Positions 1 through 64,000 of a DNA stretch of 64,000 bases are shown here, piece by piece; positions within the stretch are counted from its first letter, which is position 1; each line of letters starts with the position of its first letter. This DNA comes from Halorhabdus sp. BNX81 (lineage in GTDB: Archaea > Halobacteriota > Halobacteria > Halobacteriales > Haloarculaceae), in contig NZ_CP107254.1 of assembly GCF_029229925.1 (NCBI RefSeq), positions 248,001-312,000 of the forward strand, read 5' to 3'. The notes below the pieces were generated by a model that ran no database searches, was not told the origin of the DNA, and saw only the letters and a program-made list of their open reading frames with translations. The translations under genes were made by a program, and so were the position numbers.

Positions 1-212
1 GACGCGAACTCACGGCGACCGTCGAGGCCGTCGTCGACGAACTCGCCGCGGCGACCAACCTCGTCACGGGCGAGGGTGACGACGGCCGGCCCGTGGCGGT
101 CGTCCGTGACTGGGACTTCGGCGACCACGACAGCCACGACGATCTGTTCCGGGACCGTGATGGCGATCTCGTCCGGCAGGCACTCGCCGACTTCGAGTAC
201 GACCCCGCGTGA
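1..212 (+). CDS. cofE: CofE, coenzyme F420-0:L-glutamate ligase (3' end only)
   Basis: This is the C-terminal part of an open frame cut by the window start; about 70 residues are visible, ending at the TGA at 210-212. CofE adds gamma-linked glutamate to F420-0 in the last step of coenzyme F420 synthesis, in the cytosol. The visible tail runs through ELAAATNLV, then a short turn, PVAVVR and later DLFR, a pattern I recognise from CofE C-termini. It is followed 71 nt downstream, on the same strand, by an F420-dependent oxidoreductase, which supports the call. The start and catalytic core lie outside the window. Confidence 0.8.
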   Translation, partial: RELTATVEAVVDELAAATNLVTGEGDDGRPVAVVRDWDFGDHDSHDDLFRDRDGDLVRQALADFEYDPA

Positions 213-283
213 TCGAAGACGAGAAACGGGACGACACCGATTGACGACGGACTCACAGCACGGCACTCACAGCACACAGACCA

Positions 284-1264
284 ATGAAAGCGATCGAACT
301 CACCCCCGAACATCCGGTCGAAGAGGTACGACGACTGGCCGAGCGCGCCGAGCGCGCCGGCTTCGACACTATCTTCGCGAGCAATCACTACAACAACCGC
401 GATCCGTTCCAAACACTCTCGTCGATCGCGGCGGCGACGGATTCGGTTCAACTTGGCCCCGGCGTGGTCAATCCTTACGAGACACATCCAGTCCGGCTGG
501 CCTCGCGGATGGCGACCCTCGACGAGCTCAGCGACGGCCGCGGCGTCTTCGGGATCGGGGCCGGTGACGCCTCGACGCTCGCCAACCTCGGCGTCGAGCG
601 CGACTCGCCCCTCCGGCGCGTCCTCGAGACGTTCAAGGTCGCCCAGCAGCTCTGGACGGGCGACACCGTCGATCACGACGGCACTTTCCGGGCGACGGAC
701 GCGAGCCTGAACTACGAGGTGGGGGAGATTCCGGTCTACGTTGGCGCACAGGGCCCACACATGCTTCGGATGAGCGGGAAACACGCCGACGGCGTGCTCG
801 TCAACGCCGCCCACCCGGCGGACCTGTCGTGGTCGGCCGACCGGATCGAAGAGGGCCGATCCGAGCGACCGGACGACCGTGGCGATCTCGACGTTGCCGC
901 CTACGCGAGTGTCAGCGTCGCCGAGAGCGAGGACCGCGCCCGGGAGGCCGCTCGACCGCCGGTGGCGTTCATCGTCGGGAGCACCGCGCCGCCGGTACTG
1001 GATCGACATGGGTTGGATCACGACCGCGCGGAACGGATCGGCGACGCCATCGAGCGGGGGGACTTCGAGACGGCTTTCGGCGCGGTCACGCCCGAGATGA
1101 TCGACGCCTTCGCGATCGCCGGGACGAAAGCGACAGTCGCCGATCGGATCGAGGAGGCGATGAACCATGTCGACAGCTTCGTCGCCGCGTCGCCGCTCGG
1201 CCCCGATCTGGAGACGGCGATCGAGCTCGCGGCCGAGGCGCTCGAAACGGCTGCGGCGGAGTAA
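284..1264 (+). CDS. Mer-like F420-dependent oxidoreductase (LLM class)
   Basis: A 326-residue member of the bacterial-luciferase-like, F420-binding family, closest in pattern to 5,10-methylenetetrahydromethanopterin reductase (Mer). The Mer-type motif GAQGPHML lies near residues 154-161, and the N-terminal TIM-barrel segment carries FASNHYNNRDPF and LGPGVVNPYETHPVR. The length fits Mer (about 320-330). In methanogens Mer uses F420H2. Haloarchaea lack methanogenesis, so the homologue probably acts on a folate/pterin C1 carrier or another F420 substrate; the substrate cannot be read from sequence. It lies just after cofE on the same strand. The ATG at 284 is the first in frame and gives the expected N-terminus. 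Confidence 0.82.
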   Translation: MKAIELTPEHPVEEVRRLAERAERAGFDTIFASNHYNNRDPFQTLSSIAAATDSVQLGPGVVNPYETHPVRLASRMATLDELSDGRGVFGIGAGDASTLANLGVERDSPLRRVLETFKVAQQLWTGDTVDHDGTFRATDASLNYEVGEIPVYVGAQGPHMLRMSGKHADGVLVNAAHPADLSWSADRIEEGRSERPDDRGDLDVAAYASVSVAESEDRAREAARPPVAFIVGSTAPPVLDRHGLDHDRAERIGDAIERGDFETAFGAVTPEMIDAFAIAGTKATVADRIEEAMNHVDSFVAASPLGPDLETAIELAAEALETAAAE

Positions 1265-1289
1265 GTCTCGGCGGTGGTGGGACTCGGCG

Positions 1290-1493
1290 TTATGCCGGTG
1301 AGACGAGATCCACGACTGCGCCGAGCGTCAGGTACGCACTGGCCCCGACGGTCAGTCCGATCACCAGCGCGCCCATCCCGACCAGCACGGCGCTGATCGG
1401 GTCGTGCGTCACGACCTCGGCGAATCGAAACGGCATCTCACCGATACTGCCGACGAGCCGGTTCAGAAACGAGACGAGTGACAGGACGATCAT
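1290..1493 (-). CDS. Small two-helix membrane protein
   Basis: A 67-residue protein with two hydrophobic stretches: residues 1-20 around VLSLVSFLNRLVGSIG and residues 33-60 around AVLVGMGALVIGLTVGASAYL. It has the look of the small conserved membrane proteins common in haloarchaea. No catalytic motif is visible and I do not assign a function. It is convergent with the Mer-like gene, with 25 nt between stop codons. Coding is supported by the hydrophobic pattern and the absence of a better frame here. Confidence 0.6.
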   Translation of the reverse strand: MIVLSLVSFLNRLVGSIGEMPFRFAEVVTHDPISAVLVGMGALVIGLTVGASAYLTLGAVVDLVSPA

Positions 1494-1620
1494 GGTGGCA
1501 GTTCACACGCCCGGTACTTGGGTGCTTGGACGGCGGCGATCCATCGGGGCCTCCCAGTCCCGGCCGCGATCAGTCTCGACTCGGCGTCAGGGCTAAGAGC
1601 GTCGGCGAACTCGCTTCGGT

Positions 1621-1905
1621 ATGGGCGACGATGCGTCCTTAGACGAGTTTCTGGGCGACGAGGGGGAGTCGGCGACCGCGACCGAATCCGCCGACGACGA
1701 GGCGGCGAGTGGGTCCGAGCTTCCCGACGAGGCGGCGGCCCAGACTGAACGTGCCGAGGAACCGTCCGAGGAGTCCGTCGAGCCGGCGACGACGACCTAC
1801 GAGTTCGCCCCCGGCGGGGTCGAGTGTGCCTCCTGTGGGGCCACTGTCGACCGCCGGTGGCACCAGCACGGCGAGCTTGTCTGTGTGGCGTGCAAGGACT
1901 GGTAA
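1621..1905 (+). CDS. Acidic protein with C-terminal zinc ribbon (DUF7573-like)
   Basis: A 94-residue protein. Residues 1-60 are very acidic, low-complexity and probably disordered. Residues 66-94 form a compact four-cysteine unit, CASCGATVDRRWHQHG followed by CVACKDW, which should bind one zinc. Many haloarchaeal proteins share this design of an acidic tail plus a CxxC...CxxC ribbon; it resembles the family I know as DUF7573. The function is unknown; a nucleic-acid or protein adaptor role is possible. The start follows a GC-poor stretch with no competing upstream ATG. Confidence 0.7.
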   Translation: MGDDASLDEFLGDEGESATATESADDEAASGSELPDEAAAQTERAEEPSEESVEPATTTYEFAPGGVECASCGATVDRRWHQHGELVCVACKDW

Positions 1906-1974
1906 CGGCTGGACCGCGACGGCTGCCGGGACCGTGGGATTCACGCGGCTGGCGGTCGAAATGGGGTCACTCGA

Positions 1975-2163
1975 ATGGAACGTCGACTCACCTTCATGGC
2001 CATTCTGGTCAGCGGCGTCATCGGCTTCGGGCTGGCGGATTACGCGCTCGCCAGTGCGGGCTATGACAGGCTGGGGATGTTCGTCTGGGGCGGTGGGTAT
2101 CTCGCGACGATGTTCGTCCTCTGGTATGGGTGGGTTCGGCCACTCGACATGACCGGTATCTAA
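1975..2163 (+). CDS. Small membrane protein
   Basis: A 62-residue protein with two predicted membrane helices: residues 5-28 (LTFMAILVSGVIGFGLADYAL) and residues 35-53 (GMFVWGGGYLATMFVLWYGWV). It follows the zinc-ribbon gene on the same strand after 69 nt and may share its transcript. No family is recognised. It is unlikely to be a shadow because no other frame here encodes a plausible protein. Confidence 0.55.
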   Translation: MERRLTFMAILVSGVIGFGLADYALASAGYDRLGMFVWGGGYLATMFVLWYGWVRPLDMTGI

Positions 2164-2236
2164 GCCGGCGCACTCGACGTGGAGGCGGCCAAAACGAATG
2201 GTAGCGGAACGTTCAAGCCCGCGTCGGGGCGAACAT

Positions 2237-2551
2237 ATGACAATGAACGGGTCACTGGTGCCGTTGCAACTCGTCGACAACTTCCTGCTGAACTACAACG
2301 TGGGGGACATCCTGCTGTTGGTGCTTGGCCTGTCGATCCTGGCCGCAGTAGCGTTGCGCTCCCGGAAGGCGCTCGCGACCCAGGCCATCGGGTTTGGCCT
2401 CATTCTGGTGGTGACGCCGGGAAGTGCCCTCCAGCCGGGAGATGGGAGTCTCCTCGGCTCGGTCATGCAGTACAAGTTCTTTGGCCTGGTTCTCCTGCTT
2501 GCCGGCCCCGTGCTCTATACGACGGCACGGCGGTCGGCGACACCGAGTTGA
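2237..2551 (+). CDS. Small membrane protein, hypothetical
   Basis: A 104-residue protein with three hydrophobic segments, near residues 20-38 (ILLLVLGLSILAAVAL), 45-60 (ATQAIGFGLILVVTPG) and 74-92 (KFFGLVLLLAGPVLYTTA). The open frame continues upstream to 2198, but the basic, charged extension looks non-native; the ATG at 2237 gives MTMNGSLVPLQ, with an alternative two codons later. It is convergent with the NAD kinase gene. The function is not recognised. Confidence 0.6.
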   Translation: MTMNGSLVPLQLVDNFLLNYNVGDILLLVLGLSILAAVALRSRKALATQAIGFGLILVVTPGSALQPGDGSLLGSVMQYKFFGLVLLLAGPVLYTTARRSATPS

Positions 2552-2629
2552 GTGTCGCACGGCGATCGTCCGCCCGGGCTTCTCGGCGTCTCATCGCCTT
2601 CTCGATGCCACTTCAGCCTTCTCGGCGTC

Positions 2630-3505
2630 CTATTCGAGCTTCCCGAGTGCAGTGAAAAATTCCAGGGGTGGTCCGGCCACGTGGACCGGCTGGTCGGCCT
2701 GCTCGACCGTGATCTGGGCGGGCGGTTCGATCTCGTGGGTGGTCCGGCCGTCGCTGACAACTGAGGCCGTCTCGGCATCCTCGACGCGGACGGTGATCGT
2801 GGTGTCCTCGTCGACCACCAGCGGCGGCATCGGGCGCTCGGCGGCCATCTCCGTGACGACGAACACCGGGACGTCGGGGTGGACCAGCGGGCCGTCCTCG
2901 CTTAAGTTGTAGGCCGTGGAGCCGGTCGGCGTCGCGATCAGGACGCCGTCGGCGTGGCCGCTGGTGTACAGCGCGTCGTCGATCCGGACGGTCGTGCCGA
3001 CGCCGTTGCCGTGGCCGCGCTGGGGCCCCTGAATCACGACTTCGTTCAACGCCGGCGGGAGTTCCCACCCGTCGCCGCTCACCTGGAGTCGGGGGAGCGC
3101 TCGCGTCGGTGTCTCGCCGTCCTCGCGGATGTCAGTTACCACGTCCCGGATGACGTCGATGGCGTCGTTCGGCGAGACGGCGTTCAGGAAGCCGACCTCA
3201 CCGAGGTTGACGCCCATGATCGGCGTCCCGTTGGCCCCGCGTGCGGCGTACAGAAACGTGCCGTCGCCGCCGATCGAGACGATCAGGTCGGTGTCGTCGA
3301 TCTCCTCGATCGAGACGCTCGCCGGGGCGTCGAGTTCCGGCGTGGCGACGCCACCGTAGGTGTCGTGGCGGTCGTCGGCGAGCGCCGCGGCCGTCACCTC
3401 GTCGACGACGATCGAGACGGCTTCGTCCGCCAGATCCATCCGGATCGCCTCGATGAGCGAGCGGGCACGTGGATTGTCCTTCTGTCCGACGAGTCCGAGT
3501 TCCAT
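2630..3505 (-). CDS. nadK: NAD kinase (NAD/NADH kinase)
   Basis: A 291-residue ATP-NAD kinase that phosphorylates NAD(H) to NADP(H) in the cytosol. The diagnostic GGDGT loop is at residues 79-83 (VSIGGDGTFLYAARG), followed by MGVNLGEVGFL and the conserved GSTAYNLSEDGPLVHP stretch that shapes the active site. The length suits archaeal NadK. It sits back to back with the KaiC-like gene. The ATG at 3505 gives the normal first beta strand MELGLVGQKDNPRA. Confidence 0.93.
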   Translation of the reverse strand: MELGLVGQKDNPRARSLIEAIRMDLADEAVSIVVDEVTAAALADDRHDTYGGVATPELDAPASVSIEEIDDTDLIVSIGGDGTFLYAARGANGTPIMGVNLGEVGFLNAVSPNDAIDVIRDVVTDIREDGETPTRALPRLQVSGDGWELPPALNEVVIQGPQRGHGNGVGTTVRIDDALYTSGHADGVLIATPTGSTAYNLSEDGPLVHPDVPVFVVTEMAAERPMPPLVVDEDTTITVRVEDAETASVVSDGRTTHEIEPPAQITVEQADQPVHVAGPPLEFFTALGKLE

Positions 3506-3625
3506 AACTCGACCTTGCTCACCGCCCCTGATAAAATCGTCTCATCTCGTGCGGACGGACAGAGTTATTGAGGTGTGAATCCAATCTCTGGACATGACTG
3601 GTTGCCCCAGTCGAGGAGTCAGCAC

Positions 3626-4738
3626 ATGAGCGACGACGACTCGGATGATGACTGGTTCGAGCAGGCGATCAGCGAGGATCCGGACGGTGGTGACGGCCCA
3701 TCCACGCAGACTGACGAGACGTCCTCGACTGGCGCGGAAGACGACCAGCAAACGCCCGACAGTGACGTCGCTGCAGAGACAAGCGAATTCGAGGCAGCCC
3801 TCGACTCAGTCTCCGAGTCGACTTCGACAACCGAGGACGGTGGGGCGGATTCGATCACCGAGACAGGAGCGGTGGACGCTTCGACTGACGAAGACGGCGG
3901 GGATGTGACCGCCCAGGAGGGCGAAGGCGCGCTGTTCGACGAGGATTTCGCCAGTGCGCTTGATTCGGCTGGCGGTCCCGGCGGCGATAGCGGCGGAGCC
4001 GCGGCCGAGAATCCGTTCGAAGACGACGAGTCCTTCGAGTCGGAGATCCCACGTATCGACCTCGGGATCGAGGGGCTCGACGGGATGATACAGGGTGGGA
4101 TCCCACAGCGTCACCTGATGGTCGTCATCGGGTCGCCCGGGACCGGCAAGACCACCTTCGGCCTCCAGTTTCTTCACCATGGTCTCCAACAGGGCGAGGA
4201 CGTCGTCTTCATCACGCTCGAACAGAGTCGCGAGAGCATCCTCGACACCGCCGACGAGCGTGGTTGGGAGTTCGACCGCTACGAACGTGAGGACCGACTC
4301 GCAATCGTCGATCTCGACCCCGTCGAGATGGCCAACAGCTTAGAGAACATCCGGGGGGAGTTCCCCGAGCTCGTTCGGGAGTTCGGTGCCGACCGACTGG
4401 TGCTTGACTCGGTCTCGTTGCTGGAGATGATGTACGACGACCAGGCCCGCCGCCGGACGGAGGTGTTCGACTTTACCCGCTCGTTGAAAGAGGCCGGCGT
4501 CACGACGATGTTCACCAGCGAGGCCAACGAGGACAACCCCTACGCCTCCAGACACGGCATCATCGAGTACCTGACCGACGCCGTCTTCGTCCTCCAGTAC
4601 GTCCGTGGGGACACCCAGGAGACCCGCCTCGCCGTCGAGATCCAGAAGATACGCAACGCCAACCACTCCCGTGCCACGAAACCCTACGCGATCACGCTGG
4701 ACGGCATCGACGTCTACCAGCAGGCAAGCATCTTCTAG
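3626..4738 (+). CDS. KaiC-like single-domain ATPase (HTR-like protein)
   Basis: About 370 residues. The first 140 are acidic, serine/threonine-rich and probably disordered. The rest is one RecA/KaiC ATPase domain with Walker A GSPGTGKTTF near residues 168-177 and a Walker B-like strand RLVLDSVSLL. Haloarchaea carry many such single-KaiC proteins, often linked to taxis or signalling, and annotated as HTR-like or KaiC-domain proteins. The frame is open from 3575, but the ATG at 3626 begins the typical acidic MSDDDSDDDWF and is preferred. It is convergent with the stress protein downstream. The specific partner is unknown. Confidence 0.82.
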   Translation: MSDDDSDDDWFEQAISEDPDGGDGPSTQTDETSSTGAEDDQQTPDSDVAAETSEFEAALDSVSESTSTTEDGGADSITETGAVDASTDEDGGDVTAQEGEGALFDEDFASALDSAGGPGGDSGGAAAENPFEDDESFESEIPRIDLGIEGLDGMIQGGIPQRHLMVVIGSPGTGKTTFGLQFLHHGLQQGEDVVFITLEQSRESILDTADERGWEFDRYEREDRLAIVDLDPVEMANSLENIRGEFPELVREFGADRLVLDSVSLLEMMYDDQARRRTEVFDFTRSLKEAGVTTMFTSEANEDNPYASRHGIIEYLTDAVFVLQYVRGDTQETRLAVEIQKIRNANHSRATKPYAITLDGIDVYQQASIF

Positions 4739-4758
4739 ACGCGTGATCGGCGGCCGGA

Positions 4759-5187
4759 CTACCGGACGACCGTGATCGGGACGGGCGAGCGCCGGACGAC
4801 CGTCTCGGCGACGCTCCCCAGCAGGATGCGTGAGACGCCCGAGCGACCGTGACTGCCCATCACGATCTGGTCGACGTCGTGCTCTTCGGCGTGCTGGACG
4901 ATCGTGTGGGTGGGCTTGCCGACCTCGATGAACTCCTCAAAAGTGCCCGCGAAGCCGGTCGCCCCGGATTCAACCTCGCTGAAGAGGTTCTCGGCCTGTT
5001 CTTTCTGGCGGTCGTACCACTCCTCGGAGAACGTCGGCATCGACGCCTGGACGCTGTAGCCCGCGTCGGCCGGGTTGATGACGTGCAGCAGGTGCATCTC
5101 GGCGTCCGGGAACTCCGCGACGGCGAACTCGATTGCCTCCCTCGATTGTTCGCTGCCGTCGACCGGCACCAGAATGCGCTTGCTCAT
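4759..5187 (-). CDS. Universal stress protein, UspA family
   Basis: A 142-residue UspA-fold protein, the normal single-domain length. It opens with SKRILVPVDGSEQS and carries the ATP-binding pattern G-2x-G-9x-GS in GSHGRSGVSRILLGSVAE, followed by SPVPITVVR at the end, so it should belong to the nucleotide-binding subgroup. The frame extends five codons upstream to 5202, but the ATG at 5187 gives the family N-terminus. These proteins are cytosolic and stress-linked; the specific role is not evident. Confidence 0.9.
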   Translation of the reverse strand: MSKRILVPVDGSEQSREAIEFAVAEFPDAEMHLLHVINPADAGYSVQASMPTFSEEWYDRQKEQAENLFSEVESGATGFAGTFEEFIEVGKPTHTIVQHAEEHDVDQIVMGSHGRSGVSRILLGSVAETVVRRSPVPITVVR

Positions 5188-5310
5188 GTTTACTGTTACC
5201 ACACATGTGGACTTGAGTCTTCTCCTGTCTTCGGTTCCACTGGATCTACCGGTCAGTACCGAGACGGTCGATTCAAAATTTTTAACTTATCTACGTATCA
5301 ACTAATCCGT

Positions 5311-6081
5311 ATGAGCAATATGGGAAATACGTATCGGTCACTCCTCGATAGACTCCGTCAACCGGCGTATACGGGCCCAAACCGCTGTAGTCGGTGTACC
5401 GCAGTTAACACCGTTCTGGCAGTAGCTGTTGCCAGTGCGCTGGCTACCATCTCCCTCCCCGTTGGGGCTTTCGCGTTCCTGGTCAGTATTGCGATGATAT
5501 ACTTCCGCGGGTATCTCATTCCCGGAACACCCACGCTGACCAAGCGATACTTTCCGGACTCGCTTTTGGCACTCTTCGGGAAAGCTGGTGTCGATGGTGT
5601 CTCCGTTCTCACGGAACTGGATGTCGTTGCGAAGAAATCTGGTGAGAACGACATGTCGCTTACCGATACGGCCATCGATGAGTTCCAGTCGGAGTTCGAT
5701 TCACTGACCGATACCACGGAGAAAGAACGGCTTCGGAACGTGTTCCAGGTCGACTCGATCGAGATCGACGAGGCACTCGGGGCGTGTATCGTCCTCGGCG
5801 ATGGCGAGCCACTCCTCCGTCGGGAATCACGCCTGGCGCTCCAGATTGAGCTGGCCGCACTCCCTATTTTGGAGCGCCGGGCCGATGACTTTTACGCCGC
5901 AGATGTCTCAGCGCAGTTTGCCATCCTCGCTTCGTTCCGATCATTCATTGAAACCTGTCCCGCCTGTGAGACTCCGATATCAGTGACCCAGGAGTCGGTT
6001 GAGTCCTGTTGTTCGACGGCGACAGTGACCGTCCTCGGCTGCGAGGAGTGTCAGACGGACATTCTCGAAGTCGCATCGTAG
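5311..6081 (+). CDS. Membrane protein with terminal CxxC zinc-ribbon motifs, partner of the halocin-like gene
   Basis: A 256-residue protein. An N-terminal CSRC pair (about residues 26-29) precedes two membrane helices at about residues 31-68 (VNTVLAVAVASALATISLPV, then AFLVSIAMIYF). A soluble domain of about 130 residues follows. The C-terminus is cysteine-rich: CPACETPI, a CC pair and CEECQTDI, probably a zinc ribbon. The frame is open from 4849, but the TATA-like TTTTTAACTTA at about 5278-5288 points to a leaderless start at the ATG at 5311. It lies upstream of the cysteine-rich secreted precursor on the same strand, in lower-GC DNA. A role in immunity, processing or export of that peptide is a guess from position. 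Confidence 0.72.
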   Translation: MSNMGNTYRSLLDRLRQPAYTGPNRCSRCTAVNTVLAVAVASALATISLPVGAFAFLVSIAMIYFRGYLIPGTPTLTKRYFPDSLLALFGKAGVDGVSVLTELDVVAKKSGENDMSLTDTAIDEFQSEFDSLTDTTEKERLRNVFQVDSIEIDEALGACIVLGDGEPLLRRESRLALQIELAALPILERRADDFYAADVSAQFAILASFRSFIETCPACETPISVTQESVESCCSTATVTVLGCEECQTDILEVAS

Positions 6082-6287
6082 GAACGAACGATGCTGTCTG
6101 ACAGTTCTCCCACCGACCACGCAGGTGCACTTCATCGCGCCTGTCCGTTCCGGAACGTGGGACGGCCGATTCACTTCTGATACACTGTCCCACAACGTGA
6201 TCGATAACTGTGGGGTGGGGCGGTCATTTTCGTCGGCTTCGCTCACACGTTCATGATTGATCGCCTAGTCGTACCTTTTAGAGAACA

Positions 6288-6295
6288 TTTATAAT
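6288..6295 (+). promoter_or_regulatory. TATA box of the cysteine-rich precursor gene
   Basis: TTTATAAT lies in a locally AT-rich stretch. An archaeal transcript from it should start near 6315-6320. The ATG at 6309 is therefore probably upstream of the transcript, and the in-frame ATG at 6345 (or the one at 6315) is more likely used. Confidence 0.55.
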
Positions 6296-6344
6296 AATGT
6301 AATTAGATATGTTTATGTGGGAGTGGCATATATGTCCGACCGCA

Positions 6345-6989
6345 ATGTCCACCGATTCCGACAATTCGGTGAGTCGTACAGAGATCGCAAATGATGTGAG
6401 TGCGTCAGCACACGAAACGGTGGCCGGCCAATCCGATCGTCGTGGGTTCCTGAAGGGGGTGGCCGCGGCGGCCGCCGCAACGCTCGGGCTGGGGAGCGTT
6501 GCTGGCAGTGTGAGTGCCTCTAGCGCCTGGGACCAAGCGTACAAGATCGCGAAAACGTACGAAGACCCAGAAACGGTCAGTGAGGTATTAGAGAATCAGG
6601 ACGGACTAGTAGCTGACATCGCGGAAAAGACTACTCTTCCCAAGCATAAGGTCAGCGATCTCGATTATGCAAAGGTCTCTGCCGGGTCAGTGAAAGCCGC
6701 CAACGGTCACGTGGCGGCGGTAACTGCGCACAAAGATCTCGATGATGGGTCGCTCTTGATACAGACTTATCCCGAAGAAAACGAGGCATTTGCGCTGGTC
6801 CAGTCGGCTGATGGGGAGTCCGAGTCGGTTGGGGTTGCCGACTTAAATCCTGTTGGCTGTGGATCAGATTGTGATGACTGTAGATGTCATGAAGAAACTG
6901 TTTGTAGTTGTAATCATAAAGCGAGCTGTTGTTATGAGATGATAAAGTGTAAATGCTACGATGGTTGTTGGGTTGATTGGCTCTGTTAG
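6345..6989 (+). CDS. Tat-exported precursor with 12-cysteine C-terminal peptide (halocin-like)
   Basis: A 214-residue prepropeptide. A long n-region leads to the twin-arginine motif DRRGFLKG, an alanine-rich h-region and a SVSASS cleavage-like site, so it should be exported folded by Tat. Next comes an acidic domain of about 125 residues starting AWDQAYKIAKTYEDPETV. The last 43 residues hold 12 cysteines with CRC, CSC, CC and CKC pairs, ending CWVDWLC. This leader-domain-peptide layout is the one known for halocin C8, where the middle part gives immunity and the tail is the toxin; I see no clear sequence identity to C8. Positions 6841-6989 are about 38% GC, against about 73% for 6421-6480. 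A metallothionein-like metal-binding tail is the main alternative. Confidence 0.75.
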   Translation: MSTDSDNSVSRTEIANDVSASAHETVAGQSDRRGFLKGVAAAAAATLGLGSVAGSVSASSAWDQAYKIAKTYEDPETVSEVLENQDGLVADIAEKTTLPKHKVSDLDYAKVSAGSVKAANGHVAAVTAHKDLDDGSLLIQTYPEENEAFALVQSADGESESVGVADLNPVGCGSDCDDCRCHEETVCSCNHKASCCYEMIKCKCYDGCWVDWLC

Positions 6990-7102
6990 ACACATTTGCA
7001 GCAGCCCCTGTGAAACGAATTTCAGATCCTTAAAATTATCGGTGGGGGATCTGATTAATATTTCATTATTTCAATTCAAAGAGCGAGTTAGGATATAATA
7101 TT

Positions 7103-8917
7103 TCAATCCTGGCCGTGTCTCGTCACGCACTCCGGCAAGCCGATCAGCTCGACGGGCTCGGAGTTGTCCGGCGAGTAGACGACCAGCTGGCCCTGCTCCA
7201 TGTAGGGCACTTTCGCCTCTAGATGGCTCGGAATATTCACCGCCGAGATGGCGTCCTCGTCGCCGAGATTCAGGACGACCGTGGTGTTGATCTGCTTGAA
7301 GACGGGGTCGGCGATGTCCTGGGGATCCTGGGTGATGAGAAAGAGCCCCAGCCGCTCCTTGCGGCCCTGCTTGGCGGCGTCGGTGAACTTCCCGATGACC
7401 TTGCGGGCCTGGACGCTGTCGGCGTCGGTCAGGAAGTTGTGGGCCTCGTCCATGCCGACGACCAGCGGTGTCTCCCCGATGCGCTCGAAGGTCGGATCGT
7501 TCGAGAGTTTTTCGTCGACGAGCAGCGACGACAGCGCGAGCACGACCGTCTCGGTCGCCCGTGAGTCGTTGATGTGGTAGGTCGGGACGACGGTCAGCCC
7601 GCCCGGGCGGACGAACTCGTGGATCAGATCGGTGATCGGCCGGGCGTCCTGGTCGAAGATGTTCCCGAACCCGCGCGCCCGCCGGCGGACGGCGTCGTAG
7701 GTCGCCTCGTGGACCCGGCCGGTCTCGTCGAGTTCCTCCTTCAGCGCGGGATCGTCGAGGAAGGCGGTGAACTGGTCGTAGGTGCCCTCGCGGCCGTACT
7801 GGTCACGGAACAGCGGAAGGAGGACGTTCACCAGTGCCCCGTACTGGTTGTCGTTGAGGCCGCTGCCGGCGATCAGCCAGGGGTTGTCGTGGACCATCGA
7901 GAACGGGATGGTGAAGGCGACCTGCTCGGCGCGATGGTGCTCGGCTGAGTACGTCGCCCCGCCGATTTCGGGGACGAAGGCAACCGTATTGTCGTGGCCG
8001 CCGCAGGCGATGCCCTCGCGTTCACACCGCCGCCGGAAGTCGTCGGAGAGATCGCCGTCGTCGTGCATCTGGGCGTACTCGTCCTGGGGGTCGAACTGGA
8101 CGACGGCGGGGCCAACCGTCCGGTCGCTGCCGGTCTCGACGGGGTAGGCTCGCTCCGCCGCGAGGAACTGCCGGAGGACGTTCTTCGCGAGATGAGTCTT
8201 GCCCGACCCCGTCCCGCCGGCGACGAGCGTGTGTCGGAAGACCAGGGGATCGCCGGCGTCGTAGGCGTCCTTCAGCCGGTAGTCGATGGTGGGGGGTTGA
8301 GCCGCCGTCCGGACCTTTTCGCCCCCGACCGAGAGGTGACCGAGGAAGACACCGTCCTCGGGGATCTTCAGCCCGGTCTTGATCGCACTGCGCTCGTCGG
8401 CGTGGCTGACGGGCGTCTCGGGCTTGGGGACGCGGTCGGTCATCCGACGCTGGAGCTCGCCATCATCATTATACAAGATGGCGACGGGTTCGAGCGTCGC
8501 CATGAACTTGAAGTCCTGTTCGTCGATGCCCTCGGCGCGCATCGCCCGCCGGGCGTGGATCTCGGTCGCGTCGTCGGCCCGGAACTCCCGGACGTACTCC
8601 AGGGCGGTGATCCGGCAGAACAGTCGCTCCTCGGTCGCGCTGTCGGGATAGGGGGCGAGGAGATAGGTTCCGATCCGGACGTCGGCGCGGTTGCCGACGG
8701 TGACGTACGCCCGGAGGCGTGTATCTTCGCCGTCCTCGCTGATGGTCAGGCCCTCCGCCGCCGAGAGGACGCCGATGCCGCGTTCCTCGCCCGTCGGCGT
8801 GGTTTCGACCGGCTCGAAGTCGTCGGTCGACGCTCGTTCGGGGGCGTCACTCCCCTCGGACGCCTGCTCGCCGGCGTCGTCGTTATCGAACTCCGTGAAA
8901 TCCCCGAGGTCGGACAT
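7103..8917 (-). CDS. HerA-like ATP-binding protein (FtsK-HerA superfamily)
   Basis: A 604-residue protein. Residues 1-45 are acidic and probably disordered, residues 46-200 form a beta-rich HAS-barrel-like region, and the rest is a RecA-type motor domain. Walker A GGTGSGKTH is at residues 234-242, the Walker B strand ends in VVGMDEAHNF, and the later FLITQDPQD resembles the sensor/arginine region of HerA. HerA-type hexamers translocate DNA, often with NurA in end resection; no nurA is adjacent here, so the role is open. The neighbours are the AT-rich secreted-peptide locus downstream and a divergent hydrolase gene upstream. Confidence 0.85.
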   Translation of the reverse strand: MSDLGDFTEFDNDDAGEQASEGSDAPERASTDDFEPVETTPTGEERGIGVLSAAEGLTISEDGEDTRLRAYVTVGNRADVRIGTYLLAPYPDSATEERLFCRITALEYVREFRADDATEIHARRAMRAEGIDEQDFKFMATLEPVAILYNDDGELQRRMTDRVPKPETPVSHADERSAIKTGLKIPEDGVFLGHLSVGGEKVRTAAQPPTIDYRLKDAYDAGDPLVFRHTLVAGGTGSGKTHLAKNVLRQFLAAERAYPVETGSDRTVGPAVVQFDPQDEYAQMHDDGDLSDDFRRRCEREGIACGGHDNTVAFVPEIGGATYSAEHHRAEQVAFTIPFSMVHDNPWLIAGSGLNDNQYGALVNVLLPLFRDQYGREGTYDQFTAFLDDPALKEELDETGRVHEATYDAVRRRARGFGNIFDQDARPITDLIHEFVRPGGLTVVPTYHINDSRATETVVLALSSLLVDEKLSNDPTFERIGETPLVVGMDEAHNFLTDADSVQARKVIGKFTDAAKQGRKERLGLFLITQDPQDIADPVFKQINTTVVLNLGDEDAISAVNIPSHLEAKVPYMEQGQLVVYSPDNSEPVELIGLPECVTRHGQD

Positions 8918-9020
8918 ATCACGTCAGTGTGGGCCGACGGACAAACCGGTTTCCCCCGAGCATCAGCTCATCTGAGTTCGACCCCAAACGTCCTTACCCT
9001 GGCATTCGAACACACACCCG

Positions 9021-9824
9021 ATGACCGCGTGGCTTCGCGCCATGACGTACAACGTGCGCTACGACAACCCCGAGGACGGCGAGCACCGCTGGGCGAACCG
9101 TCGTGAGGCTGTCGCGAGCACGATCCGGTTTCACGTGCCCGACGTGGTCGGCCTTCAGGAACCACTCGATCACCAGCTCGCAGACGTCGCCGATCGCCTC
9201 CCCAGTTTCGAGTGGATCGGTAGGGGCCGCGTCGATGGCGAGAGCGAGGGCGAACATACCCCGATCGGCTACCGGACCGACCGGATCGAATACGTCGATG
9301 GCGACACCTTCTGGCTCTCGGAGACACCCGACGAGGCGGGCAGCGTCGGCTGGGACGCCCGCCATCCCCGGATCGTGACCTGGGCGCGCCTGCGTGACCG
9401 GCGGACCGGTGATTCCCTCCTTTTCGCGAACACACACTTCTCCCACGACGGCCCGCGCGCCCGCCGGAAGAGCGCCAAGCTCTTGCTCGACCGACTCGCG
9501 GACTTGCGGAAGGACGAACCCGTGATCCTCACGGGCGATTTCAACTGCGTGGCGGACGAGGAGCCTTACGAGATCTTGATTGACGACGACCACACCCTCG
9601 ACCTCGCAGGCGAACAAGACCGATCAGCCGAGCCCGCTCACGGCCCGCCGACATCCGTGACGGACTTCGAGAACCTGGTGCCGAATCGCAAGATCGACCA
9701 CGTCTTCTCGACGCCCGACGTGGCCGTCGGAACCCACGGCGTCTGCAGCGACGTCTACGACGACGGTCGGTACCCATCGGATCACCTGCCGGTGTTGGTC
9801 GAACTCGGTCCGGGTGAGGGGTAG
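9021..9824 (+). CDS. Endonuclease/exonuclease/phosphatase (EEP) family hydrolase
   Basis: A 267-residue EEP-fold enzyme, cytosolic with no signal peptide. Visible family motifs are TYNVRYD at the start, the metal-binding glutamate in VVGLQEPL, the catalytic triplet GDFNCVADEEPY, and the terminal SDHLPVLVEL carrying the aspartate-histidine pair. The family covers nucleases, sphingomyelinases and sugar or inositol phosphatases, and the substrate cannot be read from sequence. Related proteins in sugar-using bacteria are often labelled EEP hydrolases near carbohydrate genes, but there is no such context here. Confidence 0.85.
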   Translation: MTAWLRAMTYNVRYDNPEDGEHRWANRREAVASTIRFHVPDVVGLQEPLDHQLADVADRLPSFEWIGRGRVDGESEGEHTPIGYRTDRIEYVDGDTFWLSETPDEAGSVGWDARHPRIVTWARLRDRRTGDSLLFANTHFSHDGPRARRKSAKLLLDRLADLRKDEPVILTGDFNCVADEEPYEILIDDDHTLDLAGEQDRSAEPAHGPPTSVTDFENLVPNRKIDHVFSTPDVAVGTHGVCSDVYDDGRYPSDHLPVLVELGPGEG

Positions 9825-9984
9825 CGGATCGCATCCCATCACGCTGTGACGCTCTGGAGATCGCGGCGTTCGTATCGGGGTCGCCACCAGCAGACCGAGG
9901 AGCGGGGTTCAGCCGTGGGCGGCTGTCAATGGCGGGACCCAGCCTTATACGCGCTGAACCAGTAACACCAGTCTGTCCGAGTAC

Positions 9985-10101
9985 GTGGCTGTCTGCCAGG
10001 ACTGCGAGTGGGAACGACCGATGCCCAAGCGCGACATGGCCGAACACGCAAAGCGCGTTCACGAGGACGAGCATGGTCACCTCGTGTTCCTTGAGCACTG
10101 A
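9985..10101 (+). CDS. Candidate 38-residue zinc-finger microprotein
   Basis: A GTG-initiated short frame with a CQDC pair near the N-terminus and four histidines (HAKRVHEDEHGH), enough to bind one zinc. A TATA-like CTTATAC at about 9944-9950 lies about 38 nt upstream, slightly far for a leaderless start; an in-frame non-ATG start a few codons earlier is possible. Haloarchaea have many such tiny zinc-finger proteins. It is too short for certainty, but the composition looks real and no gene overlaps it on the other strand. Confidence 0.45.
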   Translation: MAVCQDCEWERPMPKRDMAEHAKRVHEDEHGHLVFLEH

Positions 10102-10213
10102 CGAGCGCGCTACCCGATCGCGCTGGACCACAGAGACTGCCTTTCTGCGACGGTGTCGTTTCTCCATTCTCGCCGGCCGACTCGTTTTTACTCGCTGATC
10201 ACCTACGATCGGT

Positions 10214-10555
10214 ATGCGACTCATCCGTGGACGGGCCGGCGGGACGGCACTGACCGGGACGCTGTACGAACCCGGCGAGGAGCCCCCGAGCTACGAGGGC
10301 GCGCCCGACGCCGACGCGCCGTTCGTCTGGGTGTGTGACGCCTTCTACGCGGTCGAGAGCGGCGGAACCGCCCAGCAGGTCGACGGCGAGGAGATCAACG
10401 TGGCCTTCGAGTCGCCCGCACCCCGTGGGTTCGCCGATCGCGACCGCGCCATCGCGGCCGCCGAGGACCACGTCCGAACCCAGTTCGGCCGTCTCGGTCT
10501 CGATGAATCGGCGGTCGAGATCGAACACGAGCACGTCGCGCCCGAATCGGCCTGA
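10214..10555 (+). CDS. Conserved haloarchaeal protein (DUF7113-like)
   Basis: A 113-residue soluble acidic protein, MRLIRGRAGGTALTGTLYEP at the start and a C-terminal helix around DRAIAAAEDHVRTQFGRLG. It resembles the haloarchaeal family DUF7113, for which I know no function. There is no signal peptide or membrane segment. It is convergent with the ABC exporter gene, with 15 nt between stop codons. Confidence 0.65.
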   Translation: MRLIRGRAGGTALTGTLYEPGEEPPSYEGAPDADAPFVWVCDAFYAVESGGTAQQVDGEEINVAFESPAPRGFADRDRAIAAAEDHVRTQFGRLGLDESAVEIEHEHVAPESA

Positions 10556-10570
10556 GTCCTCCCCAGGGGG

Positions 10571-12520
<1,950 letters not shown>

Positions 12521-12647
12521 GGCCCCCGCTAACGTGGCCCCCTACTAAAGGCTGACTGCCGCGCCAGTCCGGGCTGGCGACGGTCGTCTTCACGCCGGCC
12601 CGAATCGCAGTTGGTAAATCCGCCACCGTCCGAGAGCCACCCAGCAA

Positions 12648-13418
12648 ATGGTTCACGTCAGCGTTATCGGCTGTGGGCACATGGGCGGGGCGCTCGTCCG
12701 TGGGCTGTCCGCCGCCGGCCACCGGGTGACGGCCTGTGACGTCGACGAATCGGTACTCGAAGACCTATCGGGAGTCGCCGACGAGACGACCACTGACCTC
12801 GAAGCGGCAGCCTCAGCGCCGATCGTCGTGCTGGCGGTCGGCCCTGACGCCGCCGGCGAGGTCCTCGCCGACCTGGAACTCGACCCTGACCAGACGGTCG
12901 TCTCGGTCGCCGCGGGCGTCTCGACGTCGATGCTCGAATCGACGACCGACGCCGCCGTCATCCGGATGATGCCGAACCTCGCCGCCGAGTACGGCGAGAT
13001 GGCCGCCGCAGTCACGCCAGAACCGACGGGCGACGTCGCGACAGTACTCGACGATCTCGGGACCGTCGTCACGATCGACGAGGACCGGATGGATCTGGCG
13101 ACGGCGATCAACGGCAGCGGGCCGGCGTTCGTCTTCTACCTGATCGGGGCGATGCAGCAGGCTGGCATTGAGGGCGGCCTTGACTCGGATGACGCTGCGG
13201 CGCTCGCCGCCCAGACGTTCAAGGGCGCGGCCGAGATCGTCCTGCAGAGTGACGAGAGCGTCGAAGAACTGGTCGACGCCGTCGCCACGGAGGGCGGGAC
13301 CACGATCGAGGGCATGGAGGTCCTGTGGGACAGCGACGTTGAGGACGTCCTCGGCGAGACAGTGGCTGTCACCGAAGAACGGTCGGCGGAGATCACCGCA
13401 GAAATCGGTGATGAGTGA
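12648..13418 (+). CDS. proC: Pyrroline-5-carboxylate reductase
   Basis: A 256-residue cytosolic enzyme that reduces pyrroline-5-carboxylate to proline with NAD(P)H. The Rossmann loop is VIGCGHMGGALVRGL near residues 5-19; the C-terminal dimer domain has NGSGPAFVFYLIGAM and, later, EGGTTIEGMEVL. It ends SAEITAEIGDE with an ATGAGTGA junction typical of an overlap with a following gene, yet proB begins 1.34 kb later. The gap holds two unrelated genes and a second copy of this tail (14700-14768), so a proC-proB junction has been split. Confidence 0.93.
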   Translation: MVHVSVIGCGHMGGALVRGLSAAGHRVTACDVDESVLEDLSGVADETTTDLEAAASAPIVVLAVGPDAAGEVLADLELDPDQTVVSVAAGVSTSMLESTTDAAVIRMMPNLAAEYGEMAAAVTPEPTGDVATVLDDLGTVVTIDEDRMDLATAINGSGPAFVFYLIGAMQQAGIEGGLDSDDAAALAAQTFKGAAEIVLQSDESVEELVDAVATEGGTTIEGMEVLWDSDVEDVLGETVAVTEERSAEITAEIGDE

Positions 13419-13538
13419 GTCGGATCCATTCACAGACTGATTCGATTGCGAAGGCGTCGCTTTCCACCGCTTCGTTTCTGATCACCGTTGTTTCCCTTCC
13501 ACAGAAAAATATATTTGACTGTCATAATAGATCAACAT

Positions 13539-14207
13539 ATGACCGAAACGGAGTCCGCGGAGCGGATTGGCCTGTCGATCGGTCCTGGCGCGGTCGGAGT
13601 CGTTGCGGTCCTCGTCGGGATGGGGTCCTCATTCCTCTATCCACTGGTTGTCGCCGGCCTTCTGCCGGGGATCGAACAGATCGCATCGACCGTCCCACGT
13701 TCCAGCCATCCGTTCGTCGTGTATCTCAGCGTCATCCCCGGCCCGATCTTGCTGACCTGGGGGGCCTTCGCATACGTGGACGACGAGTATACGCCGCTAA
13801 CGCCGCGACGTGCCCTTGCGGCGCTCGTCCCTGCGCTCGTGAGCGTTTGCCTGGGGGTCTCGGTGTTCGCCGCCAGGTGGACGGGAGTGGCACCGACGGA
13901 CATCGAGGGGCAGGCGAGGGCACCTCTCTCACTCGTTGAGGCGTTGCAGCTCGAACTGACGGCGGTCCAGTTCGTCGCGCTGGCGGCCGTTTCCGCGACT
14001 TTCGTCGGCACCGTCGCGGCTACCCGGGATCGGTGGACCGCACTTGCGACGGGAGTCGTCCCCGTCGGGCTCGTCGCAGCCGGACTCGCCTGGGGGCCAC
14101 AACAGATCTCCCTCTCTACACTCACGCTCGTCGCAGCCACCATGGCGATCCCCTTTGCAGCCGGATACGCGGCTACGCGCTCGGGAAGCAGGCATCGGAC
14201 CGTTTAG
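13539..14207 (+). CDS. Membrane protein inserted between proC and proB
   Basis: A 222-residue protein with five or six membrane helices, for example GAVGVVAVLVGMGSSFLYPL, HPFVVYLSVIPGPILLTWGA and ALAALVPALVSVCLGVSVFA. The frame is open from 13488, but the TATA-like AAATATATTTG at about 13507-13517 fits a leaderless transcript starting at the ATG at 13539. I do not recognise a family. It is tail to tail with the next small membrane gene (7 nt), and the pair is the cargo of the insertion that separates proC from proB. Confidence 0.7.
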   Translation: MTETESAERIGLSIGPGAVGVVAVLVGMGSSFLYPLVVAGLLPGIEQIASTVPRSSHPFVVYLSVIPGPILLTWGAFAYVDDEYTPLTPRRALAALVPALVSVCLGVSVFAARWTGVAPTDIEGQARAPLSLVEALQLELTAVQFVALAAVSATFVGTVAATRDRWTALATGVVPVGLVAAGLAWGPQQISLSTLTLVAATMAIPFAAGYAATRSGSRHRTV

Positions 14208-14214
14208 CTACTCT

Positions 14215-14490
14215 TCATACTGTCCACGCGATGTAGCCAACTGCTGCTATGACGACTGATCCGGCGATGAATAGTAGATTGGCTGTCCAAGCGGCGATCG
14301 CAATCAAACTCCAGAGGGCTAAGAGCAACCCTGCCTCTCCGGGCTTTTCGTGTCGCCATGTGGTAAATGACGTCGTCAAACCGGCGACGACTGCCATTCC
14401 GAATATTGGTTGCTGAAGCCACAAGAGGGTCCACCCCAGAATTGCCGCAGAGAGCCCAATGACAACTCCATTTGATACTCCATCGTCCAT
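14215..14490 (-). CDS. Small membrane protein inserted between proC and proB
   Basis: A 91-residue protein with three hydrophobic segments: VVIGLSAAILGWTLLWL, AGLLLALWSLIAIAAWTANL and FIAGSVVIAAVGYIAW. The frame runs further upstream, but the TATA-like ATTAAGAG about 27 nt before the ATG at 14490 supports this leaderless start (MDDGVSNGVVIG). The DNA is visibly more AT-rich than proB or proA. The function is unknown. It may act with the convergent membrane gene at 13539. Confidence 0.65.
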   Translation of the reverse strand: MDDGVSNGVVIGLSAAILGWTLLWLQQPIFGMAVVAGLTTSFTTWRHEKPGEAGLLLALWSLIAIAAWTANLLFIAGSVVIAAVGYIAWTV

Positions 14491-14699
14491 ATCATATATC
14501 CGCTCTTCCGTTCTCTTAATTTCTGTGCTATATCTACGCGAGAGCGGTAAACGATACCCAACGCTGGAGGGTGTTGTAGCGTACTGACTGGCAACTCGTT
14601 GCGAACCGTAGTAGGTTTGTCCGTCGCCCATTTCTCCCATTACAATGAGATCCGGTACTCCCATCGGTCGCCACCGTACGCGGACATCCAACACACGGG

Positions 14700-14768
14700 A
14701 TGGCACTGACCACCGCAACCATCGAGCGTCATTCCGCGGAAATCACCAGCGAGGTCGACGATGAGTGA
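14700..14768 (+). pseudogene. Detached copy of the ProC C-terminus, overlapping proB start
   Basis: This 22-codon frame begins with ATG, ends at a TGA overlapping the proB start, and encodes [14 protein letters not shown]. Intact ProC ends EERSAEITAEIGDE. The residues are largely shared but the codons differ (for example TCC GCG GAA against TCG GCG GAG), so it is not a fresh duplication. It is best read as the old proC tail left next to proB when a cassette and a diverged proC end were recombined in. It could now act as a short leader ORF coupling translation into proB. Confidence 0.7.
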
Positions 14769-15594
14769 CGCCGTCGACCCCGAAGAGATCGAGCGGACGC
14801 GCGAACTCGCCGCCGACGCCGACCGGGTCGTCGTCAAGGCGGGAACGAACTCGCTGACGGACGCCGAGTCGAACCTCGACGACGACAAACTCGACAAACT
14901 CGTCGACGACGTGGCCGACCTGCTCGACCACGGCAAGGAGGTTCTACTCGTTTCCTCGGCGGCGATCGGGGCCGGCCGGGGACGCGTCGACGCCGAGACT
15001 GACACCGTCGAAGCGTCCCAGGCGCTGTCGACCGTCGGCCAGAGCCATCTGATGCGGCGCTACACCGAAAGCTTCGAGCGCTACGATCGGAAGGTCGCCC
15101 AGATTCTGGTCACGCAGGCCGACCTGGACGATCCCGAGCGGTTCACTAACTTCCACAACACCGTCGAGACGCTGCTGGATTGGGGGATCGTCCCGATCGT
15201 CAACGAGAACGACGCCGTCGCGATCGCGGAGATCCAGATCGGCGACAACGACATGCTTTCCTCGTCGATCGCGGTCGGGATCGAGGCCGACCTGCTGGTG
15301 ACGCTGACCGACGTCGACGGCGTCTACACCGGCAACCCGAAGGACGACCCTGACGCGACCAAGATCGAGGCCGTCGGGAGCAACTACGGGGCCGTCCAGG
15401 AGATCGTCGCCCAGAGCACGACCGAGGAATTCGGCGGGATCACGACGAAGGTCGAGGGCGCGCGAACGGCCAACGAGCACGGGATCCCGGCGGTGATCGC
15501 GGGCTCAGCCGAACCGGACGTGCTTGCCCGCATCGCCGCCGGCGAATCGGTGGGCACAATATTCTTGCCTGTCAACGGAGCATACGATGACTGA
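14761..15594 (+). CDS. proB: Glutamate 5-kinase
   Basis: A 277-residue amino-acid kinase that makes gamma-glutamyl phosphate, the first step of proline synthesis. Motifs: [12 protein letters not shown] (phosphate loop lysine and glycine), [17 protein letters not shown]-like [12 protein letters not shown] and [15 protein letters not shown]. It lacks the C-terminal PUA domain of bacterial ProB (about 370 residues), so it is the short form. It overlaps proA by 8 nt, a clear operon. Upstream, its start overlaps the detached ProC tail. Confidence 0.93.
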
Positions 15595-16912
15595 TACGGA
15601 CACTGAATCCAAGGTCGAGGCCGCCGAAGCTGCGGCGCTCGAACTGGCCAACGTCAGCGACGCCGATCGTCGCGCCGCCCTGGAAGCGATCGCAACGGCC
15701 ATCGACGATCACCGCGAGGACGTCATCGCGGTCAACGACAGGGACGTCGAGGCCGGCGAGGAGTTGCTCGAAGCCGGCGAGTACACCCAGGCGCTGGTCG
15801 ACCGGCTGAAGCTGGACGACGCCAAGATGGACTCGATCGTCGAGATGGTCGAGAGCGTCGCCGATCAGGCGGATCCCCTCGGGAAAACCCTCCAGGCCCG
15901 CCACCTTGACGACGATCTCGACCTCTATCGAGTGGCGGTCCCCATCGGCGTGATCGGGACCGTCTTCGAGTCCCGGCCCGATGCCTTAGTCCAGATCGCT
16001 GCCCTCGCGCTGAAGTCCGGGAACGCGGTCATCCTCAAGGGCGGCAGCGAGGCCAGCCACTCCAACCGCGAACTGTTTGAGATCATCCGCGAGGCAGCCC
16101 AGGACGTCGAGGCTATCCCCGAGGGCTGGGTCCAGTTGATCGAGGCCCGGGAGGCCGTCGACACCGTCCTCGGGATGGACGAGCACATCGACCTGCTGAT
16201 GCCCCGCGGGTCCTCGGAATTCGTCAGCTACGTCCAGGACAACACCCAGATCCCTGTGCTGGGCCACACCGAGGGTGTCTGTCACGTCTTCGTCGACAGC
16301 GAGGCCGACCTCGACGAAGCGGTCGAAGTGGCATACGACGCGAAAGTCCAGTACACCGCTGTCTGTAACGCCATCGAGACGCTGCTCGTCCACGAGGACG
16401 TCGCCGAGGCGTTCCTGCCCACCATGGCCGACCGGTACGCCGAGGCCGATGTCGAACTGCGCGGCGACGAACGAACCCGGGAGATCCTCGAAGAGTTCGA
16501 CGTCCGTGAAGCCACTGAAGAGGACTGGCGCACGGAATACGGCGACCTCATCCTCTCGATCAAGGTCGTCGACTCGCTCGTGGACGCCATCGACCACGTC
16601 AACACGAACGGCTCGAAACACACCGAGTCGATCCTGACCGAGGACGACGAGACGGCCCGGAAATTCATGACGGGCGTCGACGCCGCCAGCGTCTTCCACA
16701 ACGCCTCGACGCGCTTCTCGGATGGCTATCGCTACGGCCTCGGTGCCGAGGTCGGTATTTCGACGGGCAAGATCCACGCCCGCGGGCCCGTCGGGCTGGA
16801 GGGGCTGACGACCTACAAGTACTACCTCGAGGGTGATGGTCACCTCGTGGCATCCTACGCCGGCGAGGACGCTTTGCCCTTCTCCCACGAGGATTTCGAC
16901 GGCGAGTGGTGA
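15587..16912 (+). CDS. proA: Gamma-glutamyl phosphate reductase
   Basis: A 441-residue NADPH-dependent reductase of the aldehyde-dehydrogenase superfamily, converting gamma-glutamyl phosphate to glutamate semialdehyde. Motifs: [34 protein letters not shown], and the catalytic cysteine region [16 protein letters not shown] near residue 260. A start upstream at 15524 is open, but the ATG at 15587 overlaps the end of proB and gives the normal N-terminus. With proB and proC it completes proline synthesis, a route relevant to osmotic stress as well as protein synthesis. Confidence 0.94.
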
Positions 16913-17009
16913 GACGGCCCCGGCGTCGATTCGCGATTCACCCGTGAAAACCGGTTGCCCTTGCAGGGAGACGTACCATTAACATCAGGTCGCCGGATCG
17001 CCGTCCCGT

Positions 17010-17765
17010 ATGGCAACGACGATACGTAGGACCATCGCAGGCATGGCGCAACGAGCAAACCCGGCGTTTGCGGTCGCGGTCGTCGCGATCCCGCTTGCGG
17101 CGCTCGGATACGCGCTCACGGTCGCATCGATTCAACAGCACACCTACGTTCACGTGATGGCGGGCGTCCTCTGGACGGGGATCGACGTGTTCATCGGCGC
17201 GGTGCTCGGGCCGGTCATCGGTGGCCTCGACGAGGAGGAGAGTGCGGCGGTGTTCCAGCGACTCACGCCCAAGACCGCCTTTCTCCTGCCCTCACTGGCG
17301 ACGGTGACCATCGCCTCGGGGATCGCCCTGGCGTTGCGCCTGGGCTATCTGGCGAACGGCGAGGGCTGGCTCGCGCTGTTCACGGCCGCCAACGCCGTCC
17401 CGATACTCCTGTTGCTCGGGTGGCGACTCGACGCCTGGCGGGACTGGCGCTGGCAACTGCCCTTCGGCGTCGCGACGGTCGGCTCGGTGGCCTGGGTCGC
17501 GCTGACGCTCGATGCCCTGCCGGCGATCGAGCCCGCGATCGCGGTCGCGCTGGCGATCGTCACGATCCTCTCGGTGCAGGGTTTCGGGTTCCTGATGCCC
17601 GGCGAGTTGCGGATCTACCGGGAGATGACGTCGGCGAATCCCGACTCCGGCGTCATCGCCGCCATCGGCAAGCAGAACGCGATGCTCGGGGGCGTCCAGG
17701 GTGCGTTCCAGTTACTGTTGATCCTCGACATGGTCTACCTGCGATACGGCGGCTTCCCGTTCTGA
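17010..17765 (+). CDS. Integral membrane protein, eight-helix-type, hypothetical
   Basis: A 251-residue polytopic membrane protein with six or more helices, for example FAVAVVAIPLAALGYAL, VHVMAGVLWTGIDVFIGAVL and ILLLLGWRLDAW. Conserved-looking polar sites sit in the helices (HVMAGVLWTGID; LMPGELRIYREM). The pattern is loosely like CopD/DUF2269-type membrane proteins, which I cannot confirm. It starts 97 nt after proA on the same strand. Confidence 0.65.
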   Translation: MATTIRRTIAGMAQRANPAFAVAVVAIPLAALGYALTVASIQQHTYVHVMAGVLWTGIDVFIGAVLGPVIGGLDEEESAAVFQRLTPKTAFLLPSLATVTIASGIALALRLGYLANGEGWLALFTAANAVPILLLLGWRLDAWRDWRWQLPFGVATVGSVAWVALTLDALPAIEPAIAVALAIVTILSVQGFGFLMPGELRIYREMTSANPDSGVIAAIGKQNAMLGGVQGAFQLLLILDMVYLRYGGFPF

Positions 17766-17880
17766 CCTGCTGGCGGTGGCCCGGTACACTCGTTGGGACA
17801 AACGGTTCGTCGATCCGTTTGATCTGTGACGTTCTCGGACCGGCGTAACACCTATTCACTCTCGTACACACCGTATACAC

Positions 17881-18102
17881 ATGAGTACGATTCGCGTTTC
17901 CGAGGAGGTCAAGGAACGCCTGCGTGCCCTGAAGCGCGACGACGAGTCCTTCGACGAGCTACTGGATCGGTTGAGCCGCCGGGAGAAAGACATCGAGGAG
18001 ATGGCCGGCAGTCTCGCCTTCCTCGACGAGGACGGGACATTGGAAGCGGAGATGCGGGCGGCCCACGACGAACTGAACGAGTCGCTGTCCCGCCGGCGAT
18101 GA
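17881..18102 (+). CDS. VapB-type antitoxin (first of three VapBC modules)
   Basis: A 73-residue protein opening STIRVSEEVKERLRALKRDD, a ribbon-helix-helix-like N-terminus, followed by an acidic helical tail that would wrap a PIN toxin. Its stop overlaps the start of the PIN gene (ATGA). GTACACACC and GTATACAC, near-repeats just before the ATG, are a plausible autoregulatory site; leaderless initiation is likely. Confidence 0.82.
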   Translation: MSTIRVSEEVKERLRALKRDDESFDELLDRLSRREKDIEEMAGSLAFLDEDGTLEAEMRAAHDELNESLSRRR

Positions 18103-18509
18103 TCGTTCTCGATCGTGACGTCCTCGCGAAGATCGCCGGCCGTGATCCGAACGAGGCGATCCTGTCACACCTCGGGCAGTACCGCAGAGAGGAGTGGACG
18201 ATCCCCGCCGTCGTCGCCTGGGAGTCCTACAAGGCCGGGTCGGGCCGGACGGAGATGCTCAGGACCCAGCGCGTCCTCGACGAGCAGTTCGATCGCGTGC
18301 TGGATTTCACCGACGATTGTGCCCTCGAAGCCGGGTATCTCGACGAACAGCTTCGCGCACAGGGGATCCGGCTGGATCCCGCCGATCTGCTCAATCTCGC
18401 GACCGCCCACGCTGCGGGTGGCACGTTCGTCACGCACAATGCCACGGACTTCGACAAGCCACCGCTGTACGATCTTGTCGACCTCGACGTGGTGGTGACG
18501 GATTCCTGA
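18099..18509 (+). CDS. VapC-type PIN-domain ribonuclease toxin
   Basis: A 136-residue PIN domain with the acidic residues expected for a metal-dependent RNase: an aspartate in IVLDRDVLA, a glutamate in VAWESYKAG, an aspartate in LDPADLLNLATAHA and the terminal THNATDFDK. It starts inside the antitoxin stop codon (4-nt overlap), the classic VapBC order. It is convergent with the GH94 gene (22 nt). The target RNA is unknown. Confidence 0.87.
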   Translation: MIVLDRDVLAKIAGRDPNEAILSHLGQYRREEWTIPAVVAWESYKAGSGRTEMLRTQRVLDEQFDRVLDFTDDCALEAGYLDEQLRAQGIRLDPADLLNLATAHAAGGTFVTHNATDFDKPPLYDLVDLDVVVTDS

Positions 18510-18531
18510 TCCGGAGACGAAACTCGCGGCT

Positions 18532-20889
18532 TCAACCCATTTCGACCCGAACCTCGTGGGCCTCGCCGTCCTCGAACGCGGGCACCACATTACCCTCGAC
18601 CTTCTCGCCGTCGACTTCGACTGTCTCGACCCCACTTTCCACGCCGTCGGGATTCTCGACGCTGATCTCGTAGGTCGCCCCGCGGAACTCTCGGGTCATC
18701 TCGAAGCCGTCCCACTCGGCCGGGATCGTCGGGTCGATCACGAGGCCGTCGAAGGTCGGTCGAACGCCAAGCAGGTACTGGGTCGCACCGACGTACGCCC
18801 AGGAGGCAGTCCCGGTGAGCCAGGAGTTCTTCGCGACGCCGAACTCCTCGTGGGCGGGCCCGAGGACGTTCTGGCAGTAGACGTAGGGCTCGACGCGGCG
18901 CAGATCGGCGACGTCGTCGTGAGCCAGCGGGAGGAGCTGCCGGTAGTACTGGTGGGCGCGCTCGCCGTCGCCCAGCAGGCCGGCGGCGACGACCGACCAC
19001 GTGTGGGCGTGACAGAAGATGCCGCCGTTCTCCTTGGCTCCTGGTGGATATGTCGTCGTCCCGCCGATTCGGTCGATCGTGCCCTCGCCCTCCCACGGTG
19101 GATCGAGCAGCGCGAAGCCGTACTCGGTGTTCAGGCGCTCGTGGGCCGATTCCATCGCCTGCTCGGCGCGCTCGTCGCTGAGGCCACCGAGTGCGGCCCA
19201 GGTCTGGGTGTTGAGCGAGATCTGCTGGTAGTCCTCGCTGGCCGATCCGATGACGCGCCCCTCGTCGTCGTAGGCGCGGGTGTACCACTCGCCGTCCCAG
19301 GCGTGCTCGTCGATCCGCTCGATCTCTGCCTCGCGTTTGGCGCGGAGTTCGGCGGCACGGTCGTCCTCGCCCAGGAACTCGTAGAGGCCGGCGACTTCAT
19401 CGAGGACGCGACAGTACATCATCGCGACCATGACGCTGGCGGCCTCGCCGCTGCCGTCGTCGGGGTTTAGTGAGTCGTTCCAGTCGGCGTAACCCATCCG
19501 CGGGAGGCCGTGCTTACCGCGGTGGTCGTCGGTGAACGCGATGGCGCGCTCGATGTGCTCCCGGACGGTGCCCGTCGAGCCGTCCTCGAAGGGAATCTCG
19601 GCTTCCAGGAAGTCGTAGTCGCCGGTCTCCTTGAGATACTGGACGGTTCCCAGCACGAGAAAGAGATGGTCGTCGGAGAACCACTGCGGCTTGGACGGGT
19701 CCTCTTTTGCGAGGCCGGCGTCGCCCTCGCCGCTGAGTGGGTAGAACTGGTGCCAGGCGTGGCCGTCGGGGAACTGGATCGCCCAGAGGGCTTCCAGGGT
19801 CTCCCGGACCTGTTCCGGGACGGCGTGGACAATCGAGAGCGTGTCCTGGCTGGAATCCCGGGTTCCCATCCCGCGGCCCAGGCCAGCCTGGTAGCGGGAG
19901 GCCGTCCTGGACCAGTACAGCGTCGAGCGACACTGGATGGGGTTCCAGACGTTGAGCATGGTGTCCATCTCCGGGTCCGGAGTCTCGACCTGCAGCGTCG
20001 AGAGATAGTCGTCCCACTCCGCCTGCAGGGCGTCGAGTTCCGCCTCGACGACCGACGGATCGTCGTACTTCTCGATGAGAGCATCGTCGCGCTCGGGGGC
20101 CGTCAGGAAGACGATCCGCTCGTGCTCGCCCGGCTCGAGGGTGAGGTCGTGCTCGAACGACCCGATGACGTTGTCGTGGGTGGCTCGTGAGTTGCCGGCT
20201 GCTCCCGCTTTCAGGACGGCTGGTTCCTCCAGGCTGCCGTACTGGCCGACGAACTCCCGCCGCTGCGTGTCAAAGCCGACGACCTCGGCACTGGTCGCGT
20301 GGGTGTAGCTGAGTTCCTGGGCGGAAGAGTACATCTCGATGACGCCCTCTGTTTCGTCGACGCGGGCGCGCATGATCTGGCCCGTCCAGTCGAGGTTGGT
20401 CTGGTCGGCCAGCGCGTCCGGAAACGAGAATTCGACGTAGGAGAACGCGCCGAGCTGGCGGTTCTCCTCGCCGACGTTCTCCAGGTCCAGCACCCACAGC
20501 TCGCAGTCCTCACCGAGCGGCACGAAGTACGTCATCTCGGCGGCGATCCCGTCGTAGACGCTTTCGATCGTGGTGTAGCCCGGCCCGTGACGACACTCGT
20601 AGTCGTCGAGGTCCGTCTTCACGGGTTGCCAGGTCGGCGACCAGTACTCGCCGCTTTCCCGATCCTGCAGGTAGACGTACCGACCGGGCTGGTCGTCCGG
20701 GACGGCGTTGTATCGGTAGCGCGTTACGCGCTGATTCTTCGGATCCTTGTAGAAGCTGTACCCGCCGCCGGTGTTCGAGACGATCCCGCCGTAGACGCCC
20801 TCGCCGAGGTAGTTGATCCACGGCGTCGGCGTGTCGGGTTGTTCGATGACGTATTCGCCCGTTTCCTGATCGACGTGTCCGTATGTCAT
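18532..20889 (-). CDS. GH94 glycoside phosphorylase, second copy
   Basis: A 785-residue GH94 enzyme, no signal peptide, so cytosolic. It shares with the upstream neighbour the N-terminus (INYLG, NTGGGYSFYKDP), the SPTWQPV-DLDDYECRHG-GYTTI block, RGMGTRDSSQD and the catalytic-acid region GYADWNDSLNPDDG. GH94 enzymes cleave beta-linked disaccharides with phosphate to give a sugar 1-phosphate. The catalytic loop differs from the neighbour's (SLNPDD in place of CLNLN), suggesting another acceptor such as a longer cellodextrin or laminaribiose. The open frame runs on to 22143 but only as a shadow of the next gene; the ATG at 20889 matches the paralogue's start. Probably co-transcribed. Confidence 0.85.
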   Translation of the reverse strand: MTYGHVDQETGEYVIEQPDTPTPWINYLGEGVYGGIVSNTGGGYSFYKDPKNQRVTRYRYNAVPDDQPGRYVYLQDRESGEYWSPTWQPVKTDLDDYECRHGPGYTTIESVYDGIAAEMTYFVPLGEDCELWVLDLENVGEENRQLGAFSYVEFSFPDALADQTNLDWTGQIMRARVDETEGVIEMYSSAQELSYTHATSAEVVGFDTQRREFVGQYGSLEEPAVLKAGAAGNSRATHDNVIGSFEHDLTLEPGEHERIVFLTAPERDDALIEKYDDPSVVEAELDALQAEWDDYLSTLQVETPDPEMDTMLNVWNPIQCRSTLYWSRTASRYQAGLGRGMGTRDSSQDTLSIVHAVPEQVRETLEALWAIQFPDGHAWHQFYPLSGEGDAGLAKEDPSKPQWFSDDHLFLVLGTVQYLKETGDYDFLEAEIPFEDGSTGTVREHIERAIAFTDDHRGKHGLPRMGYADWNDSLNPDDGSGEAASVMVAMMYCRVLDEVAGLYEFLGEDDRAAELRAKREAEIERIDEHAWDGEWYTRAYDDEGRVIGSASEDYQQISLNTQTWAALGGLSDERAEQAMESAHERLNTEYGFALLDPPWEGEGTIDRIGGTTTYPPGAKENGGIFCHAHTWSVVAAGLLGDGERAHQYYRQLLPLAHDDVADLRRVEPYVYCQNVLGPAHEEFGVAKNSWLTGTASWAYVGATQYLLGVRPTFDGLVIDPTIPAEWDGFEMTREFRGATYEISVENPDGVESGVETVEVDGEKVEGNVVPAFEDGEAHEVRVEMG

Positions 20890-20954
20890 TGTCTGTCGTG
20901 GGTTGCTGGTGTCGGTTCGGTTACGGTACGATACAAAGCGGGGGAGCAGCCGCC

Positions 20955-23402
20955 TCAGCCCATCACGACGCGCACGTCGTGTGTCTCGCCGTCGCCGAGG
21001 TCGGGGATGGTCTGGCCGTCGATTTCCTCGCCGTCGACTTCGACCCGATCGACGCCCGATTCGACGTTGTCGGGGTTCTCGACGGTGATTTCGTAGGTCG
21101 CGCCGCGGAACTCGCGGTGGACCTCGTATTCGTCCCAGTCGGCCGGGATCGCCGGGTCGACGACGAGGCCGTCGTGGTCCGGGCGCACGCCGAGGATGTG
21201 CTGGGTGATCGCGACGTAGTTCCAGGCTGCTGTGCCCGTGAGCCAGGAGTTCTTGGCTTCGCCGGTGGTGGGGGCATCCGGGCCGGCGATGGTCTGGGCG
21301 TAGACGTACGGCTCGGTGGTGTGGACGTCGCTGATGTCCTCGCGGGCGGCCGGGCAAATACGCTTGTAGTAATCGAAGGCGCGCTCGCCGTTGCCGAGTT
21401 TGGCCTCGGTGATCATGATCCAGGGGTTGGTGTGACAGAAGACACTGCCGTTCTCCTTGTAGCCCGGCGGGTAGGAGGTGATCTCGCCGTAGCGCTCGTC
21501 GTATTCGGTGAAAGCGGGCTGGTGGAGCACGATCCCGTGCTCGGTCGCGAGACGCTCGCGGACCGAATCCATCGCGTCCTGAACTTTGCCGTCCTCGCGG
21601 CCGATTTCGGCCATCCCGCACATGCCGTTGGACTCGACGAAGATCTGGCCCTCGTCGTTCTCGCTCGAGCCGATGGGATCCTCGAAGTGGTCGTAGGCGC
21701 GGCGGAACCACTTGCCGTCCCAACCCGCATCGGCGACGGCTTCGGCCATCTCGTCGGCATATCGCTGGTAGTCCTCGGCCGCTTCGGGGAGGACGTCGGT
21801 CTGCTCGGCGAGTTCGGCCAACTCTTCGACGGCGTAGACGAACTGCCCGCCGATGAACACCGACTCCGCCCGTTCCTCGTCGACGTCGTGTTCGGCCGTC
21901 TGGAAGGACTCGTCGGGGTTCTCGGAGAAGCAGTTGAGGTTGAGACAGTCGTTCCAGTCGGCGTGGCCGATCAGCGGCAGGTCGTGGGGACCGCGGCGTT
22001 CCCACACGTACTCGACGGCGCGCTGGAGGTGCTCCGCGAGAGGGGCCTCCGTGCCGGGTTCGTTCTCGTAGACGACTTCTTCCTCCAGAATTGAGGTATC
22101 GCCGGTCTCCTTGACGTACGCGGCGGTGGACATGACCAGCCACATCGGGTCGTCGTTGAACCCGCCACCGATGTCGGCGTTGCCCTCGCCCGTGAGTGGC
22201 GTGTACTGGTGGTACGCGCCGCCGTCTTTCAGCTGGATCTTCGCGAGGTTCAGGATCCGCTGTCGAGCGCGATCCGGGAACTGATGGAGGACCGCGAGTT
22301 GATCCTGCAGGGAGTCACGGAAGCCGATCCCGCGCGTCAGGCCGGTCTCGTACAGCGAGGCCGACCGCGCGAGGTTCATCGTGACCGTGTTCTGGTAGGC
22401 GTTCCAGGTGTTGACCATCCGGTCGGTCTCCTCGTCCGGGGTTTCGACCTGCAGCGCCGAGAGCTGATCGTCCCAGAACTCGTTCAGTTCTTCGAAGGCC
22501 GCATCGAGCGCGTCGGGATCGCAGTACTCCTCGATGGTCCCCTCGACGTACTCCTTGTTGAGGACCTCCGGCGCTTCGAACTTTTCGTCCTCCGGGTTCT
22601 CGTGGTACCCCAGCAGGAAGACGACGTCCTCACTCTCGCCGGGTTCGAGTTCGAGATCGACCTGGTGGGAGCCGATCGGCGACCAGCCGTGGGCGATGGA
22701 GTCGGTGGCTTGGCCGTCTTCGAGCACCTGCGGCTCGTCGAAACCGTCGTACTGCCCGACGAAGGCGTCCCGCTGGGTGTCGAACCCGTCGATGTCGGCC
22801 GAGCAGGCGAAGTAGGCGAAGTGGTTGCGGCGTTCGCGATACTCGGTCTTCTGGTAGATGACCGAGTCCTCGACTTCGACCTCGCCGGTGTTGTAGTTGC
22901 GCTGGTAGTTCGAGATGTCGTCCATGGCGTCCCACAGGCAGAACTCCACGAGCGAGAAAAGCTGGAGACTGCGGGGTTCGTCGCTGTCGTTCTCGACGGT
23001 GACGCGCCAGGCTTCCAGATCCTCGCCCGGCGGAACGAAGTAGGTGACCTCGCCGGCGACCCCGTCCTTCTCGCCGCGGATCGTCGTGTATCCCAGTCCG
23101 TGGCGACACTCGTAGTCGTCGAGGTCGACGCGGGCGGGCTGCCAGGTCGGTGAGAAGTATTCCCCACTCTCGGCGTCACGCACATACAGGCCCCGGCCAC
23201 CGACGTTTCGGGGCGCGTTGTTGTAGCGATAGCGGACCAGTCGACGATAGCGTGGATCCTGATAGAAACTGTATCCCCCACCAGTATTGGAAATCATCCC
23301 GACGTAATCCTGCCGACCGATGTAGTTGATCCAGGGTCGGGGCGTTTCCGGTTCAGTGATCACATATTCGCGTGCGTTGTCGTCGAAATTCCCATACTTC
23401 AT
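20955..23402 (-). CDS. GH94 glycoside phosphorylase, probable cellobiose phosphorylase
   Basis: 815 residues, matching cellobiose phosphorylases (about 810-820). It converts cellobiose and phosphate to glucose 1-phosphate and glucose, saving one ATP per disaccharide. Motifs: WINYIGRQDYVGMISNTGGG at the start, TRGIGFRDSLQDQLAV (phosphate-site region), IGHADWNDCLNLN with the general-acid aspartate, and KENGSVFCHTNPW. The specificity call rests on length and the DWNDCLNLN signature. It is 65 nt upstream of the second GH94 gene on the same strand, and divergent from hemB. Uptake of the disaccharide must be encoded elsewhere. Confidence 0.87.
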   Translation of the reverse strand: MKYGNFDDNAREYVITEPETPRPWINYIGRQDYVGMISNTGGGYSFYQDPRYRRLVRYRYNNAPRNVGGRGLYVRDAESGEYFSPTWQPARVDLDDYECRHGLGYTTIRGEKDGVAGEVTYFVPPGEDLEAWRVTVENDSDEPRSLQLFSLVEFCLWDAMDDISNYQRNYNTGEVEVEDSVIYQKTEYRERRNHFAYFACSADIDGFDTQRDAFVGQYDGFDEPQVLEDGQATDSIAHGWSPIGSHQVDLELEPGESEDVVFLLGYHENPEDEKFEAPEVLNKEYVEGTIEEYCDPDALDAAFEELNEFWDDQLSALQVETPDEETDRMVNTWNAYQNTVTMNLARSASLYETGLTRGIGFRDSLQDQLAVLHQFPDRARQRILNLAKIQLKDGGAYHQYTPLTGEGNADIGGGFNDDPMWLVMSTAAYVKETGDTSILEEEVVYENEPGTEAPLAEHLQRAVEYVWERRGPHDLPLIGHADWNDCLNLNCFSENPDESFQTAEHDVDEERAESVFIGGQFVYAVEELAELAEQTDVLPEAAEDYQRYADEMAEAVADAGWDGKWFRRAYDHFEDPIGSSENDEGQIFVESNGMCGMAEIGREDGKVQDAMDSVRERLATEHGIVLHQPAFTEYDERYGEITSYPPGYKENGSVFCHTNPWIMITEAKLGNGERAFDYYKRICPAAREDISDVHTTEPYVYAQTIAGPDAPTTGEAKNSWLTGTAAWNYVAITQHILGVRPDHDGLVVDPAIPADWDEYEVHREFRGATYEITVENPDNVESGVDRVEVDGEEIDGQTIPDLGDGETHDVRVVMG

Positions 23403-23514
23403 ATCTCAGTATAGCATCAAGTAGTGCCCTAAAGAATGTTGCGACATCCGGCACGTGCCGCGCCAGGGAGTGACGGAACGTCACGATTTTGGCCGTGCCA
23501 CGCGATGGTTGTCC

Positions 23515-24495
23515 ATGGACCATACTGTCGGCCCACGCCGTCTCCGAACCGACGGGATCAGGCCCCTGGTCAGCGAAACCAGCCTGGAGGCGACCGACCT
23601 GATCGCGCCCGTTTTCGTCGACGCGACGACTGACGAACGGGTCCCCATCGAGACGATGCCCGGCCACGAACGGGTCCCCGTTGGGGACGCCGTCGACCGT
23701 GTCGAGGAAATTAGGGACACCGGCGTCGAAGCCATCATCGTCTTCGGCGTGCCCGAATCCAAGGACTCGAAGGGATCGCGGGCCTGGTCCGACGATGGCG
23801 TCGTCCAGAAAGCAGTCCGACGGATCACCGCTGAGACCGACGCGTACGTCATCACCGACGTCTGTCTGTGTGAGTACACCGACCACGGCCACTGTGGTCT
23901 CCTCGAAGACGACGCCCGAGACGATTCGACGCTGACCGTCCGCAACGACAAGACGCTCTCGGCGCTGTCGCGGATCGCCGTCTCCCACGCCGAGGCGGGG
24001 GCGGACATGGTCGCCCCCTCAGCGATGATGGACGGCATGGTCGGGGCTATCCGCGAGGGTCTCGACGCCGCCGGCCACACCGAGGTGCCGATCATGAGCT
24101 ACGCAGCGAAGTACGAGTCGGCGTTTTACGGTCCGTTTCGGGACGCCGCCGACGGCGCGCCGGCCTTCGGTGATCGGCGGCACTACCAGATGGATCCCGC
24201 CAACGCCCGCGAGGCGATGCGCGAAGTCGGATTGGACATCGAGGAAGGGGCCGACGTACTCATGGTCAAACCCGCACTCCCGTATCTGGATATCGTCCGT
24301 GATGTGCGCGAGCGCTTCGACCATCCCGTCGCCGCCTACAACGTCAGCGGCGAGTATGCCATGCTGCACGCCGCCGCGGAGAAGGGGTGGCTCGACCTCG
24401 AGGCCACGGCCTACGAGTCGCTCCTTTCGATCAAGCGCGCGGGCGCGGACCTGATTGTGACGTACTTCGCCGAGGAACTGGCCGAGCGGTTGTAG
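23515..24495 (+). CDS. hemB: Delta-aminolevulinic acid dehydratase (porphobilinogen synthase)
   Basis: A 326-residue enzyme that condenses two aminolevulinates to porphobilinogen for heme, siroheme and cobamide synthesis. It has the cysteine-rich zinc site [14 protein letters not shown] near residues 118-131, the Schiff-base lysine regions [14 protein letters not shown] and [10 protein letters not shown], and [13 protein letters not shown]. The frame is open from 23455, but the ATG at 23515 gives the usual length. It is followed 59 nt later by a P-II gene. Confidence 0.94.
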
Positions 24496-24554
24496 CAGCG
24501 CACACCTGCCGCTTTGGCGGGGATTTATCCTCGCCCCGGCCGGAGGTCGGTCGT

Positions 24555-24920
24555 ATGTCGCCAGCCACTGACGACACCGACCTCGAACTCGTGATGGCAA
24601 TCGTTCGCCCGGAGAAACTCAGCGACGTCAAGGCTTCTCTCGCCGAGGCCGGCGCGCCGTCGCTGACGGTGACGCAGGTCTCGGGGCGTGGCTCACAGCC
24701 GGCCAAGACCGGCCAGTGGCGCGGCGAGGAGTACGTCATCGATCTCCACCAGAAGATCAAAGTCGAGTGCGTCGTCGAGAGCGGGGAGACCGAAAATGTC
24801 GTTGAGGCATTCCGTGAGGGTGCAAACACAGGCGAAAAAGGGGATGGCAAGATCTTCGTCCTCCCCGTCGCCGATGCCGTCCAGGTCCGGACCGGTGACC
24901 GCGGTACCGACGCGATCTGA
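24555..24920 (+). CDS. glnK: P-II nitrogen signalling protein, first copy
   Basis: A 121-residue P-II (GlnB/GlnK) protein. It has the T-loop region [19 protein letters not shown] with the tyrosine at the usual modification site, and the C-terminal signature [14 protein letters not shown] that binds ATP/ADP. The homotrimer senses 2-oxoglutarate and adenylates and usually controls Amt or glutamine synthetase. Unlike the other two copies it is not directly attached to an amt gene. A TATA-like ATTTATCC lies near 24521-24528. The first 30 codons of open frame upstream are shadow. Confidence 0.92.
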
Positions 24921-25060
24921 ACTGACTGAAGGCTGTATTTTTCGGCTCAGTCCCGATGCGCGCGACGCTTGGCCAGTCTCTCACCGCTGAGGACCGTTCA
25001 GTGCCGTTGATGATCGTCCAATTCTCCCCTCGACAGCACGTGCAATGGTGACCGTCCGAT

Positions 25061-25087
25061 GACCTTATATTGGTTATATTCTACCCA
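25061..25087 (+). promoter_or_regulatory. Distal conserved element upstream of first amt
   Basis: GACCTTATATTGG followed by TTATATTCTACCC lies 116 nt before the 28-codon ORF start. A related stretch, GGCCTTATAT...AATACTCTTCCCC, lies 117 nt before the matching ORF of the second amt. The equal spacing suggests a shared regulator site or a second promoter. Confidence 0.45.
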
Positions 25088-25132
25088 AGTTTAGACGTTT
25101 GTCCTATTATAGACTGGAAATAAGCACACGAT

Positions 25133-25150
25133 CAACCAAGGAATTATATA
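25133..25150 (+). promoter_or_regulatory. Proximal promoter (BRE/TATA) of first amt operon
   Basis: CAACCAAGGAATTATATA combines a purine-rich BRE and a TATA box centred about 30 nt before the ATG at 25177. The second amt has CAACCAAAAGTATATA in the same position. A transcript from here would begin at or within a few nt of the 28-codon ORF. Confidence 0.6.
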
Positions 25151-25176
25151 CTATCCTATCTTGGCCTCGAACCGAG

Positions 25177-25263
25177 ATGGCAACCACGAACGTTGCTGAA
25201 TGCGGTGGAAAAGCACACGGATTATCAGAAATGAGCGGAACAGCTGGAACGGAGGTGTCGTAG
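25177..25263 (+). CDS. 28-codon upstream ORF of first amt
   Basis: ATG to TAG, 28 codons, beginning MATTNVAECGGK. It sits about 30 nt after the TATA box, so it would be the first, leaderless ORF of the transcript. Its last codons contain GGAGGTG (25251-25257), a good ribosome-binding site for amt, whose ATG lies 1 nt after this stop. The second amt has an ORF of exactly the same length in the same place. Most likely a translation-coupling leader rather than a functional peptide; no peptide family is recognised. Confidence 0.5.
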   Translation: MATTNVAECGGKAHGLSEMSGTAGTEVS

Positions 25264-25264
25264 T

Positions 25265-26680
25265 ATGGCACTGGATCCAACCGCGGTCGCCAACAGCGTC
25301 AACAACATCTGGATCCTGCTGGTCTCGTTCCTGATCTTCTTCATGCAGCCTGGATTCGCGCTGCTGGAGGCGGGTCAGGTACGAGCGAAGAACGCGGCAA
25401 ACGTCGTCATGAAGAACCTGATGGACTGGTCGCTGGGGCTGCTCTCGTACTTCCTGCTTGGCAGCGCCGTTGCAGTCATCGCCGGGCTCGTGACGACCGG
25501 CGGTGCGGGCCTGGATCTCAGCACTGCCTTCGCCTTCCAGGGAGAGGCCAGTAGCTGGATCGGCTGGCTGTTCGGGGCCGTCTTCGCGATGACGGCGGCG
25601 ACGATCGTCTCCGGCGCTGTCGCCGGCCGGATGAAGTTCTCCGCGTACGTCATCTTCGCCGTGGTCCTGACGGCGTTCATCTACCCCGTCATCCAGGGCT
25701 TCGCCTGGGGTGGCAACGGATTGCTGTCCAGCGCGGGGTTCCTGGGTGAAGCGATCGGTGCGGGGTACAAGGACTTCGCCGGGGCGACGGTCGTCCACGC
25801 GCTCGGCGGGACGGCAGGGCTCACCGCGGCGTACATGGTCGGTGCGCGGTCCGGGCGGTTTGATTCCGACGGTAACTCCCAACCGATCCCCGGTCACTCG
25901 CTGATCTTCGCCGTGCTCGGAACGCTGATCCTGGCCTTCGGCTGGTACGGGTTCAACGTCGGTACGCAGGCGACGGTCCTGAGCGTCGCCGAGGACGGGA
26001 CCGTCAGCTACATGGGCGGGGCATTGGGTCGCGTCGCGCTGACGACGACGCTGGCGATGGGTGCCGGTGCTGTCGCCTCGACGATCGTGACGGCGATCCA
26101 GGACAAACCCGATCCGCTGTTCGCCGCCAACGGCCTGCTGGCGGGTCTGGTCGCCATCACCGGCGCCTGTGCGCACGTCACCTGGTGGGGCGGTCTCATC
26201 ATCGGCGCCATCGGTGGCCTGCAGGCTCCGTTCGTCTACAGATGGGTCGTCGACTCACTGGGGATCGACGACGTCTGTGGCGTCTTCGCCGTCCACGGGA
26301 GCGCGGGCTTCATCGGGACGGCACTGATCCCGTTCTTCTGGACCGAGTACTGGCTCGGCGATGCAGTCATCAACGACGTTATTACCCAGTTCGCCATGCA
26401 GATGACGGGCATCGTCGTGATCGGTGTCTGGGCCGTGCTGGCGACGATGGTCACGCTGACCATCGTCCGCGCTATCGTAGGCTCCCTCAAGGTCACTCCG
26501 GAAGAAGAGGCTGAAGGACTCGACCTCGGCGAACACGGCATTTCGGCCTACCCCGAATTCGGCGAGGGATCCGGCTCACCGGGTGCCGAAGCTGTCGCCG
26601 ACGGCGGCGAAGTACGGACTGACGGCGGTGAAGTCCGAACCGACGGCGGTCGCTCGCTCAACGGAGGTGACAACGAATGA
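25265..26680 (+). CDS. amt: Ammonium transporter, first copy
   Basis: A 471-residue Amt/MEP/Rh channel with about 11 membrane helices, at the cell surface. Motifs: [35 protein letters not shown] with the twin-histidine first residue, FGWYGFNVG, and [14 protein letters not shown] with the second histidine. The C-terminal tail binds P-II and here ends in a short tandem repeat (DGGEVRT twice). The gene lies between the 28-codon ORF and a P-II gene whose ATG overlaps its stop, the standard amt-glnK pairing. Confidence 0.95.
26600..26641 (+). repeat. Two 21-bp tandem units in the 3' end of first amt
   Basis: Two 21-bp units (26600-26620 and 26621-26641), starting GACGGCGGCGAAGTACGG and GACGGCGGTGAAGTCCG, encode DGGEVRT twice, followed by a partial third DGG. 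The second Amt tail also ends with RTDGG, so the unit may derive from a shared C-terminus. Confidence 0.7.
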
Positions 26681-27042
26681 GTGAATCCGAAGCTGACGAC
26701 GAGATCAAGCTCGTCATGGCCATGATCCGCCCCGATCGGCTGGGCGCGGTCAAGCAAGCCCTCGCTGAGGTCGGCGCTCCGTCGCTGACGGTCACGCAGG
26801 TCTCGGGCCGCGGCTCACAGGCCGCAAAGAAGGGCCAGTGGCGCGGCGAGGAGTACGTCGTCGACCTGCTCCAGAAGGTCAAAATCGAGTGTGTGGTGGC
26901 CGAGATCCCCGCGGAGGACGTCGTCGAGGCGATCCGCGAGGCGGCTCACACCGGCGAGAAGGGCGACGGCAAGATCTTCGTCCTGCCCGTCGATGACGCC
27001 GTCCAGGTCCGCACCGGCGAGAGTGGCCCGGGAGCAGTCTGA
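26677..27042 (+). CDS. glnK: P-II nitrogen signalling protein, second copy
   Basis: A 121-residue P-II protein whose ATG overlaps the amt stop by 4 nt. T-loop region [19 protein letters not shown] with the conserved tyrosine; C-terminal [20 protein letters not shown]. By position it should gate the Amt channel encoded just before it, blocking uptake when nitrogen is ample. It differs from the first copy mainly at the N-terminus and around the T-loop (KKGQ in place of KTGQ). Confidence 0.93.
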
Positions 27043-27058
27043 ATACACAGGGAACGAC

Positions 27059-27517
27059 ATGGACCCCGACGACATCGACCACGCGCTCGTTGACGCCCTC
27101 CTCGAAGACGGCCGTGCGTCGATTCAGGACCTCGCCACCGAGGCTGGCGTCGCTGTCGAGACTGCCGAACGACGGATCGAGGCCCTGGAGGACGCCGGCG
27201 TCATCCAGGGGTACACCGCGACGATCGACTACGACGAACTCGGCTACGACGTGACGGCCGTCGTGCGCCTCCGCGTCGGCGGTTCGATCGAGGCCCTCAG
27301 CGAGACCCTGGAGGCGTATTCCTGGGCCCGGTCGGCGTACGAGGTGACCGGGGAGGACGACTTCCTGCTGGTCGGGCGGTTCCTCGACACCGACGACATG
27401 CACGAGAAAGTCGCCGAACTCCTGACCGAGCCATCCGTTCGATCGGTCACTGTCGACGTGGCTGTCGACGAACTCCGGCGGTTCGAACCCATGTGGCTCG
27501 GGGACGCCGACGCCTGA
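27059..27517 (+). CDS. Lrp/AsnC-family transcription regulator
   Basis: 152 residues. Residues 5-50 are a winged helix-turn-helix (DHALVDALLEDGRASIQDLA... AERRIEALEDAGVIQGYTA). Residues 60-140 form the RAM effector-binding domain (VRLRVGGSIEALSETL, VTGEDDFLLVGRF). It starts 16 nt after the P-II stop, so it belongs to the amt-glnK transcript, and it precedes the second amt promoter. A nitrogen- or amino-acid-responsive regulator of these genes is the natural inference. The frame is open from 26891 only as a shadow. Confidence 0.88.
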   Translation: MDPDDIDHALVDALLEDGRASIQDLATEAGVAVETAERRIEALEDAGVIQGYTATIDYDELGYDVTAVVRLRVGGSIEALSETLEAYSWARSAYEVTGEDDFLLVGRFLDTDDMHEKVAELLTEPSVRSVTVDVAVDELRRFEPMWLGDADA

Positions 27518-27622
27518 GCAACTCGCGCGCGCTCTCCCCGCGGCTTCCGATTTTCCGCCCACATCTCCCACACGAACGTCCAGTTCTGGCCGGCGAAACC
27601 GGACTGACATCGGACAATGAAT

Positions 27623-27650
27623 GGCCTTATATCCATAATACTCTTCCCCA
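27623..27650 (+). promoter_or_regulatory. Distal conserved element upstream of second amt
   Basis: GGCCTTATATCCATAATACT then CTTCCCCA is the counterpart of 25061-25087, 117 nt before the second 28-codon ORF. Confidence 0.45.
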
Positions 27651-27694
27651 TTTTGAACAAACATCCACCTATACGTACCAATACTTCACGTATT

Positions 27695-27710
27695 CAACCA
27701 AAAGTATATA
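27695..27710 (+). promoter_or_regulatory. Proximal promoter (BRE/TATA) of second amt operon
   Basis: CAACCAAAAGTATATA, a BRE plus TATA box about 32 nt before the ATG at 27740, closely matching 25133-25150. Confidence 0.6.
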
Positions 27711-27739
27711 TCTTCGAATGCCCCATCCGTCAAACCGTG

Positions 27740-27826
27740 ATGAATACGATAGACGTTGCAGTTTCGTCGGAAAAGGTGGACGATCACACATCTCTCAACT
27801 TCGACTGCGAACGGGGGTGTCGCTGA
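27740..27826 (+). CDS. 28-codon upstream ORF of second amt
   Basis: ATG to TGA, 28 codons, beginning MNTIDVAVSSEK. Residues T3, V6, A7 and K12 match the first upstream ORF, but the rest does not. It is about 30 nt from the TATA box, so leaderless translation is possible. GGGGGTG at 27813-27819, inside its last codons, would serve the amt start, which lies 1 nt after this stop. The identical layout at both amt genes argues for selection on length and position. Confidence 0.5.
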   Translation: MNTIDVAVSSEKVDDHTSLNFDCERGCR

Positions 27827-27827
27827 C

Positions 27828-29168
27828 GTGGCGGTGGATCCGTCAGTGGTCATGGAGGGGGTCAACAACCTCTGGATCCTCGTCGTGACCTTCCTGATTT
27901 TCTTCATGCACGCCGGCTTCGCCATGCTTGAGGCCGGCCAGGTCAGGGCGAAGAACGTCGCCAACCAGCTCACCAAGAACCTCCTGACCTGGAGCGTCGG
28001 GGTGTCGCTGTTTTTCCTCGTCGGGTACGGCATCTCCCAGTTCGTCGCCGGCCTCGGGTTCACGCCCGCGTTCGAACTCGCTGCCGCCGACTGGATCGAC
28101 TGGCTGTTCGGGGCCGTCTTCGCGATGACGGCCGCCACGATCGTCTCCGGGGCCGTCGCCGGTCGGGCGAAGCTCCGGGCGTACGTCATCTACACGATCG
28201 CGCTCGCGGCGATCATCTATCCCGTCGTGATCGGGTTCACCTGGACGCCCGAGACTGGCTTGATCCCCTGGCTCACCGGGACGCTCCTGGGCACCGAGGT
28301 CGCATTCCAGGACTTCGCCGGCGGGATGATCGTCCACGGCATGGGTGGCCTCGCCGGGTTGACCGCCGCCTGGATCTTGGGCGCTCGCATCGGTCGGTTC
28401 GACGACGACTCGGTCAACGTCATCCCGGGCCACTCGGTCACCTTTGCCGTCCTGGGGACGCTCATGCTCGCGTTCGGGTGGTACGGGTTCAACGTCGGCA
28501 CCCAGTTCCAGATCCTCGTCGTCGAGGACGGGGGCCTGACATTCATGGGCGGCGCGCTCGGGCGCGTCGCGATGACGACCACGCTCTCGATGGCCGCCGG
28601 CGCGATGGGGGCCGCGTTCGTCGCCTGGCTCAAGACCGGCAAAGTCGACACCCTGTACGTCGCCAACGGGCTGTTGGCCGGCCTCGTCGGGATCACGGCG
28701 ATCCCGAATACGACTGCCTGGTGGGGTGCCTTCCTCGTCGGTGGCCTCGCCGGCGCGCAGTTGCCGGTCGTGTTCACCTTCGTCGAGAAGCGACTCAACA
28801 TCGACGACGTCTGTGCGGTCTTCCCCGTCCACGGCAGCGCCGGGATGCTCGGTGCCCTGGCGTTCCCCTTCGTCGCCGCACCGGGCGTGCTCGCCGACCG
28901 GGGCGTCACTGTGTTTGAAGCCTTCGCCGCCCAGGTGCTCGGCGTCGGAATCATCGCCGCCTGGACGATCCTTGCGACCGGTGTCGTCTGGGGCGGTCTC
29001 CGCGCTATCGGGCAGGCACGCGTGTCCCCCGAACACGAACGCGACGGGCTGGACGCCTCCGAGCACGGCGTCGAAACCTACCCCGAGTTCGGCATGGGCG
29101 AGGAACCGACGGTGATGACCGACGGTGCACCCCAGCTTCGGACGGACGGCGGTGATTACGATGAGTGA
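27828..29168 (+). CDS. amt: Ammonium transporter, second copy
   Basis: A 446-residue Amt channel. The GTG at 27828 gives [18 protein letters not shown], which aligns with the first Amt's [18 protein letters not shown], so GTG is chosen over the later ATG. Motifs: [35 protein letters not shown] and [13 protein letters not shown] carry the pore histidines. The tail ends [10 protein letters not shown]. It overlaps the next P-II gene by 8 nt. The N-terminal open frame from 27756 is non-native. Confidence 0.94.
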
Positions 29169-29577
29169 CGACGGATCACCGTCGGATTCCTCACCCGGAG
29201 ACGGGGTGTCGGCGGATTCGACGGCTGACGCCCGCAACATCGAACTCGTGATGGCGGTCGTCCGCCCGGAGAAACTCGGGGCGATCAAGACCGCGCTGGC
29301 GGAGGTCGGCGCGCCCTCGTTGACGGTCACGCAGGTGTCCGGCCGGGGTTCACAGGCCGCCAAGACCGGCCAGTGGCGCGGCGAGGAGTACGTCGTCGAC
29401 CTCCACCAGAAAGTCAAAATCGAGTGCATTGTCGCCGACGTGCCGAGTGAGGACGTCGTCGAGGCGATCCGCGAGGCGGCTCACACCGGCGAGAAGGGCG
29501 ATGGTAAGATCTTTGTCCTGCCCGTCGAGGACGCCGTCCAGGTTCGAACCGGCGATAGCGGGCCCGACGCCGTCTGA
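29161..29577 (+). CDS. glnK: P-II nitrogen signalling protein, third copy
   Basis: A 138-residue P-II protein with a 20-residue acidic, serine-rich N-terminal extension ([19 protein letters not shown]) absent from the other copies. The core has [19 protein letters not shown] and [20 protein letters not shown]. It overlaps the end of the second amt, so it should regulate that channel. The start at 29161 is chosen over 29125 because it sits at the normal amt-glnK overlap. Confidence 0.92.
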
Positions 29578-29690
29578 GTCACTTACGGTCGTCTTGCCAC
29601 GCCGCCCGTGTCCGATATTCCAAGACAGCACGATCGCGATTTTTGCCCGCCATCGCAAGACAGTAGGGCTCCAACCCACAATTCCTGGCG

Positions 29691-30068
29691 ATGAGTAGCT
29701 ACCAGCCGGGCACTTGTAACATCGGACCGACTCAACGTCGTCGTCGCCTCGCTATCGCGGCCGTGGCGTTCACACTCGCGACAGCCCAGATCGTCGCGAC
29801 GGTTCTCGGCTGGCTGCCTGAACCCGTCCTCGTCGGTGTGTTCGTGCCACTTTCGATCGGCTTCGAGTGGGGGCTCCAGGCACACACCGGCTTTTGCGTG
29901 CGGCTTGCGTTGCTGGGCCGCTATGATTTCCGTGGGGCCGGCGGGACCGCTGATTCGGTTCGGGATTCGGATTACCGGCGGGCTGACGGCGTCCAGGCCG
30001 CCAAGCTCTCGATCGCGGGGGTCACGCTGAGTGTGTTGATGACTGCCGCCGTCGCTCTGGCGGTCTGA
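29691..30068 (+). CDS. Small membrane protein with CNIGP motif
   Basis: 125 residues with hydrophobic segments near residues 21-40 (AIAAVAFTLATAQIVATVLG), 45-58 (VLVGVFVPLSIGF) and 105-124 (LSIAGVTLSVLMTAAVALAV). The N-terminus TCNIGPTQRRRR carries a cysteine and a basic run at the membrane edge, and there is a second cysteine in HTGFCVRLALLG. The family is not recognised. It stands alone after the ammonium block. Confidence 0.55.
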   Translation: MSSYQPGTCNIGPTQRRRRLAIAAVAFTLATAQIVATVLGWLPEPVLVGVFVPLSIGFEWGLQAHTGFCVRLALLGRYDFRGAGGTADSVRDSDYRRADGVQAAKLSIAGVTLSVLMTAAVALAV

Positions 30069-30096
30069 TCGAACCCCCCACTGGCCGGCCCGCCAC

Positions 30097-30729
30097 TCAC
30101 ACGCCGATCGCTCGGACCGGTGCCCCGTCGCCATCTATTCTGACCGGGTATGCCCGGAGTTCGAACCGCTCGTCGACCGCCCCGAGATTTCGCAGGTTCT
30201 CGAAGATCACCAGCCCCGCCCCCAAAATCGCGTGATGAGCAGGGAACCCGCTCGGTTCCGCTGGGCCGGCCCGCTCGCTCGGCGTCGGATCGGGGTTGAG
30301 CGTATCGACGCCGACGGCCAGCCCCTGTTCGGCACAGCGTTCGGCGGCCGCCGGCGAGAGATAGGGGTGATCGAGATACCGCTCGGTCCCCCAGTGTTCG
30401 TCCCAGCCGGTCCAGAAGACCAGACAGTCCACGTCGGGGTCGACCGCCGGGACGCGGCCGGCCGGGATCGACTCGCGGGCGTCGAGATCCTGGCAGTCCA
30501 CACGACGAGCGCTGCGGTTGAAGGCCGCAACGTCGAACCTGTCGAGCGTTTTCCCATCCGGTTCGGTGTGTGCCGGGGCGTCGACGTGCGTCCCGGTATG
30601 GGTCCCGCAGGTGAGCCTGGATTCCCGATAGCCCACGGAGTCATGTTCGGCGACGGACTCGATGTTGACGGCCGGATCGCCGGGATAGGTTTGCATCCCG
30701 GTCTCGATCGGCTGCGTGAGATCGTGCAT
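30097..30729 (-). CDS. Cyclase-family metal-dependent hydrolase (kynurenine formamidase-like)
   Basis: A 210-residue member of the cyclase/KynB fold. The metal-binding signature HTGTHVDAPAH is near residues 44-54, with the N-terminal motif HDLTQPIETGMQTYPGDP typical of the family and LVFWTGWDEHWG later. Members hydrolyse formamides or cyclic amides, including N-formylkynurenine; the specific substrate is not decided, as no tryptophan-degradation genes are nearby. Cytosolic, and convergent with the CNIGP membrane gene. Confidence 0.82.
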   Translation of the reverse strand: MHDLTQPIETGMQTYPGDPAVNIESVAEHDSVGYRESRLTCGTHTGTHVDAPAHTEPDGKTLDRFDVAAFNRSARRVDCQDLDARESIPAGRVPAVDPDVDCLVFWTGWDEHWGTERYLDHPYLSPAAAERCAEQGLAVGVDTLNPDPTPSERAGPAEPSGFPAHHAILGAGLVIFENLRNLGAVDERFELRAYPVRIDGDGAPVRAIGV

Positions 30730-30829
30730 GAAGGTGGGAGGAAGTCACCAGTGGTAAATCCGCGGGGACAACAGGGCCCATTCCGTGTGTAGTCCTTCCT
30801 GAAGACGGATCCTGCGTTAGAACGACTGG

Positions 30830-30905
30830 CCGGAATTTGAACCGGAGGAAGACGGTCGCCCTCCCCATGGTCGGCCGCTGCGTCTTCCAGGGATTCAAAT
30901 TCCGG
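30830..30905. repeat. Imperfect inverted repeat made of tRNA T-arm-like sequence
   Basis: Arms at 30830-30854 and 30881-30905 (CCGGAATTTGAA...GGAAGACG and its reverse) match at most of 25 positions. Both contain TTCAAATTCCGG-type T-arm sequence like that of the tRNA-Thr about 130 nt away, and GGCCGGAATTTGAA recurs at 30828 and in the tRNA at 30973. The T stems do not pair, so neither is a working tRNA. They look like scars or decoys of a tRNA attachment site. Confidence 0.6.
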
Positions 30906-30967
30906 TTTGGCATTTCACTCGCTCAGGACCCCATCGCTGACGCTCCGGGGTCAATCGCTCGGAAAAA

Positions 30968-31038
30968 GCCTAGGCCGGAATTTGAATCCGGGGTCTCGTC
31001 CTTACCAAGGACGCGCTTTACCGCTAAGCTACCCAGGC
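30968..31038 (-). tRNA. tRNA-Thr (GGT anticodon)
   Basis: Read on the minus strand, 71 nt. The acceptor arm GCCTGGG pairs with CCTAGGC (one G-T). The D arm contains AGCGGTAA. The anticodon arm CGTCC-TTGGTAA-GGACG places GGT at 34-36. The T arm is CCGGA-TTCAAAT-TCCGG. CCA is not encoded and no intron is seen. Confidence 0.93.
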
Positions 31039-31083
31039 ACGCATCACGTGCTTACTCCGAGTTGACTTTAGGCGTTTCGATTT

Positions 31084-31773
31084 TCAGTGGTCAGCCGAGG
31101 TCCGAACCCCATCGCTGGCAGTCGAATCGACGGCGACGAGTCTCGCCAGTTGCTCGGATTCCGGCTCTGCCGTGTCGCCGTTGGTTCGGGCCTTCCGAGC
31201 GAGCGAACCCGCGTATTCACGCAACGAGGGCGACGGCTGACCGCCGACCGCGGTCGTCCCGGCGACGGTCGCCAGTTCGTAGACGTCGGCTTCGAGGTTG
31301 TGATCCAGCGAGGGATCGTCGGTTTCACGCCTGACGGTCTGATCTCGACCAAAGGACTGCACGGTGCCGACAGCCTCGTCGGCGGCTTCCGTCCGTGCCA
31401 GGAGATGAAAGCCCCTGGCGACCAGAATGTCGGCGATTAGCACGTCCAGATCACCGTCCTCTTTTCGACCCGAGAGCCACGGGGGGTCCTGGGACAGCGT
31501 TCGGGTCAGTGCCAGCCCCTCGTAGATCAACTGGACGCCGACGGCGCGCCGGGCGATCGCATCCGCCAGCGGATCGTCGGGTCGCTCGAACACCGGACGA
31601 GCCGCACTGGTCCCACGCCGTTCGAGAACGGCCCGCGCACACCGTACTGTAAGAACGCCGGCCGTCATCGAACTTCGGTCGAGGCGTGACACGATTCGAT
31701 CGTGCAGCCGCTCGGGCTCGACGCCCTCGAGGACTTCCTTCGCGGCCCGGCGAACCACCGCGACTTCCTGCAT
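31084..31773 (-). CDS. Conserved haloarchaeal helical protein (DUF7114-like)
   Basis: 229 residues, mostly helical, soluble. Segments such as MQEVAVVRRAAKEVLEGVEP and DLDVLIADILVARGFHLLAR recall the all-alpha prenyl-synthase fold, but no DDxxD metal motif is present, so catalysis of that type is unlikely. It resembles the haloarchaeal family DUF7114. It lies between nadE and tRNA-Thr on the minus strand, 102 nt from nadE. Confidence 0.6.
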   Translation of the reverse strand: MQEVAVVRRAAKEVLEGVEPERLHDRIVSRLDRSSMTAGVLTVRCARAVLERRGTSAARPVFERPDDPLADAIARRAVGVQLIYEGLALTRTLSQDPPWLSGRKEDGDLDVLIADILVARGFHLLARTEAADEAVGTVQSFGRDQTVRRETDDPSLDHNLEADVYELATVAGTTAVGGQPSPSLREYAGSLARKARTNGDTAEPESEQLARLVAVDSTASDGVRTSADH

Positions 31774-31875
31774 TAAGCAAACCTAGTGGAGGGAAAGTCA
31801 AAGACCTTTGGAAAGCCCCCCTTAATAAACCCAATCGGAACGCTTGGATGTCCGCTTGCACCCAGACAGTAGTCT

Positions 31876-32703
31876 CTACAACGACTCGGGGGCCGGTGGC
31901 ACCGACCGTTTGTGACCGCTCTGTTCGTAGAGCGTGCGGACGCGCTCGACGATTTCTTCGTCGACGCCAATGATCCGGGCCGTTGCACTTGTCCCGACTT
32001 CGCCCTCGATTGCCAGTGCGAGAATCGAATCGAGCGTGTCGTACTCGACGCCGAGTTCCGCTTCATCGGTCTGGTCGACCCACATGCCGGCGGTCGGCGT
32101 GCGCTCGGCTATCTCCTCGGGGACGCCGACGTGGCGGGCCAGCTGGCGGACCTGCTGTTTGTAGAGGTTCGCGATCGGATGGCAGTCGACGGCCCCGTCG
32201 CCGTACTTCGTGAAGTAGCCCGTCAACGACTCGGTGCGGTTGCCCGTCCCCAGCACCAGTGCGTTCTCGGTGTTGGCGACGAGGTAATTTAGTACTGCAC
32301 GCGCACGGACGCGAACGTTCCCGACTGCCATCTTCTCGCCTTCGGCTTCCGGATAGGCGTCGAGGAACGTGTCGACGATCGGGTTGATCTCGATGACGTC
32401 GTATTCGATACCCAGGTCCATCGCCACGCGCTCGGCGTCGCTCATCGTCGCCTCGTCGTTGACCGAACTCGGCATGACCAGCCCGTGGAGGTTCTCGGCC
32501 CCGATAGCCTCGACAGCGAGATGGGCGACAAGCGAACTATCGACGCCACCGGAGAGGCCTAGCACTGCCCGATCGACCCCAGCGGCATCGAGTTGGTCCG
32601 CGATGAAGTCCGTGATGTGCTCGCGATGTGCGTCGAGCTCATCGATCGACAGCGACAGATCGAGTGGCGAGTCTCCTCGCGTGATCGACTCCATTTCTGA
32701 CAT
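31876..32703 (-). CDS. nadE: NAD synthetase (ammonia-dependent)
   Basis: A 275-residue enzyme that amidates deamido-NAD with ammonia and ATP, the last step of NAD synthesis. The pyrophosphatase-loop motif LGLSGGVDSSLVAHLA is near residues 43-58. Later motifs are LVLGTGNRTESLTGYFTKYGDGA and LARHVGVPEEIAERTPTAGMW. There is no glutaminase domain, so it uses free ammonia. The ATG at 32703 is used; one three codons in is also possible. Confidence 0.94.
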   Translation of the reverse strand: MSEMESITRGDSPLDLSLSIDELDAHREHITDFIADQLDAAGVDRAVLGLSGGVDSSLVAHLAVEAIGAENLHGLVMPSSVNDEATMSDAERVAMDLGIEYDVIEINPIVDTFLDAYPEAEGEKMAVGNVRVRARAVLNYLVANTENALVLGTGNRTESLTGYFTKYGDGAVDCHPIANLYKQQVRQLARHVGVPEEIAERTPTAGMWVDQTDEAELGVEYDTLDSILALAIEGEVGTSATARIIGVDEEIVERVRTLYEQSGHKRSVPPAPESL

Positions 32704-32736
32704 ATACGAAGCTATTGGGATTCCAGGAACTAATAG

Positions 32737-32808
32737 TCACTCTTCGACGCGATATTGCTGGACGAGCGTGGCGTCTTCGACGCCGAGTCGGCACACGACG
32801 ACGAAGCG
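32737..32808 (-). pseudogene. Possible 3' remnant of a lost gene
   Basis: A short open frame on the minus strand, between a stop at 32809-32811 and a TGA at 32737-32739, reads RFVVVCRLGVEDATLVQQYR and then VEE. It looks like a genuine protein C-terminus but has no start or body; repeats begin just beyond its 5' side. I do not recognise the parent family. Confidence 0.3.
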
Positions 32809-32858
32809 CTATGTTCAAGTGTGATCACGGGGATATGGAAACCGAAGGCAGCAATCGA

Positions 32859-33044
32859 GCGCCGGTGTCTTGCCGAGCGGAGCGAGGCAAGGCTCGGAAC
32901 GCGAGGCGACGAGCGTTCCGGTGGTGAGCAAATCCTTCGGATTTGCGAGCCTCGGCGCGCGAGGAACGCAGTGCACAAGCGCCGGTGTCCTGTCGAGCGA
33001 AGCGAGACAGGGCTCGGCGCACGAGCGAACGAAGTGAGCGACGT
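32859..33044 (+). repeat. Palindrome-rich repeats echoing the 5' end of tRNA-Gly
   Basis: GCGCCGGTG, the first nine bases of the adjacent tRNA-Gly, recurs at 32859 and 32979. Each copy is followed by a small hairpin (CTTGCC...GGCAAG; CCTGTC...GACAGG), plus GCAAATCC/GGATTTGC and AGCGAACGAAGTGAGCG stretches. The units are 120 and 66 nt long. Together with the spacer from 32704 this gene-free stretch carries no convincing ORF. Confidence 0.6.
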
Positions 33045-33115
33045 GCGCCGGTGGTCTAGTGGTAGGACATGAGCTTCCCAAGCTCATAGCCCGGGTTCAA
33101 TTCCCGGCCGGCGCA
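33045..33115 (+). tRNA. tRNA-Gly (CCC anticodon)
   Basis: 71 nt including the A discriminator. The acceptor arm GCGCCGG pairs with CCGGCGC. The D arm has TAGTGGTAGGA, the anticodon arm is TGAGC-TTCCCAA-GCTCA (CCC), and the T arm is CCGGG-TTCAATT-CCCGG. No CCA is encoded and there is no intron. Confidence 0.95.
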
Positions 33116-33477
33116 CTTTTGCGGCGAACAACCCGTGAGCCGCAAGTGCGTTTTGAGGGAATTGAATCACGCAAATCCGAGCGGTAGCGAGGATTTGCCA
33201 TCGGGTTCAATTCCCGGCCGGCGCATCTCATTCCTCCTTTCAGTCGTCATTCGATGCGCCGGGAGCACAGCTCCCGAGTCCCGCCTCGTGTACTCGGCGG
33301 GACGCCGCCCGTAGATCGCGAAGCCGAAGGCTTCGCTCACTTCCGATAGACTCACTTTGTTCGTCTATCGACGTTCGCCTCGCCATGCTCGGCGAACTCC
33401 CGGCCGGCGCATTTCATCTGCGAACGACAGTGAGCAGTGAAATCGCAAAAGAGGGAATTGAATCTGTGGGGCTCCAC
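33116..33477 (+). repeat. Downstream copies of the tRNA-Gly 3' end
   Basis: A 362-nt gene-free stretch. A perfect 24-bp copy of the tRNA 3' end (CGGGTTCAATTCCCGG then CCGGCGCA) lies at 33202-33225, and a 14-bp copy (TCCCGGCCGGCGCA) at 33398-33411. GAGGGAATTGAATC, an inverted T-loop-like piece, occurs near 33156 and 33452. Small hairpins (GCAAATCC/GGATTTGC, GGGAGC/GCTCCC) lie between. The pattern fits repeated integration and loss of elements at this tRNA. Confidence 0.6.
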
Positions 33478-34008
33478 TCACTCTTCGAGACGCTCGTAGG
33501 CGGTCCGGACCCGCTTGAACGCTTGCGTATCGCCGTCGGCAGCGTCAGGGTGGACGTCTTTGACGCGCTCGCGGTACGCTCGCTTGATCGTCTCCTGATC
33601 GGCCCCTGCTTCGACACCGAGGACGCGGGAAGCTTCCCGTCGAGACATCTCCTCCGGTTCCGAGCGATCCGAGCGCGTCGCGCTCGTGCCTCGCCGGCGG
33701 TCAGTCGTCCGCCAGCTCTCGGTGCGTCGATCTCGTCGTTCTCGACCGGCCGACTCCCGTTTCCGAGCCCCTGCTGCGCCCGATGGGCCTGACGGGCCGC
33801 CATTGGCCGCCGCTTGTCGTTCAACTCGGCGGTAGACGCGGGCGGCCAGTCGGCCGGTTCCGTGCATCCAGAGGAGGTACGTCACCGCGCCGAACACCGC
33901 AGCGGGAGCGAGGATGGCGAGGTTATACAGTGCTCCCGCGATTGCGAGAGCGACCGTCATCGCACCGAACGCCGCGGCGAGGGCGATGATGAACCGCGAG
34001 CGTTGCAC
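33478..34008 (-). CDS. Membrane-anchored J-domain protein
   Basis: 176 residues. Two N-terminal membrane helices (FIIALAAAFGAMTVALAIAG and LAILAPAAVFGAVTYLLW) are followed by a basic linker and a C-terminal J domain of about 60 residues with the HPD signature (KDVHPDAADGD). J domains stimulate Hsp70 ATPase; this one would recruit DnaK to the membrane. The C-terminal position of the J domain separates it from DnaJ. Confidence 0.85.
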   Translation of the reverse strand: MQRSRFIIALAAAFGAMTVALAIAGALYNLAILAPAAVFGAVTYLLWMHGTGRLAARVYRRVERQAAANGGPSGPSGAAGARKRESAGRERRDRRTESWRTTDRRRGTSATRSDRSEPEEMSRREASRVLGVEAGADQETIKRAYRERVKDVHPDAADGDTQAFKRVRTAYERLEE

Positions 34009-34156
34009 AACTCCACGTTAGGCCGTCCCCAGGTAAGGTTCTCGTTCCCCGGCAAATTGCGTGGGATGGGGTCACACCCCCGGGCCAACTGGACCGGCGT
34101 GACTAGTGGTGCTGGTGTGTCCAGTGGCTTTTTGCCCCCCGTCTCCAACCACGGGT

Positions 34157-35422
34157 ATGCTCGTCTATCACGCCCTCTTTGTCACGCTGCTGGTCGGGAC
34201 GACCGGTTTTTTCACCGCGCTTGCCGCGTTGAACGTCCGACACGCCGAACGGACCGTCGCCGAGGAAACGGATCTCGTGACCGAGCGTCTCGGGATCGAG
34301 GATCCCGAAGAATTACTCGCGTACAACCGGCTCGGAACGGCCCTGGGAGAGCTTCGGACGTGGGTGACACTTATCGTCGTCCTACTGGTGCTTTATTCGG
34401 GTCTGTACGCTGACGCCGTCGCGGCCCTGGAGGCGACTGGCTGGCCCGCCTTCGCTCGTGGGACCGCCCTCGTCGTGGGCAGCGTTCTCGCACTTCAGGC
34501 GTTCACCCTCCCCTTCGATGTCGTCGAGACGTTCGTCATCGAGGAGCAGTTCGGGTTCAACCAGCAGACACTACAGCTGTACGCACGGGATCAACTTGTT
34601 TCACTGGTTGTGACGGTCGTACTGGTCGGCGTCCTCGCCGCGGCGATCTTCATCGCCATCGACGCCCTGGGCGGACTGTGGTGGGTCGCCGCCTGGGCGC
34701 TGTTCGTCGGCTTCGCCCTGCTCATGCAGGTGCTGTATCCGCGCGTGATCGCGCCGCTGTTCAACGACTTCGACCCGATCGAATCCGGCGATCTCCACGA
34801 CGCGGTGACCGATGTTTTCGATCGCGCGGGCTTCGACACCGACTCCATCTACGAGATGGACGCCAGCCGCCGCTCCTCGCATGCAAACGCCTATTTCATC
34901 GGCTTCGGCCGGACCAAGCGGGTTGTGCTGTTCGACACGCTGATCGAGCAGTTGTCGATCCCTTCGGTGCAGGCCGTCCTCGCCCACGAACTCGCCCACT
35001 ACGACCGCGGGCACATCTGGAAGCAACTCGGCGCGAGCGTCATCTGGATGGGTGCCCTGCTATTCGGTGTGTCGCTGCTGGTCGAGACAACGTGGCTCTA
35101 TGAGATGTTCGGCATTGCCGGCCAGCCAGTCTACGCCGGCCTCGTGTTGGCCGTGCTGTGGCTCGTGCCCGTTTCCCAACTCTCCGCGCCGCTCACCAAC
35201 CGACTCTCACTGGCACACGAACGCGAGGCTGACGCCTTCGCCGTCGAGGTGATGGGGGCCGAGCCGATGGCCGACGCACTCGCCGATCTGACGAGTGAGA
35301 ACCTCTCGAACCCGTTTCCCCATCCGCTCTATGAGACGTTCCACTACGATCACCCACCCGTGCCGAAACGGCTGCAGCACATCCGAACGCTGGCCGACGA
35401 ATCCGCAAAAGCTGAGGCTTAG
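34157..35422 (+). CDS. M48 membrane metalloprotease (Ste24/CAAX-protease-like)
   Basis: A 421-residue integral membrane zinc protease. The zinc motif HELAH sits in VQAVLAHELAHYDRGHIW near residues 280-297, with the third ligand glutamate in SLAHEREADAFAVEVM. About seven hydrophobic helices fit Ste24-type M48A enzymes, including FDVVETFVIEEQFGFNQQT before the core. In eukaryotes the family trims prenylated proteins; in archaea membrane quality control is plausible. The ATG at 34157 is chosen over 34106. Its stop overlaps serA's stop by 4 nt. Confidence 0.88.
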   Translation: MLVYHALFVTLLVGTTGFFTALAALNVRHAERTVAEETDLVTERLGIEDPEELLAYNRLGTALGELRTWVTLIVVLLVLYSGLYADAVAALEATGWPAFARGTALVVGSVLALQAFTLPFDVVETFVIEEQFGFNQQTLQLYARDQLVSLVVTVVLVGVLAAAIFIAIDALGGLWWVAAWALFVGFALLMQVLYPRVIAPLFNDFDPIESGDLHDAVTDVFDRAGFDTDSIYEMDASRRSSHANAYFIGFGRTKRVVLFDTLIEQLSIPSVQAVLAHELAHYDRGHIWKQLGASVIWMGALLFGVSLLVETTWLYEMFGIAGQPVYAGLVLAVLWLVPVSQLSAPLTNRLSLAHEREADAFAVEVMGAEPMADALADLTSENLSNPFPHPLYETFHYDHPPVPKRLQHIRTLADESAKAEA

Positions 35423-36981
35423 TCCAGATCGATTGCCGTTACGCCCGTGACACGGGGTTCGGATTCGAGTTCTTCGAGCAGGTCCGGCGAGACGGGTTCG
35501 TCGAGATTGTACACCGACATCGCCTCGCCGTCGATCGACTCGCGGGCGTTTGCCATCCCCGCGATGTTGATGCCGTGCTCGCCGAAGACGCTGCCGAGCG
35601 CGCCGATGACGCCAGGCTCGTCGCGGTTACGCGAGATGAGCATGTGGCCATAGGGCGTCGCATCGACCCGGAACCCGTCGATCTCGACCAGCCGGGGCTC
35701 GTTGTCGCCGAACAGCGTGCCGCTGACGGTGAGTTCGTCGTCCCCGTCGCTGACCGTGATCGACACCAGACTCTGGTAGTCTTCGGTCTCGCGGCGCTTG
35801 CTCTCGACGACCTGGATGCCGCGCTGTTCGGCGATCCGGGTCGGGGCGTCCACGACGACGTCCTGCCAGCCGAAGGGGTTGAACACGGCTGCGGTGACGA
35901 GATCGGTGTCCTCGTCGGCGAGGTCGCCCGCGTACTCGATCTCGATCGACTCGACCCGGCCCTCGAACAGCCGGAGGGCGATCTTGCTTGCCGTCTCGGC
36001 GACGTCGACGTAGCCCCGGGTGCGGGGATCCGAACTCGCGTCCGTCGAGGAGAGATTCAGCGCGTTCTGGACCAGATCGCCTTCCAGCGCCGAGATGATG
36101 CTGTCGGCGGCCGTGACGGCGACGTTGACCTGCGCGTTGTGAGTCTTCGCGCCGAGGTGGGGCGTCACCACGACGTTGTCGACGTCGAGCAGCGGGTTGT
36201 CCTCGGGCGGCTCCGTCGAGAAGACGTCCACGCCGGCGGCCGCGATCTCGCCGGATTCGACGGCGTCGGCGAGCGCCGGCTCGTCGACGATACCGCCACG
36301 CGAGGTCAACACGACCAGATCGCCGGCGAAGCGGTCGATCTCCTCGGGGCCGATCAGCCCGCGGGTCTCGTCGGTGAGCCGCGCCTGGACCGACAGCATG
36401 TCGACGCGTTCGAGGAGTTCGTCGAGTTCGACCAGTTCGATCCCCATCTGGCGCGCGCGAGCTTCCCCGAGGTAGGGGTCGTAGGCGACCAGATCCATGC
36501 CGAGGTTGTCGAGCCGCCAGGCCACCTCCTGGCCCAACCGGCCCAGTCCGACGATCCCGGCGGTCATGTCGCCGAGTTCGAGGCCGTCGAAGGACGCACC
36601 GTCCCACCCGCCGCCGGCGACCTGCATGTGCGCCTGCGGGATCTGTTTGGCGGCGGTAAACGCCAGGCCGATCGTGTGCTCGGCGGCGGCGTAGACGTTC
36701 CCGCGTGGCGCGTTGGCGACGATCACGCCGTGGTCGGTCGCCGCGGGGATGTCGATGTTGTCGACGCCGATGCCCGCCCGCGAGACGATCTTGAGGTTGG
36801 GCGCGTTCTCGAAGACCTCGCGGGTGATCTCCGTCCCGCGGATGAGCAGCGCGTCGACGTCCGCGATCTTCTCGAGGACGCCCGCCGTGTCGATGTCGAA
36901 GTCGGTCTCGACGTCGAGGCCGGCGCTCCGGAGGCGCGCCAGCCCGGCGTCGTCGATCGGGTCCGTGACCAGTACCTTCAT
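35419..36981 (-). CDS. serA: D-3-phosphoglycerate dehydrogenase
   Basis: A 520-residue long-form enzyme, the first step of serine synthesis (3-phosphoglycerate to phosphohydroxypyruvate, NAD). Domains: N-terminal substrate and Rossmann domains ([27 protein letters not shown]), catalytic [14 protein letters not shown] with the histidine, then an intervening domain and a C-terminal ACT domain ([20 protein letters not shown]) for serine feedback. The frame is open to 37005, but the ATG at 36981 gives MKVLVTD. Confidence 0.95.
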
Positions 36982-37040
36982 GCACGGAGGGAATCTCCCC
37001 ATCACATTAACCTTTTAGAGTTCGTCCTGTCGAGGGGTTC

Positions 37041-37394
37041 TTACTTGCTGTAAACGATGTGTATCAAGGACTGGTAAAATGACGGATTTATAATGTTTGG
37101 AAGGTCGTCGGAAAATACGTCTCTTCGGAGATAAATATACACAGTGAACGTGGCCACCCCGATCAATTCAGTATATTCTCCTTGTACCAGAACGTCAAGC
37201 GTAAACATTGGAGGGAGGAGTATGGCACTCCAGAGAGACATATTCCAGATACCGTACGCGATTATTAGATATAAAAGGGCGAAGATAGCTCTCCATGGGG
37301 TGTATGCATATGCCAGGATAAACTCAGCGAGACCAACTAGTAGCGTGTAGCCTGCGATAAGGGTAATTCCAAGTGGCCGCTTTTGGGTAGACAT
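37041..37394 (-). CDS. Small membrane protein in AT-rich DNA
   Basis: 117 residues with three hydrophobic stretches (LGITLIAGYTLLVGLAEFIL, AIFALLYLIIAYGIW, AILLPPMFTLDVLV). Codon use is AT-rich compared with serA, which suggests recent gain. The family is not recognised. It is followed upstream on the same strand by another small membrane gene. Confidence 0.6.
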   Translation of the reverse strand: MSTQKRPLGITLIAGYTLLVGLAEFILAYAYTPWRAIFALLYLIIAYGIWNMSLWSAILLPPMFTLDVLVQGEYTELIGVATFTVYIYLRRDVFSDDLPNIINPSFYQSLIHIVYSK

Positions 37395-37450
37395 TACTTC
37401 ATAGGCACATCTTCAGTATATAAAATCTTGCCACATTTGATTTATTACAT

Positions 37451-37726
37451 TCATGTCAGTGTGTGCGCCGTGAAGAACGCGAGCCAGTGGTTTACGGCGA
37501 ACAGGGCAATGAACAGGCCAAACAGCAAGAGGATTCCGCCCTGGGTTCGTGTCAGGCTCACCTTCCAGTCGGTCGGTTCGACCGTCTCCCAGTCCCGTTT
37601 ACTCCCGATCGAATCCAATCGCTCCTCCCAGAGCGCGAGGGTATACGGCCTGAAAACGGCGAGGAGGCCAAGTCCGGTCGGGACTGCCGAGATCACCGTA
37701 TAGCCGATTGCGAAGGCGAGACTCAC
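37451..37726 (-). CDS. Small membrane protein, hypothetical
   Basis: 91 residues with two helices: FAIGYTVISAVPTGLGLLAV at the N-terminus and GILLLFGLFIALFAVNHWLA near the C-terminus, joined by a charged loop (LWEERLDSIGSKRDWETV). A TATA-rich stretch just upstream (37740-37760, minus strand) can drive it. A two-helix bacterial fold such as DUF6199 is possible but unproven. It ends 52 nt from a MITE-like element. Confidence 0.6.
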   Translation of the reverse strand: MSLAFAIGYTVISAVPTGLGLLAVFRPYTLALWEERLDSIGSKRDWETVEPTDWKVSLTRTQGGILLLFGLFIALFAVNHWLAFFTAHTLT

Positions 37727-37776
37727 TGCTCTCCGGTTCGTTATATTATACCATATTTTTTGCCCTGTCGATAGGG

Positions 37777-38028
37777 TAGTGTTCAGATACGCACTGGCCG
37801 CTGGAATGCAGACACCGAAAGCCCTCGTGCAGTTCCGGTCCCGCGGCTCGTTGCGGTCCTCACTGCGTTGCGGTCCTTACTTCGCCGGGGTTCCCGGAAC
37901 TGCACTCGCCCTTTCATCCGCCAGGAGTTGGACCGTGAGGGCGTCTACGTGCCTGTTGGATGAAAGAGCGAGCCCCGCGAGGGCTTTCGGTGCGTTGCCT
38001 TCAGTTTGGATCTCTCATCTGAACACCA
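37777..38028. mobile_element. MITE-like element, about 250 bp, no coding
   Basis: Terminal inverted repeats T[A/G]GTGTTCAGAT (37777-37788 and 38017-38028; the inner ten bases match perfectly). Inside are nested inverted repeats: CACCGAAAGCCCTCG (37813-37827) with its exact reverse at 37978-37992, GCAGTTCCGG (37829) with CCGGAACTGC (37894), and TTTCATCC with GGATGAAA. GCGGTCCT repeats tandemly near 37855-37880. No target duplication is clear. The whole 37727-38125 gap has no gene. Confidence 0.5.
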
Positions 38029-38125
38029 CTGTCGACAGTCCATTTGTTTTGGCTCGTTTCCCATTCATGGATATCGCCGATCACGAACCGCGCCCGTTTT
38101 AGGCACGCTCGCCCATCGTCGGACA

Positions 38126-39025
38126 ATGACGAGCGTGCGGATGGCTGTGCCCCGGAAGGGCCGGCCCCTGGAGGCGGTCCTCGAACGGATCGCGAGCCGG
38201 ACCGGCCGGACGGGCCTGGCCGACGGGATCATCTCGACGCTGCGCTACGAGAAGGCCATCGCCAAAGGGGAGCAACAGCCCGACGCGCCGGTCTACGAGC
38301 GCCTTTCGAGCTACAGCGACGCTACGGACCCGACTGCCCCCGAATACACGCTGATGCGGGACGACCGTCAGGGGATGCCCCGCCGGATCGTCTTCGACAG
38401 CGTGCGGATTCCCACGGAGACGGTCGATCTGGAACTCATCGGCCGCGAGGAACCCTTCCGGGCGCTCCGGAAACACGAGTTCGCACTCGGCTTCGACAGT
38501 GCCGACCTCGTTCTGGAGGAGGTTGTCCGCCTCGACCCCGACCCGCTCACCGATCTGGCGGCGTTGAACGAGCGGATCGACCCGCTGGATACCGACGTCC
38601 GCGTCCACACTGGTCTCGGCGATACGGTGTATCACACGCTGCTCGCAACTCCCTCCGTTGCAGACACCCGGGACGCCGATCTCACGCGGGAGTTTGTCGC
38701 CGACTACGCCGGCGAACTCGCCATCTCGCCGCGGTACGAACGCCTCGTGACGGCGGTCCTCGGGACCGACGCCATCGAGGGCATCGACTTTTGCCACCCC
38801 GGTCGCGATCGGACTGAGGAGGACGTCGTTTCCGAGGTCGGACTGGGGGTCTATATCACCGTCTCGGGCTCGACAGCGAGAGATCACGGGCTCCTCGTCG
38901 GGGAGCGTCTGTTCCCCAGCGAGACGGTGTTGCTTGAGAACGGGGCCGAGATGACCGACCACGCCGAACGGGCGGTCGACCTCGTCGACGGTGCGGACAT
39001 CGACACGGCGCTGGCAATTCAGTAG
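38126..39025 (+). CDS. Hypothetical protein, N-terminus resembling HisG
   Basis: A 299-residue soluble acidic protein. The first strand RMAVPRKGRPLEAVLERIA recalls ATP phosphoribosyltransferase HisG (IAVPNKGRL), and the total length is similar, but I cannot match the rest and the usual HisG motifs are missing. Another region has PRRIVFDSVRIPTETVDLEL. I do not assign a function. The ATG at 38126 is chosen over the long upstream extension into the MITE-like region. Confidence 0.5.
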   Translation: MTSVRMAVPRKGRPLEAVLERIASRTGRTGLADGIISTLRYEKAIAKGEQQPDAPVYERLSSYSDATDPTAPEYTLMRDDRQGMPRRIVFDSVRIPTETVDLELIGREEPFRALRKHEFALGFDSADLVLEEVVRLDPDPLTDLAALNERIDPLDTDVRVHTGLGDTVYHTLLATPSVADTRDADLTREFVADYAGELAISPRYERLVTAVLGTDAIEGIDFCHPGRDRTEEDVVSEVGLGVYITVSGSTARDHGLLVGERLFPSETVLLENGAEMTDHAERAVDLVDGADIDTALAIQ

Positions 39026-39353
39026 GCCGGGGGCCATCTTCCCCGTCGAATCGGCCGCCTGTCGACGGGCCGGTGTTTTCTCTCCATCCGACGGTCACCG
39101 GCATGGTCGAATTGCTGACGAATTCGATCGTACGAGTCGACAGCAGCCACTCCTCAACCGGAATCAAGATATGCTTGCCCCTGGAGTGACCGCCATCGTA
39201 CACGCTCTACTGATACGGGTTACCACTCAGGCTGTGATCACCTGCATGACTGTTTGATTGTGGGCCAAAAATGATATTCAATATTAAATTACGTCAACGT
39301 GCGACAGCCTGAGAGATAAAGGATTATAGTGGCTGATTTTGAATCGTATTGAC
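39026..39353. other. Gene-free spacer before the TrmB-type regulator
   Basis: A 328-nt stretch without a convincing ORF. The last 80 nt are AT-rich and hold a TATA-like GGATTATAG (39321-39329) suited to the leaderless start at 39354. ATATTCAATATTAAATTACG near 39272 could be an operator. Nothing else is seen. Confidence 0.6.
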
Positions 39354-40475
39354 ATGGATGCGGAGGAACTTCGAGACGCGCTGGAGAACACGGGGCTGAC
39401 GTCGTATCAGTCGGATGCGTACCTCGCGGTGCTGGATCTCGGGGTGGCACCGGCTGTCACGGTCGCTCGAAACTGCTCCGTTCCCGTCTCACAGATTTAC
39501 AAAGTCTTGCGTGATCTAGAGCAGAAGGGATTCGTCGAGACGATCGAGCGCGATCAACTGCACGTCCGGCCGCGGGACCCGGACGTGGTGCTCGATGAAC
39601 TCCGTTCGACCGGCCAGTTGCTCCAGCAGGCGGCCGACGATATCGAGGACCGGTGGGAACAACCCCGGCTGTACGATGACAACGGTGGCGTCGTCAAACA
39701 TCAGGAGACGCTCTTAGAGCGGGCAAAGGAAGCCATCGCGGAGAGCGAGACCCTCATCGAGATGGTGCTGTCGCCCGAGCAGTTCGAGACCCTCCATTCA
39801 GCACTGGTGACGGCCAAGGACAACGGCGTCATCGTTCGGGTCACGCTCTATGACAACCCGGAGACCGACGAACTCGCGACACACCATGACGTCGAAACAG
39901 CCGTCTCCGAACTCCGACTGTCGTACATCCCTGGTCCGTTCCTGGCCGTCGTTGATCGCGGTCGCTGTTTCTTCACACCGGACGCCAGCGCCACTGATCA
40001 GCACGGACTCCTGGTCGAAGACGAGACGCTATCCTTCATCTTCCACTGGTACTTCTACACCTGCAACTGGGCGCTCAACGATCGAGCGTACGTCGACACC
40101 ACCAGCGGGTGGACCTACGTCACGCTCGAAGGCTTCGTCCGTGACTTCGCGGTCCTGCTCGACGGTGGGCTCGACGTTTCGATCACGGCTATCGGCTACG
40201 ATAATTCCGAGCGCAAACTTCGGACCATCTCCGGGTGCGTCGTCGATATCTCCTATACGGATGACTTTCGGACCAGTGAGCCACCGACGCTCGAACAGCT
40301 GTCGGGCTCGCTTTCCGTCCTGTTGGACATCGGTGCCGAGACCTATGCGATCGGGAGCTGGGGAGCTGTCTACGAGGATATGGAGGTCCACCGCATCGAG
40401 ATCGACGATATCTCGCTGTCGGTGACGGATGACCACTGCTTGCCGACATCGGCCCCGCCGACTCCCCAGGCGTGA
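39354..40475 (+). CDS. TrmB-family transcription regulator
   Basis: 373 residues. An N-terminal winged helix domain (about residues 5-75, TSYQSDAYLAVLDLG and VSQIYKVLRDLEQKGFVETI) is followed by a coiled segment and a TrmB sugar-binding-like domain of about 250 residues. TrmB proteins control sugar transport and metabolism in archaea. The ligand and targets are unknown; the convergent MFS gene is a candidate by position. The ATG at 39354 is chosen over 39339 because of the TATA spacing. Confidence 0.87.
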   Translation: MDAEELRDALENTGLTSYQSDAYLAVLDLGVAPAVTVARNCSVPVSQIYKVLRDLEQKGFVETIERDQLHVRPRDPDVVLDELRSTGQLLQQAADDIEDRWEQPRLYDDNGGVVKHQETLLERAKEAIAESETLIEMVLSPEQFETLHSALVTAKDNGVIVRVTLYDNPETDELATHHDVETAVSELRLSYIPGPFLAVVDRGRCFFTPDASATDQHGLLVEDETLSFIFHWYFYTCNWALNDRAYVDTTSGWTYVTLEGFVRDFAVLLDGGLDVSITAIGYDNSERKLRTISGCVVDISYTDDFRTSEPPTLEQLSGSLSVLLDIGAETYAIGSWGAVYEDMEVHRIEIDDISLSVTDDHCLPTSAPPTPQA

Positions 40476-40484
40476 CCCGGTCTC

Positions 40485-41642
40485 TCAGGGAGTCGGGGAA
40501 CGCCGCGTCGTCCAGGCAGTGATCGCGATGATCGCCCCGAGGACGACGAATGCCCCGGCCAGGAGACTAAGTGCCGTTCCGAGACCGATGTAGCCACTCA
40601 CCACCCCGATTATCGCCGGGAACAGCGATATTCCGAGGTAGTTTCCACCGGTCGCGATGGCGCTGATCGGTCCGCTGTAGGCCGGGTGTTCGTCGACGCC
40701 GAAGGCCGAAAGCGTCGGGAAGAAGCTACTTACGAGTATCCCCGTCGCGAGGATCGCCGCAACGAACATTGCGACGCTAGTCGTCGTAAACGCCAGGTAG
40801 ACGAGCGGTGCCGCGCCCACCGCGAGGACGAACGTCACCACGAGATAGTCAAAGCGTTCGATTACCAGTCCGTACACTCCTCGGGCTGGAATATACACGA
40901 ACAGGAAGCCGGAGAGGAGAAGATTCGCCTGCGCGTCCGTCATTCGGTCGCCCGCGAAGTACGGCAACCAGGTGAAGATGCTCCCCTCGATGCCGCCGCT
41001 GAAAACCAGGGCCACAGCCATGCCGAGGATAGCGGGGTTGTCAAGCACCGCCCGAAGTCGGGCGACCGTCAGCTCTTGCTCGTTGGCCGCGGATTCGAGG
41101 TCGTCGGCGCGGACCAACAACAGGATCGGAACGACGAACAGCAGGGCCACGATGGGAAAGACGTATCGCCAGTTCCCAACGGCGACGACGGCGTTTGCCA
41201 GCACCGGCGCACTCGCCCCGCCGACCGCCCACGCCATCGCGTAGAGGTTGAACGTCCGGCCACGCTGGTCGGGATAGAGGTGACTCAGCGCTGGGCGATC
41301 GAGCGCGCGACCGACGCCGTCGGCCGTCCCCTGGATCAACAGCAATCCGAGAAAGAGGCCGTAGATCGGCGCGACCGCCATCGACAGGAGTGCGACGACC
41401 GCCACGCCCAGCCCGCCGAGCATCGTCCGCCGGACGGGCAGATGCCCGGCAGCCAGTCCGACCGCCAGCACGGCCAGCAAAAACCCAAGCGTGCCGGCCG
41501 GCGCGACCAGTCCCAGAACCCCTTCAGAGACGTCGAACTCCGCCGCGACCCGGGGCAAGATTGCCCCCCGCATCTGGAGGGCGATCGCATCACCGACCAC
41601 GAACGTGAAGATCGCGAGCGTCCAGCGTCGGCGATTGTTCAC
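40485..41642 (-). CDS. Major facilitator superfamily transporter
   Basis: A 385-residue, 12-helix MFS protein in the membrane. It shows the loop-2/3-like motif GHLPVRRTMLGGLG, helices such as ALLSMAVAPIYGLFLGLLLI, and a second half starting FDYLVVTFVLAVG. The substrate cannot be read. It is convergent with the TrmB-type regulator (9-nt gap). Confidence 0.85.
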   Translation of the reverse strand: MNNRRRWTLAIFTFVVGDAIALQMRGAILPRVAAEFDVSEGVLGLVAPAGTLGFLLAVLAVGLAAGHLPVRRTMLGGLGVAVVALLSMAVAPIYGLFLGLLLIQGTADGVGRALDRPALSHLYPDQRGRTFNLYAMAWAVGGASAPVLANAVVAVGNWRYVFPIVALLFVVPILLLVRADDLESAANEQELTVARLRAVLDNPAILGMAVALVFSGGIEGSIFTWLPYFAGDRMTDAQANLLLSGFLFVYIPARGVYGLVIERFDYLVVTFVLAVGAAPLVYLAFTTTSVAMFVAAILATGILVSSFFPTLSAFGVDEHPAYSGPISAIATGGNYLGISLFPAIIGVVSGYIGLGTALSLLAGAFVVLGAIIAITAWTTRRSPTP

Positions 41643-41845
41643 ACCGGTTTATTAGAACAAGCGGTGAAAAATTTCACCATTCGGAGGGATCTTTTCGGTC
41701 ACAGTGGCCCAGCACTCGTCGGTGCTGTCGACAGCGGGGCAACCCGTCGGTCGGCCCGGCGAGCCACGGGTCGCGAACGGGTCCCCGGCAGTCCCGACCA
41801 CTCAAGTTTCGGCGGCCCCTCGGTTCGAATCCACCGAGTGATACT

Positions 41846-42661
41846 GTGAACGAGATCGATGAGGAGACGGCCGCCGAATGGCGTTCGATCGCCCGGGAGG
41901 CAGCCGAGTCCGGGGCCGAGATCGCCTGTGAGTACTTCCGGGAGGGGATCGGCAACGACTTCAAGCGCGACCAGATGGACCCGGTTTCGAAGGCCGACCA
42001 GGAAGCCCAGGAGCGGATCATCGCGGTCTTGGCCGATCGCGATCCGGACGCGGCGATCGTCGGCGAGGAGAACGACGCCGAAAAGACCGTTCCCGAATCC
42101 GGGCCGGCCTGGATCATCGATCCGATCGACGGCACCAACAATTTCGTCCGGGACAATCGCCTCTGGAGCGTTAGCCTGGCACGCACACACGACGGCGAAC
42201 CGGTCGCCGCCGCGACGGTGTTGCCGGCGGTCGGCGATACGTACGCGGCGGGTCTTGGTGCCGTCGAACGGAACGGCATCGAGTGCGCGGTCAGCGACCG
42301 GACGGACCCCTCGTCGCTGATCGTCGCCCCGATCTTCGGGCTGAAGGACCGCGATCGCGACGACTACGACCACGTGACGAGTTACATCCACCACGAACTC
42401 GGCGATCTCCGGCGACTGGGCAGTGGCCAGACTTCCATGGCGATGGTGGCCTGTGGCGAGATCGACGCCGCGATCTCGACGGTCCACATGACCGCCTGGG
42501 ATACCGTCGCCGGCGCGCACATGGTCCGGGCCGGCGGCGGCCGCGTGACCGATCTCGCTGGAAATCGGTGGCGACACGACAGCGACTCGCTGATCGCCAC
42601 GAGCGGTGAGATTCACGACGACGTCCTGGCGGCGCTTCGGGGGCGTCTCGATCGGGAGTAG
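41846..42661 (+). CDS. Inositol monophosphatase family phosphatase
   Basis: A 271-residue Mg-dependent phosphatase. Motifs: VGEEN, the double-aspartate IIDPIDGTNNFVRDN and the C-terminal AWDTVAGAHMVRAGGG. Archaeal members hydrolyse inositol phosphates, fructose 1,6-bisphosphate or 3'-phosphoadenosine phosphate; which one is undecided. The start is GTG. It lies before the second VapBC module. Confidence 0.9.
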   Translation: MNEIDEETAAEWRSIAREAAESGAEIACEYFREGIGNDFKRDQMDPVSKADQEAQERIIAVLADRDPDAAIVGEENDAEKTVPESGPAWIIDPIDGTNNFVRDNRLWSVSLARTHDGEPVAAATVLPAVGDTYAAGLGAVERNGIECAVSDRTDPSSLIVAPIFGLKDRDRDDYDHVTSYIHHELGDLRRLGSGQTSMAMVACGEIDAAISTVHMTAWDTVAGAHMVRAGGGRVTDLAGNRWRHDSDSLIATSGEIHDDVLAALRGRLDRE

Positions 42662-42720
42662 CAGACGCGCTCGGACGCCAACGATCAGTAGTACGTCGCT
42701 CTCTGTCGGCTCGGGCTTGC

Positions 42721-43110
42721 TCAGTACGTCTCTATTTCGACGCCGAGTCGTTCGAAGTCCTCGACGTTTCGAGTGAGCACGGGTTCCTCGACGACCTCGG
42801 CAGTGGCGGCGATGATCACGTCACCGTCTCCGACCGGTGTGCCGTCGTTCTGTAGCTCGCCCGAGAGTTGCCCGGCCTTTCGCATGACTGCGGCGTCGGC
42901 GGGATAGATCGGCTTGGAGTCGAGGACGGTTTCGACCGTCTCGCGCTCGGTCTCGGAATCGGCCGCGCGAGCGATCCCGTAGTACAGTTCGAACAGCGTC
43001 ATCGACGAGAGCCGCTGTTGGACGAGATCCCGTTCCAACTCGCGGGCTTTTTCGACGGCCGCGTCGTCGCCGTTCATCAGATCGATGAGAAACGACGTAT
43101 CGAGGAGCAC
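42721..43110 (-). CDS. VapC-type PIN-domain toxin (second module)
   Basis: A 129-residue PIN domain starting at GTG 43110, 1 nt after the antitoxin stop. Acidic sites: LLDTSFLIDLM, LFELYYGIA, and GDGDVIIAATAE with the later TRNVEDF. Longer starts up to 43185 are non-native. Expected to be an RNase silenced by the antitoxin. Confidence 0.87.
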   Translation of the reverse strand: MLLDTSFLIDLMNGDDAAVEKARELERDLVQQRLSSMTLFELYYGIARAADSETERETVETVLDSKPIYPADAAVMRKAGQLSGELQNDGTPVGDGDVIIAATAEVVEEPVLTRNVEDFERLGVEIETY

Positions 43111-43111
43111 G

Positions 43112-43348
43112 TCAGACCCCGTCCATTCGGTCGGCGATCCCCTCGAGTTCGTCGCTCCGCCGTTCGCGGCGCTCCGCGACGGCATCTCGGAGGGAGTCGG
43201 CTTCGTCGTCGCTCAGGATCCCCGCAAGATCCAGGAGCGACCGCTCGCCGGCCAGCCGGAGGACCACCTCGGAGAAGGTCTCTTCCTCGCGTTTGTGCGC
43301 GGCGAGGCGCTCGTAGGCCTCCTCGGAGAGACGGATGCTTTTCGACAT
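43112..43348 (-). CDS. VapB-type antitoxin (DUF217-like, second module)
   Basis: 78 residues from the ATG at 43348 (MSKSIRLSEEAYERLAAHKR), or 80 from 43354. It has a ribbon-helix-helix start and a charged C-terminal helix. TGCATACGGTTGTATGCA, a palindrome with 7-bp arms (43350-43367), lies right at the start and is a likely autoregulatory operator. Confidence 0.85.
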   Translation of the reverse strand: MSKSIRLSEEAYERLAAHKREEETFSEVVLRLAGERSLLDLAGILSDDEADSLRDAVAERRERRSDELEGIADRMDGV

Positions 43349-43349
43349 G

Positions 43350-43367
43350 TGCATACGGTTGTATGCA
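43350..43367. promoter_or_regulatory. Palindrome at second antitoxin start
   Basis: TGCATAC-GGTT-GTATGCA, perfect 7-bp arms, placed for binding by the antitoxin ribbon-helix-helix dimer. Confidence 0.55.
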
Positions 43368-43419
43368 GACTCACAAAGGCTTTTCTCCGACCGTCAGTCG
43401 CTTCGTTTTGTTCAGCCGT

Positions 43420-43493
43420 TTAGATCCTTCGCCGGGCGCTCGCGGTCGGTTCGTCCTCGAAGAAGCCCTTGACGATCTTCTCCTCGGCGCGGT
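43420..43493 (-). pseudogene. Detached C-terminal copy of the Bat-type regulator
   Basis: This stretch reads AEEKIVKGFFEDEPTASARR and two further residues, then TAA: the last 23 or so codons of the regulator at 44780-45436. The core 43441-43493 matches 44801-44853 with one mismatch in 53 nt. The last codons differ between copies (AGC GCC CGG CGA AGG against AGT GCT CGA CGG CGG) but encode the same residues, so the tail is a diverged copy. The offset is 1360 bp. Between the copies lies the MNT-HEPN module. Confidence 0.85.
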
Positions 43494-43581
43494 AGGGCCC
43501 ATCGTTTTAGACGTTTCAATAGCTCACGACTGCCCGAATCGTTGTCACAAACCTTTTCAGTATTGGATAGGATATCTATCT

Positions 43582-44259
43582 ATGGGCAGTAAAAATATCC
43601 AAAATGGCGCGTCACTTGCGTTGCCGGTACCGGTTCCACCGACGGGGCTGTTCAGTCACGGCTGTACTCCCGATGTACTTGGTGTTCTCGTCGACAACCC
43701 ACATACAGCGTTCGGTATTCGGGATCTTAGCCGGGCGACAGACCACCCACATCGGAGCATTTCGGCGGCCATTGAGGACCTTGCAGCGGTCAACTTCGTC
43801 GAAACGGAGTATGACGGTCGGAAAAAACTCGTCCGAATCAATCGGGATCGGTTGGACAAACCGAACGATCCGATCGTCCAGATTCCGCAGGCGGAGTATC
43901 ACACGCCAGTCCGGGAACTTCTCGCCCGGTTGTCCGAACGATTGGACAACGTTCGTGGGATCGTGCTCTTCGGGAGTGTCGCCCAGGGCGATGCAGACCG
44001 CCGAAGCGATATTGATTGTTTTGTGCTCGTCGGCGGCACACAGGCGACCGCGCAGCGAATCGCCGACGAGATCACCGACGAGTTGAACGAGGTGCCCTTC
44101 GACGGGGACCGCTACAAGTTCCACGTCCTGGTCGAATCCGTCGAGACCGCCCGTCGGCACGGCGATCGGCTGCGTGACATTTTCGCAACCGGACTCACCC
44201 TCGAAGGTTCCGACGCACTCGCCAAACTCAAATCGGAGGTATTGACGGATGGACGGTAG
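43582..44259 (+). CDS. MNT-type nucleotidyltransferase with winged helix (antitoxin)
   Basis: 225 residues. The N-terminal winged helix domain (about residues 25-90, DNPHTAFGIRDLSRATDHPH) is followed by a minimal nucleotidyltransferase with GSVAQGDADRRSDIDCFVLV carrying the GS and DxD. MNT proteins neutralise HEPN RNases by AMP transfer or binding, and the winged helix could autoregulate. The ATG at 43582 is chosen; the upstream open frame is shadow. It overlaps the HEPN gene by 11 nt. Confidence 0.85.
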   Translation: MGSKNIQNGASLALPVPVPPTGLFSHGCTPDVLGVLVDNPHTAFGIRDLSRATDHPHRSISAAIEDLAAVNFVETEYDGRKKLVRINRDRLDKPNDPIVQIPQAEYHTPVRELLARLSERLDNVRGIVLFGSVAQGDADRRSDIDCFVLVGGTQATAQRIADEITDELNEVPFDGDRYKFHVLVESVETARRHGDRLRDIFATGLTLEGSDALAKLKSEVLTDGR

Positions 44260-44752
44260 CTACGTCGAGGAAGCCCTCACGGATGCCGAGCGGGCCTTTC
44301 AGGACACTCGCGGACACACCGCCGAAGACGGGTTATCCGTCACGGATGCCGCGCTTGTCCAGTTACGAAAAGCCTGCCGTCTCCTGGAGGCCGCGCGTAC
44401 ACTCCGACAGCGAAACGGGTACTACACTGTCGTGATCGAGGCGTCGTTCGTCGCCATCGAACGGAGTATTCAGTTCTATCTACTCCATCGGGGGCACGTC
44501 TCGGCGGAAGATCTGCGATACGAACACACGGAAATCTATCGACACGGAACGACGGTGAATCTGTTCAGCGACACGTTCGCGGATCGGCTCACACAGCTCT
44601 GGAAGCAAAACCGAGCCGAAGTATACTATCGTGACACGGTTGCCAGCGCCGAACAAGCGGATGCGATGTTGGCGCTGGCCGAGGCCGTCCACCGGTACGT
44701 TCTCGACTACGCCTCCTTGGAGTATGAGTGTGTCTGTTCTTCGAGCACTTGA
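44249..44752 (+). CDS. HEPN-domain protein (putative RNase toxin)
   Basis: A 167-residue all-helical protein. The region LVQLRKACRLLEAARTL and YYTVVIEASFVAIERSIQFYL fits the HEPN bundle; the candidate active motif is NRAEVYYRD near residue 115, in place of the usual R-x4-6-H. With the MNT partner it forms a type II or VII-like toxin-antitoxin pair. It is convergent with the Bat-type regulator (27 nt). Confidence 0.78.
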   Translation: MDGSYVEEALTDAERAFQDTRGHTAEDGLSVTDAALVQLRKACRLLEAARTLRQRNGYYTVVIEASFVAIERSIQFYLLHRGHVSAEDLRYEHTEIYRHGTTVNLFSDTFADRLTQLWKQNRAEVYYRDTVASAEQADAMLALAEAVHRYVLDYASLEYECVCSSST

Positions 44753-44779
44753 TCGTCGACTTCCGATCGAAGCACGCAA

Positions 44780-45436
44780 TCAGATCCGCCGTCGAGCACT
44801 CGCGGTCGGTTCGTCCTCGAAAAAGCCCTTGACGATCTTCTCCTCGGCGCGGTGGAGCGTCTCGCTACAGGTCGATTTGGCCATGTCCTGCGCGTCGGCG
44901 AGTTCGGTCAGCGTACACTCCCGTGGGGTGTCGTAGTACCCACGCTCGATCGCCGCCTGGACCAGCGTCGTCTGGCGATCGGTCAGCACCTGCTCGGGTT
45001 CGACGTGCTGGCGGAGCTGCTCGACGGTGAAGGAGATGCCAAGCGTTTCCAGTTGCTCGCCGAGTTCCGAGAGGCGGTCCTGGGAGGCCGTGAGTTCCCA
45101 GCGCGCCTCCCCATCGCGGATGTCGAAGGGGAGTTCCAGCGGGATCCCGGAGCCGATGATCGGGAACAGCAGGAGTGGATCGGTGGTCTCGAATTGCACC
45201 AGAGCAGTGTCTTCGTGGCGACCCAGCACCGCCAGATCGGTGACGGTCTCCTCCTCGTCGATCGCACGGACGACCGCCGGCACGTCCGGGCCGTCGACTT
45301 CGACCAGTCCAACGCCCGATTCCTCGCCCTTCGGGAACGCCGAGAGGACGCGAATGCACGACTCGGGATGATCCTGCGAGAGCGCGCCGATCCAGATCCG
45401 CCGGGGGATCGAGAGCGTCAGCGTCGCATGTACCAT
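44780..45436 (-). CDS. Bat-type (bacterio-opsin activator-like) HTH regulator
   Basis: 218 residues. The N-terminal region is the beta-rich Bat-associated domain (HATLTLSIPRRIWIGALS...) and the C-terminal 55 residues are the HTH_10 domain: LTDRQTTLVQAAIERGYYDT, CTLTELADAQDMAKSTCSE. The start at 45436 is taken because a TATA-like AATTAC lies about 30 nt upstream. Its promoter holds three GAACRTGTTC sites, and the divergent SRPBCC gene shares them. A second copy of its tail lies at 43420-43493. Confidence 0.87.
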   Translation of the reverse strand: MVHATLTLSIPRRIWIGALSQDHPESCIRVLSAFPKGEESGVGLVEVDGPDVPAVVRAIDEEETVTDLAVLGRHEDTALVQFETTDPLLLFPIIGSGIPLELPFDIRDGEARWELTASQDRLSELGEQLETLGISFTVEQLRQHVEPEQVLTDRQTTLVQAAIERGYYDTPRECTLTELADAQDMAKSTCSETLHRAEEKIVKGFFEDEPTASARRRI

Positions 45437-45441
45437 GTCCT

Positions 45442-45536
45442 GAACGTGTTCGGGCCGAACCAGGGTAATTGTTCCGAACATGTTCGACAGCGGCGGCTGC
45501 CCGTCGGGTTCACCCGCCGCAGGGCCGAACGTGTTC
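45442..45536. promoter_or_regulatory. Three GAACRTGTTC palindromes in the divergent promoter
   Basis: Cores at 45442-45451 (GAACGTGTTC), 45476-45485 (GAACATGTTC, a perfect palindrome) and 45527-45536 (GAACGTGTTC). The first two flank the TATA-like site of the Bat-type gene; the third lies about 40 nt upstream of the SRPBCC start. This fits one regulator acting on both genes. Confidence 0.65.
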
Positions 45537-45575
45537 GACGACAGATTGACGCCGCCGGGGGTCCCTGTGGTGACC

Positions 45576-45989
45576 ATGCAAGAGGTCACTGTCTCGCGGG
45601 ACGTGGCGGCCGATCCTGAATCCGTCCGGGACGGATTCGAGGACATGGAGGCGTTCATGGACGCCGCGGGATTCGACGAGGTCACTGTCGAGGGCGACCG
45701 CGTGACGGTCGAGCGTGCGATCGGCCTGGCTGAGCTGGAACTCACGCTCGAAATCGTCGACAGCGACGACGCGCTGACCTACGAACAGGTCGAGGGGATG
45801 TTCGACGAGATGACGACGACCTATCGTCTCGACGGTGCGGACGGCGAGACGACGATCACCGCCCGGACGCAGTTCGAACTCGGCGGCGTCATCGGGGCAG
45901 CCCTCGACGCGACCCTGATCAAGCGCCAGCGGACCAAGGAACTCGAGGATCAACTGGCGTATCTCGAAGAGACCGCGACTGGAACCTAA
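45576..45989 (+). CDS. SRPBCC-fold protein
   Basis: 137 residues, MQEVTVSRDVAADPESVRDG at the start and TTITARTQFELGGVIGAALD later, typical of START/SRPBCC polyketide-cyclase-like folds that bind hydrophobic ligands. ATG 45576; a GTG at 45570 is possible. Divergent from the Bat-type regulator with shared palindromic sites, so it may be its target. Its stop overlaps that of the methyltransferase by 4 nt. Confidence 0.78.
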   Translation: MQEVTVSRDVAADPESVRDGFEDMEAFMDAAGFDEVTVEGDRVTVERAIGLAELELTLEIVDSDDALTYEQVEGMFDEMTTTYRLDGADGETTITARTQFELGGVIGAALDATLIKRQRTKELEDQLAYLEETATGT

Positions 45990-46717
45990 CCGACGGCTGA
46001 CGACCCCGGTAATCGCATCGCCAGGCTGTACATTTCGCCCGTCGACTCCGATCCGATCGTTGTCGCGATGTCCTCGGCCCGTTCAGCTAGCAGATTTCCC
46101 GCTGTGCCAGCATCGTCGGCGAACTCCTGAGCAGCGTCAGCGTGGGCAGAAACGTGTGATTCGGACCAGGGAACGGGATCGAGCACGGGCTTCGTCCGGT
46201 CGTGTGTCCACCCATAGGACTCGAAGATGCCGCGGAGGACGCGGGCCGGATAGAACGTCAGTGCCGACCGGCCAACGGCGAGTTCGGCGGCCGCGTTCTC
46301 GACGGCGAAGAGATCGCGCATGGCCGCCTCGCCCGGCAGCGGCGCGTAGTCGTCGACGATCAGGTGCGCCCCCGGGGCCGCGACGCGTGTCACCTCGGCG
46401 GCGATATTTTCGAGTGCCGCCGGCGGAACGACGTTGCACAGCGCGTGGGCGGTGATGATTTCGACCGAATCGTCGGGGAGTGGAATCTCGCGTAGGTCGC
46501 CTTCGAGCACGCGAACCCGATCCGGATACTCCTGACCGACCCGTTCACGGACCGTCTGGGCGTGCTCGCGCTCGTTGGTCACTGCGACGACGCTGTCTGC
46601 GCCCGCGTCGATGAGTCCGGCGGTCGCGTTCCCCGCGCCGGCACCGGCTTCCAGGCAGTGCGCGCCATCGACAGGGCGATCGGCGAGCGCCGCGGTGACG
46701 GTCTCGGGAACCTCCAT
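45986..46717 (-). CDS. SAM-dependent methyltransferase
   Basis: A 243-residue class I methyltransferase. SAM-binding motif LEAGAGAGNATAGLIDAGAD near residues 23-42, acidic strand DSVVAVTNEREHA, then EGDLREIPLPDDSVEIITAH. The frame is open from 46822, but the ATG at 46717 gives a normal start. It lies 1 nt after the aldo/keto reductase stop, so they form one operon. Substrate unknown. Confidence 0.85.
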   Translation of the reverse strand: MEVPETVTAALADRPVDGAHCLEAGAGAGNATAGLIDAGADSVVAVTNEREHAQTVRERVGQEYPDRVRVLEGDLREIPLPDDSVEIITAHALCNVVPPAALENIAAEVTRVAAPGAHLIVDDYAPLPGEAAMRDLFAVENAAAELAVGRSALTFYPARVLRGIFESYGWTHDRTKPVLDPVPWSESHVSAHADAAQEFADDAGTAGNLLAERAEDIATTIGSESTGEMYSLAMRLPGSSAVG

Positions 46718-46718
46718 G

Positions 46719-47603
46719 CTAGTGATGGAGTTGTTCCGGCACCGGACTCCCGTCGTGACGGGCGTCCTCGCGAACGCTCCGCTGGGCCGCGGCGTCGAGT
46801 TCCGCGAACCGGTCGCCCGCATCGAGGACCATCTGCACGAGCTTTGGATCGCCGGGGCTGACGACGCTGGTGACGCCCTGGGAAAGCGTGTAGTTCAGTC
46901 GATCGCGGATCGTCTCGGGGGTGTCGACCGGCTCGTACCAGTTGGCGTAGGGTCGGCGATGCTCGGGCAACTCCGCGGTCGGGGGCCACGAGCCGCCGGC
47001 GAAGGCCTTGATCGCCAGCGTGCCGACGTCCTCGCGGTCGGCGCGATCGAGAACCGCCTGGTAGTCGTACTCGTCGCCGTCCTTGGCGTCGACGACGGGG
47101 TTCAGCGGGAACATCACCGACTCGAGGTCGTCGATCCGGCCGAGCGCATCGAGGATCAGGCCCGGATCGCCGTGGCTCGTCAGGCCGATGTGCTCGATGA
47201 GTCCCTCGTCTTTGGCCTCGCGGAACGCCGCGAGCGCCCCGTCGTCGGCCGTGATCTCGTCGAGTTCGTCCGCGTATTCGAGGCCGTGGACCTGATAGAG
47301 GTCGATCGTGTCGACGCCGAGGCGATCCAGCGATCGTTCGAGTTTCTCCCAGGCTCCCTCGTAGGACCGTTCCTGGGTCTTACACCCGAGGAAGATCTCC
47401 TCACGATACTCTCTGAGCTTCGGGCCGAGCTTGAGCTCGGCGTCGCCGTAGGTCGGCGCGACGTCGAAGTGATTCACGCCGTGATCGAGGACGAGTTCGA
47501 CCATCTGGTCGGCTCCCTCCTGTTCGAGCCAGTTCAGCGCGATCGCGCCGAACGTGACGACGCTTGAGTCCTGACCGGTGGTGCCGAGCGGACGGGTTTG
47601 CAT
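46719..47603 (-). CDS. Aldo/keto reductase
   Basis: 294 residues. The TIM-barrel catalytic tetrad is visible: Asp in HFDVAPTYG with the Tyr, Lys in LGCKTQERSYEG and His in IDLYQVHGLEYADEL. The family reduces carbonyls with NADPH; substrate unknown. The ATG at 47603 gives MQTRPLGTTG. It is upstream of the methyltransferase in the same operon. Confidence 0.87.
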   Translation of the reverse strand: MQTRPLGTTGQDSSVVTFGAIALNWLEQEGADQMVELVLDHGVNHFDVAPTYGDAELKLGPKLREYREEIFLGCKTQERSYEGAWEKLERSLDRLGVDTIDLYQVHGLEYADELDEITADDGALAAFREAKDEGLIEHIGLTSHGDPGLILDALGRIDDLESVMFPLNPVVDAKDGDEYDYQAVLDRADREDVGTLAIKAFAGGSWPPTAELPEHRRPYANWYEPVDTPETIRDRLNYTLSQGVTSVVSPGDPKLVQMVLDAGDRFAELDAAAQRSVREDARHDGSPVPEQLHH

Positions 47604-47654
47604 ACGTGACCGTACTCGCGTGCGGACCATAAGTCACCGTGACGGGCCTTCGAG

Positions 47655-48323
47655 TTAGGAGTCTGCGAGTTCGAGCGTGAATCCGAATCCCGATTTCTCC
47701 TTGTCGATGTTTTCCCATTCTTCGTCAGGCCCAGCGACCTGAACGACCCTGTATGGTTCGGTACTCGCAAACTCGTAGGTTCCGGACGGGAGACAGGCTT
47801 CCTGTCCGAATCCCAGCAGCGTGTAAAGCTCGGCGACCGTCTCCCCCGGTGAAAGCTGGATGACGGCCAAGTCCGTTTCGTCACTTCCCGGGACCGCCGG
47901 CGCGCGCCAGCACCCGTCGGTCGGCTTCTCGGGCACCCACTCTTCGACAGGGGTCGTCCGTCCGGTCTTCTCGATACGGTCGGTGCCTCTGGGGATCGCC
48001 ACCAGCATGTCGTCCGTGTCGACTCGACCGCCGACGTAGTTGCTGAACGGTAAAGTCCCTCCGAACGCGATCTGCCGCGGCGCGTCTGTCGACGCTGAAT
48101 GTTCTACTTCGACCCGAATTCGGCCGGGCTGGTCGGCCGAGAACGATTCGACAATGTCGACGGTCAAATCGAAGGAGTCCTGTATTTCAGCGGGGACGGT
48201 TGTATCCACCACTGAAACGGCTGGCGTGCGGACGGAACTACCGAACGGTTGTTCACACCCGGCGACGCCGAGAAGCCCACCGACGGCGGCAGTCTGGAGG
48301 AGGTCACGACGGGAAACCTGCAT
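47655..48323 (-). CDS. Tat-exported lipoprotein, hypothetical
   Basis: 222 residues. The N-terminus has SRRDLLQTAAVGGLLGVAGC: a twin-arginine motif plus a lipobox with cysteine 23, so it is exported by Tat and lipid-anchored outside. The rest is beta-rich with a WVPEKPTDGCW motif and a second cysteine (EACLPSGTYEF). No enzyme motif is recognised. Confidence 0.82.
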   Translation of the reverse strand: MQVSRRDLLQTAAVGGLLGVAGCEQPFGSSVRTPAVSVVDTTVPAEIQDSFDLTVDIVESFSADQPGRIRVEVEHSASTDAPRQIAFGGTLPFSNYVGGRVDTDDMLVAIPRGTDRIEKTGRTTPVEEWVPEKPTDGCWRAPAVPGSDETDLAVIQLSPGETVAELYTLLGFGQEACLPSGTYEFASTEPYRVVQVAGPDEEWENIDKEKSGFGFTLELADS

Positions 48324-48445
48324 TGTCTCCGGGTTGTGCTGTCTTCTTGTTAAGAATTTATATCACGACCGTATCAGGCCTTGCAACGGCCTGTCATCGT
48401 CCGGCCGGAGCCGTCCTCAGCTTCTATCGGCCCGGATTCGCCTGT

Positions 48446-48952
48446 TTACTCAAGAATCGTCGAGGGTCGCTTCAGATAGTAGTCCTGCTCGGTGACGCGC
48501 TGGTAGAGGCGATAGAGCGTCTCGACCGCGGCCGGATCGGGATCGAACTGGATGTGGGGGGCCATGTGATACCCCTTCGCGCTGACGAGGAAGAAATAAA
48601 GCGTCTGGTGGTGTTTCGGGCTGGCATCGACGACACCCAACTCCCCGCCGCTGAGGTCCTCGGCGAAGTCGTTGAGCATCCCGGCGATGTCGTCGTTGAG
48701 CTGTTCGTCCGGCCGGTAGGCGGGTGCGCCGAAGGTCTGCTGGAGGAACTCGGTCGTGTTCGCAAGGAACGGGTTCGAGTCGAGGCCCGTCGGATCGACC
48801 GCTGCGAAGGTCTCGTAGAGATCGAGCAACGCGTGGAGTTCGTCGTCGGTGAGCGCGACCGGCATCACGGGATCACCCTGTGGGATCGCGTAGTCCGGGA
48901 ACGAGTACGATCCGGGGTCCGGGAGATTTTCGAAGACGTCCTCGAGTGCCAT
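48446..48952 (-). CDS. Conserved hypothetical protein
   Basis: 168 residues, MALEDVFENLPDPGSYSFPD at the start, soluble and largely helical (LHALLDLYETFAAVD). The frame continues to 48979, but the ATG at 48952 seems native. No catalytic motif; no family recognised. It is divergent from the KDPG aldolase gene. Confidence 0.6.
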   Translation of the reverse strand: MALEDVFENLPDPGSYSFPDYAIPQGDPVMPVALTDDELHALLDLYETFAAVDPTGLDSNPFLANTTEFLQQTFGAPAYRPDEQLNDDIAGMLNDFAEDLSGGELGVVDASPKHHQTLYFFLVSAKGYHMAPHIQFDPDPAAVETLYRLYQRVTEQDYYLKRPSTILE

Positions 48953-49067
48953 GCGTGGACATACGACCCAGTCATGCAAATGGTTGGTGTCGGGCGGGAG
49001 TCGACTGCACCATCCCCCTCACCGACCAGTCGGGACGCTTTTCACGGCGCGATTCGGATTCGCGAGC

Positions 49068-49709
49068 ATGAGCGATATCGAACAGCAATTCGTCGACAGC
49101 GGGGTCGTGGCAGTGCTCCGGAACATCGACGCCGACGCGATGGTAGACACCGTCGAGGCCCTGCATCGGGGCGGCGTGACTGCCTTCGAGGTCACCGTCG
49201 ACGCGCGGAACGCGAGCGAATTGGTCGGGGACGTCGTCGAGACGTTCGACGGCGAGGACGCGGTCGTCGGGGCCGGGTCGGTGCTCGACGCCGCCGCGGC
49301 CCGGGGTGCCATTGAGGCCGGTGCCGAGTTCGTCGTCGGCCCCACACTCGAAGAAGACGTCATCGAGACGGCCAACCGCTACGATACGCTCGTCGCGCCG
49401 GGCGTGATGACCCCGACCGAGGCGCTGCGGGCCGCCGAAGCCGGGGCCGACCTGATCAAGGTGTTCCCGGCCGCGACCGTCGGCCCGGGTCATCTCAGTG
49501 CGATCCAGGCCCCGCTCGGTGACCTGCCGCTGATGCCGACCGGCGGCGTCGGACCGGACAACGTCGCGGACTTTTTCGATGCGGGCGCGACCGTCGTCGG
49601 CGCGGGGAGTGCGATCATCGATTACGACGCGATCGAGCGTGGCGACTTCGAGGCCGTCGAAGCGCATGCCGCCGAATTCGTCGCGGCGGTCGAGGACGCC
49701 CGCGACTAG
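49068..49709 (+). CDS. 2-keto-3-deoxy-6-phosphogluconate aldolase, bacterial type
   Basis: A 213-residue class I aldolase that splits KDPG to pyruvate and glyceraldehyde 3-phosphate (Entner-Doudoroff). VVAVLRNIDADAMVDTVEAL opens the family; the catalytic Glu is in AFEVTVDA; the Schiff-base Lys is in ADLIKVFPAATVGPGHL, with MPTGGVGPDNV as the phosphate loop. Most haloarchaea use a different KDPG aldolase family, so this bacterial-type gene fits sugar specialists. The start is the ATG at 49068. Confidence 0.88.
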   Translation: MSDIEQQFVDSGVVAVLRNIDADAMVDTVEALHRGGVTAFEVTVDARNASELVGDVVETFDGEDAVVGAGSVLDAAAARGAIEAGAEFVVGPTLEEDVIETANRYDTLVAPGVMTPTEALRAAEAGADLIKVFPAATVGPGHLSAIQAPLGDLPLMPTGGVGPDNVADFFDAGATVVGAGSAIIDYDAIERGDFEAVEAHAAEFVAAVEDARD

Positions 49710-49803
49710 CGGCGTTTTCGGGCACCGTAGCCGGGGGAGTATCGATCGTCGCTCGAACATTCGATGAGAAGATACTTCCCCGTCGCCCTCCCTTTTAGCG
49801 AAC

Positions 49804-49977
49804 ATGAGCGAATACACAGTCACCGGGACGTTTCAGGCCCGTGACGGCTGGCAATCGTTCGAGACGGAGATCGAAGCACCGAACGAGAACGTCGCCGAGG
49901 AGCACACCCTTGCGGAGTTCGGCTCCCAGCACGGGCTCAAACGCTCTCAGATCGAGATCGAGGGGGTAGACGCATGA
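49804..49977 (+). CDS. rplX: Ribosomal protein LX/L18Ae family (50S)
   Basis: A 57-residue protein, MSEYTVTGTFQARDGWQSFE through KRSQIEIEGVDA, the archaeal LX (eL20/L18Ae) subunit of the large ribosomal subunit. Its stop overlaps the prefoldin alpha start by 4 nt (ATGA). The order LX-pfdA-ftsY is a conserved archaeal arrangement; the usual upstream eif6 is absent here. Confidence 0.9.
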   Translation: MSEYTVTGTFQARDGWQSFETEIEAPNENVAEEHTLAEFGSQHGLKRSQIEIEGVDA

Positions 49978-50444
49978 GTCTCGGTGGTGGCGGCGGCGGT
50001 CAGCAGCAACTCCAGGAGATCGCACAAGCGATCGAAGCAATCGACGAGGAACGCGAGGAACTCGAAGCGGAAGTCCAGGACCTCCGCAACAAGCAGACCG
50101 AGATCGACGAGGCGATCGAGGCCATCGAGACGCTCGAAACGGGCTCGACCGTGCAGGTTCCCCTCGGCGGCGACGCCTACGTCCGCGCGGAAGTCCTCGA
50201 TATGGACGAGATCACCGTGAGCCTCGGTGCCGATTACGCGGCCGAGCAGGGACAGGACGACGCGACCGACACCCTCGAACGCAAGCAAGACGCCATCGAC
50301 GACCAGATCGAGCAGCTCTCCGCGGAGATCTCCGATCTCGAAGAGGAGAGCCAACAGCTCGAACAGCAGGCCCAGCAGATGCAACAGCAGCAGATGCAAC
50401 AGCAGATGCAGCAGATGCAACAGCAGGAAGGCGGCGAAGAGTAG
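49974..50444 (+). CDS. pfdA: Prefoldin subunit alpha
   Basis: 156 residues: N- and C-terminal coiled coils joined by two beta hairpins (STVQVPLGGDAYVRAEV, EITVSLGADYAAEQ). The hexameric prefoldin captures unfolded proteins for the thermosome. A glutamine/methionine-rich tail (QQAQQMQQQQMQQQMQQM) is low complexity. It starts in the LX stop and lies 3 nt before ftsY. Confidence 0.93.
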   Translation: MSLGGGGGGQQQLQEIAQAIEAIDEEREELEAEVQDLRNKQTEIDEAIEAIETLETGSTVQVPLGGDAYVRAEVLDMDEITVSLGADYAAEQGQDDATDTLERKQDAIDDQIEQLSAEISDLEEESQQLEQQAQQMQQQQMQQQMQQMQQQEGGEE

Positions 50445-50447
50445 GCG

Positions 50448-51632
50448 ATGTTCGACGGACTGCGCGAGAAGCTCGGCCGCTTCAGCGACGACGTCGAGGA
50501 AGACGTCGACGCCGTCGAAGAAGGTGAGGCCGACGATATCGATGACAGCGGGGCCGACGCTGAGGCCCCGGGTGAGGGTGGGTCTGCGGGAGATGTCACC
50601 CAATCCGCGGCAGAGAGCGACGCATCCAGCGAATCCGATGCAGACGCTGAATCGACGGTCGACACGCAGCCAGCAGACGGCACAGCCGCTACTGAGACGT
50701 CTGCCGAACCGGACGCGTCCACCGAGGACGCGGCGGAACCCGACCGTGGCGTCGCCGAGCGGGCGAAACTCTTTGCGACCGGCAAGACCGTCATCGACGA
50801 GGACGACCTGCAGGACCATCTCGATGATCTCGAACTCACGTTGTTGAGCAGTGACGTCGAGATGAGCGTCGCGGGCGAGATTCTCGACGGCGTCGAGGCG
50901 AACCTCGTCGGCGAGACGCGCCGGCGTCTCCAGAGCACGGGCAACCTCGTGCAAGATTCCCTCCGGGAGGCATTGTACGACGTCATCAGCGTCGGGCAGT
51001 TCGACTTCGAGGAGCGGATCGACGAGGCCGAGAAGCCGGTCGTGATCGTCTTTACGGGCGTCAATGGCGTCGGCAAGACCACGACGATCGCCAAGCTTGC
51101 CCAGTATCTCGAGGAGCGTGGCTACTCGTCGGTGCTGGCCAACGGCGATACCTACCGGGCCGGCGCGAACCAGCAACTCGGCGAACACGCCGACACGCTG
51201 GACGTCCCCTACATTTCTCACGAACAGGGCGGCGACCCGACGGCAGTCATCTACGATGCCGTCGAGTACGCTGAAGCCAACGACGTCGACGTCGTGCTGG
51301 GCGACACGGCGGGGCGACTCCACACCAGCGAAGGGTTGATGGATCAACTCTCGAAGATCGAGCGCATCATCGAGCCGGACATGACGCTGTTCGTCGACGA
51401 GGCCGTCGCCGGCCAGGACGCCGTCACTCGCGCGACTGAATTCAACGACGCCGCCGAGATCGACGGCACGATCCTCACCAAGGCTGACGCCGATCCGCAG
51501 GGCGGCGCGGCGATCTCGATCGCCCACGTCACGGGCAAGCCGATTCTCTTTCTCGGCACCGGCCAGGGCTACGATCACCTCGAACGGTTCGACCCCGAGG
51601 AGGTCGTCGATCAACTGACGCTCGGCGAGTGA
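50448..51632 (+). CDS. ftsY: Signal recognition particle receptor FtsY
   Basis: 394 residues. Residues 1-100 form an acidic tail, then the NG domain: four-helix N domain and GTPase with TGVNGVGKTTTIAKLAQYL, DVVLGDTAGRLHT and TKADADPQGGAAISIAHV. It docks ribosome-SRP complexes at the membrane. In an operon with LX and prefoldin. Confidence 0.96.
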   Translation: MFDGLREKLGRFSDDVEEDVDAVEEGEADDIDDSGADAEAPGEGGSAGDVTQSAAESDASSESDADAESTVDTQPADGTAATETSAEPDASTEDAAEPDRGVAERAKLFATGKTVIDEDDLQDHLDDLELTLLSSDVEMSVAGEILDGVEANLVGETRRRLQSTGNLVQDSLREALYDVISVGQFDFEERIDEAEKPVVIVFTGVNGVGKTTTIAKLAQYLEERGYSSVLANGDTYRAGANQQLGEHADTLDVPYISHEQGGDPTAVIYDAVEYAEANDVDVVLGDTAGRLHTSEGLMDQLSKIERIIEPDMTLFVDEAVAGQDAVTRATEFNDAAEIDGTILTKADADPQGGAAISIAHVTGKPILFLGTGQGYDHLERFDPEEVVDQLTLGE

Positions 51633-51763
51633 GCGTCTCCCCGACAACCACCCCTGTCCGTGTCGTAGCTGTCGGCACGCCTCGCCCCTTCCCACGAGCA
51701 CTGACACGTGCTGCCGTGTCAATCACGATTATCCGTGCGGGTACAGTACCACCTGTCAGATAA

Positions 51764-53536
51764 ATGAATACAGTCGAACAGTGGAAACAGGAGAAACACC
51801 CCCTCGACGTGATCGAGGACGTCACGGAATACGCAGAGGGTGGCCTCTCCTTTTCCGAGATCGAGGATCGGGCGGGCGATGGCGAGTGGGAGCGCCTGAA
51901 GTGGGCCGGGCTGTACGCCCACGGTGAGCACGACGACTTCTTCATGAAGCGGACGAAGGTGCCTGGCGGGTACCTCACACCCGAACAGGCCGAGGTGATC
52001 GGCCAGGTTGCCGACGAATACGCCACCGCACCCGCGGAACACGGTGGCGACGAACAAAACGAGATCTGGGGTGACGCGTATCTGGACATCACCACCCGCC
52101 AGGATATCCAGATGCACTGGATCGCGGTCGAGGAGGTCCCCGAGATCTGGGCGACCTACGACGAGGTTGGCCTGACGACGGTCCAGGGGTGTGGCGACTC
52201 CGCCCGGAACGTGCTGGGGTGTCCCGCGGCCGGACTCGACGAACACGAATGCTTCGACGCCCAGCCCGTGATCGATGCCGTCAACGAATTCTTCACCGAG
52301 AACCGGGAGTACGCCAACCTGCCCCGGAAGTTCAAGATGACGATCACCGGCTGTGCACACGATTGTGGGCAATCCCAGATCAACGACGTGGGCCTGACGC
52401 CGGCCCGGAAGGAAGTGGATGTCTCCGGCGAAGCCGGAGGCTCGTCGGACTCGTCCGACGGTGGCACCGACATCTACGGCTTCCATTGCAAAGTTGGCGG
52501 CGGACTTTCCGATGGCCCGCGGATGGCGACGCAGATGGATGTCTTCGTCCCGCCCGAAGACGCCGTGGAGTTTTGCCGAGCCATCGCCCAGACGTTCAAG
52601 GAGTTGGGCGATCGGAACAACCGCGGGGTCTGCCGGATGCGCTATCTCGTCGAGCAACTCGGCACCGAGGAATTCGAGGCCGCTGTCCGGCGGCGCTGCA
52701 GTGTCGACCTCCCGAAGAGTGGGACCGACCTCACCGAGGGCTATACCGGTGATCACGTCGGCGTCCACGACCAGAAGACGGAGGGGCTAAAGTACGTCGG
52801 GTTCAACGTCATCGCCGGCCGGATGAGCGGCGAGGAGTTCGTCGAGGCCGCCCGCGCGGCGAAGAAATACGGCACCGACGAGGCCTCGATCCGGCTGGCG
52901 ACCGACCAGAACTTCCTGATCACGCACATTCCGGCCGAGAACGTCGGCGACCTCATGGCCGAACCGTTCGCCCGGAAGTACAGCCCCGATCCCGGGCCCT
53001 TCTCTCGGGGCGCGGTCGGCTGTACGGGGTCGGAGTTCTGCAACTACGGCATCATCGAGACGAAGAATCGCGTTTACAAGTGGGCGAAAGCCCTCGACCG
53101 CCGGATCGAGACACCCGATGATCTGGATGTGGTGCGGATGCACATGTCCGGCTGTTCGGCCTCCTGTGCCCAGCCACAGATCGCCGACATCGGGTTCCGG
53201 GGGGAGACGGTGAAGGTCGACGATCCCGAGGACTCGACGAATTTCGAGGGCGACGCCATCGTCGAGGGGATGGACTTCGGCCTGGGCGGCGCGCTCGGGA
53301 CCGACAACGAGTTCCTCGATTGGGTCGAGACCGCGGTGCCCGCCCGGGCGGTGATTCCCGCCCTGGAGGAACTGTTCGCGGCCTACACCGAGGAGCGCAA
53401 CGAGGGCGAACGGTTCTACGCGTGGTGTCGTCGCGTCGAGAACGACCGCCTGCGATCGATCATGCAGGGGGCCGATGCGCCAGTCGCGGCCGGGGTCGCC
53501 CAGGAGACGGGCGGCCGGGGGTCGAGTGATGACTGA
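51764..53536 (+). CDS. Siroheme and 4Fe-4S nitrite/sulfite reductase, assimilatory type
   Basis: 590 residues in the NirA/CysI fold: two ferredoxin-like and two siroheme domains. The Fe-S/siroheme ligands are CTGSEFC (C-x5-C) near residues 424-430 and SGCSASCAQPQIADIG (C-x3-C) near 463-467; another cysteine cluster, TGCAHDCGQSQINDVGL, lies in the first half. Reaction: six-electron reduction of nitrite to ammonium or sulfite to sulfide; nitrite is favoured by overall resemblance, not proven. A serine/glycine insertion (EAGGSSDSSDGGTD) is unusual. It overlaps the FrhB-like gene by 8 nt, implying a functional pair. Confidence 0.85.
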   Translation: MNTVEQWKQEKHPLDVIEDVTEYAEGGLSFSEIEDRAGDGEWERLKWAGLYAHGEHDDFFMKRTKVPGGYLTPEQAEVIGQVADEYATAPAEHGGDEQNEIWGDAYLDITTRQDIQMHWIAVEEVPEIWATYDEVGLTTVQGCGDSARNVLGCPAAGLDEHECFDAQPVIDAVNEFFTENREYANLPRKFKMTITGCAHDCGQSQINDVGLTPARKEVDVSGEAGGSSDSSDGGTDIYGFHCKVGGGLSDGPRMATQMDVFVPPEDAVEFCRAIAQTFKELGDRNNRGVCRMRYLVEQLGTEEFEAAVRRRCSVDLPKSGTDLTEGYTGDHVGVHDQKTEGLKYVGFNVIAGRMSGEEFVEAARAAKKYGTDEASIRLATDQNFLITHIPAENVGDLMAEPFARKYSPDPGPFSRGAVGCTGSEFCNYGIIETKNRVYKWAKALDRRIETPDDLDVVRMHMSGCSASCAQPQIADIGFRGETVKVDDPEDSTNFEGDAIVEGMDFGLGGALGTDNEFLDWVETAVPARAVIPALEELFAAYTEERNEGERFYAWCRRVENDRLRSIMQGADAPVAAGVAQETGGRGSSDD

Positions 53537-54995
53537 CGACCCGCTGCCGGGCGTGCCCGGCGGTCGCGACGAGAGCGGCGGTGCAGACGACGGCGGGTGT
53601 GGCGATGCCTGTGGCTGTGGACGCGAAACGGCGACCGATGGAGGAAGTACACCGACGAACGTCGACGAGCATGGCCAGTTGCGCGACGTCGAGTTCACTC
53701 AACCCGCCCGCGAGGCGAGCCAGGATGTCTACGAGACGCCGCCGGATCAGCGCGTCCAGCGACCCGGCGAGGAACACCTCGAACTCGACACGCCGTCCTA
53801 CGAGATCCGCTCGCGGATGAGCGACATCGAGACGCCCGACGAGAAGACGTGGTTCATGGAACTGGACGACGCCGTGATCGACGACGGGCGGTGCATCCAG
53901 TGTGGCACCTGCGTCGCCTCGTGTCCCAGCGACTCCATCGGCGTCGACGAGAACGGCCTGCCCGAACTCGTCAAGATGTGCACCGGCTGCTCGCTGTGCT
54001 GGGACTTCTGTCCCCGCGGTGGCCTCCGGTACGAGCGTCAGTGGAAGATCACCGGCGGCGACGACAACGTCAGCGGTGCGGGCGACCCGATCACCGAGTT
54101 CTCGGCGAAGGTCGAGGACGACTGGCGGGAGAACGCCCAGGACGGCGGGCTCGTCACGAGCGTGCTGTGCCACCTGCTGGAGGCTGGCGAGATCGACGGC
54201 GCGCTCATCGCCACCGAGAGCGACGAGGACCCCTGGAAGGCCGAGGCCTTTCTCGCCACTTCCCCCGAGGAGTGCATCGAAAACGCCGGGTCGATCTACA
54301 CCCAGACGATGGCGCTGGGGAATCTCGACTTGCAGCAGTGGGATCACAAGATCGACGGGCCGATCGAGGACGCCTCACTTGCCCTCGTGGGTACTCCCTG
54401 CGAGATCGAGGGGATCCGGGCGCTGCAGGACTTCGAGTGGGAGTACGGCAGCCACGAGGAGGGTGTCCGGGCGATCGACTACGCCATCGCGCTCATGTGC
54501 ACGAAGAACTTCAACTACGAGCGCCTCATGGGCGAGCAACTCGTCGAGCAGCGGGACATCGACCTCGACGACGTCGGCAAGATGGACGTGCTCGACGGGA
54601 AGCTGATGGTCTACGACCACGGCGGCGAGTTGATCGTCGACGAGGACGTCGAGAACTTCCACGACGCCGCGCTGAAGGGCTGTGACGAATGTGCGGACTT
54701 CACCGGCTACTGTGCTGATCTGACGGTCGGCTCCGTGGGGTCGAGCGACGAGTACTCCTCCGTGATCGTCCGCACCGAGACAGGGTTGGACGCCTGGAAC
54801 CTGACGAAGGACGATCTGGACTATCACGACCTGGAGGACCGCTCGGCGGTCGGCGGCCTGCAGTCCTGGGACAAGAAGAAAGCGTTCGACGCCTTAGAGC
54901 GCCCGTTCGACCCCGACGCGCCGCGATTCATCGAGTACACCGAGCACGTCGAGCACTACGGGACGACACTGAATCCCCACGACGAAGGGCACTGA
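53529..54995 (+). CDS. FrhB-like F420 dehydrogenase subunit with two Fe-S clusters
   Basis: 488 residues. An N-terminal cysteine cluster (CGDACGCG) is followed by a 2x[4Fe-4S] ferredoxin region (RCIQCGTCVASCPSDS, MCTGCSLCWDFCPRGG near residues 120-165). A domain of the F420-reducing hydrogenase beta type, with LVGTPCEIEGIRAL and KGCDECADFTGYCADLTVGS, binds FAD and F420. The ATG at 53529 overlaps the reductase stop by 8 nt. FrhB-like proteins oxidise F420H2, so it may feed electrons to the adjacent siroheme enzyme. Confidence 0.86.
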   Translation: MTDDPLPGVPGGRDESGGADDGGCGDACGCGRETATDGGSTPTNVDEHGQLRDVEFTQPAREASQDVYETPPDQRVQRPGEEHLELDTPSYEIRSRMSDIETPDEKTWFMELDDAVIDDGRCIQCGTCVASCPSDSIGVDENGLPELVKMCTGCSLCWDFCPRGGLRYERQWKITGGDDNVSGAGDPITEFSAKVEDDWRENAQDGGLVTSVLCHLLEAGEIDGALIATESDEDPWKAEAFLATSPEECIENAGSIYTQTMALGNLDLQQWDHKIDGPIEDASLALVGTPCEIEGIRALQDFEWEYGSHEEGVRAIDYAIALMCTKNFNYERLMGEQLVEQRDIDLDDVGKMDVLDGKLMVYDHGGELIVDEDVENFHDAALKGCDECADFTGYCADLTVGSVGSSDEYSSVIVRTETGLDAWNLTKDDLDYHDLEDRSAVGGLQSWDKKKAFDALERPFDPDAPRFIEYTEHVEHYGTTLNPHDEGH

Positions 54996-55027
54996 CCGAC
55001 AGTCGAAAGAGGTGGTACCCTTGGGGC

Positions 55028-55420
55028 TCAGTACGTTTGCACGTCCACCTTTTCGATCCGTTCGAAGTGTTCCCGGTTCCGCGTCAGGACGGGTTCGTCT
55101 TCGAGCAGTGCCGTCGCAGCGATCACGCAATCCTCACGATCGATCCGCTCACCGTTGGCGGCGAGTTGGCCGGATATCTGACCAGCCCGTCGCATCACGT
55201 CCTGATCCGCCGGGACGACGACTTTCGAATCAAGCACTTCCAGGACGGCCGTCCGTTCGTCTTCAGGCCGTCCTGACTGGGCGACACCCTCGTAGAGTTC
55301 CAGGACGGTGACTGCCGAAAGCTTCTCGGGGATGCGCTCGCGTTCCATCCGCCTCACCGCCTCGAATGCACCCTCGTCTCCCCGGATGATGTCGACGACG
55401 AACGACGTGTCCTGAATCAT
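55028..55420 (-). CDS. VapC-type PIN-domain toxin (third module)
   Basis: A 130-residue PIN domain: IQDTSFVVDIIRG, LELYEGVAQSG, REDCVIAATALLEDEP and TRNREHFERI carry the acidic sites. It starts in the antitoxin stop with a 4-nt overlap. It resembles the second VapC closely (same ADQDVMRRAGQISGQL-type segment as ADAAVMRKAGQLSGEL). Confidence 0.88.
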   Translation of the reverse strand: MIQDTSFVVDIIRGDEGAFEAVRRMERERIPEKLSAVTVLELYEGVAQSGRPEDERTAVLEVLDSKVVVPADQDVMRRAGQISGQLAANGERIDREDCVIAATALLEDEPVLTRNREHFERIEKVDVQTY

Positions 55421-55656
55421 TTCTTCCCGTGGCTCTCTTCGACGGATTCCCGACGTCGTTCACGCGATCGAGCGCGACCCCGCTCGATAGCTGCTTCCAG
55501 ATCGTCGGTTTTGCCCTCCCAGATTCCAGCGACTTCCGACCAAGACCGTTCACCGGCCAGTCGCTTGACGACGTCGCTAAAGCTTTCCCCCTCGTGTTTT
55601 TCTGCCCGGAGACGCTCGTAGGCCTCCTCGTCCAGCGAAATGGTTTTCGTCGCCAT
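55417..55656 (-). CDS. VapB-type antitoxin (DUF217-like, third module)
   Basis: 79 residues, MATKTISLDEEAYERLRAEK, ribbon-helix-helix-like, with a basic, charged tail. Longer starts to 55755 are shadow. Two palindromes lie directly upstream, with TTTTTAAG as TATA box about 30 nt before the ATG. Confidence 0.86.
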   Translation of the reverse strand: MATKTISLDEEAYERLRAEKHEGESFSDVVKRLAGERSWSEVAGIWEGKTDDLEAAIERGRARSRERRRESVEESHGKK

Positions 55657-55660
55657 TAAT

Positions 55661-55682
55661 ACACAGTTGTGTATGTACATAC
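55661..55682. promoter_or_regulatory. Palindromes upstream of third antitoxin
   Basis: ACACAGTTGTGT (55661-55672; 5-bp arms) and the perfect palindrome GTATGTACATAC (55671-55682) sit between the TATA box and the ATG, positioned to block the promoter. Confidence 0.55.
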
Positions 55683-55766
55683 TTAAAAACACGTGTCGGT
55701 TGATGGTTTGGTGCGGGAGGCGTCCTTCGGTATCCCGAACATCTAATTGTATCAATCGAAAATAAC

Positions 55767-56192
55767 GTGGTAGTGTCGCTGCTTTCGAGCGAGTCGACCA
55801 CGGCGGGCCAGATTGCTCGTCTCTTTGCCGCCGAGACGGCGGAGTACGTCACGTTGCTCGTGGTCTGGGCGTCGATAAGTCTGGCCGTCGGTCCCAGCGT
55901 GCCGCGAGCCACTTTGGTTGCAGTCGTCCTCGCTGTGATGGATGTCGTTGATCGGCGACCGTGCGTCGGGAATGCGTTCGCGTTCCTGGGCGTGAGAGTA
56001 TTTCTCCAGCCGGTTGCCTTCTGGTGGTTGTTCGTCCCAGGCTGGTCGTGGCTGTATTTTCCCACACAGGTTGCCATTCTCGCGATCAGCTTCGTGGTCG
56101 CGTTCCACTGGGGGCCGCTGGAGACAAGCCGACGGCTTCGGGAGGGACTCGACAGGGTCGTCAAAACCGACCCGGGTGCGGGTGCTCATTGA
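55767..56192 (+). CDS. Membrane protein, hypothetical
   Basis: 141 residues, GTG start, three or four helices (YVTLLVVWASISLAVG, ATLVAVVLAVMDVV, FPTQVAILAISFVVAFHW). A basic cytosolic tail follows. No family recognised. It is convergent with the SnoaL-like gene, with no spacing. Confidence 0.6.
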   Translation: MVVSLLSSESTTAGQIARLFAAETAEYVTLLVVWASISLAVGPSVPRATLVAVVLAVMDVVDRRPCVGNAFAFLGVRVFLQPVAFWWLFVPGWSWLYFPTQVAILAISFVVAFHWGPLETSRRLREGLDRVVKTDPGAGAH

Positions 56193-56531
56193 CTACCTGG
56201 TGTACGTCCGCACCGATTCAATCCCGTCATTGCCGAATCCGAAGACATCCACGAAGGCAGCGATTTCCTCGCCGTCGTCGTCGAGCAGTCGACCACGGAC
56301 GGCGAGTTCGCCGTCGCCGTCGCGATAGATCGCGTCGATCGGGTGGCTCGTCTCCCGGTTCGGTCGCTCCTCTCGCATGAACTGGACGAAGCGGTCGCGT
56401 CCGTCGAGGGTGAGTCCCGGACGGTCGTGGACGAAATCGGGAGCGAGCAGCGAGGTCAACCGATCGTAGTCGTGCTCGTCCAGAGCGTGATAGAACGATC
56501 GCACGCGGTCCGCGGGATCGTCTGTGGACAT
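56193..56531 (-). CDS. SnoaL-like (NTF2-fold) protein
   Basis: 112 residues with the typical start DRVRSFYHALDEHDYDRLTS and LLAPDFVHDRPG, then FVDVFGFGNDGIESVRTY. The NTF2 cone binds small hydrophobic ligands or catalyses cyclisation/hydrolysis; its role is unknown. The ATG at 56531 is chosen over 56600. Confidence 0.75.
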   Translation of the reverse strand: MSTDDPADRVRSFYHALDEHDYDRLTSLLAPDFVHDRPGLTLDGRDRFVQFMREERPNRETSHPIDAIYRDGDGELAVRGRLLDDDGEEIAAFVDVFGFGNDGIESVRTYTR

Positions 56532-56599
56532 AGTCGACCCACGGCGACCGGACACAAGGATCTCTCGACTCGGGTGGACGCCCTTTCGAGACACTGACA

Positions 56600-58060
56600 C
56601 TACCCCGATCCTGACTCGTCGGGTCCGAGATCGCCGCTCTGGGACTGCAGTTCCTCGGCGATCTCTTCGATCTCTTTCTCCGTGATGTCCGTTTCGGATG
56701 CCTCACTCTCGTCGTCGTTCGTCTCGGATTCCTCGGTCTCTTCACCGTCTGGCTCGGCGACACCCGTGTTCTCGGCTGGGCTGTCGGTGGTATCCGTTGG
56801 GGGGTACCGTGTTGGTGAGTCCTCTCGTGGCGCTTCGTGAGCTTCGTCGTCCAGGTGTCCTTCCGCGTCCGAGTCTTCGGTCGCGTCATCCGCGCCAGCG
56901 TTCTCATCAGCCTCGGCCAGGGCATCAGCGATCTGGTCGTCCTCGGCGCCGTCGGGGTCGTCGATCTCCATTCCGGCCCCGGCGTATTCGCGCATCCGCC
57001 TTGCGGTCTCGGTATTCGGGCCGTCCTGGTCCGGCAGGTCGTCGTTATCCCCGGTCTCGATCGTCACTTCGTCGAGTTCAAGCTCGACACCGCCGGCTGC
57101 CGTCCCCTCGTCCATCCCCGACCGAATCGCCTCCATCGCGGAGACCGTGTCGTCATCCTCGAGTGCATCGGGATCGATGGTCACCACGTCATCCTCGACG
57201 GTGATGTCGTCCGGATCGAGCGGTTCCGCCAGGTTTCGGGCTGTCTCTAAGGGTGATTCGGCGTCCTCGCGGTAGGCGTTGCCCTCCTCGCCGTCCCCAC
57301 TGGAGAAGGCGTCGGCCGCTTCGGCGAGCCAGTCGGCGGCCTGCCAGAGCGCGTTTGCTTTCCGCCGGGCACGTTCGAAGTGATCGGAGAGATCGCCGTC
57401 GTCGACGAACCGGCCGGCCGAGGCGAACTGGTCCGTGGCGGTCGTGAACTCCTCGCGGGCGCGATCGAAGTCCCCCCGTGAGACCATCCAGTCGTGGGCC
57501 TCGAACTCACCCATCGCACTCGTAAACGCCCGCCGGCCTTCGATGTAGTGGGCGTGGGCGACACGATACCGCGAGACAGCCGCCGCGTCACCGCCGATGT
57601 CGCCGACCGCTCGCTGGATCGGTTCGGTCGGCGGGACTTCCCGGAGCTCGCGGGTCGACCAGGTATACTGAACGACGCCGTCCAGATCGATGACGAACAC
57701 CGCCCGCTCGGTCAGGTGCTGACCGTGGTCGTCCTCGAAGCTGACGCCGTAGGCGTCCGCTACCTCGCCGCGGGTATCCGCAGCCAGCGGGATCGCGAGA
57801 TCGTACTCCTCGGCGAACGCCCGGTGGCTGAACACCGTGTCCGGCGCGATCCCGATCACGGCGACATCCGGTTGCATCGTGAACAGATCGAGTTCGTCGA
57901 GGTCGCTCTCCTCGCCACAGGCCGGATTGAAGTCGCCTGGATAGAACGCCAGAATGACGATCCGATCGCCGAGGTACTCGTCCAGCGACACCGACTCGAT
58001 GTCGCCCTCCACAGCGGCAGGGAGCGTAAACGCAGGCGGCTTTTCCCCGGACGACAGCAT
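56600..58060 (-). CDS. Redoxin-domain protein fused to long acidic tail
   Basis: 486 residues. Residues 1-155 are a peroxiredoxin/thioredoxin-like domain (GEKPPAFTLPAAVEGDIESV) with a cysteine in YPGDFNPACGEESDLDEL at the peroxidatic-type site and no obvious resolving cysteine. Residues 160-290 form a helical region (AFSSGDGEEGNAYREDAESP). The rest is extremely acidic and probably disordered. The fusion is unusual. The start is the ATG at 58060. Confidence 0.75.
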   Translation of the reverse strand: MLSSGEKPPAFTLPAAVEGDIESVSLDEYLGDRIVILAFYPGDFNPACGEESDLDELDLFTMQPDVAVIGIAPDTVFSHRAFAEEYDLAIPLAADTRGEVADAYGVSFEDDHGQHLTERAVFVIDLDGVVQYTWSTRELREVPPTEPIQRAVGDIGGDAAAVSRYRVAHAHYIEGRRAFTSAMGEFEAHDWMVSRGDFDRAREEFTTATDQFASAGRFVDDGDLSDHFERARRKANALWQAADWLAEAADAFSSGDGEEGNAYREDAESPLETARNLAEPLDPDDITVEDDVVTIDPDALEDDDTVSAMEAIRSGMDEGTAAGGVELELDEVTIETGDNDDLPDQDGPNTETARRMREYAGAGMEIDDPDGAEDDQIADALAEADENAGADDATEDSDAEGHLDDEAHEAPREDSPTRYPPTDTTDSPAENTGVAEPDGEETEESETNDDESEASETDITEKEIEEIAEELQSQSGDLGPDESGSG

Positions 58061-58187
58061 GACCAAACGTTGTAAAGCCGGCGGCATAAGGGTACCCCGT
58101 GCTTTCGTCGCCTGAAGACGCCCCGATCAGGCGATCTTTCGTCGCCGTCTTCGAGGTGCTTTTGGGTTGGTGGCCGCTACGTCGTCC

Positions 58188-58688
58188 GTGGAGCTACACG
58201 TCCGCTACGAGGGCGACGACGACCCCGAGAAGTGCACGGCCCGGAAACTCGACCGGATGGACATGGTCACCCTCCATCGGTCAGCCCGGGCGACCCCGGC
58301 GGGAGTGGTTCTCAACCCCTTCGCCGACCGTGCACTCTCGCCGGCCGACGCCGACCACGACCGGTTGATCGCCCTCGATTGCTCGTGGGAGACCGCCGAG
58401 CGCGAGGCTTTCGACTTCGCGGGCGTCCAGCGGTCCTTACCCTTCCTGGTCGCTGCCAATCCCGTCAACTACGGGACGCCCTTCCAGTTGAACACCGTCG
58501 AGGCGCTGGCCGGCGGGCTGGTCATCCTCGGCGAGCGCGACCACGCCGAACGCATCCTCTCGAAGTTCCGGTGGGGCCACACGTTTCTGGAACTCAACGC
58601 CGAGCCGCTCGAACGGTACGCAGCTTGCGAGGACTCAAGCGAGGTTGTCGCGGTCCAGGAGGAGTATCTCGTCGAGGCGTCGGACTAG
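58188..58688 (+). CDS. tsr3: Tsr3-family rRNA aminocarboxypropyltransferase (DUF367)
   Basis: A 166-residue SPOUT-like enzyme that transfers the aminocarboxypropyl group of SAM to a small-subunit rRNA pseudouridine or uridine. [20 protein letters not shown] at the start, [34 protein letters not shown] and [15 protein letters not shown] are family motifs. The GTG at 58188 matches the family N-terminus better than the TTG at 58167. Confidence 0.9.
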
Positions 58689-58703
58689 ATCGCGGCATGT
58701 CGC

Positions 58704-59747
58704 TCAATGTGTGCCAAAGCCGGGCGTTGACGCCGGCGGATCGAGCGGGCTTTCGGGGAGACCGCCTTCGACATCGGGGTCGTTGAACGCGCTCGGCGCG
58801 ACGTCGTTCGGGCCGTCAGGGTAGAACAGCGACGCCAGCGCCTGGATCTGTGTCCGGCCGACGCCGAGTTCGAACTGCCCGCCACCGTACATCGTGATAT
58901 CGTTGTCCAGACAGTACGAAACGACGTCACAGAGGCCTTCGACGCTGCCGATCCGGGAGGGTTTGATGTTGACCCACCGCGGCTCGAAGGAGACTGATTT
59001 GAGGGATTCGACGCTCGTGACTGGGACGTCCCACGAGAGGCGGTTGGCATGTTCGGCAAGCAACGGCTGTGTCTCTTCGCTCGCGGCCGGATCTTCGACG
59101 ACTGCCGTCGGGAAGGCACCGAAGACCCGCTCGTAGAGCGATACGTTCGGCGGCTGATGGACATCGGCGTGGGCATATTGCCCCTTCAGATCCAGAATCC
59201 GGACGGCGTCGGTCGCGGCGAGCCGATCGATCAACTCGGCGGTCCACTCCGGTGTCGGGTCGAGCTTGAGTTCGACGTCCGGATACGCGTCACGCAACCG
59301 GGCGATCCGGTCGAAGGAGGGGGATTCGCCGAGCGTCGTGCTGACGACGAACCGGACCGGGTCGTACGACCGCTCGAACACGTCACCGAGATCGAGCCCC
59401 GCTTGGGCGAGCCCAAGATCGAGTGCCGCACTCTCGAGGGCCCACCGCCGGTAGCGCCGGGATGGCGGTCGTTGCGGGCCGCTCGGAAAGAGATCCATCG
59501 ACGCGACGGTGTCGGCAAAGGAACCGAACGTGTATGCGCCTTCGAGGGGAAACGGCCCGGACTCGGCGAGTGCGTGGTGGTCCTCGCCGTCGTAGGTCAC
59601 GTCTTCGCCGCGGCCGACGTGGCCGTCTCCCCGGAGCAGTACCGTCGTCGTCGTTCGCGTAAATCCGCTCGACGTGTCCTGTTCGCGCTGTTGTAATTCG
59701 ACGTCGTCGATCGTCACCGAGAGGTCGGCAACCCGCCCGTAGTCCAT
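58704..59747 (-). CDS. Enolase-superfamily enzyme
   Basis: 347 residues. Barrel motifs: VELKLDPTPEW, IRILDLKGQYAHADVH, TAVVEDPAA and VNIKPSRIGSVEGL, the standard acid/base and metal-binding strands. Members include muconate cycloisomerases, dipeptide epimerases and sugar-acid dehydratases; this haloarchaeal type is not assigned. The ATG at 59747 is chosen; the upstream open frame is shadow. Confidence 0.8.
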   Translation of the reverse strand: MDYGRVADLSVTIDDVELQQREQDTSSGFTRTTTTVLLRGDGHVGRGEDVTYDGEDHHALAESGPFPLEGAYTFGSFADTVASMDLFPSGPQRPPSRRYRRWALESAALDLGLAQAGLDLGDVFERSYDPVRFVVSTTLGESPSFDRIARLRDAYPDVELKLDPTPEWTAELIDRLAATDAVRILDLKGQYAHADVHQPPNVSLYERVFGAFPTAVVEDPAASEETQPLLAEHANRLSWDVPVTSVESLKSVSFEPRWVNIKPSRIGSVEGLCDVVSYCLDNDITMYGGGQFELGVGRTQIQALASLFYPDGPNDVAPSAFNDPDVEGGLPESPLDPPASTPGFGTH

Positions 59748-59842
59748 ACCGCTTTCTGTGAGCGAAGCGGTATAAGCGATGGGTCGCGAGTCGGGACCGC
59801 ATCTCGCAAACGTTAAACGCCCACACCGGCAAGCCAGCCCAT

Positions 59843-59992
59843 ATGGCTCAATTCGACAAAGCGGAGGGGCGAACCCTCGACAAGCAGATCTGCATGCGCT
59901 GTAACGCCCGCAACCCCGAGCGCGCCGACCAATGCCGGAAGTGTGGCTACGGCAACCTTCGCCCGAAAGCCAAGGAACCCCGCAACGCCTAA
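59843..59992 (+). CDS. rpl40e: Ribosomal protein L40e (eL40)
   Basis: A 49-residue basic protein with four cysteines: [20 protein letters not shown], the zinc-binding signature of eL40, part of the large subunit. It stands alone between an enolase-superfamily gene and an MBL hydrolase gene. Confidence 0.95.
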
Positions 59993-60109
59993 CGGTCGCT
60001 ACTCCTGGGCCGGGGAGAGTCAGGCCACGCACTCCGAGACCGGAGTCGGCTGTCGACCGAGCGCTCCCGAGTCAGAAGTGCTTTCTCTTTTGACGACTCA
60101 CGATTCTGT

Positions 60110-61018
60110 ATGGGAATCGGCGATGTCAGGCAGGTAGCGACCGGTTCGTGTACCGATCTGTGGGTCGTCGACACTGGCATGTACGAAGTGAGTCAGTACG
60201 GATCGGTGTATATCCTCGACGCCGCGCGACCGGCGATCGTCGAAACCGGTATCGGAACCCACGCCGATCGTATCCTCGATGCACTGACGGAAGTGGGACT
60301 GGCTCCCGAGGAGATCGAAGTGATCGCGGTGACGCACGTCCATCTCGATCACGCCGGCGGGGCTGGCTTTTTGGCCGAGGCGTGTCCGAACGCGACGTTC
60401 GTGGTCCACGAGATCGGTGCGCCGCATCTGGCCGACCCCGGGCGGCTCTGGGCGGGGACCAAGCAAGCCGTCGGCGACCAGATCACCCACTACGTCGAAC
60501 CGGAACCCGTGCCCGAAGATCGCATCCAGCCGATCGCGGACGGCGACCGGATCGGCCTCGGCGAGCACGCTCTGATCGCCCATCACGCACCGGGACACGC
60601 CCCTCACCAGGTCGTCTATGAAGATCCCGAAAACGACGCCGTCTTCACGGGTGACGCCGCCGGGTTGTACGCCCCCGAGCGCGATCAGGTCGAACCGTCT
60701 TCGCCGCCGCCGGACTTCGACCTGGAGCAGGCGTTGCGGGATGTCGAGACGATCCAGGACGTGAACCCGGAAACCCTACTGTACTCGCATTTCGGGCCGG
60801 CACTGCTGACCGATCAGCTGGACGCCTATGCCCGAACGTTGAGTGATTGGGTCCAGGCCGTGGCAGCGACTCGAGACGAACTTGGTGCGGATGCAGCCGT
60901 CGTCGAGCACTTCGCCGGCGAGACGGCCGCGAGCGACATCTGGGGGCCGGAGAAAGGGCGAGGCGAAACGGCGATGAACGTTCGTGGTGTGTTAACGTAC
61001 CTGGATAGCACGGCGTGA
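60110..61018 (+). CDS. MBL-fold metallo-hydrolase
   Basis: 302 residues. Zinc motif THVHLDHAGG (HxHxDH) near residues 77-86, a downstream ligand His in HAPGHAPHQVVY and Asp in VFTGDAAGLYAPE. The family includes glyoxalase II and flavoprotein-like hydrolases; substrate unknown. The ATG at 60110 is well placed. Confidence 0.87.
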   Translation: MGIGDVRQVATGSCTDLWVVDTGMYEVSQYGSVYILDAARPAIVETGIGTHADRILDALTEVGLAPEEIEVIAVTHVHLDHAGGAGFLAEACPNATFVVHEIGAPHLADPGRLWAGTKQAVGDQITHYVEPEPVPEDRIQPIADGDRIGLGEHALIAHHAPGHAPHQVVYEDPENDAVFTGDAAGLYAPERDQVEPSSPPPDFDLEQALRDVETIQDVNPETLLYSHFGPALLTDQLDAYARTLSDWVQAVAATRDELGADAAVVEHFAGETAASDIWGPEKGRGETAMNVRGVLTYLDSTA

Positions 61019-61081
61019 TACCGCCGGAATCGCCCGTTTTATTGCGATCGGGCGTGTGCTGGCTGGTATGGAGGTATCTCT

Positions 61082-62968
61082 GTGAGCGCGGGCGGAGCGG
61101 ATCTGATCGTCGTGCTGGTAGCGATGATCTTCGCGCTTGGCGTCGGTGCGCAGCTGTTGGCCGCGCGCTTGCGCCTTCCGAGTATCATTTTCTACATCGC
61201 GGCCGGGCTGGCGATCGGGCCGCTGTCCGGGCTGGTCCTTCCGTCGCGGCTGTTCTCGCTCGAAACCTTCGGTGCGGCACCGCTCTCGGCGATCGTCGGG
61301 CTTTCGGTGGCGATCATCGTCTTCGAGGGGGCCTTTCATCTCCATCTCGACCGGTTACGCGAAGCGCCGGCGGCAACCTTCCGGCTGGTGACCCTGGGTG
61401 CAGCGATCGCCCTGGTCGGGACAGCTGTCGCTGTCAAACTGGCGTTTGCGACCACCACCTGGGGGCTGTCGTTTCTGATCGGTGCGCTGCTGGTCGCGAC
61501 GGGGCCGACCGTCATCGCTCCGATCCTGCAGGTGGTTCCCGTTCGAGATCGCGTCGCCGCTGCCCTAGAAACCGAGGGGATCGTCAACGACGTGACGGCG
61601 GCGATCACCGCCGTCGTCGTCTTCGAGGTGGTCGTCCTCAGTGGCAACCCGCCGGTCGAGTTGCTCAGCGCGTTCGCCGAACGTCTCGGGCAGGGCCTCC
61701 TGGTTGGGGCGATCGTCGCCGCCGTCGTCTACTATCTGTTGCGGTACGTCGACCTCTCGCCGGGGGACGCCCCCCGGAACGCCCGGCTCCTGGTGCTCGC
61801 CGGCGCGATCGTCGCCTACGCCGGCGCGAACTACCTCTCGGGCGAAGCCGGGGTCGCCGCGGCCGCGACGGCGGGGATCATTCTGGGGAACATGGACATC
61901 CCCTACGAGGAGGAGATCACTGCATTCAAGGGCGACGTAACGCTGCTGGTGCTCTCGTTCGTGTTCATCACCCTGGCGGCGATCCTCGAACTAGATGTCC
62001 TCATCGAGGTCGGTGTGCCCGGCCTCCTGGTCGCGGTGGCGGTTGCAGCGGTCATCCGGCCGATCCTGATCTTCGTCTCGACGGTTGGCGGCCGGTTCAC
62101 GTTTGGCGAGCGGGCGTTCATGAGTTTCGTCGGCCCACGGGGGATCATTCCGGCCTCCGTCGCGACGCTGTTCGCCATCGAACTGCAGGCACAGGGCATG
62201 GCTGCGGAGGCCAACGTCCTCATCGGGACCGTCTTTCTGGTCATCCTCACCACGGCAGTCGTCGAGGGCGGCCTGGCGCGCTACGTTGCACAATACTTGG
62301 ACGTGATACCAATGCGAGTCATCATCGTGGGCGGCGGCCGAGTCGGCCGCGCGCTCGCCGACCGATTAGAAGCCCGTGGAGAGAACGTCGTCATCATCGA
62401 AGACGACGAAACACAGGTCGAAGAAATCCGTAATGACGGCTTCACCGCGATCATCGGCGACGGAACGGATACCGACGTCTTACGGGAGTCCGGGGCGAAC
62501 AACGCCAAGACAGTCGTCGCCGCGACTGGCGATGACGACACCAACCTGCTGGTCGCCCAGCTTGCAAGCACCAACTTCGAAATCGAAGACGTCATCGCCC
62601 GGGCGAACAACCCCGACAACGTCGAGGCCTTCAAGGACCTGGGCGTCCGGACGATCTCCTCGTCGCTGGCGATCGCATGGGCGATCGACAACCAGATCGA
62701 GCGCCCGGCGATCGCCCACTGGATGACGGACGTCGACCGCGTCGGCGACGTCCAGGAAGTCGAGGTGACCAGCGAGGATCTGATCGGCCGGACGCTCCGT
62801 GAGGTCGGGCCGGAACTTCCAGACTCGTGTCTGATCGCGCTCGTCAACCGTGACGGCGAGACGATCGTACCGAACGCGGAGTTTACGATCCAGGCCGGCG
62901 ACAAGGTGACGCTGCTGGGCGAGAGCGACGCGGTCCGGGAAGGCATGGCGTTCTGTCATCCGGAATGA
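61082..62968 (+). CDS. Cation:proton antiporter with TrkA nucleotide-binding domains
   Basis: 628 residues, GTG start. Residues 1-400 are a CPA-type Na+/H+ or K+/H+ antiporter with about 12 helices (IVGLSVAIIVFEGAFHLHLD, LVATGPTVIAPIL, EGIVNDVTAAITA). A TrkA-N domain follows (RVIIVGGGRVGRALADRL) and then a TrkA-C domain (EDLIGRTLREVG). NAD(H) or nucleotide gating is expected. Membrane transport for ion balance. Confidence 0.9.
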   Translation: MSAGGADLIVVLVAMIFALGVGAQLLAARLRLPSIIFYIAAGLAIGPLSGLVLPSRLFSLETFGAAPLSAIVGLSVAIIVFEGAFHLHLDRLREAPAATFRLVTLGAAIALVGTAVAVKLAFATTTWGLSFLIGALLVATGPTVIAPILQVVPVRDRVAAALETEGIVNDVTAAITAVVVFEVVVLSGNPPVELLSAFAERLGQGLLVGAIVAAVVYYLLRYVDLSPGDAPRNARLLVLAGAIVAYAGANYLSGEAGVAAAATAGIILGNMDIPYEEEITAFKGDVTLLVLSFVFITLAAILELDVLIEVGVPGLLVAVAVAAVIRPILIFVSTVGGRFTFGERAFMSFVGPRGIIPASVATLFAIELQAQGMAAEANVLIGTVFLVILTTAVVEGGLARYVAQYLDVIPMRVIIVGGGRVGRALADRLEARGENVVIIEDDETQVEEIRNDGFTAIIGDGTDTDVLRESGANNAKTVVAATGDDDTNLLVAQLASTNFEIEDVIARANNPDNVEAFKDLGVRTISSSLAIAWAIDNQIERPAIAHWMTDVDRVGDVQEVEVTSEDLIGRTLREVGPELPDSCLIALVNRDGETIVPNAEFTIQAGDKVTLLGESDAVREGMAFCHPE

Positions 62969-63012
62969 GGAAGGTACCGCTCCGAACCCGGCGACTGCCG
63001 TGACCAACCACA

Positions 63013-64000
63013 ATGGCTTCCGGTGTCCTCATCGACGTGGCGGTTATTCTCCTGACGTCGAGTGCGATCTGGCTCGGGAGCGGCTGGCTCGAAGGGGCCA
63101 GCGAACGACTGGCGACGCATTACGGACTCCCGCAGGTGGTCCAGGGGGCCGTGATCGCCGCCGTCGGATCGAGTATGCCCGAACTCGCGACCGTCGTGGT
63201 CGCCGGACTGGCTGGCTCGCTCGCACTCGGTGTCGGCGGGATCGTCGGGTCGGCGATCTTCAACGTCCTCGTCATCCCCGCGCTCGCCGGGCTCTTGACC
63301 GACGAGCCGATCGAGTCCAACCGGACGCTCGTCTACAAGGAGGCCCAGTTTTACATGCTCGCCGTCTCGGTCCTGCTGATCACGTTCGCGCTGGGGGTCA
63401 TCTACTATCCCGTCGACGGTGTCGCGCTGTCGGGGACGATCATCCGGCCGCTTGCACTCCTTCCACTCGGACTGTATGGGCTGTACGTCTTCATCCAGTA
63501 CCAGGACACCGCCGATCACCGGGCAAGCACGGTCCCGCCAGCGGATGGCGATGCTATCGAACCGGGTCGACAGTGGGGCTTGCTTGCAGCCGGGCTGGTC
63601 GTGATCGTCGTTGCCGTCCACTTCCTCGTGGAGTCGGTGTCCGCCCTCGGCGAAACCTTCGGCGTTCCCGCGTTTATGTTGGGTGTGACGATCATCGCCG
63701 CCGCGACCAGTTTGCCGGATGCGCTGGTGAGTGTCCGCGCCGCTCGGGAGGACCGTGGGGTGACGTCGCTGGCGAACGTCCTCGGCTCGAACACGTTCGA
63801 TCTGCTGGTGGCGATTCCAGTCGGTGTTCTCATCGTCGGTGACGCGGCGATCGACTTCGCGATGGCCGTCCCGATGTTCGGCGTGCTCACGGCAGCGACG
63901 ATCGCGCTCTTCACTGCGCTTCGGACGGACCTTTGGCTGTCCGATCAGGAGGCGTTTGGCCTCCTTGTTCTCTATGGAGTGTTCGTCGGCTGGGTCGTGC
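63013..64000 (+). CDS. Sodium/calcium exchanger family protein (3' end beyond window)
   Basis: An open frame from the ATG at 63013 to the window end, 329 codons with no stop. Two alpha repeats are visible: AVGSSMPELATVVVAGLAGS with VGGIVGSAIFNVL, and GVTIIAAATSLPDALVSVRA with SLANVLGSNTFDLLV. These are the ion-binding helices of the CaCA family. Acts in the membrane exchanging Ca for Na or H. The start follows 44 nt after the antiporter stop. Partial. Confidence 0.9.
   Translation, partial: MASGVLIDVAVILLTSSAIWLGSGWLEGASERLATHYGLPQVVQGAVIAAVGSSMPELATVVVAGLAGSLALGVGGIVGSAIFNVLVIPALAGLLTDEPIESNRTLVYKEAQFYMLAVSVLLITFALGVIYYPVDGVALSGTIIRPLALLPLGLYGLYVFIQYQDTADHRASTVPPADGDAIEPGRQWGLLAAGLVVIVVAVHFLVESVSALGETFGVPAFMLGVTIIAAATSLPDALVSVRAAREDRGVTSLANVLGSNTFDLLVAIPVGVLIVGDAAIDFAMAVPMFGVLTAATIALFTALRTDLWLSDQEAFGLLVLYGVFVGWVV

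Follow-up and report, generated by a model that had tools for sequence, protein, structure and literature searches.

Two overlapping genes of a Halorhabdus chromosome probably specify a heteromeric sulfite reductase that depends on F420H2 (aFsr), as judged from their sequences and those of their relatives. The beta subunit would oxidise F420H2 on an FAD and pass single electrons from its own [4Fe-4S] cluster, through both ferredoxin-domain clusters, to the siroheme-[4Fe-4S] site in alpha, where sulfite would be reduced to sulfide, a six-electron step consuming three F420H2. We infer that the two subunits form a complex, that F420H2 is the donor, that transfer from beta to alpha is direct and that the role is assimilatory.

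The idea of a two-gene aFsr is not new. A putative aFsr of haloarchaea, combining an aSir-type alpha with an Fsr-N-type beta, was proposed in 2012, with H. utahensis named (Susanti & Mukhopadhyay, PMC3448663), and was still termed putative in 2022 (PMC9295563); a search of the open-licence literature found no experimental work or assay on it. A Natronomonas homologue, NP_4006A, has been judged too distant from MJ0870 for a shared function to be assumed (PMC8305020). A split F420H2-dependent siroheme reductase was also what the sequence-only reading of this DNA had proposed; comparative support for it is good (pairing, overlap and clades), and F420H2 as donor is the part that we infer. New here are the genome-scale counts of pairing and overlap, the four NirA clades, the choice of sulfite over nitrite, the cof gene context and the FrhB partner of a sulfurtransferase fusion. 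An F420H2-driven sulfite reductase would bear both on sulfide formation and on the role of F420, a cofactor that haloarchaea make but whose function in them has been called undetermined or enigmatic (PMC8498797, PMC8305020).

The gene pair and its surroundings

The window, i.e., the whole stretch of 64,000 nt that was analysed, covers positions 248001–312000 of a 2.83-Mb haloarchaeal chromosome. Its relevant genes are as follows.

3–212: cofE, 3′ end only (last ~70 codons within the window)
284–1264, plus strand: mer (F420-dependent methylene reductase family), complete; NCBIfam mer above cut-off
49974–50444, plus strand: prefoldin alpha, upstream neighbour
50448–51632, plus strand: ftsY, upstream neighbour
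51764–53536, plus strand: alpha (aFsr-alpha, clade A), putative siroheme/4Fe-4S sulfite reductase of NirA/aSiR type, 590 aa
53529–53536, plus strand: overlap of alpha and beta, 8 nt
53529–54995, plus strand: beta (aFsr-beta), putative F420H2 oxidase of FrhB/Fsr-N type with an N-terminal 2x[4Fe-4S] ferredoxin domain, 488 aa

Alpha and beta are two separate ORFs, with no single-polypeptide fusion, and the 8 nt overlap that had been read between a NirA/CysI-type gene and an FrhB-type gene was confirmed. The beta ORF opens at 53475, and translation likely begins at 53529 (ATGACTGA) rather than at that point. Among named organisms, Halorhabdus amylolytica has the pair most like this one (beta 92%, alpha 94%). 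The window had also been said to hold cofE and a Mer-like gene; the latter is complete, while cofE is represented only by its end. Directly downstream of the pair (55028–55755, minus strand) are two small ORFs that by eye resemble a VapC (PIN) toxin and an antitoxin.

Pairing of FrhB with NirA and the four NirA clades

Pairing was counted in an even sample of 116 haloarchaeal genomes and, separately, in a set of 80 named FrhB loci. Of the 116 genomes, 28 carry FrhB_FdhB_C, at 37 places in all, and 99 carry NIR_SIR; Haloferax volcanii is a species without an FrhB gene. By coordinates, 36 of the 37 FrhB genes lie directly downstream of a NirA-type gene, and at 79 of the 80 named loci the immediate upstream neighbour is likewise of NirA type and on the same strand. 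This adjacency is not due to chance. In 81 of 86 clade A loci an in-frame beta start was present within alpha, giving an overlap of 8 or 11 nt; starts were chosen by rule (nearest the alpha stop), so that the exact start is rule-based while its constancy is not built in. Beyond the Halobacteria but within the phylum, 16 FrhB loci, the nearest ones fetched, showed no NirA within about 1.5 kb.

A tree of the NirA proteins of the fetched loci resolved four clades, A to D, each on one side of a branch, with supports of 100, 99, 100 and 95 in that order. Clades A and B fell together with a support of 80, a join made less certain by the very long E. coli root. FrhB was present at all clade A loci read (86) and all clade B loci read (11), and at no clade C or D locus read. 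The division is also visible at the C-terminus, where the motif DPxLxxxKxxWYP occurs in 63 of 70 clade C/D proteins and in none of 96 clade A/B proteins. Absence of the FrhB gene from most nirA loci had been named as something that would refute the split enzyme, and it is literally the case (by our count in the 116 genomes, a partner stands at 36 of about 159 NirA-type genes), but it is no refutation, since it is in other clades that FrhB is lacking.

By Pfam search, the genome that holds the window encodes four NIR_SIR proteins (clades A to D) and two FrhB proteins. Its clade C gene adjoins a nasA-like molybdopterin oxidoreductase and an MFS transporter, and its clade D gene adjoins CbiX and a uroporphyrinogen methyltransferase (siroheme synthesis); neither has an FrhB neighbour. 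Clades A and D are nearly exclusive: 6 genomes with A also have D and 19 do not, against 72 and 19 among the other genomes (Fisher 6e-7; p=0.02 within family f3 alone), a pattern that is partly phylogenetic. This is consistent with clade A standing in for a sulfite reductase.

In Halorubrum laminariae, one contig carries two copies of the pair (L047, L048), separated by ~41 kb and equally similar to the query (77% and 84% identity), reflecting either a recent duplication or an assembly effect.

The beta subunit and its electron donor

Beta matches FrhB_FdhB_C (7.7e-33), FrhB_FdhB_N (4e-22) and a 4Fe-4S dicluster domain in Pfam. The following features were located, all on the plus strand.

53598–53618: short cysteine motif CGDACGC in the variable N-terminal tail (CX3-6CXC in relatives)
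53892–54011: two complete ferredoxin motifs, C122-C125-C128-C132 and C151-C154-C157-C161
54135–54788: predicted F420H2-oxidase domain (FrhB_FdhB N and C), with C291, C324, C385 and C388 for a third [4Fe-4S] cluster (invariant in clades A and B)

Beta thus has 12 cysteines for three 4Fe-4S clusters, eight of ferredoxin type and four of the FrhB core. Each is at least 99% conserved across betas, and they are conserved in clades A and B alike. The CX3-6CXC motif is found in ~84% of clade A betas, floating in a hypervariable acidic tail, and is absent from clade B; it may possibly serve in metal or sulfide handling.

The nearest PDB sequences to beta are a component of an F420-reducing CODH (1.6e-41) and then Fsr (4.9e-38), with a component of an F420-reducing formylmethanofuran dehydrogenase also among the best matches. 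The order by fold is the same as that by sequence, using a mediocre model of beta (mean pLDDT 60). An F420H2 donor is not the only reading of such a protein. FrhB-fold enzymes such as HCAR (plants) and BciB take electrons from ferredoxin, and HCAR, a chlorophyll enzyme, has the fold of beta (E about 1e-14, with a model of moderate quality). The related clades C and D, lacking FrhB, must use another donor, and clade D shows that a NirA-type sulfite reductase can evidently do so. Beta might then be an adaptor for electrons from ferredoxin or some other donor. We regard this as unlikely: by sequence, beta matches F420 enzymes (1e-41 to 1e-23) far better than it matches HCAR (only E=0.024), its layout of a two-cluster ferredoxin domain joined to an F420H2-oxidase domain is that of Fsr-N and FpoF, and ten pairs are found among genes of F420 synthesis.

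These ten have cofC, cofG or cofH within the fetched stretch. Eight show the order cofC-cofG-alpha-beta, followed in seven by cofH on the opposite strand; one of the remaining two has cofH only and the other (L212) carries the pair between cofC and cofG. The cof context is evidence independent of FrhB homology, but the ten loci are not unrelated to one another, and such closeness to cofG is seen for just one clade A pair (genome G039) in the even sample of 116 genomes. The window pair follows ftsY, with cofG ~18 kb away. Across pair loci the contexts are prefoldin-ftsY (a frequent setting of clade A pairs, with a prefoldin gene in 42 loci), cof genes (10 loci) or otherwise varied, and most adjoin neither F420 nor sulfur genes; a sulfur-assimilation operon around the pair was looked for in these contexts and not found. 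All 116 genomes carry cofG, and the genome studied here has npdG (F420-NADP), so that NADPH can recharge F420.

The alpha subunit and its substrate

Alpha matches NIR_SIR (7.5e-54) and NIR_SIR_ferr (7e-29) in a four-domain arrangement, with no Fer4 matches, i.e., without the inserted ferredoxin domain of Dsr-like enzymes. Two active-site features, both on the plus strand, bear on its substrate.

52334–52336: codon of K191 (E. coli SiR K217), the residue of LPRK-F-K that is of sulfite type; clade C, which is linked to nasA, has Asn
53021–53167: C420, C426, C464 and C468, siroheme-[4Fe-4S] ligands (E. coli C434/C440/C479/C483)

Alignment to CysI showed that R83, R153, K215 and the four cluster cysteines (E. 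coli numbering) are kept in all four clades. K189 and K191 of alpha correspond to K215 and K217, so both sulfite-binding lysines of the E. coli enzyme are present, as they are in all checked proteins of clades A, B and D. At the position of K217, Lys stands in 84 clade A, 7 clade B and 36 clade D proteins and Asn in all 25 of clade C, and alignments to PDB sequences showed Asn in plant nitrite reductases as well. From the plant enzymes together with the alignments, we take this position to discriminate sulfite from nitrite reductases. Since clade A has Lys and the nasA-linked clade C has Asn, the pair is read as being of the sulfite type; alpha in the window also has no nasA neighbour, while the clade C protein of the same genome combines Asn with a nas context. 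The pair is thus most likely a sulfite reductase by its predicted active site, and not the nitrite reductase of nitrate assimilation.

Nitrite had been offered beside sulfite as a substrate, and an F420H2-dependent nitrite reductase, acting in nitrate assimilation or nitrite removal, has some points in its favour. In the PDB, alpha is matched most closely by plant nitrite reductases, FsrII of ANME reduces nitrite with F420H2 (PMC9295563), and Fsr has nitrite reduction as a side activity (PMC10202398). Against it, every orthologue read in clades A and B has the sulfite-type Lys, Asn being confined to clade C; nasA stands beside clade C and not beside A or B, the nitrate-linked nitrite reductase of this genome being the clade C gene in its nasA cluster; and the clade B paralogue is fused to a sulfurtransferase. 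We consider this reading improbable, and nitrite reduction as the main role was rejected on the active site and clade context, while by analogy with Fsr and FsrII nitrite may be a side substrate of the putative sulfite reductase.

Least probable of all is that the two genes are merely co-transcribed and act separately, beta being for example an F420H2 dehydrogenase for several acceptors: the FrhB genes without a NirA neighbour (L206, by a TcuA-like flavoprotein, and L108) indicate that beta can be recruited elsewhere, but the pairing of 36 in 37 and an overlap kept at 8 or 11 nt speak against it.

The orphan FrhB of L206 (5788–8873, genome G104) is clade A-like (72% identity) and adjoins a TcuA/fumarate-reductase-like flavoprotein and a short-chain dehydrogenase; it perhaps belongs to another F420H2-driven reductase.

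Comparison with known systems

The putative aFsr of PMC3448663 is the same gene pair with the same division of labour, in the same genus. Like it, the window pair has an aSir/NirA-type alpha beside an Fsr-N-type beta, with the FrhB core, two ferredoxin motifs and a sulfite-type site. Fsr of Methanocaldococcus and Methanothermococcus (EC 1.8.98.3; PDB 7NP8, 7NPA; PMC10229431) also joins an F420H2-oxidase half with an N-terminal ferredoxin domain to a siroheme-[4Fe-4S] sulfite reductase, but as one chain instead of two. Its reductase half is short and Dsr-like with an inserted ferredoxin domain, whereas alpha is of the four-domain aSiR/NirA type without the insert, and beta, unlike Fsr, has a complete second ferredoxin motif. 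The pair would be a naturally split version of the methanogen fusion enzyme, drawn from a different reductase family.

The closest stand-alone relatives of beta in both sequence and fold are FpoF/FqoF and the beta subunits of F420-reducing CODH and Fmd (PDB 8RIU, 8RJA), whose partners differ, namely a complex-I-like dehydrogenase, CODH and formylmethanofuran dehydrogenase. Alpha shares its four domains, R83, R153, K215, K217 and four cluster cysteines with E. coli CysI and the ferredoxin-dependent NirA/SirA; these enzymes have no FrhB subunit and receive electrons from CysJ (NADPH) and free ferredoxin, respectively.

A clade B sulfurtransferase fusion and the supply of sulfite

A second overlapping pair, of clade B, is present in the same genome (C1:1485664–1489309; locus L011, 13665–17310). 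Its alpha, of 793 aa, has a tandem rhodanese fused to the N-terminal side of the NirA-type reductase, and overlaps its own FrhB gene by 11 nt. The same arrangement, a tandem sulfurtransferase–NirA fusion with an overlapping or abutting FrhB gene, was found in 11 loci. The tandem matches thiosulfate and mercaptopyruvate sulfurtransferases, and the CNTARR loop of its second rhodanese domain is invariant (11/11). Rhodanese–NirA fusions of this kind are described for Halobacteria in PMC11237513 (2024), which counts 19 of 529; a report of an FrhB partner, present here in 11 of 11, was found neither in its passages on the fusion nor elsewhere in the open-licence literature.

From its domains, the clade B tandem could release sulfite from thiosulfate beside the reductase: the sulfurtransferase domain would take sulfane sulfur from thiosulfate and hand sulfite to the attached reductase. 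Classical sulfate assimilation was rejected as the source feeding the pair, ATP sulfurylase occurring in only 3 of the 116 haloarchaeal genomes, none of which has the pair, and CysD above cut-off in none of the 116. This scarcity of recognisable sulfate activation agrees with an account in which sequenced haloarchaea lack the sulfate-to-PAPS route, so that little is known of how they form hydrogen sulfide (PMC3402447); the same paper relays a route, proposed before it, from thiosulfate by way of sulfite to sulfide, though its own strain grew on sulfate. The fusion is what one would expect for a thiosulfate route. A wider and rather doubtful proposal, resting on these gene arrangements, is that the sulfide supply of haloarchaea might run on F420H2 and not on ferredoxin or NADPH, and that the clade B complex might be an F420H2-driven thiosulfate-to-sulfide enzyme. 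If true, F420 would gain a main role in haloarchaea, and sulfide formation without known sulfate activation would be explained.

A 325-aa PP-loop protein with a GGKDS motif and weak similarity to CysD/PAPS reductase is encoded elsewhere in the genome (C1:about 746000; locus L265, 1219–2196, minus strand). Weak CysD-type matches of similar open-frame length occur in 114 of the 116 haloarchaeal genomes, and the protein could bear on the missing sulfate activation.
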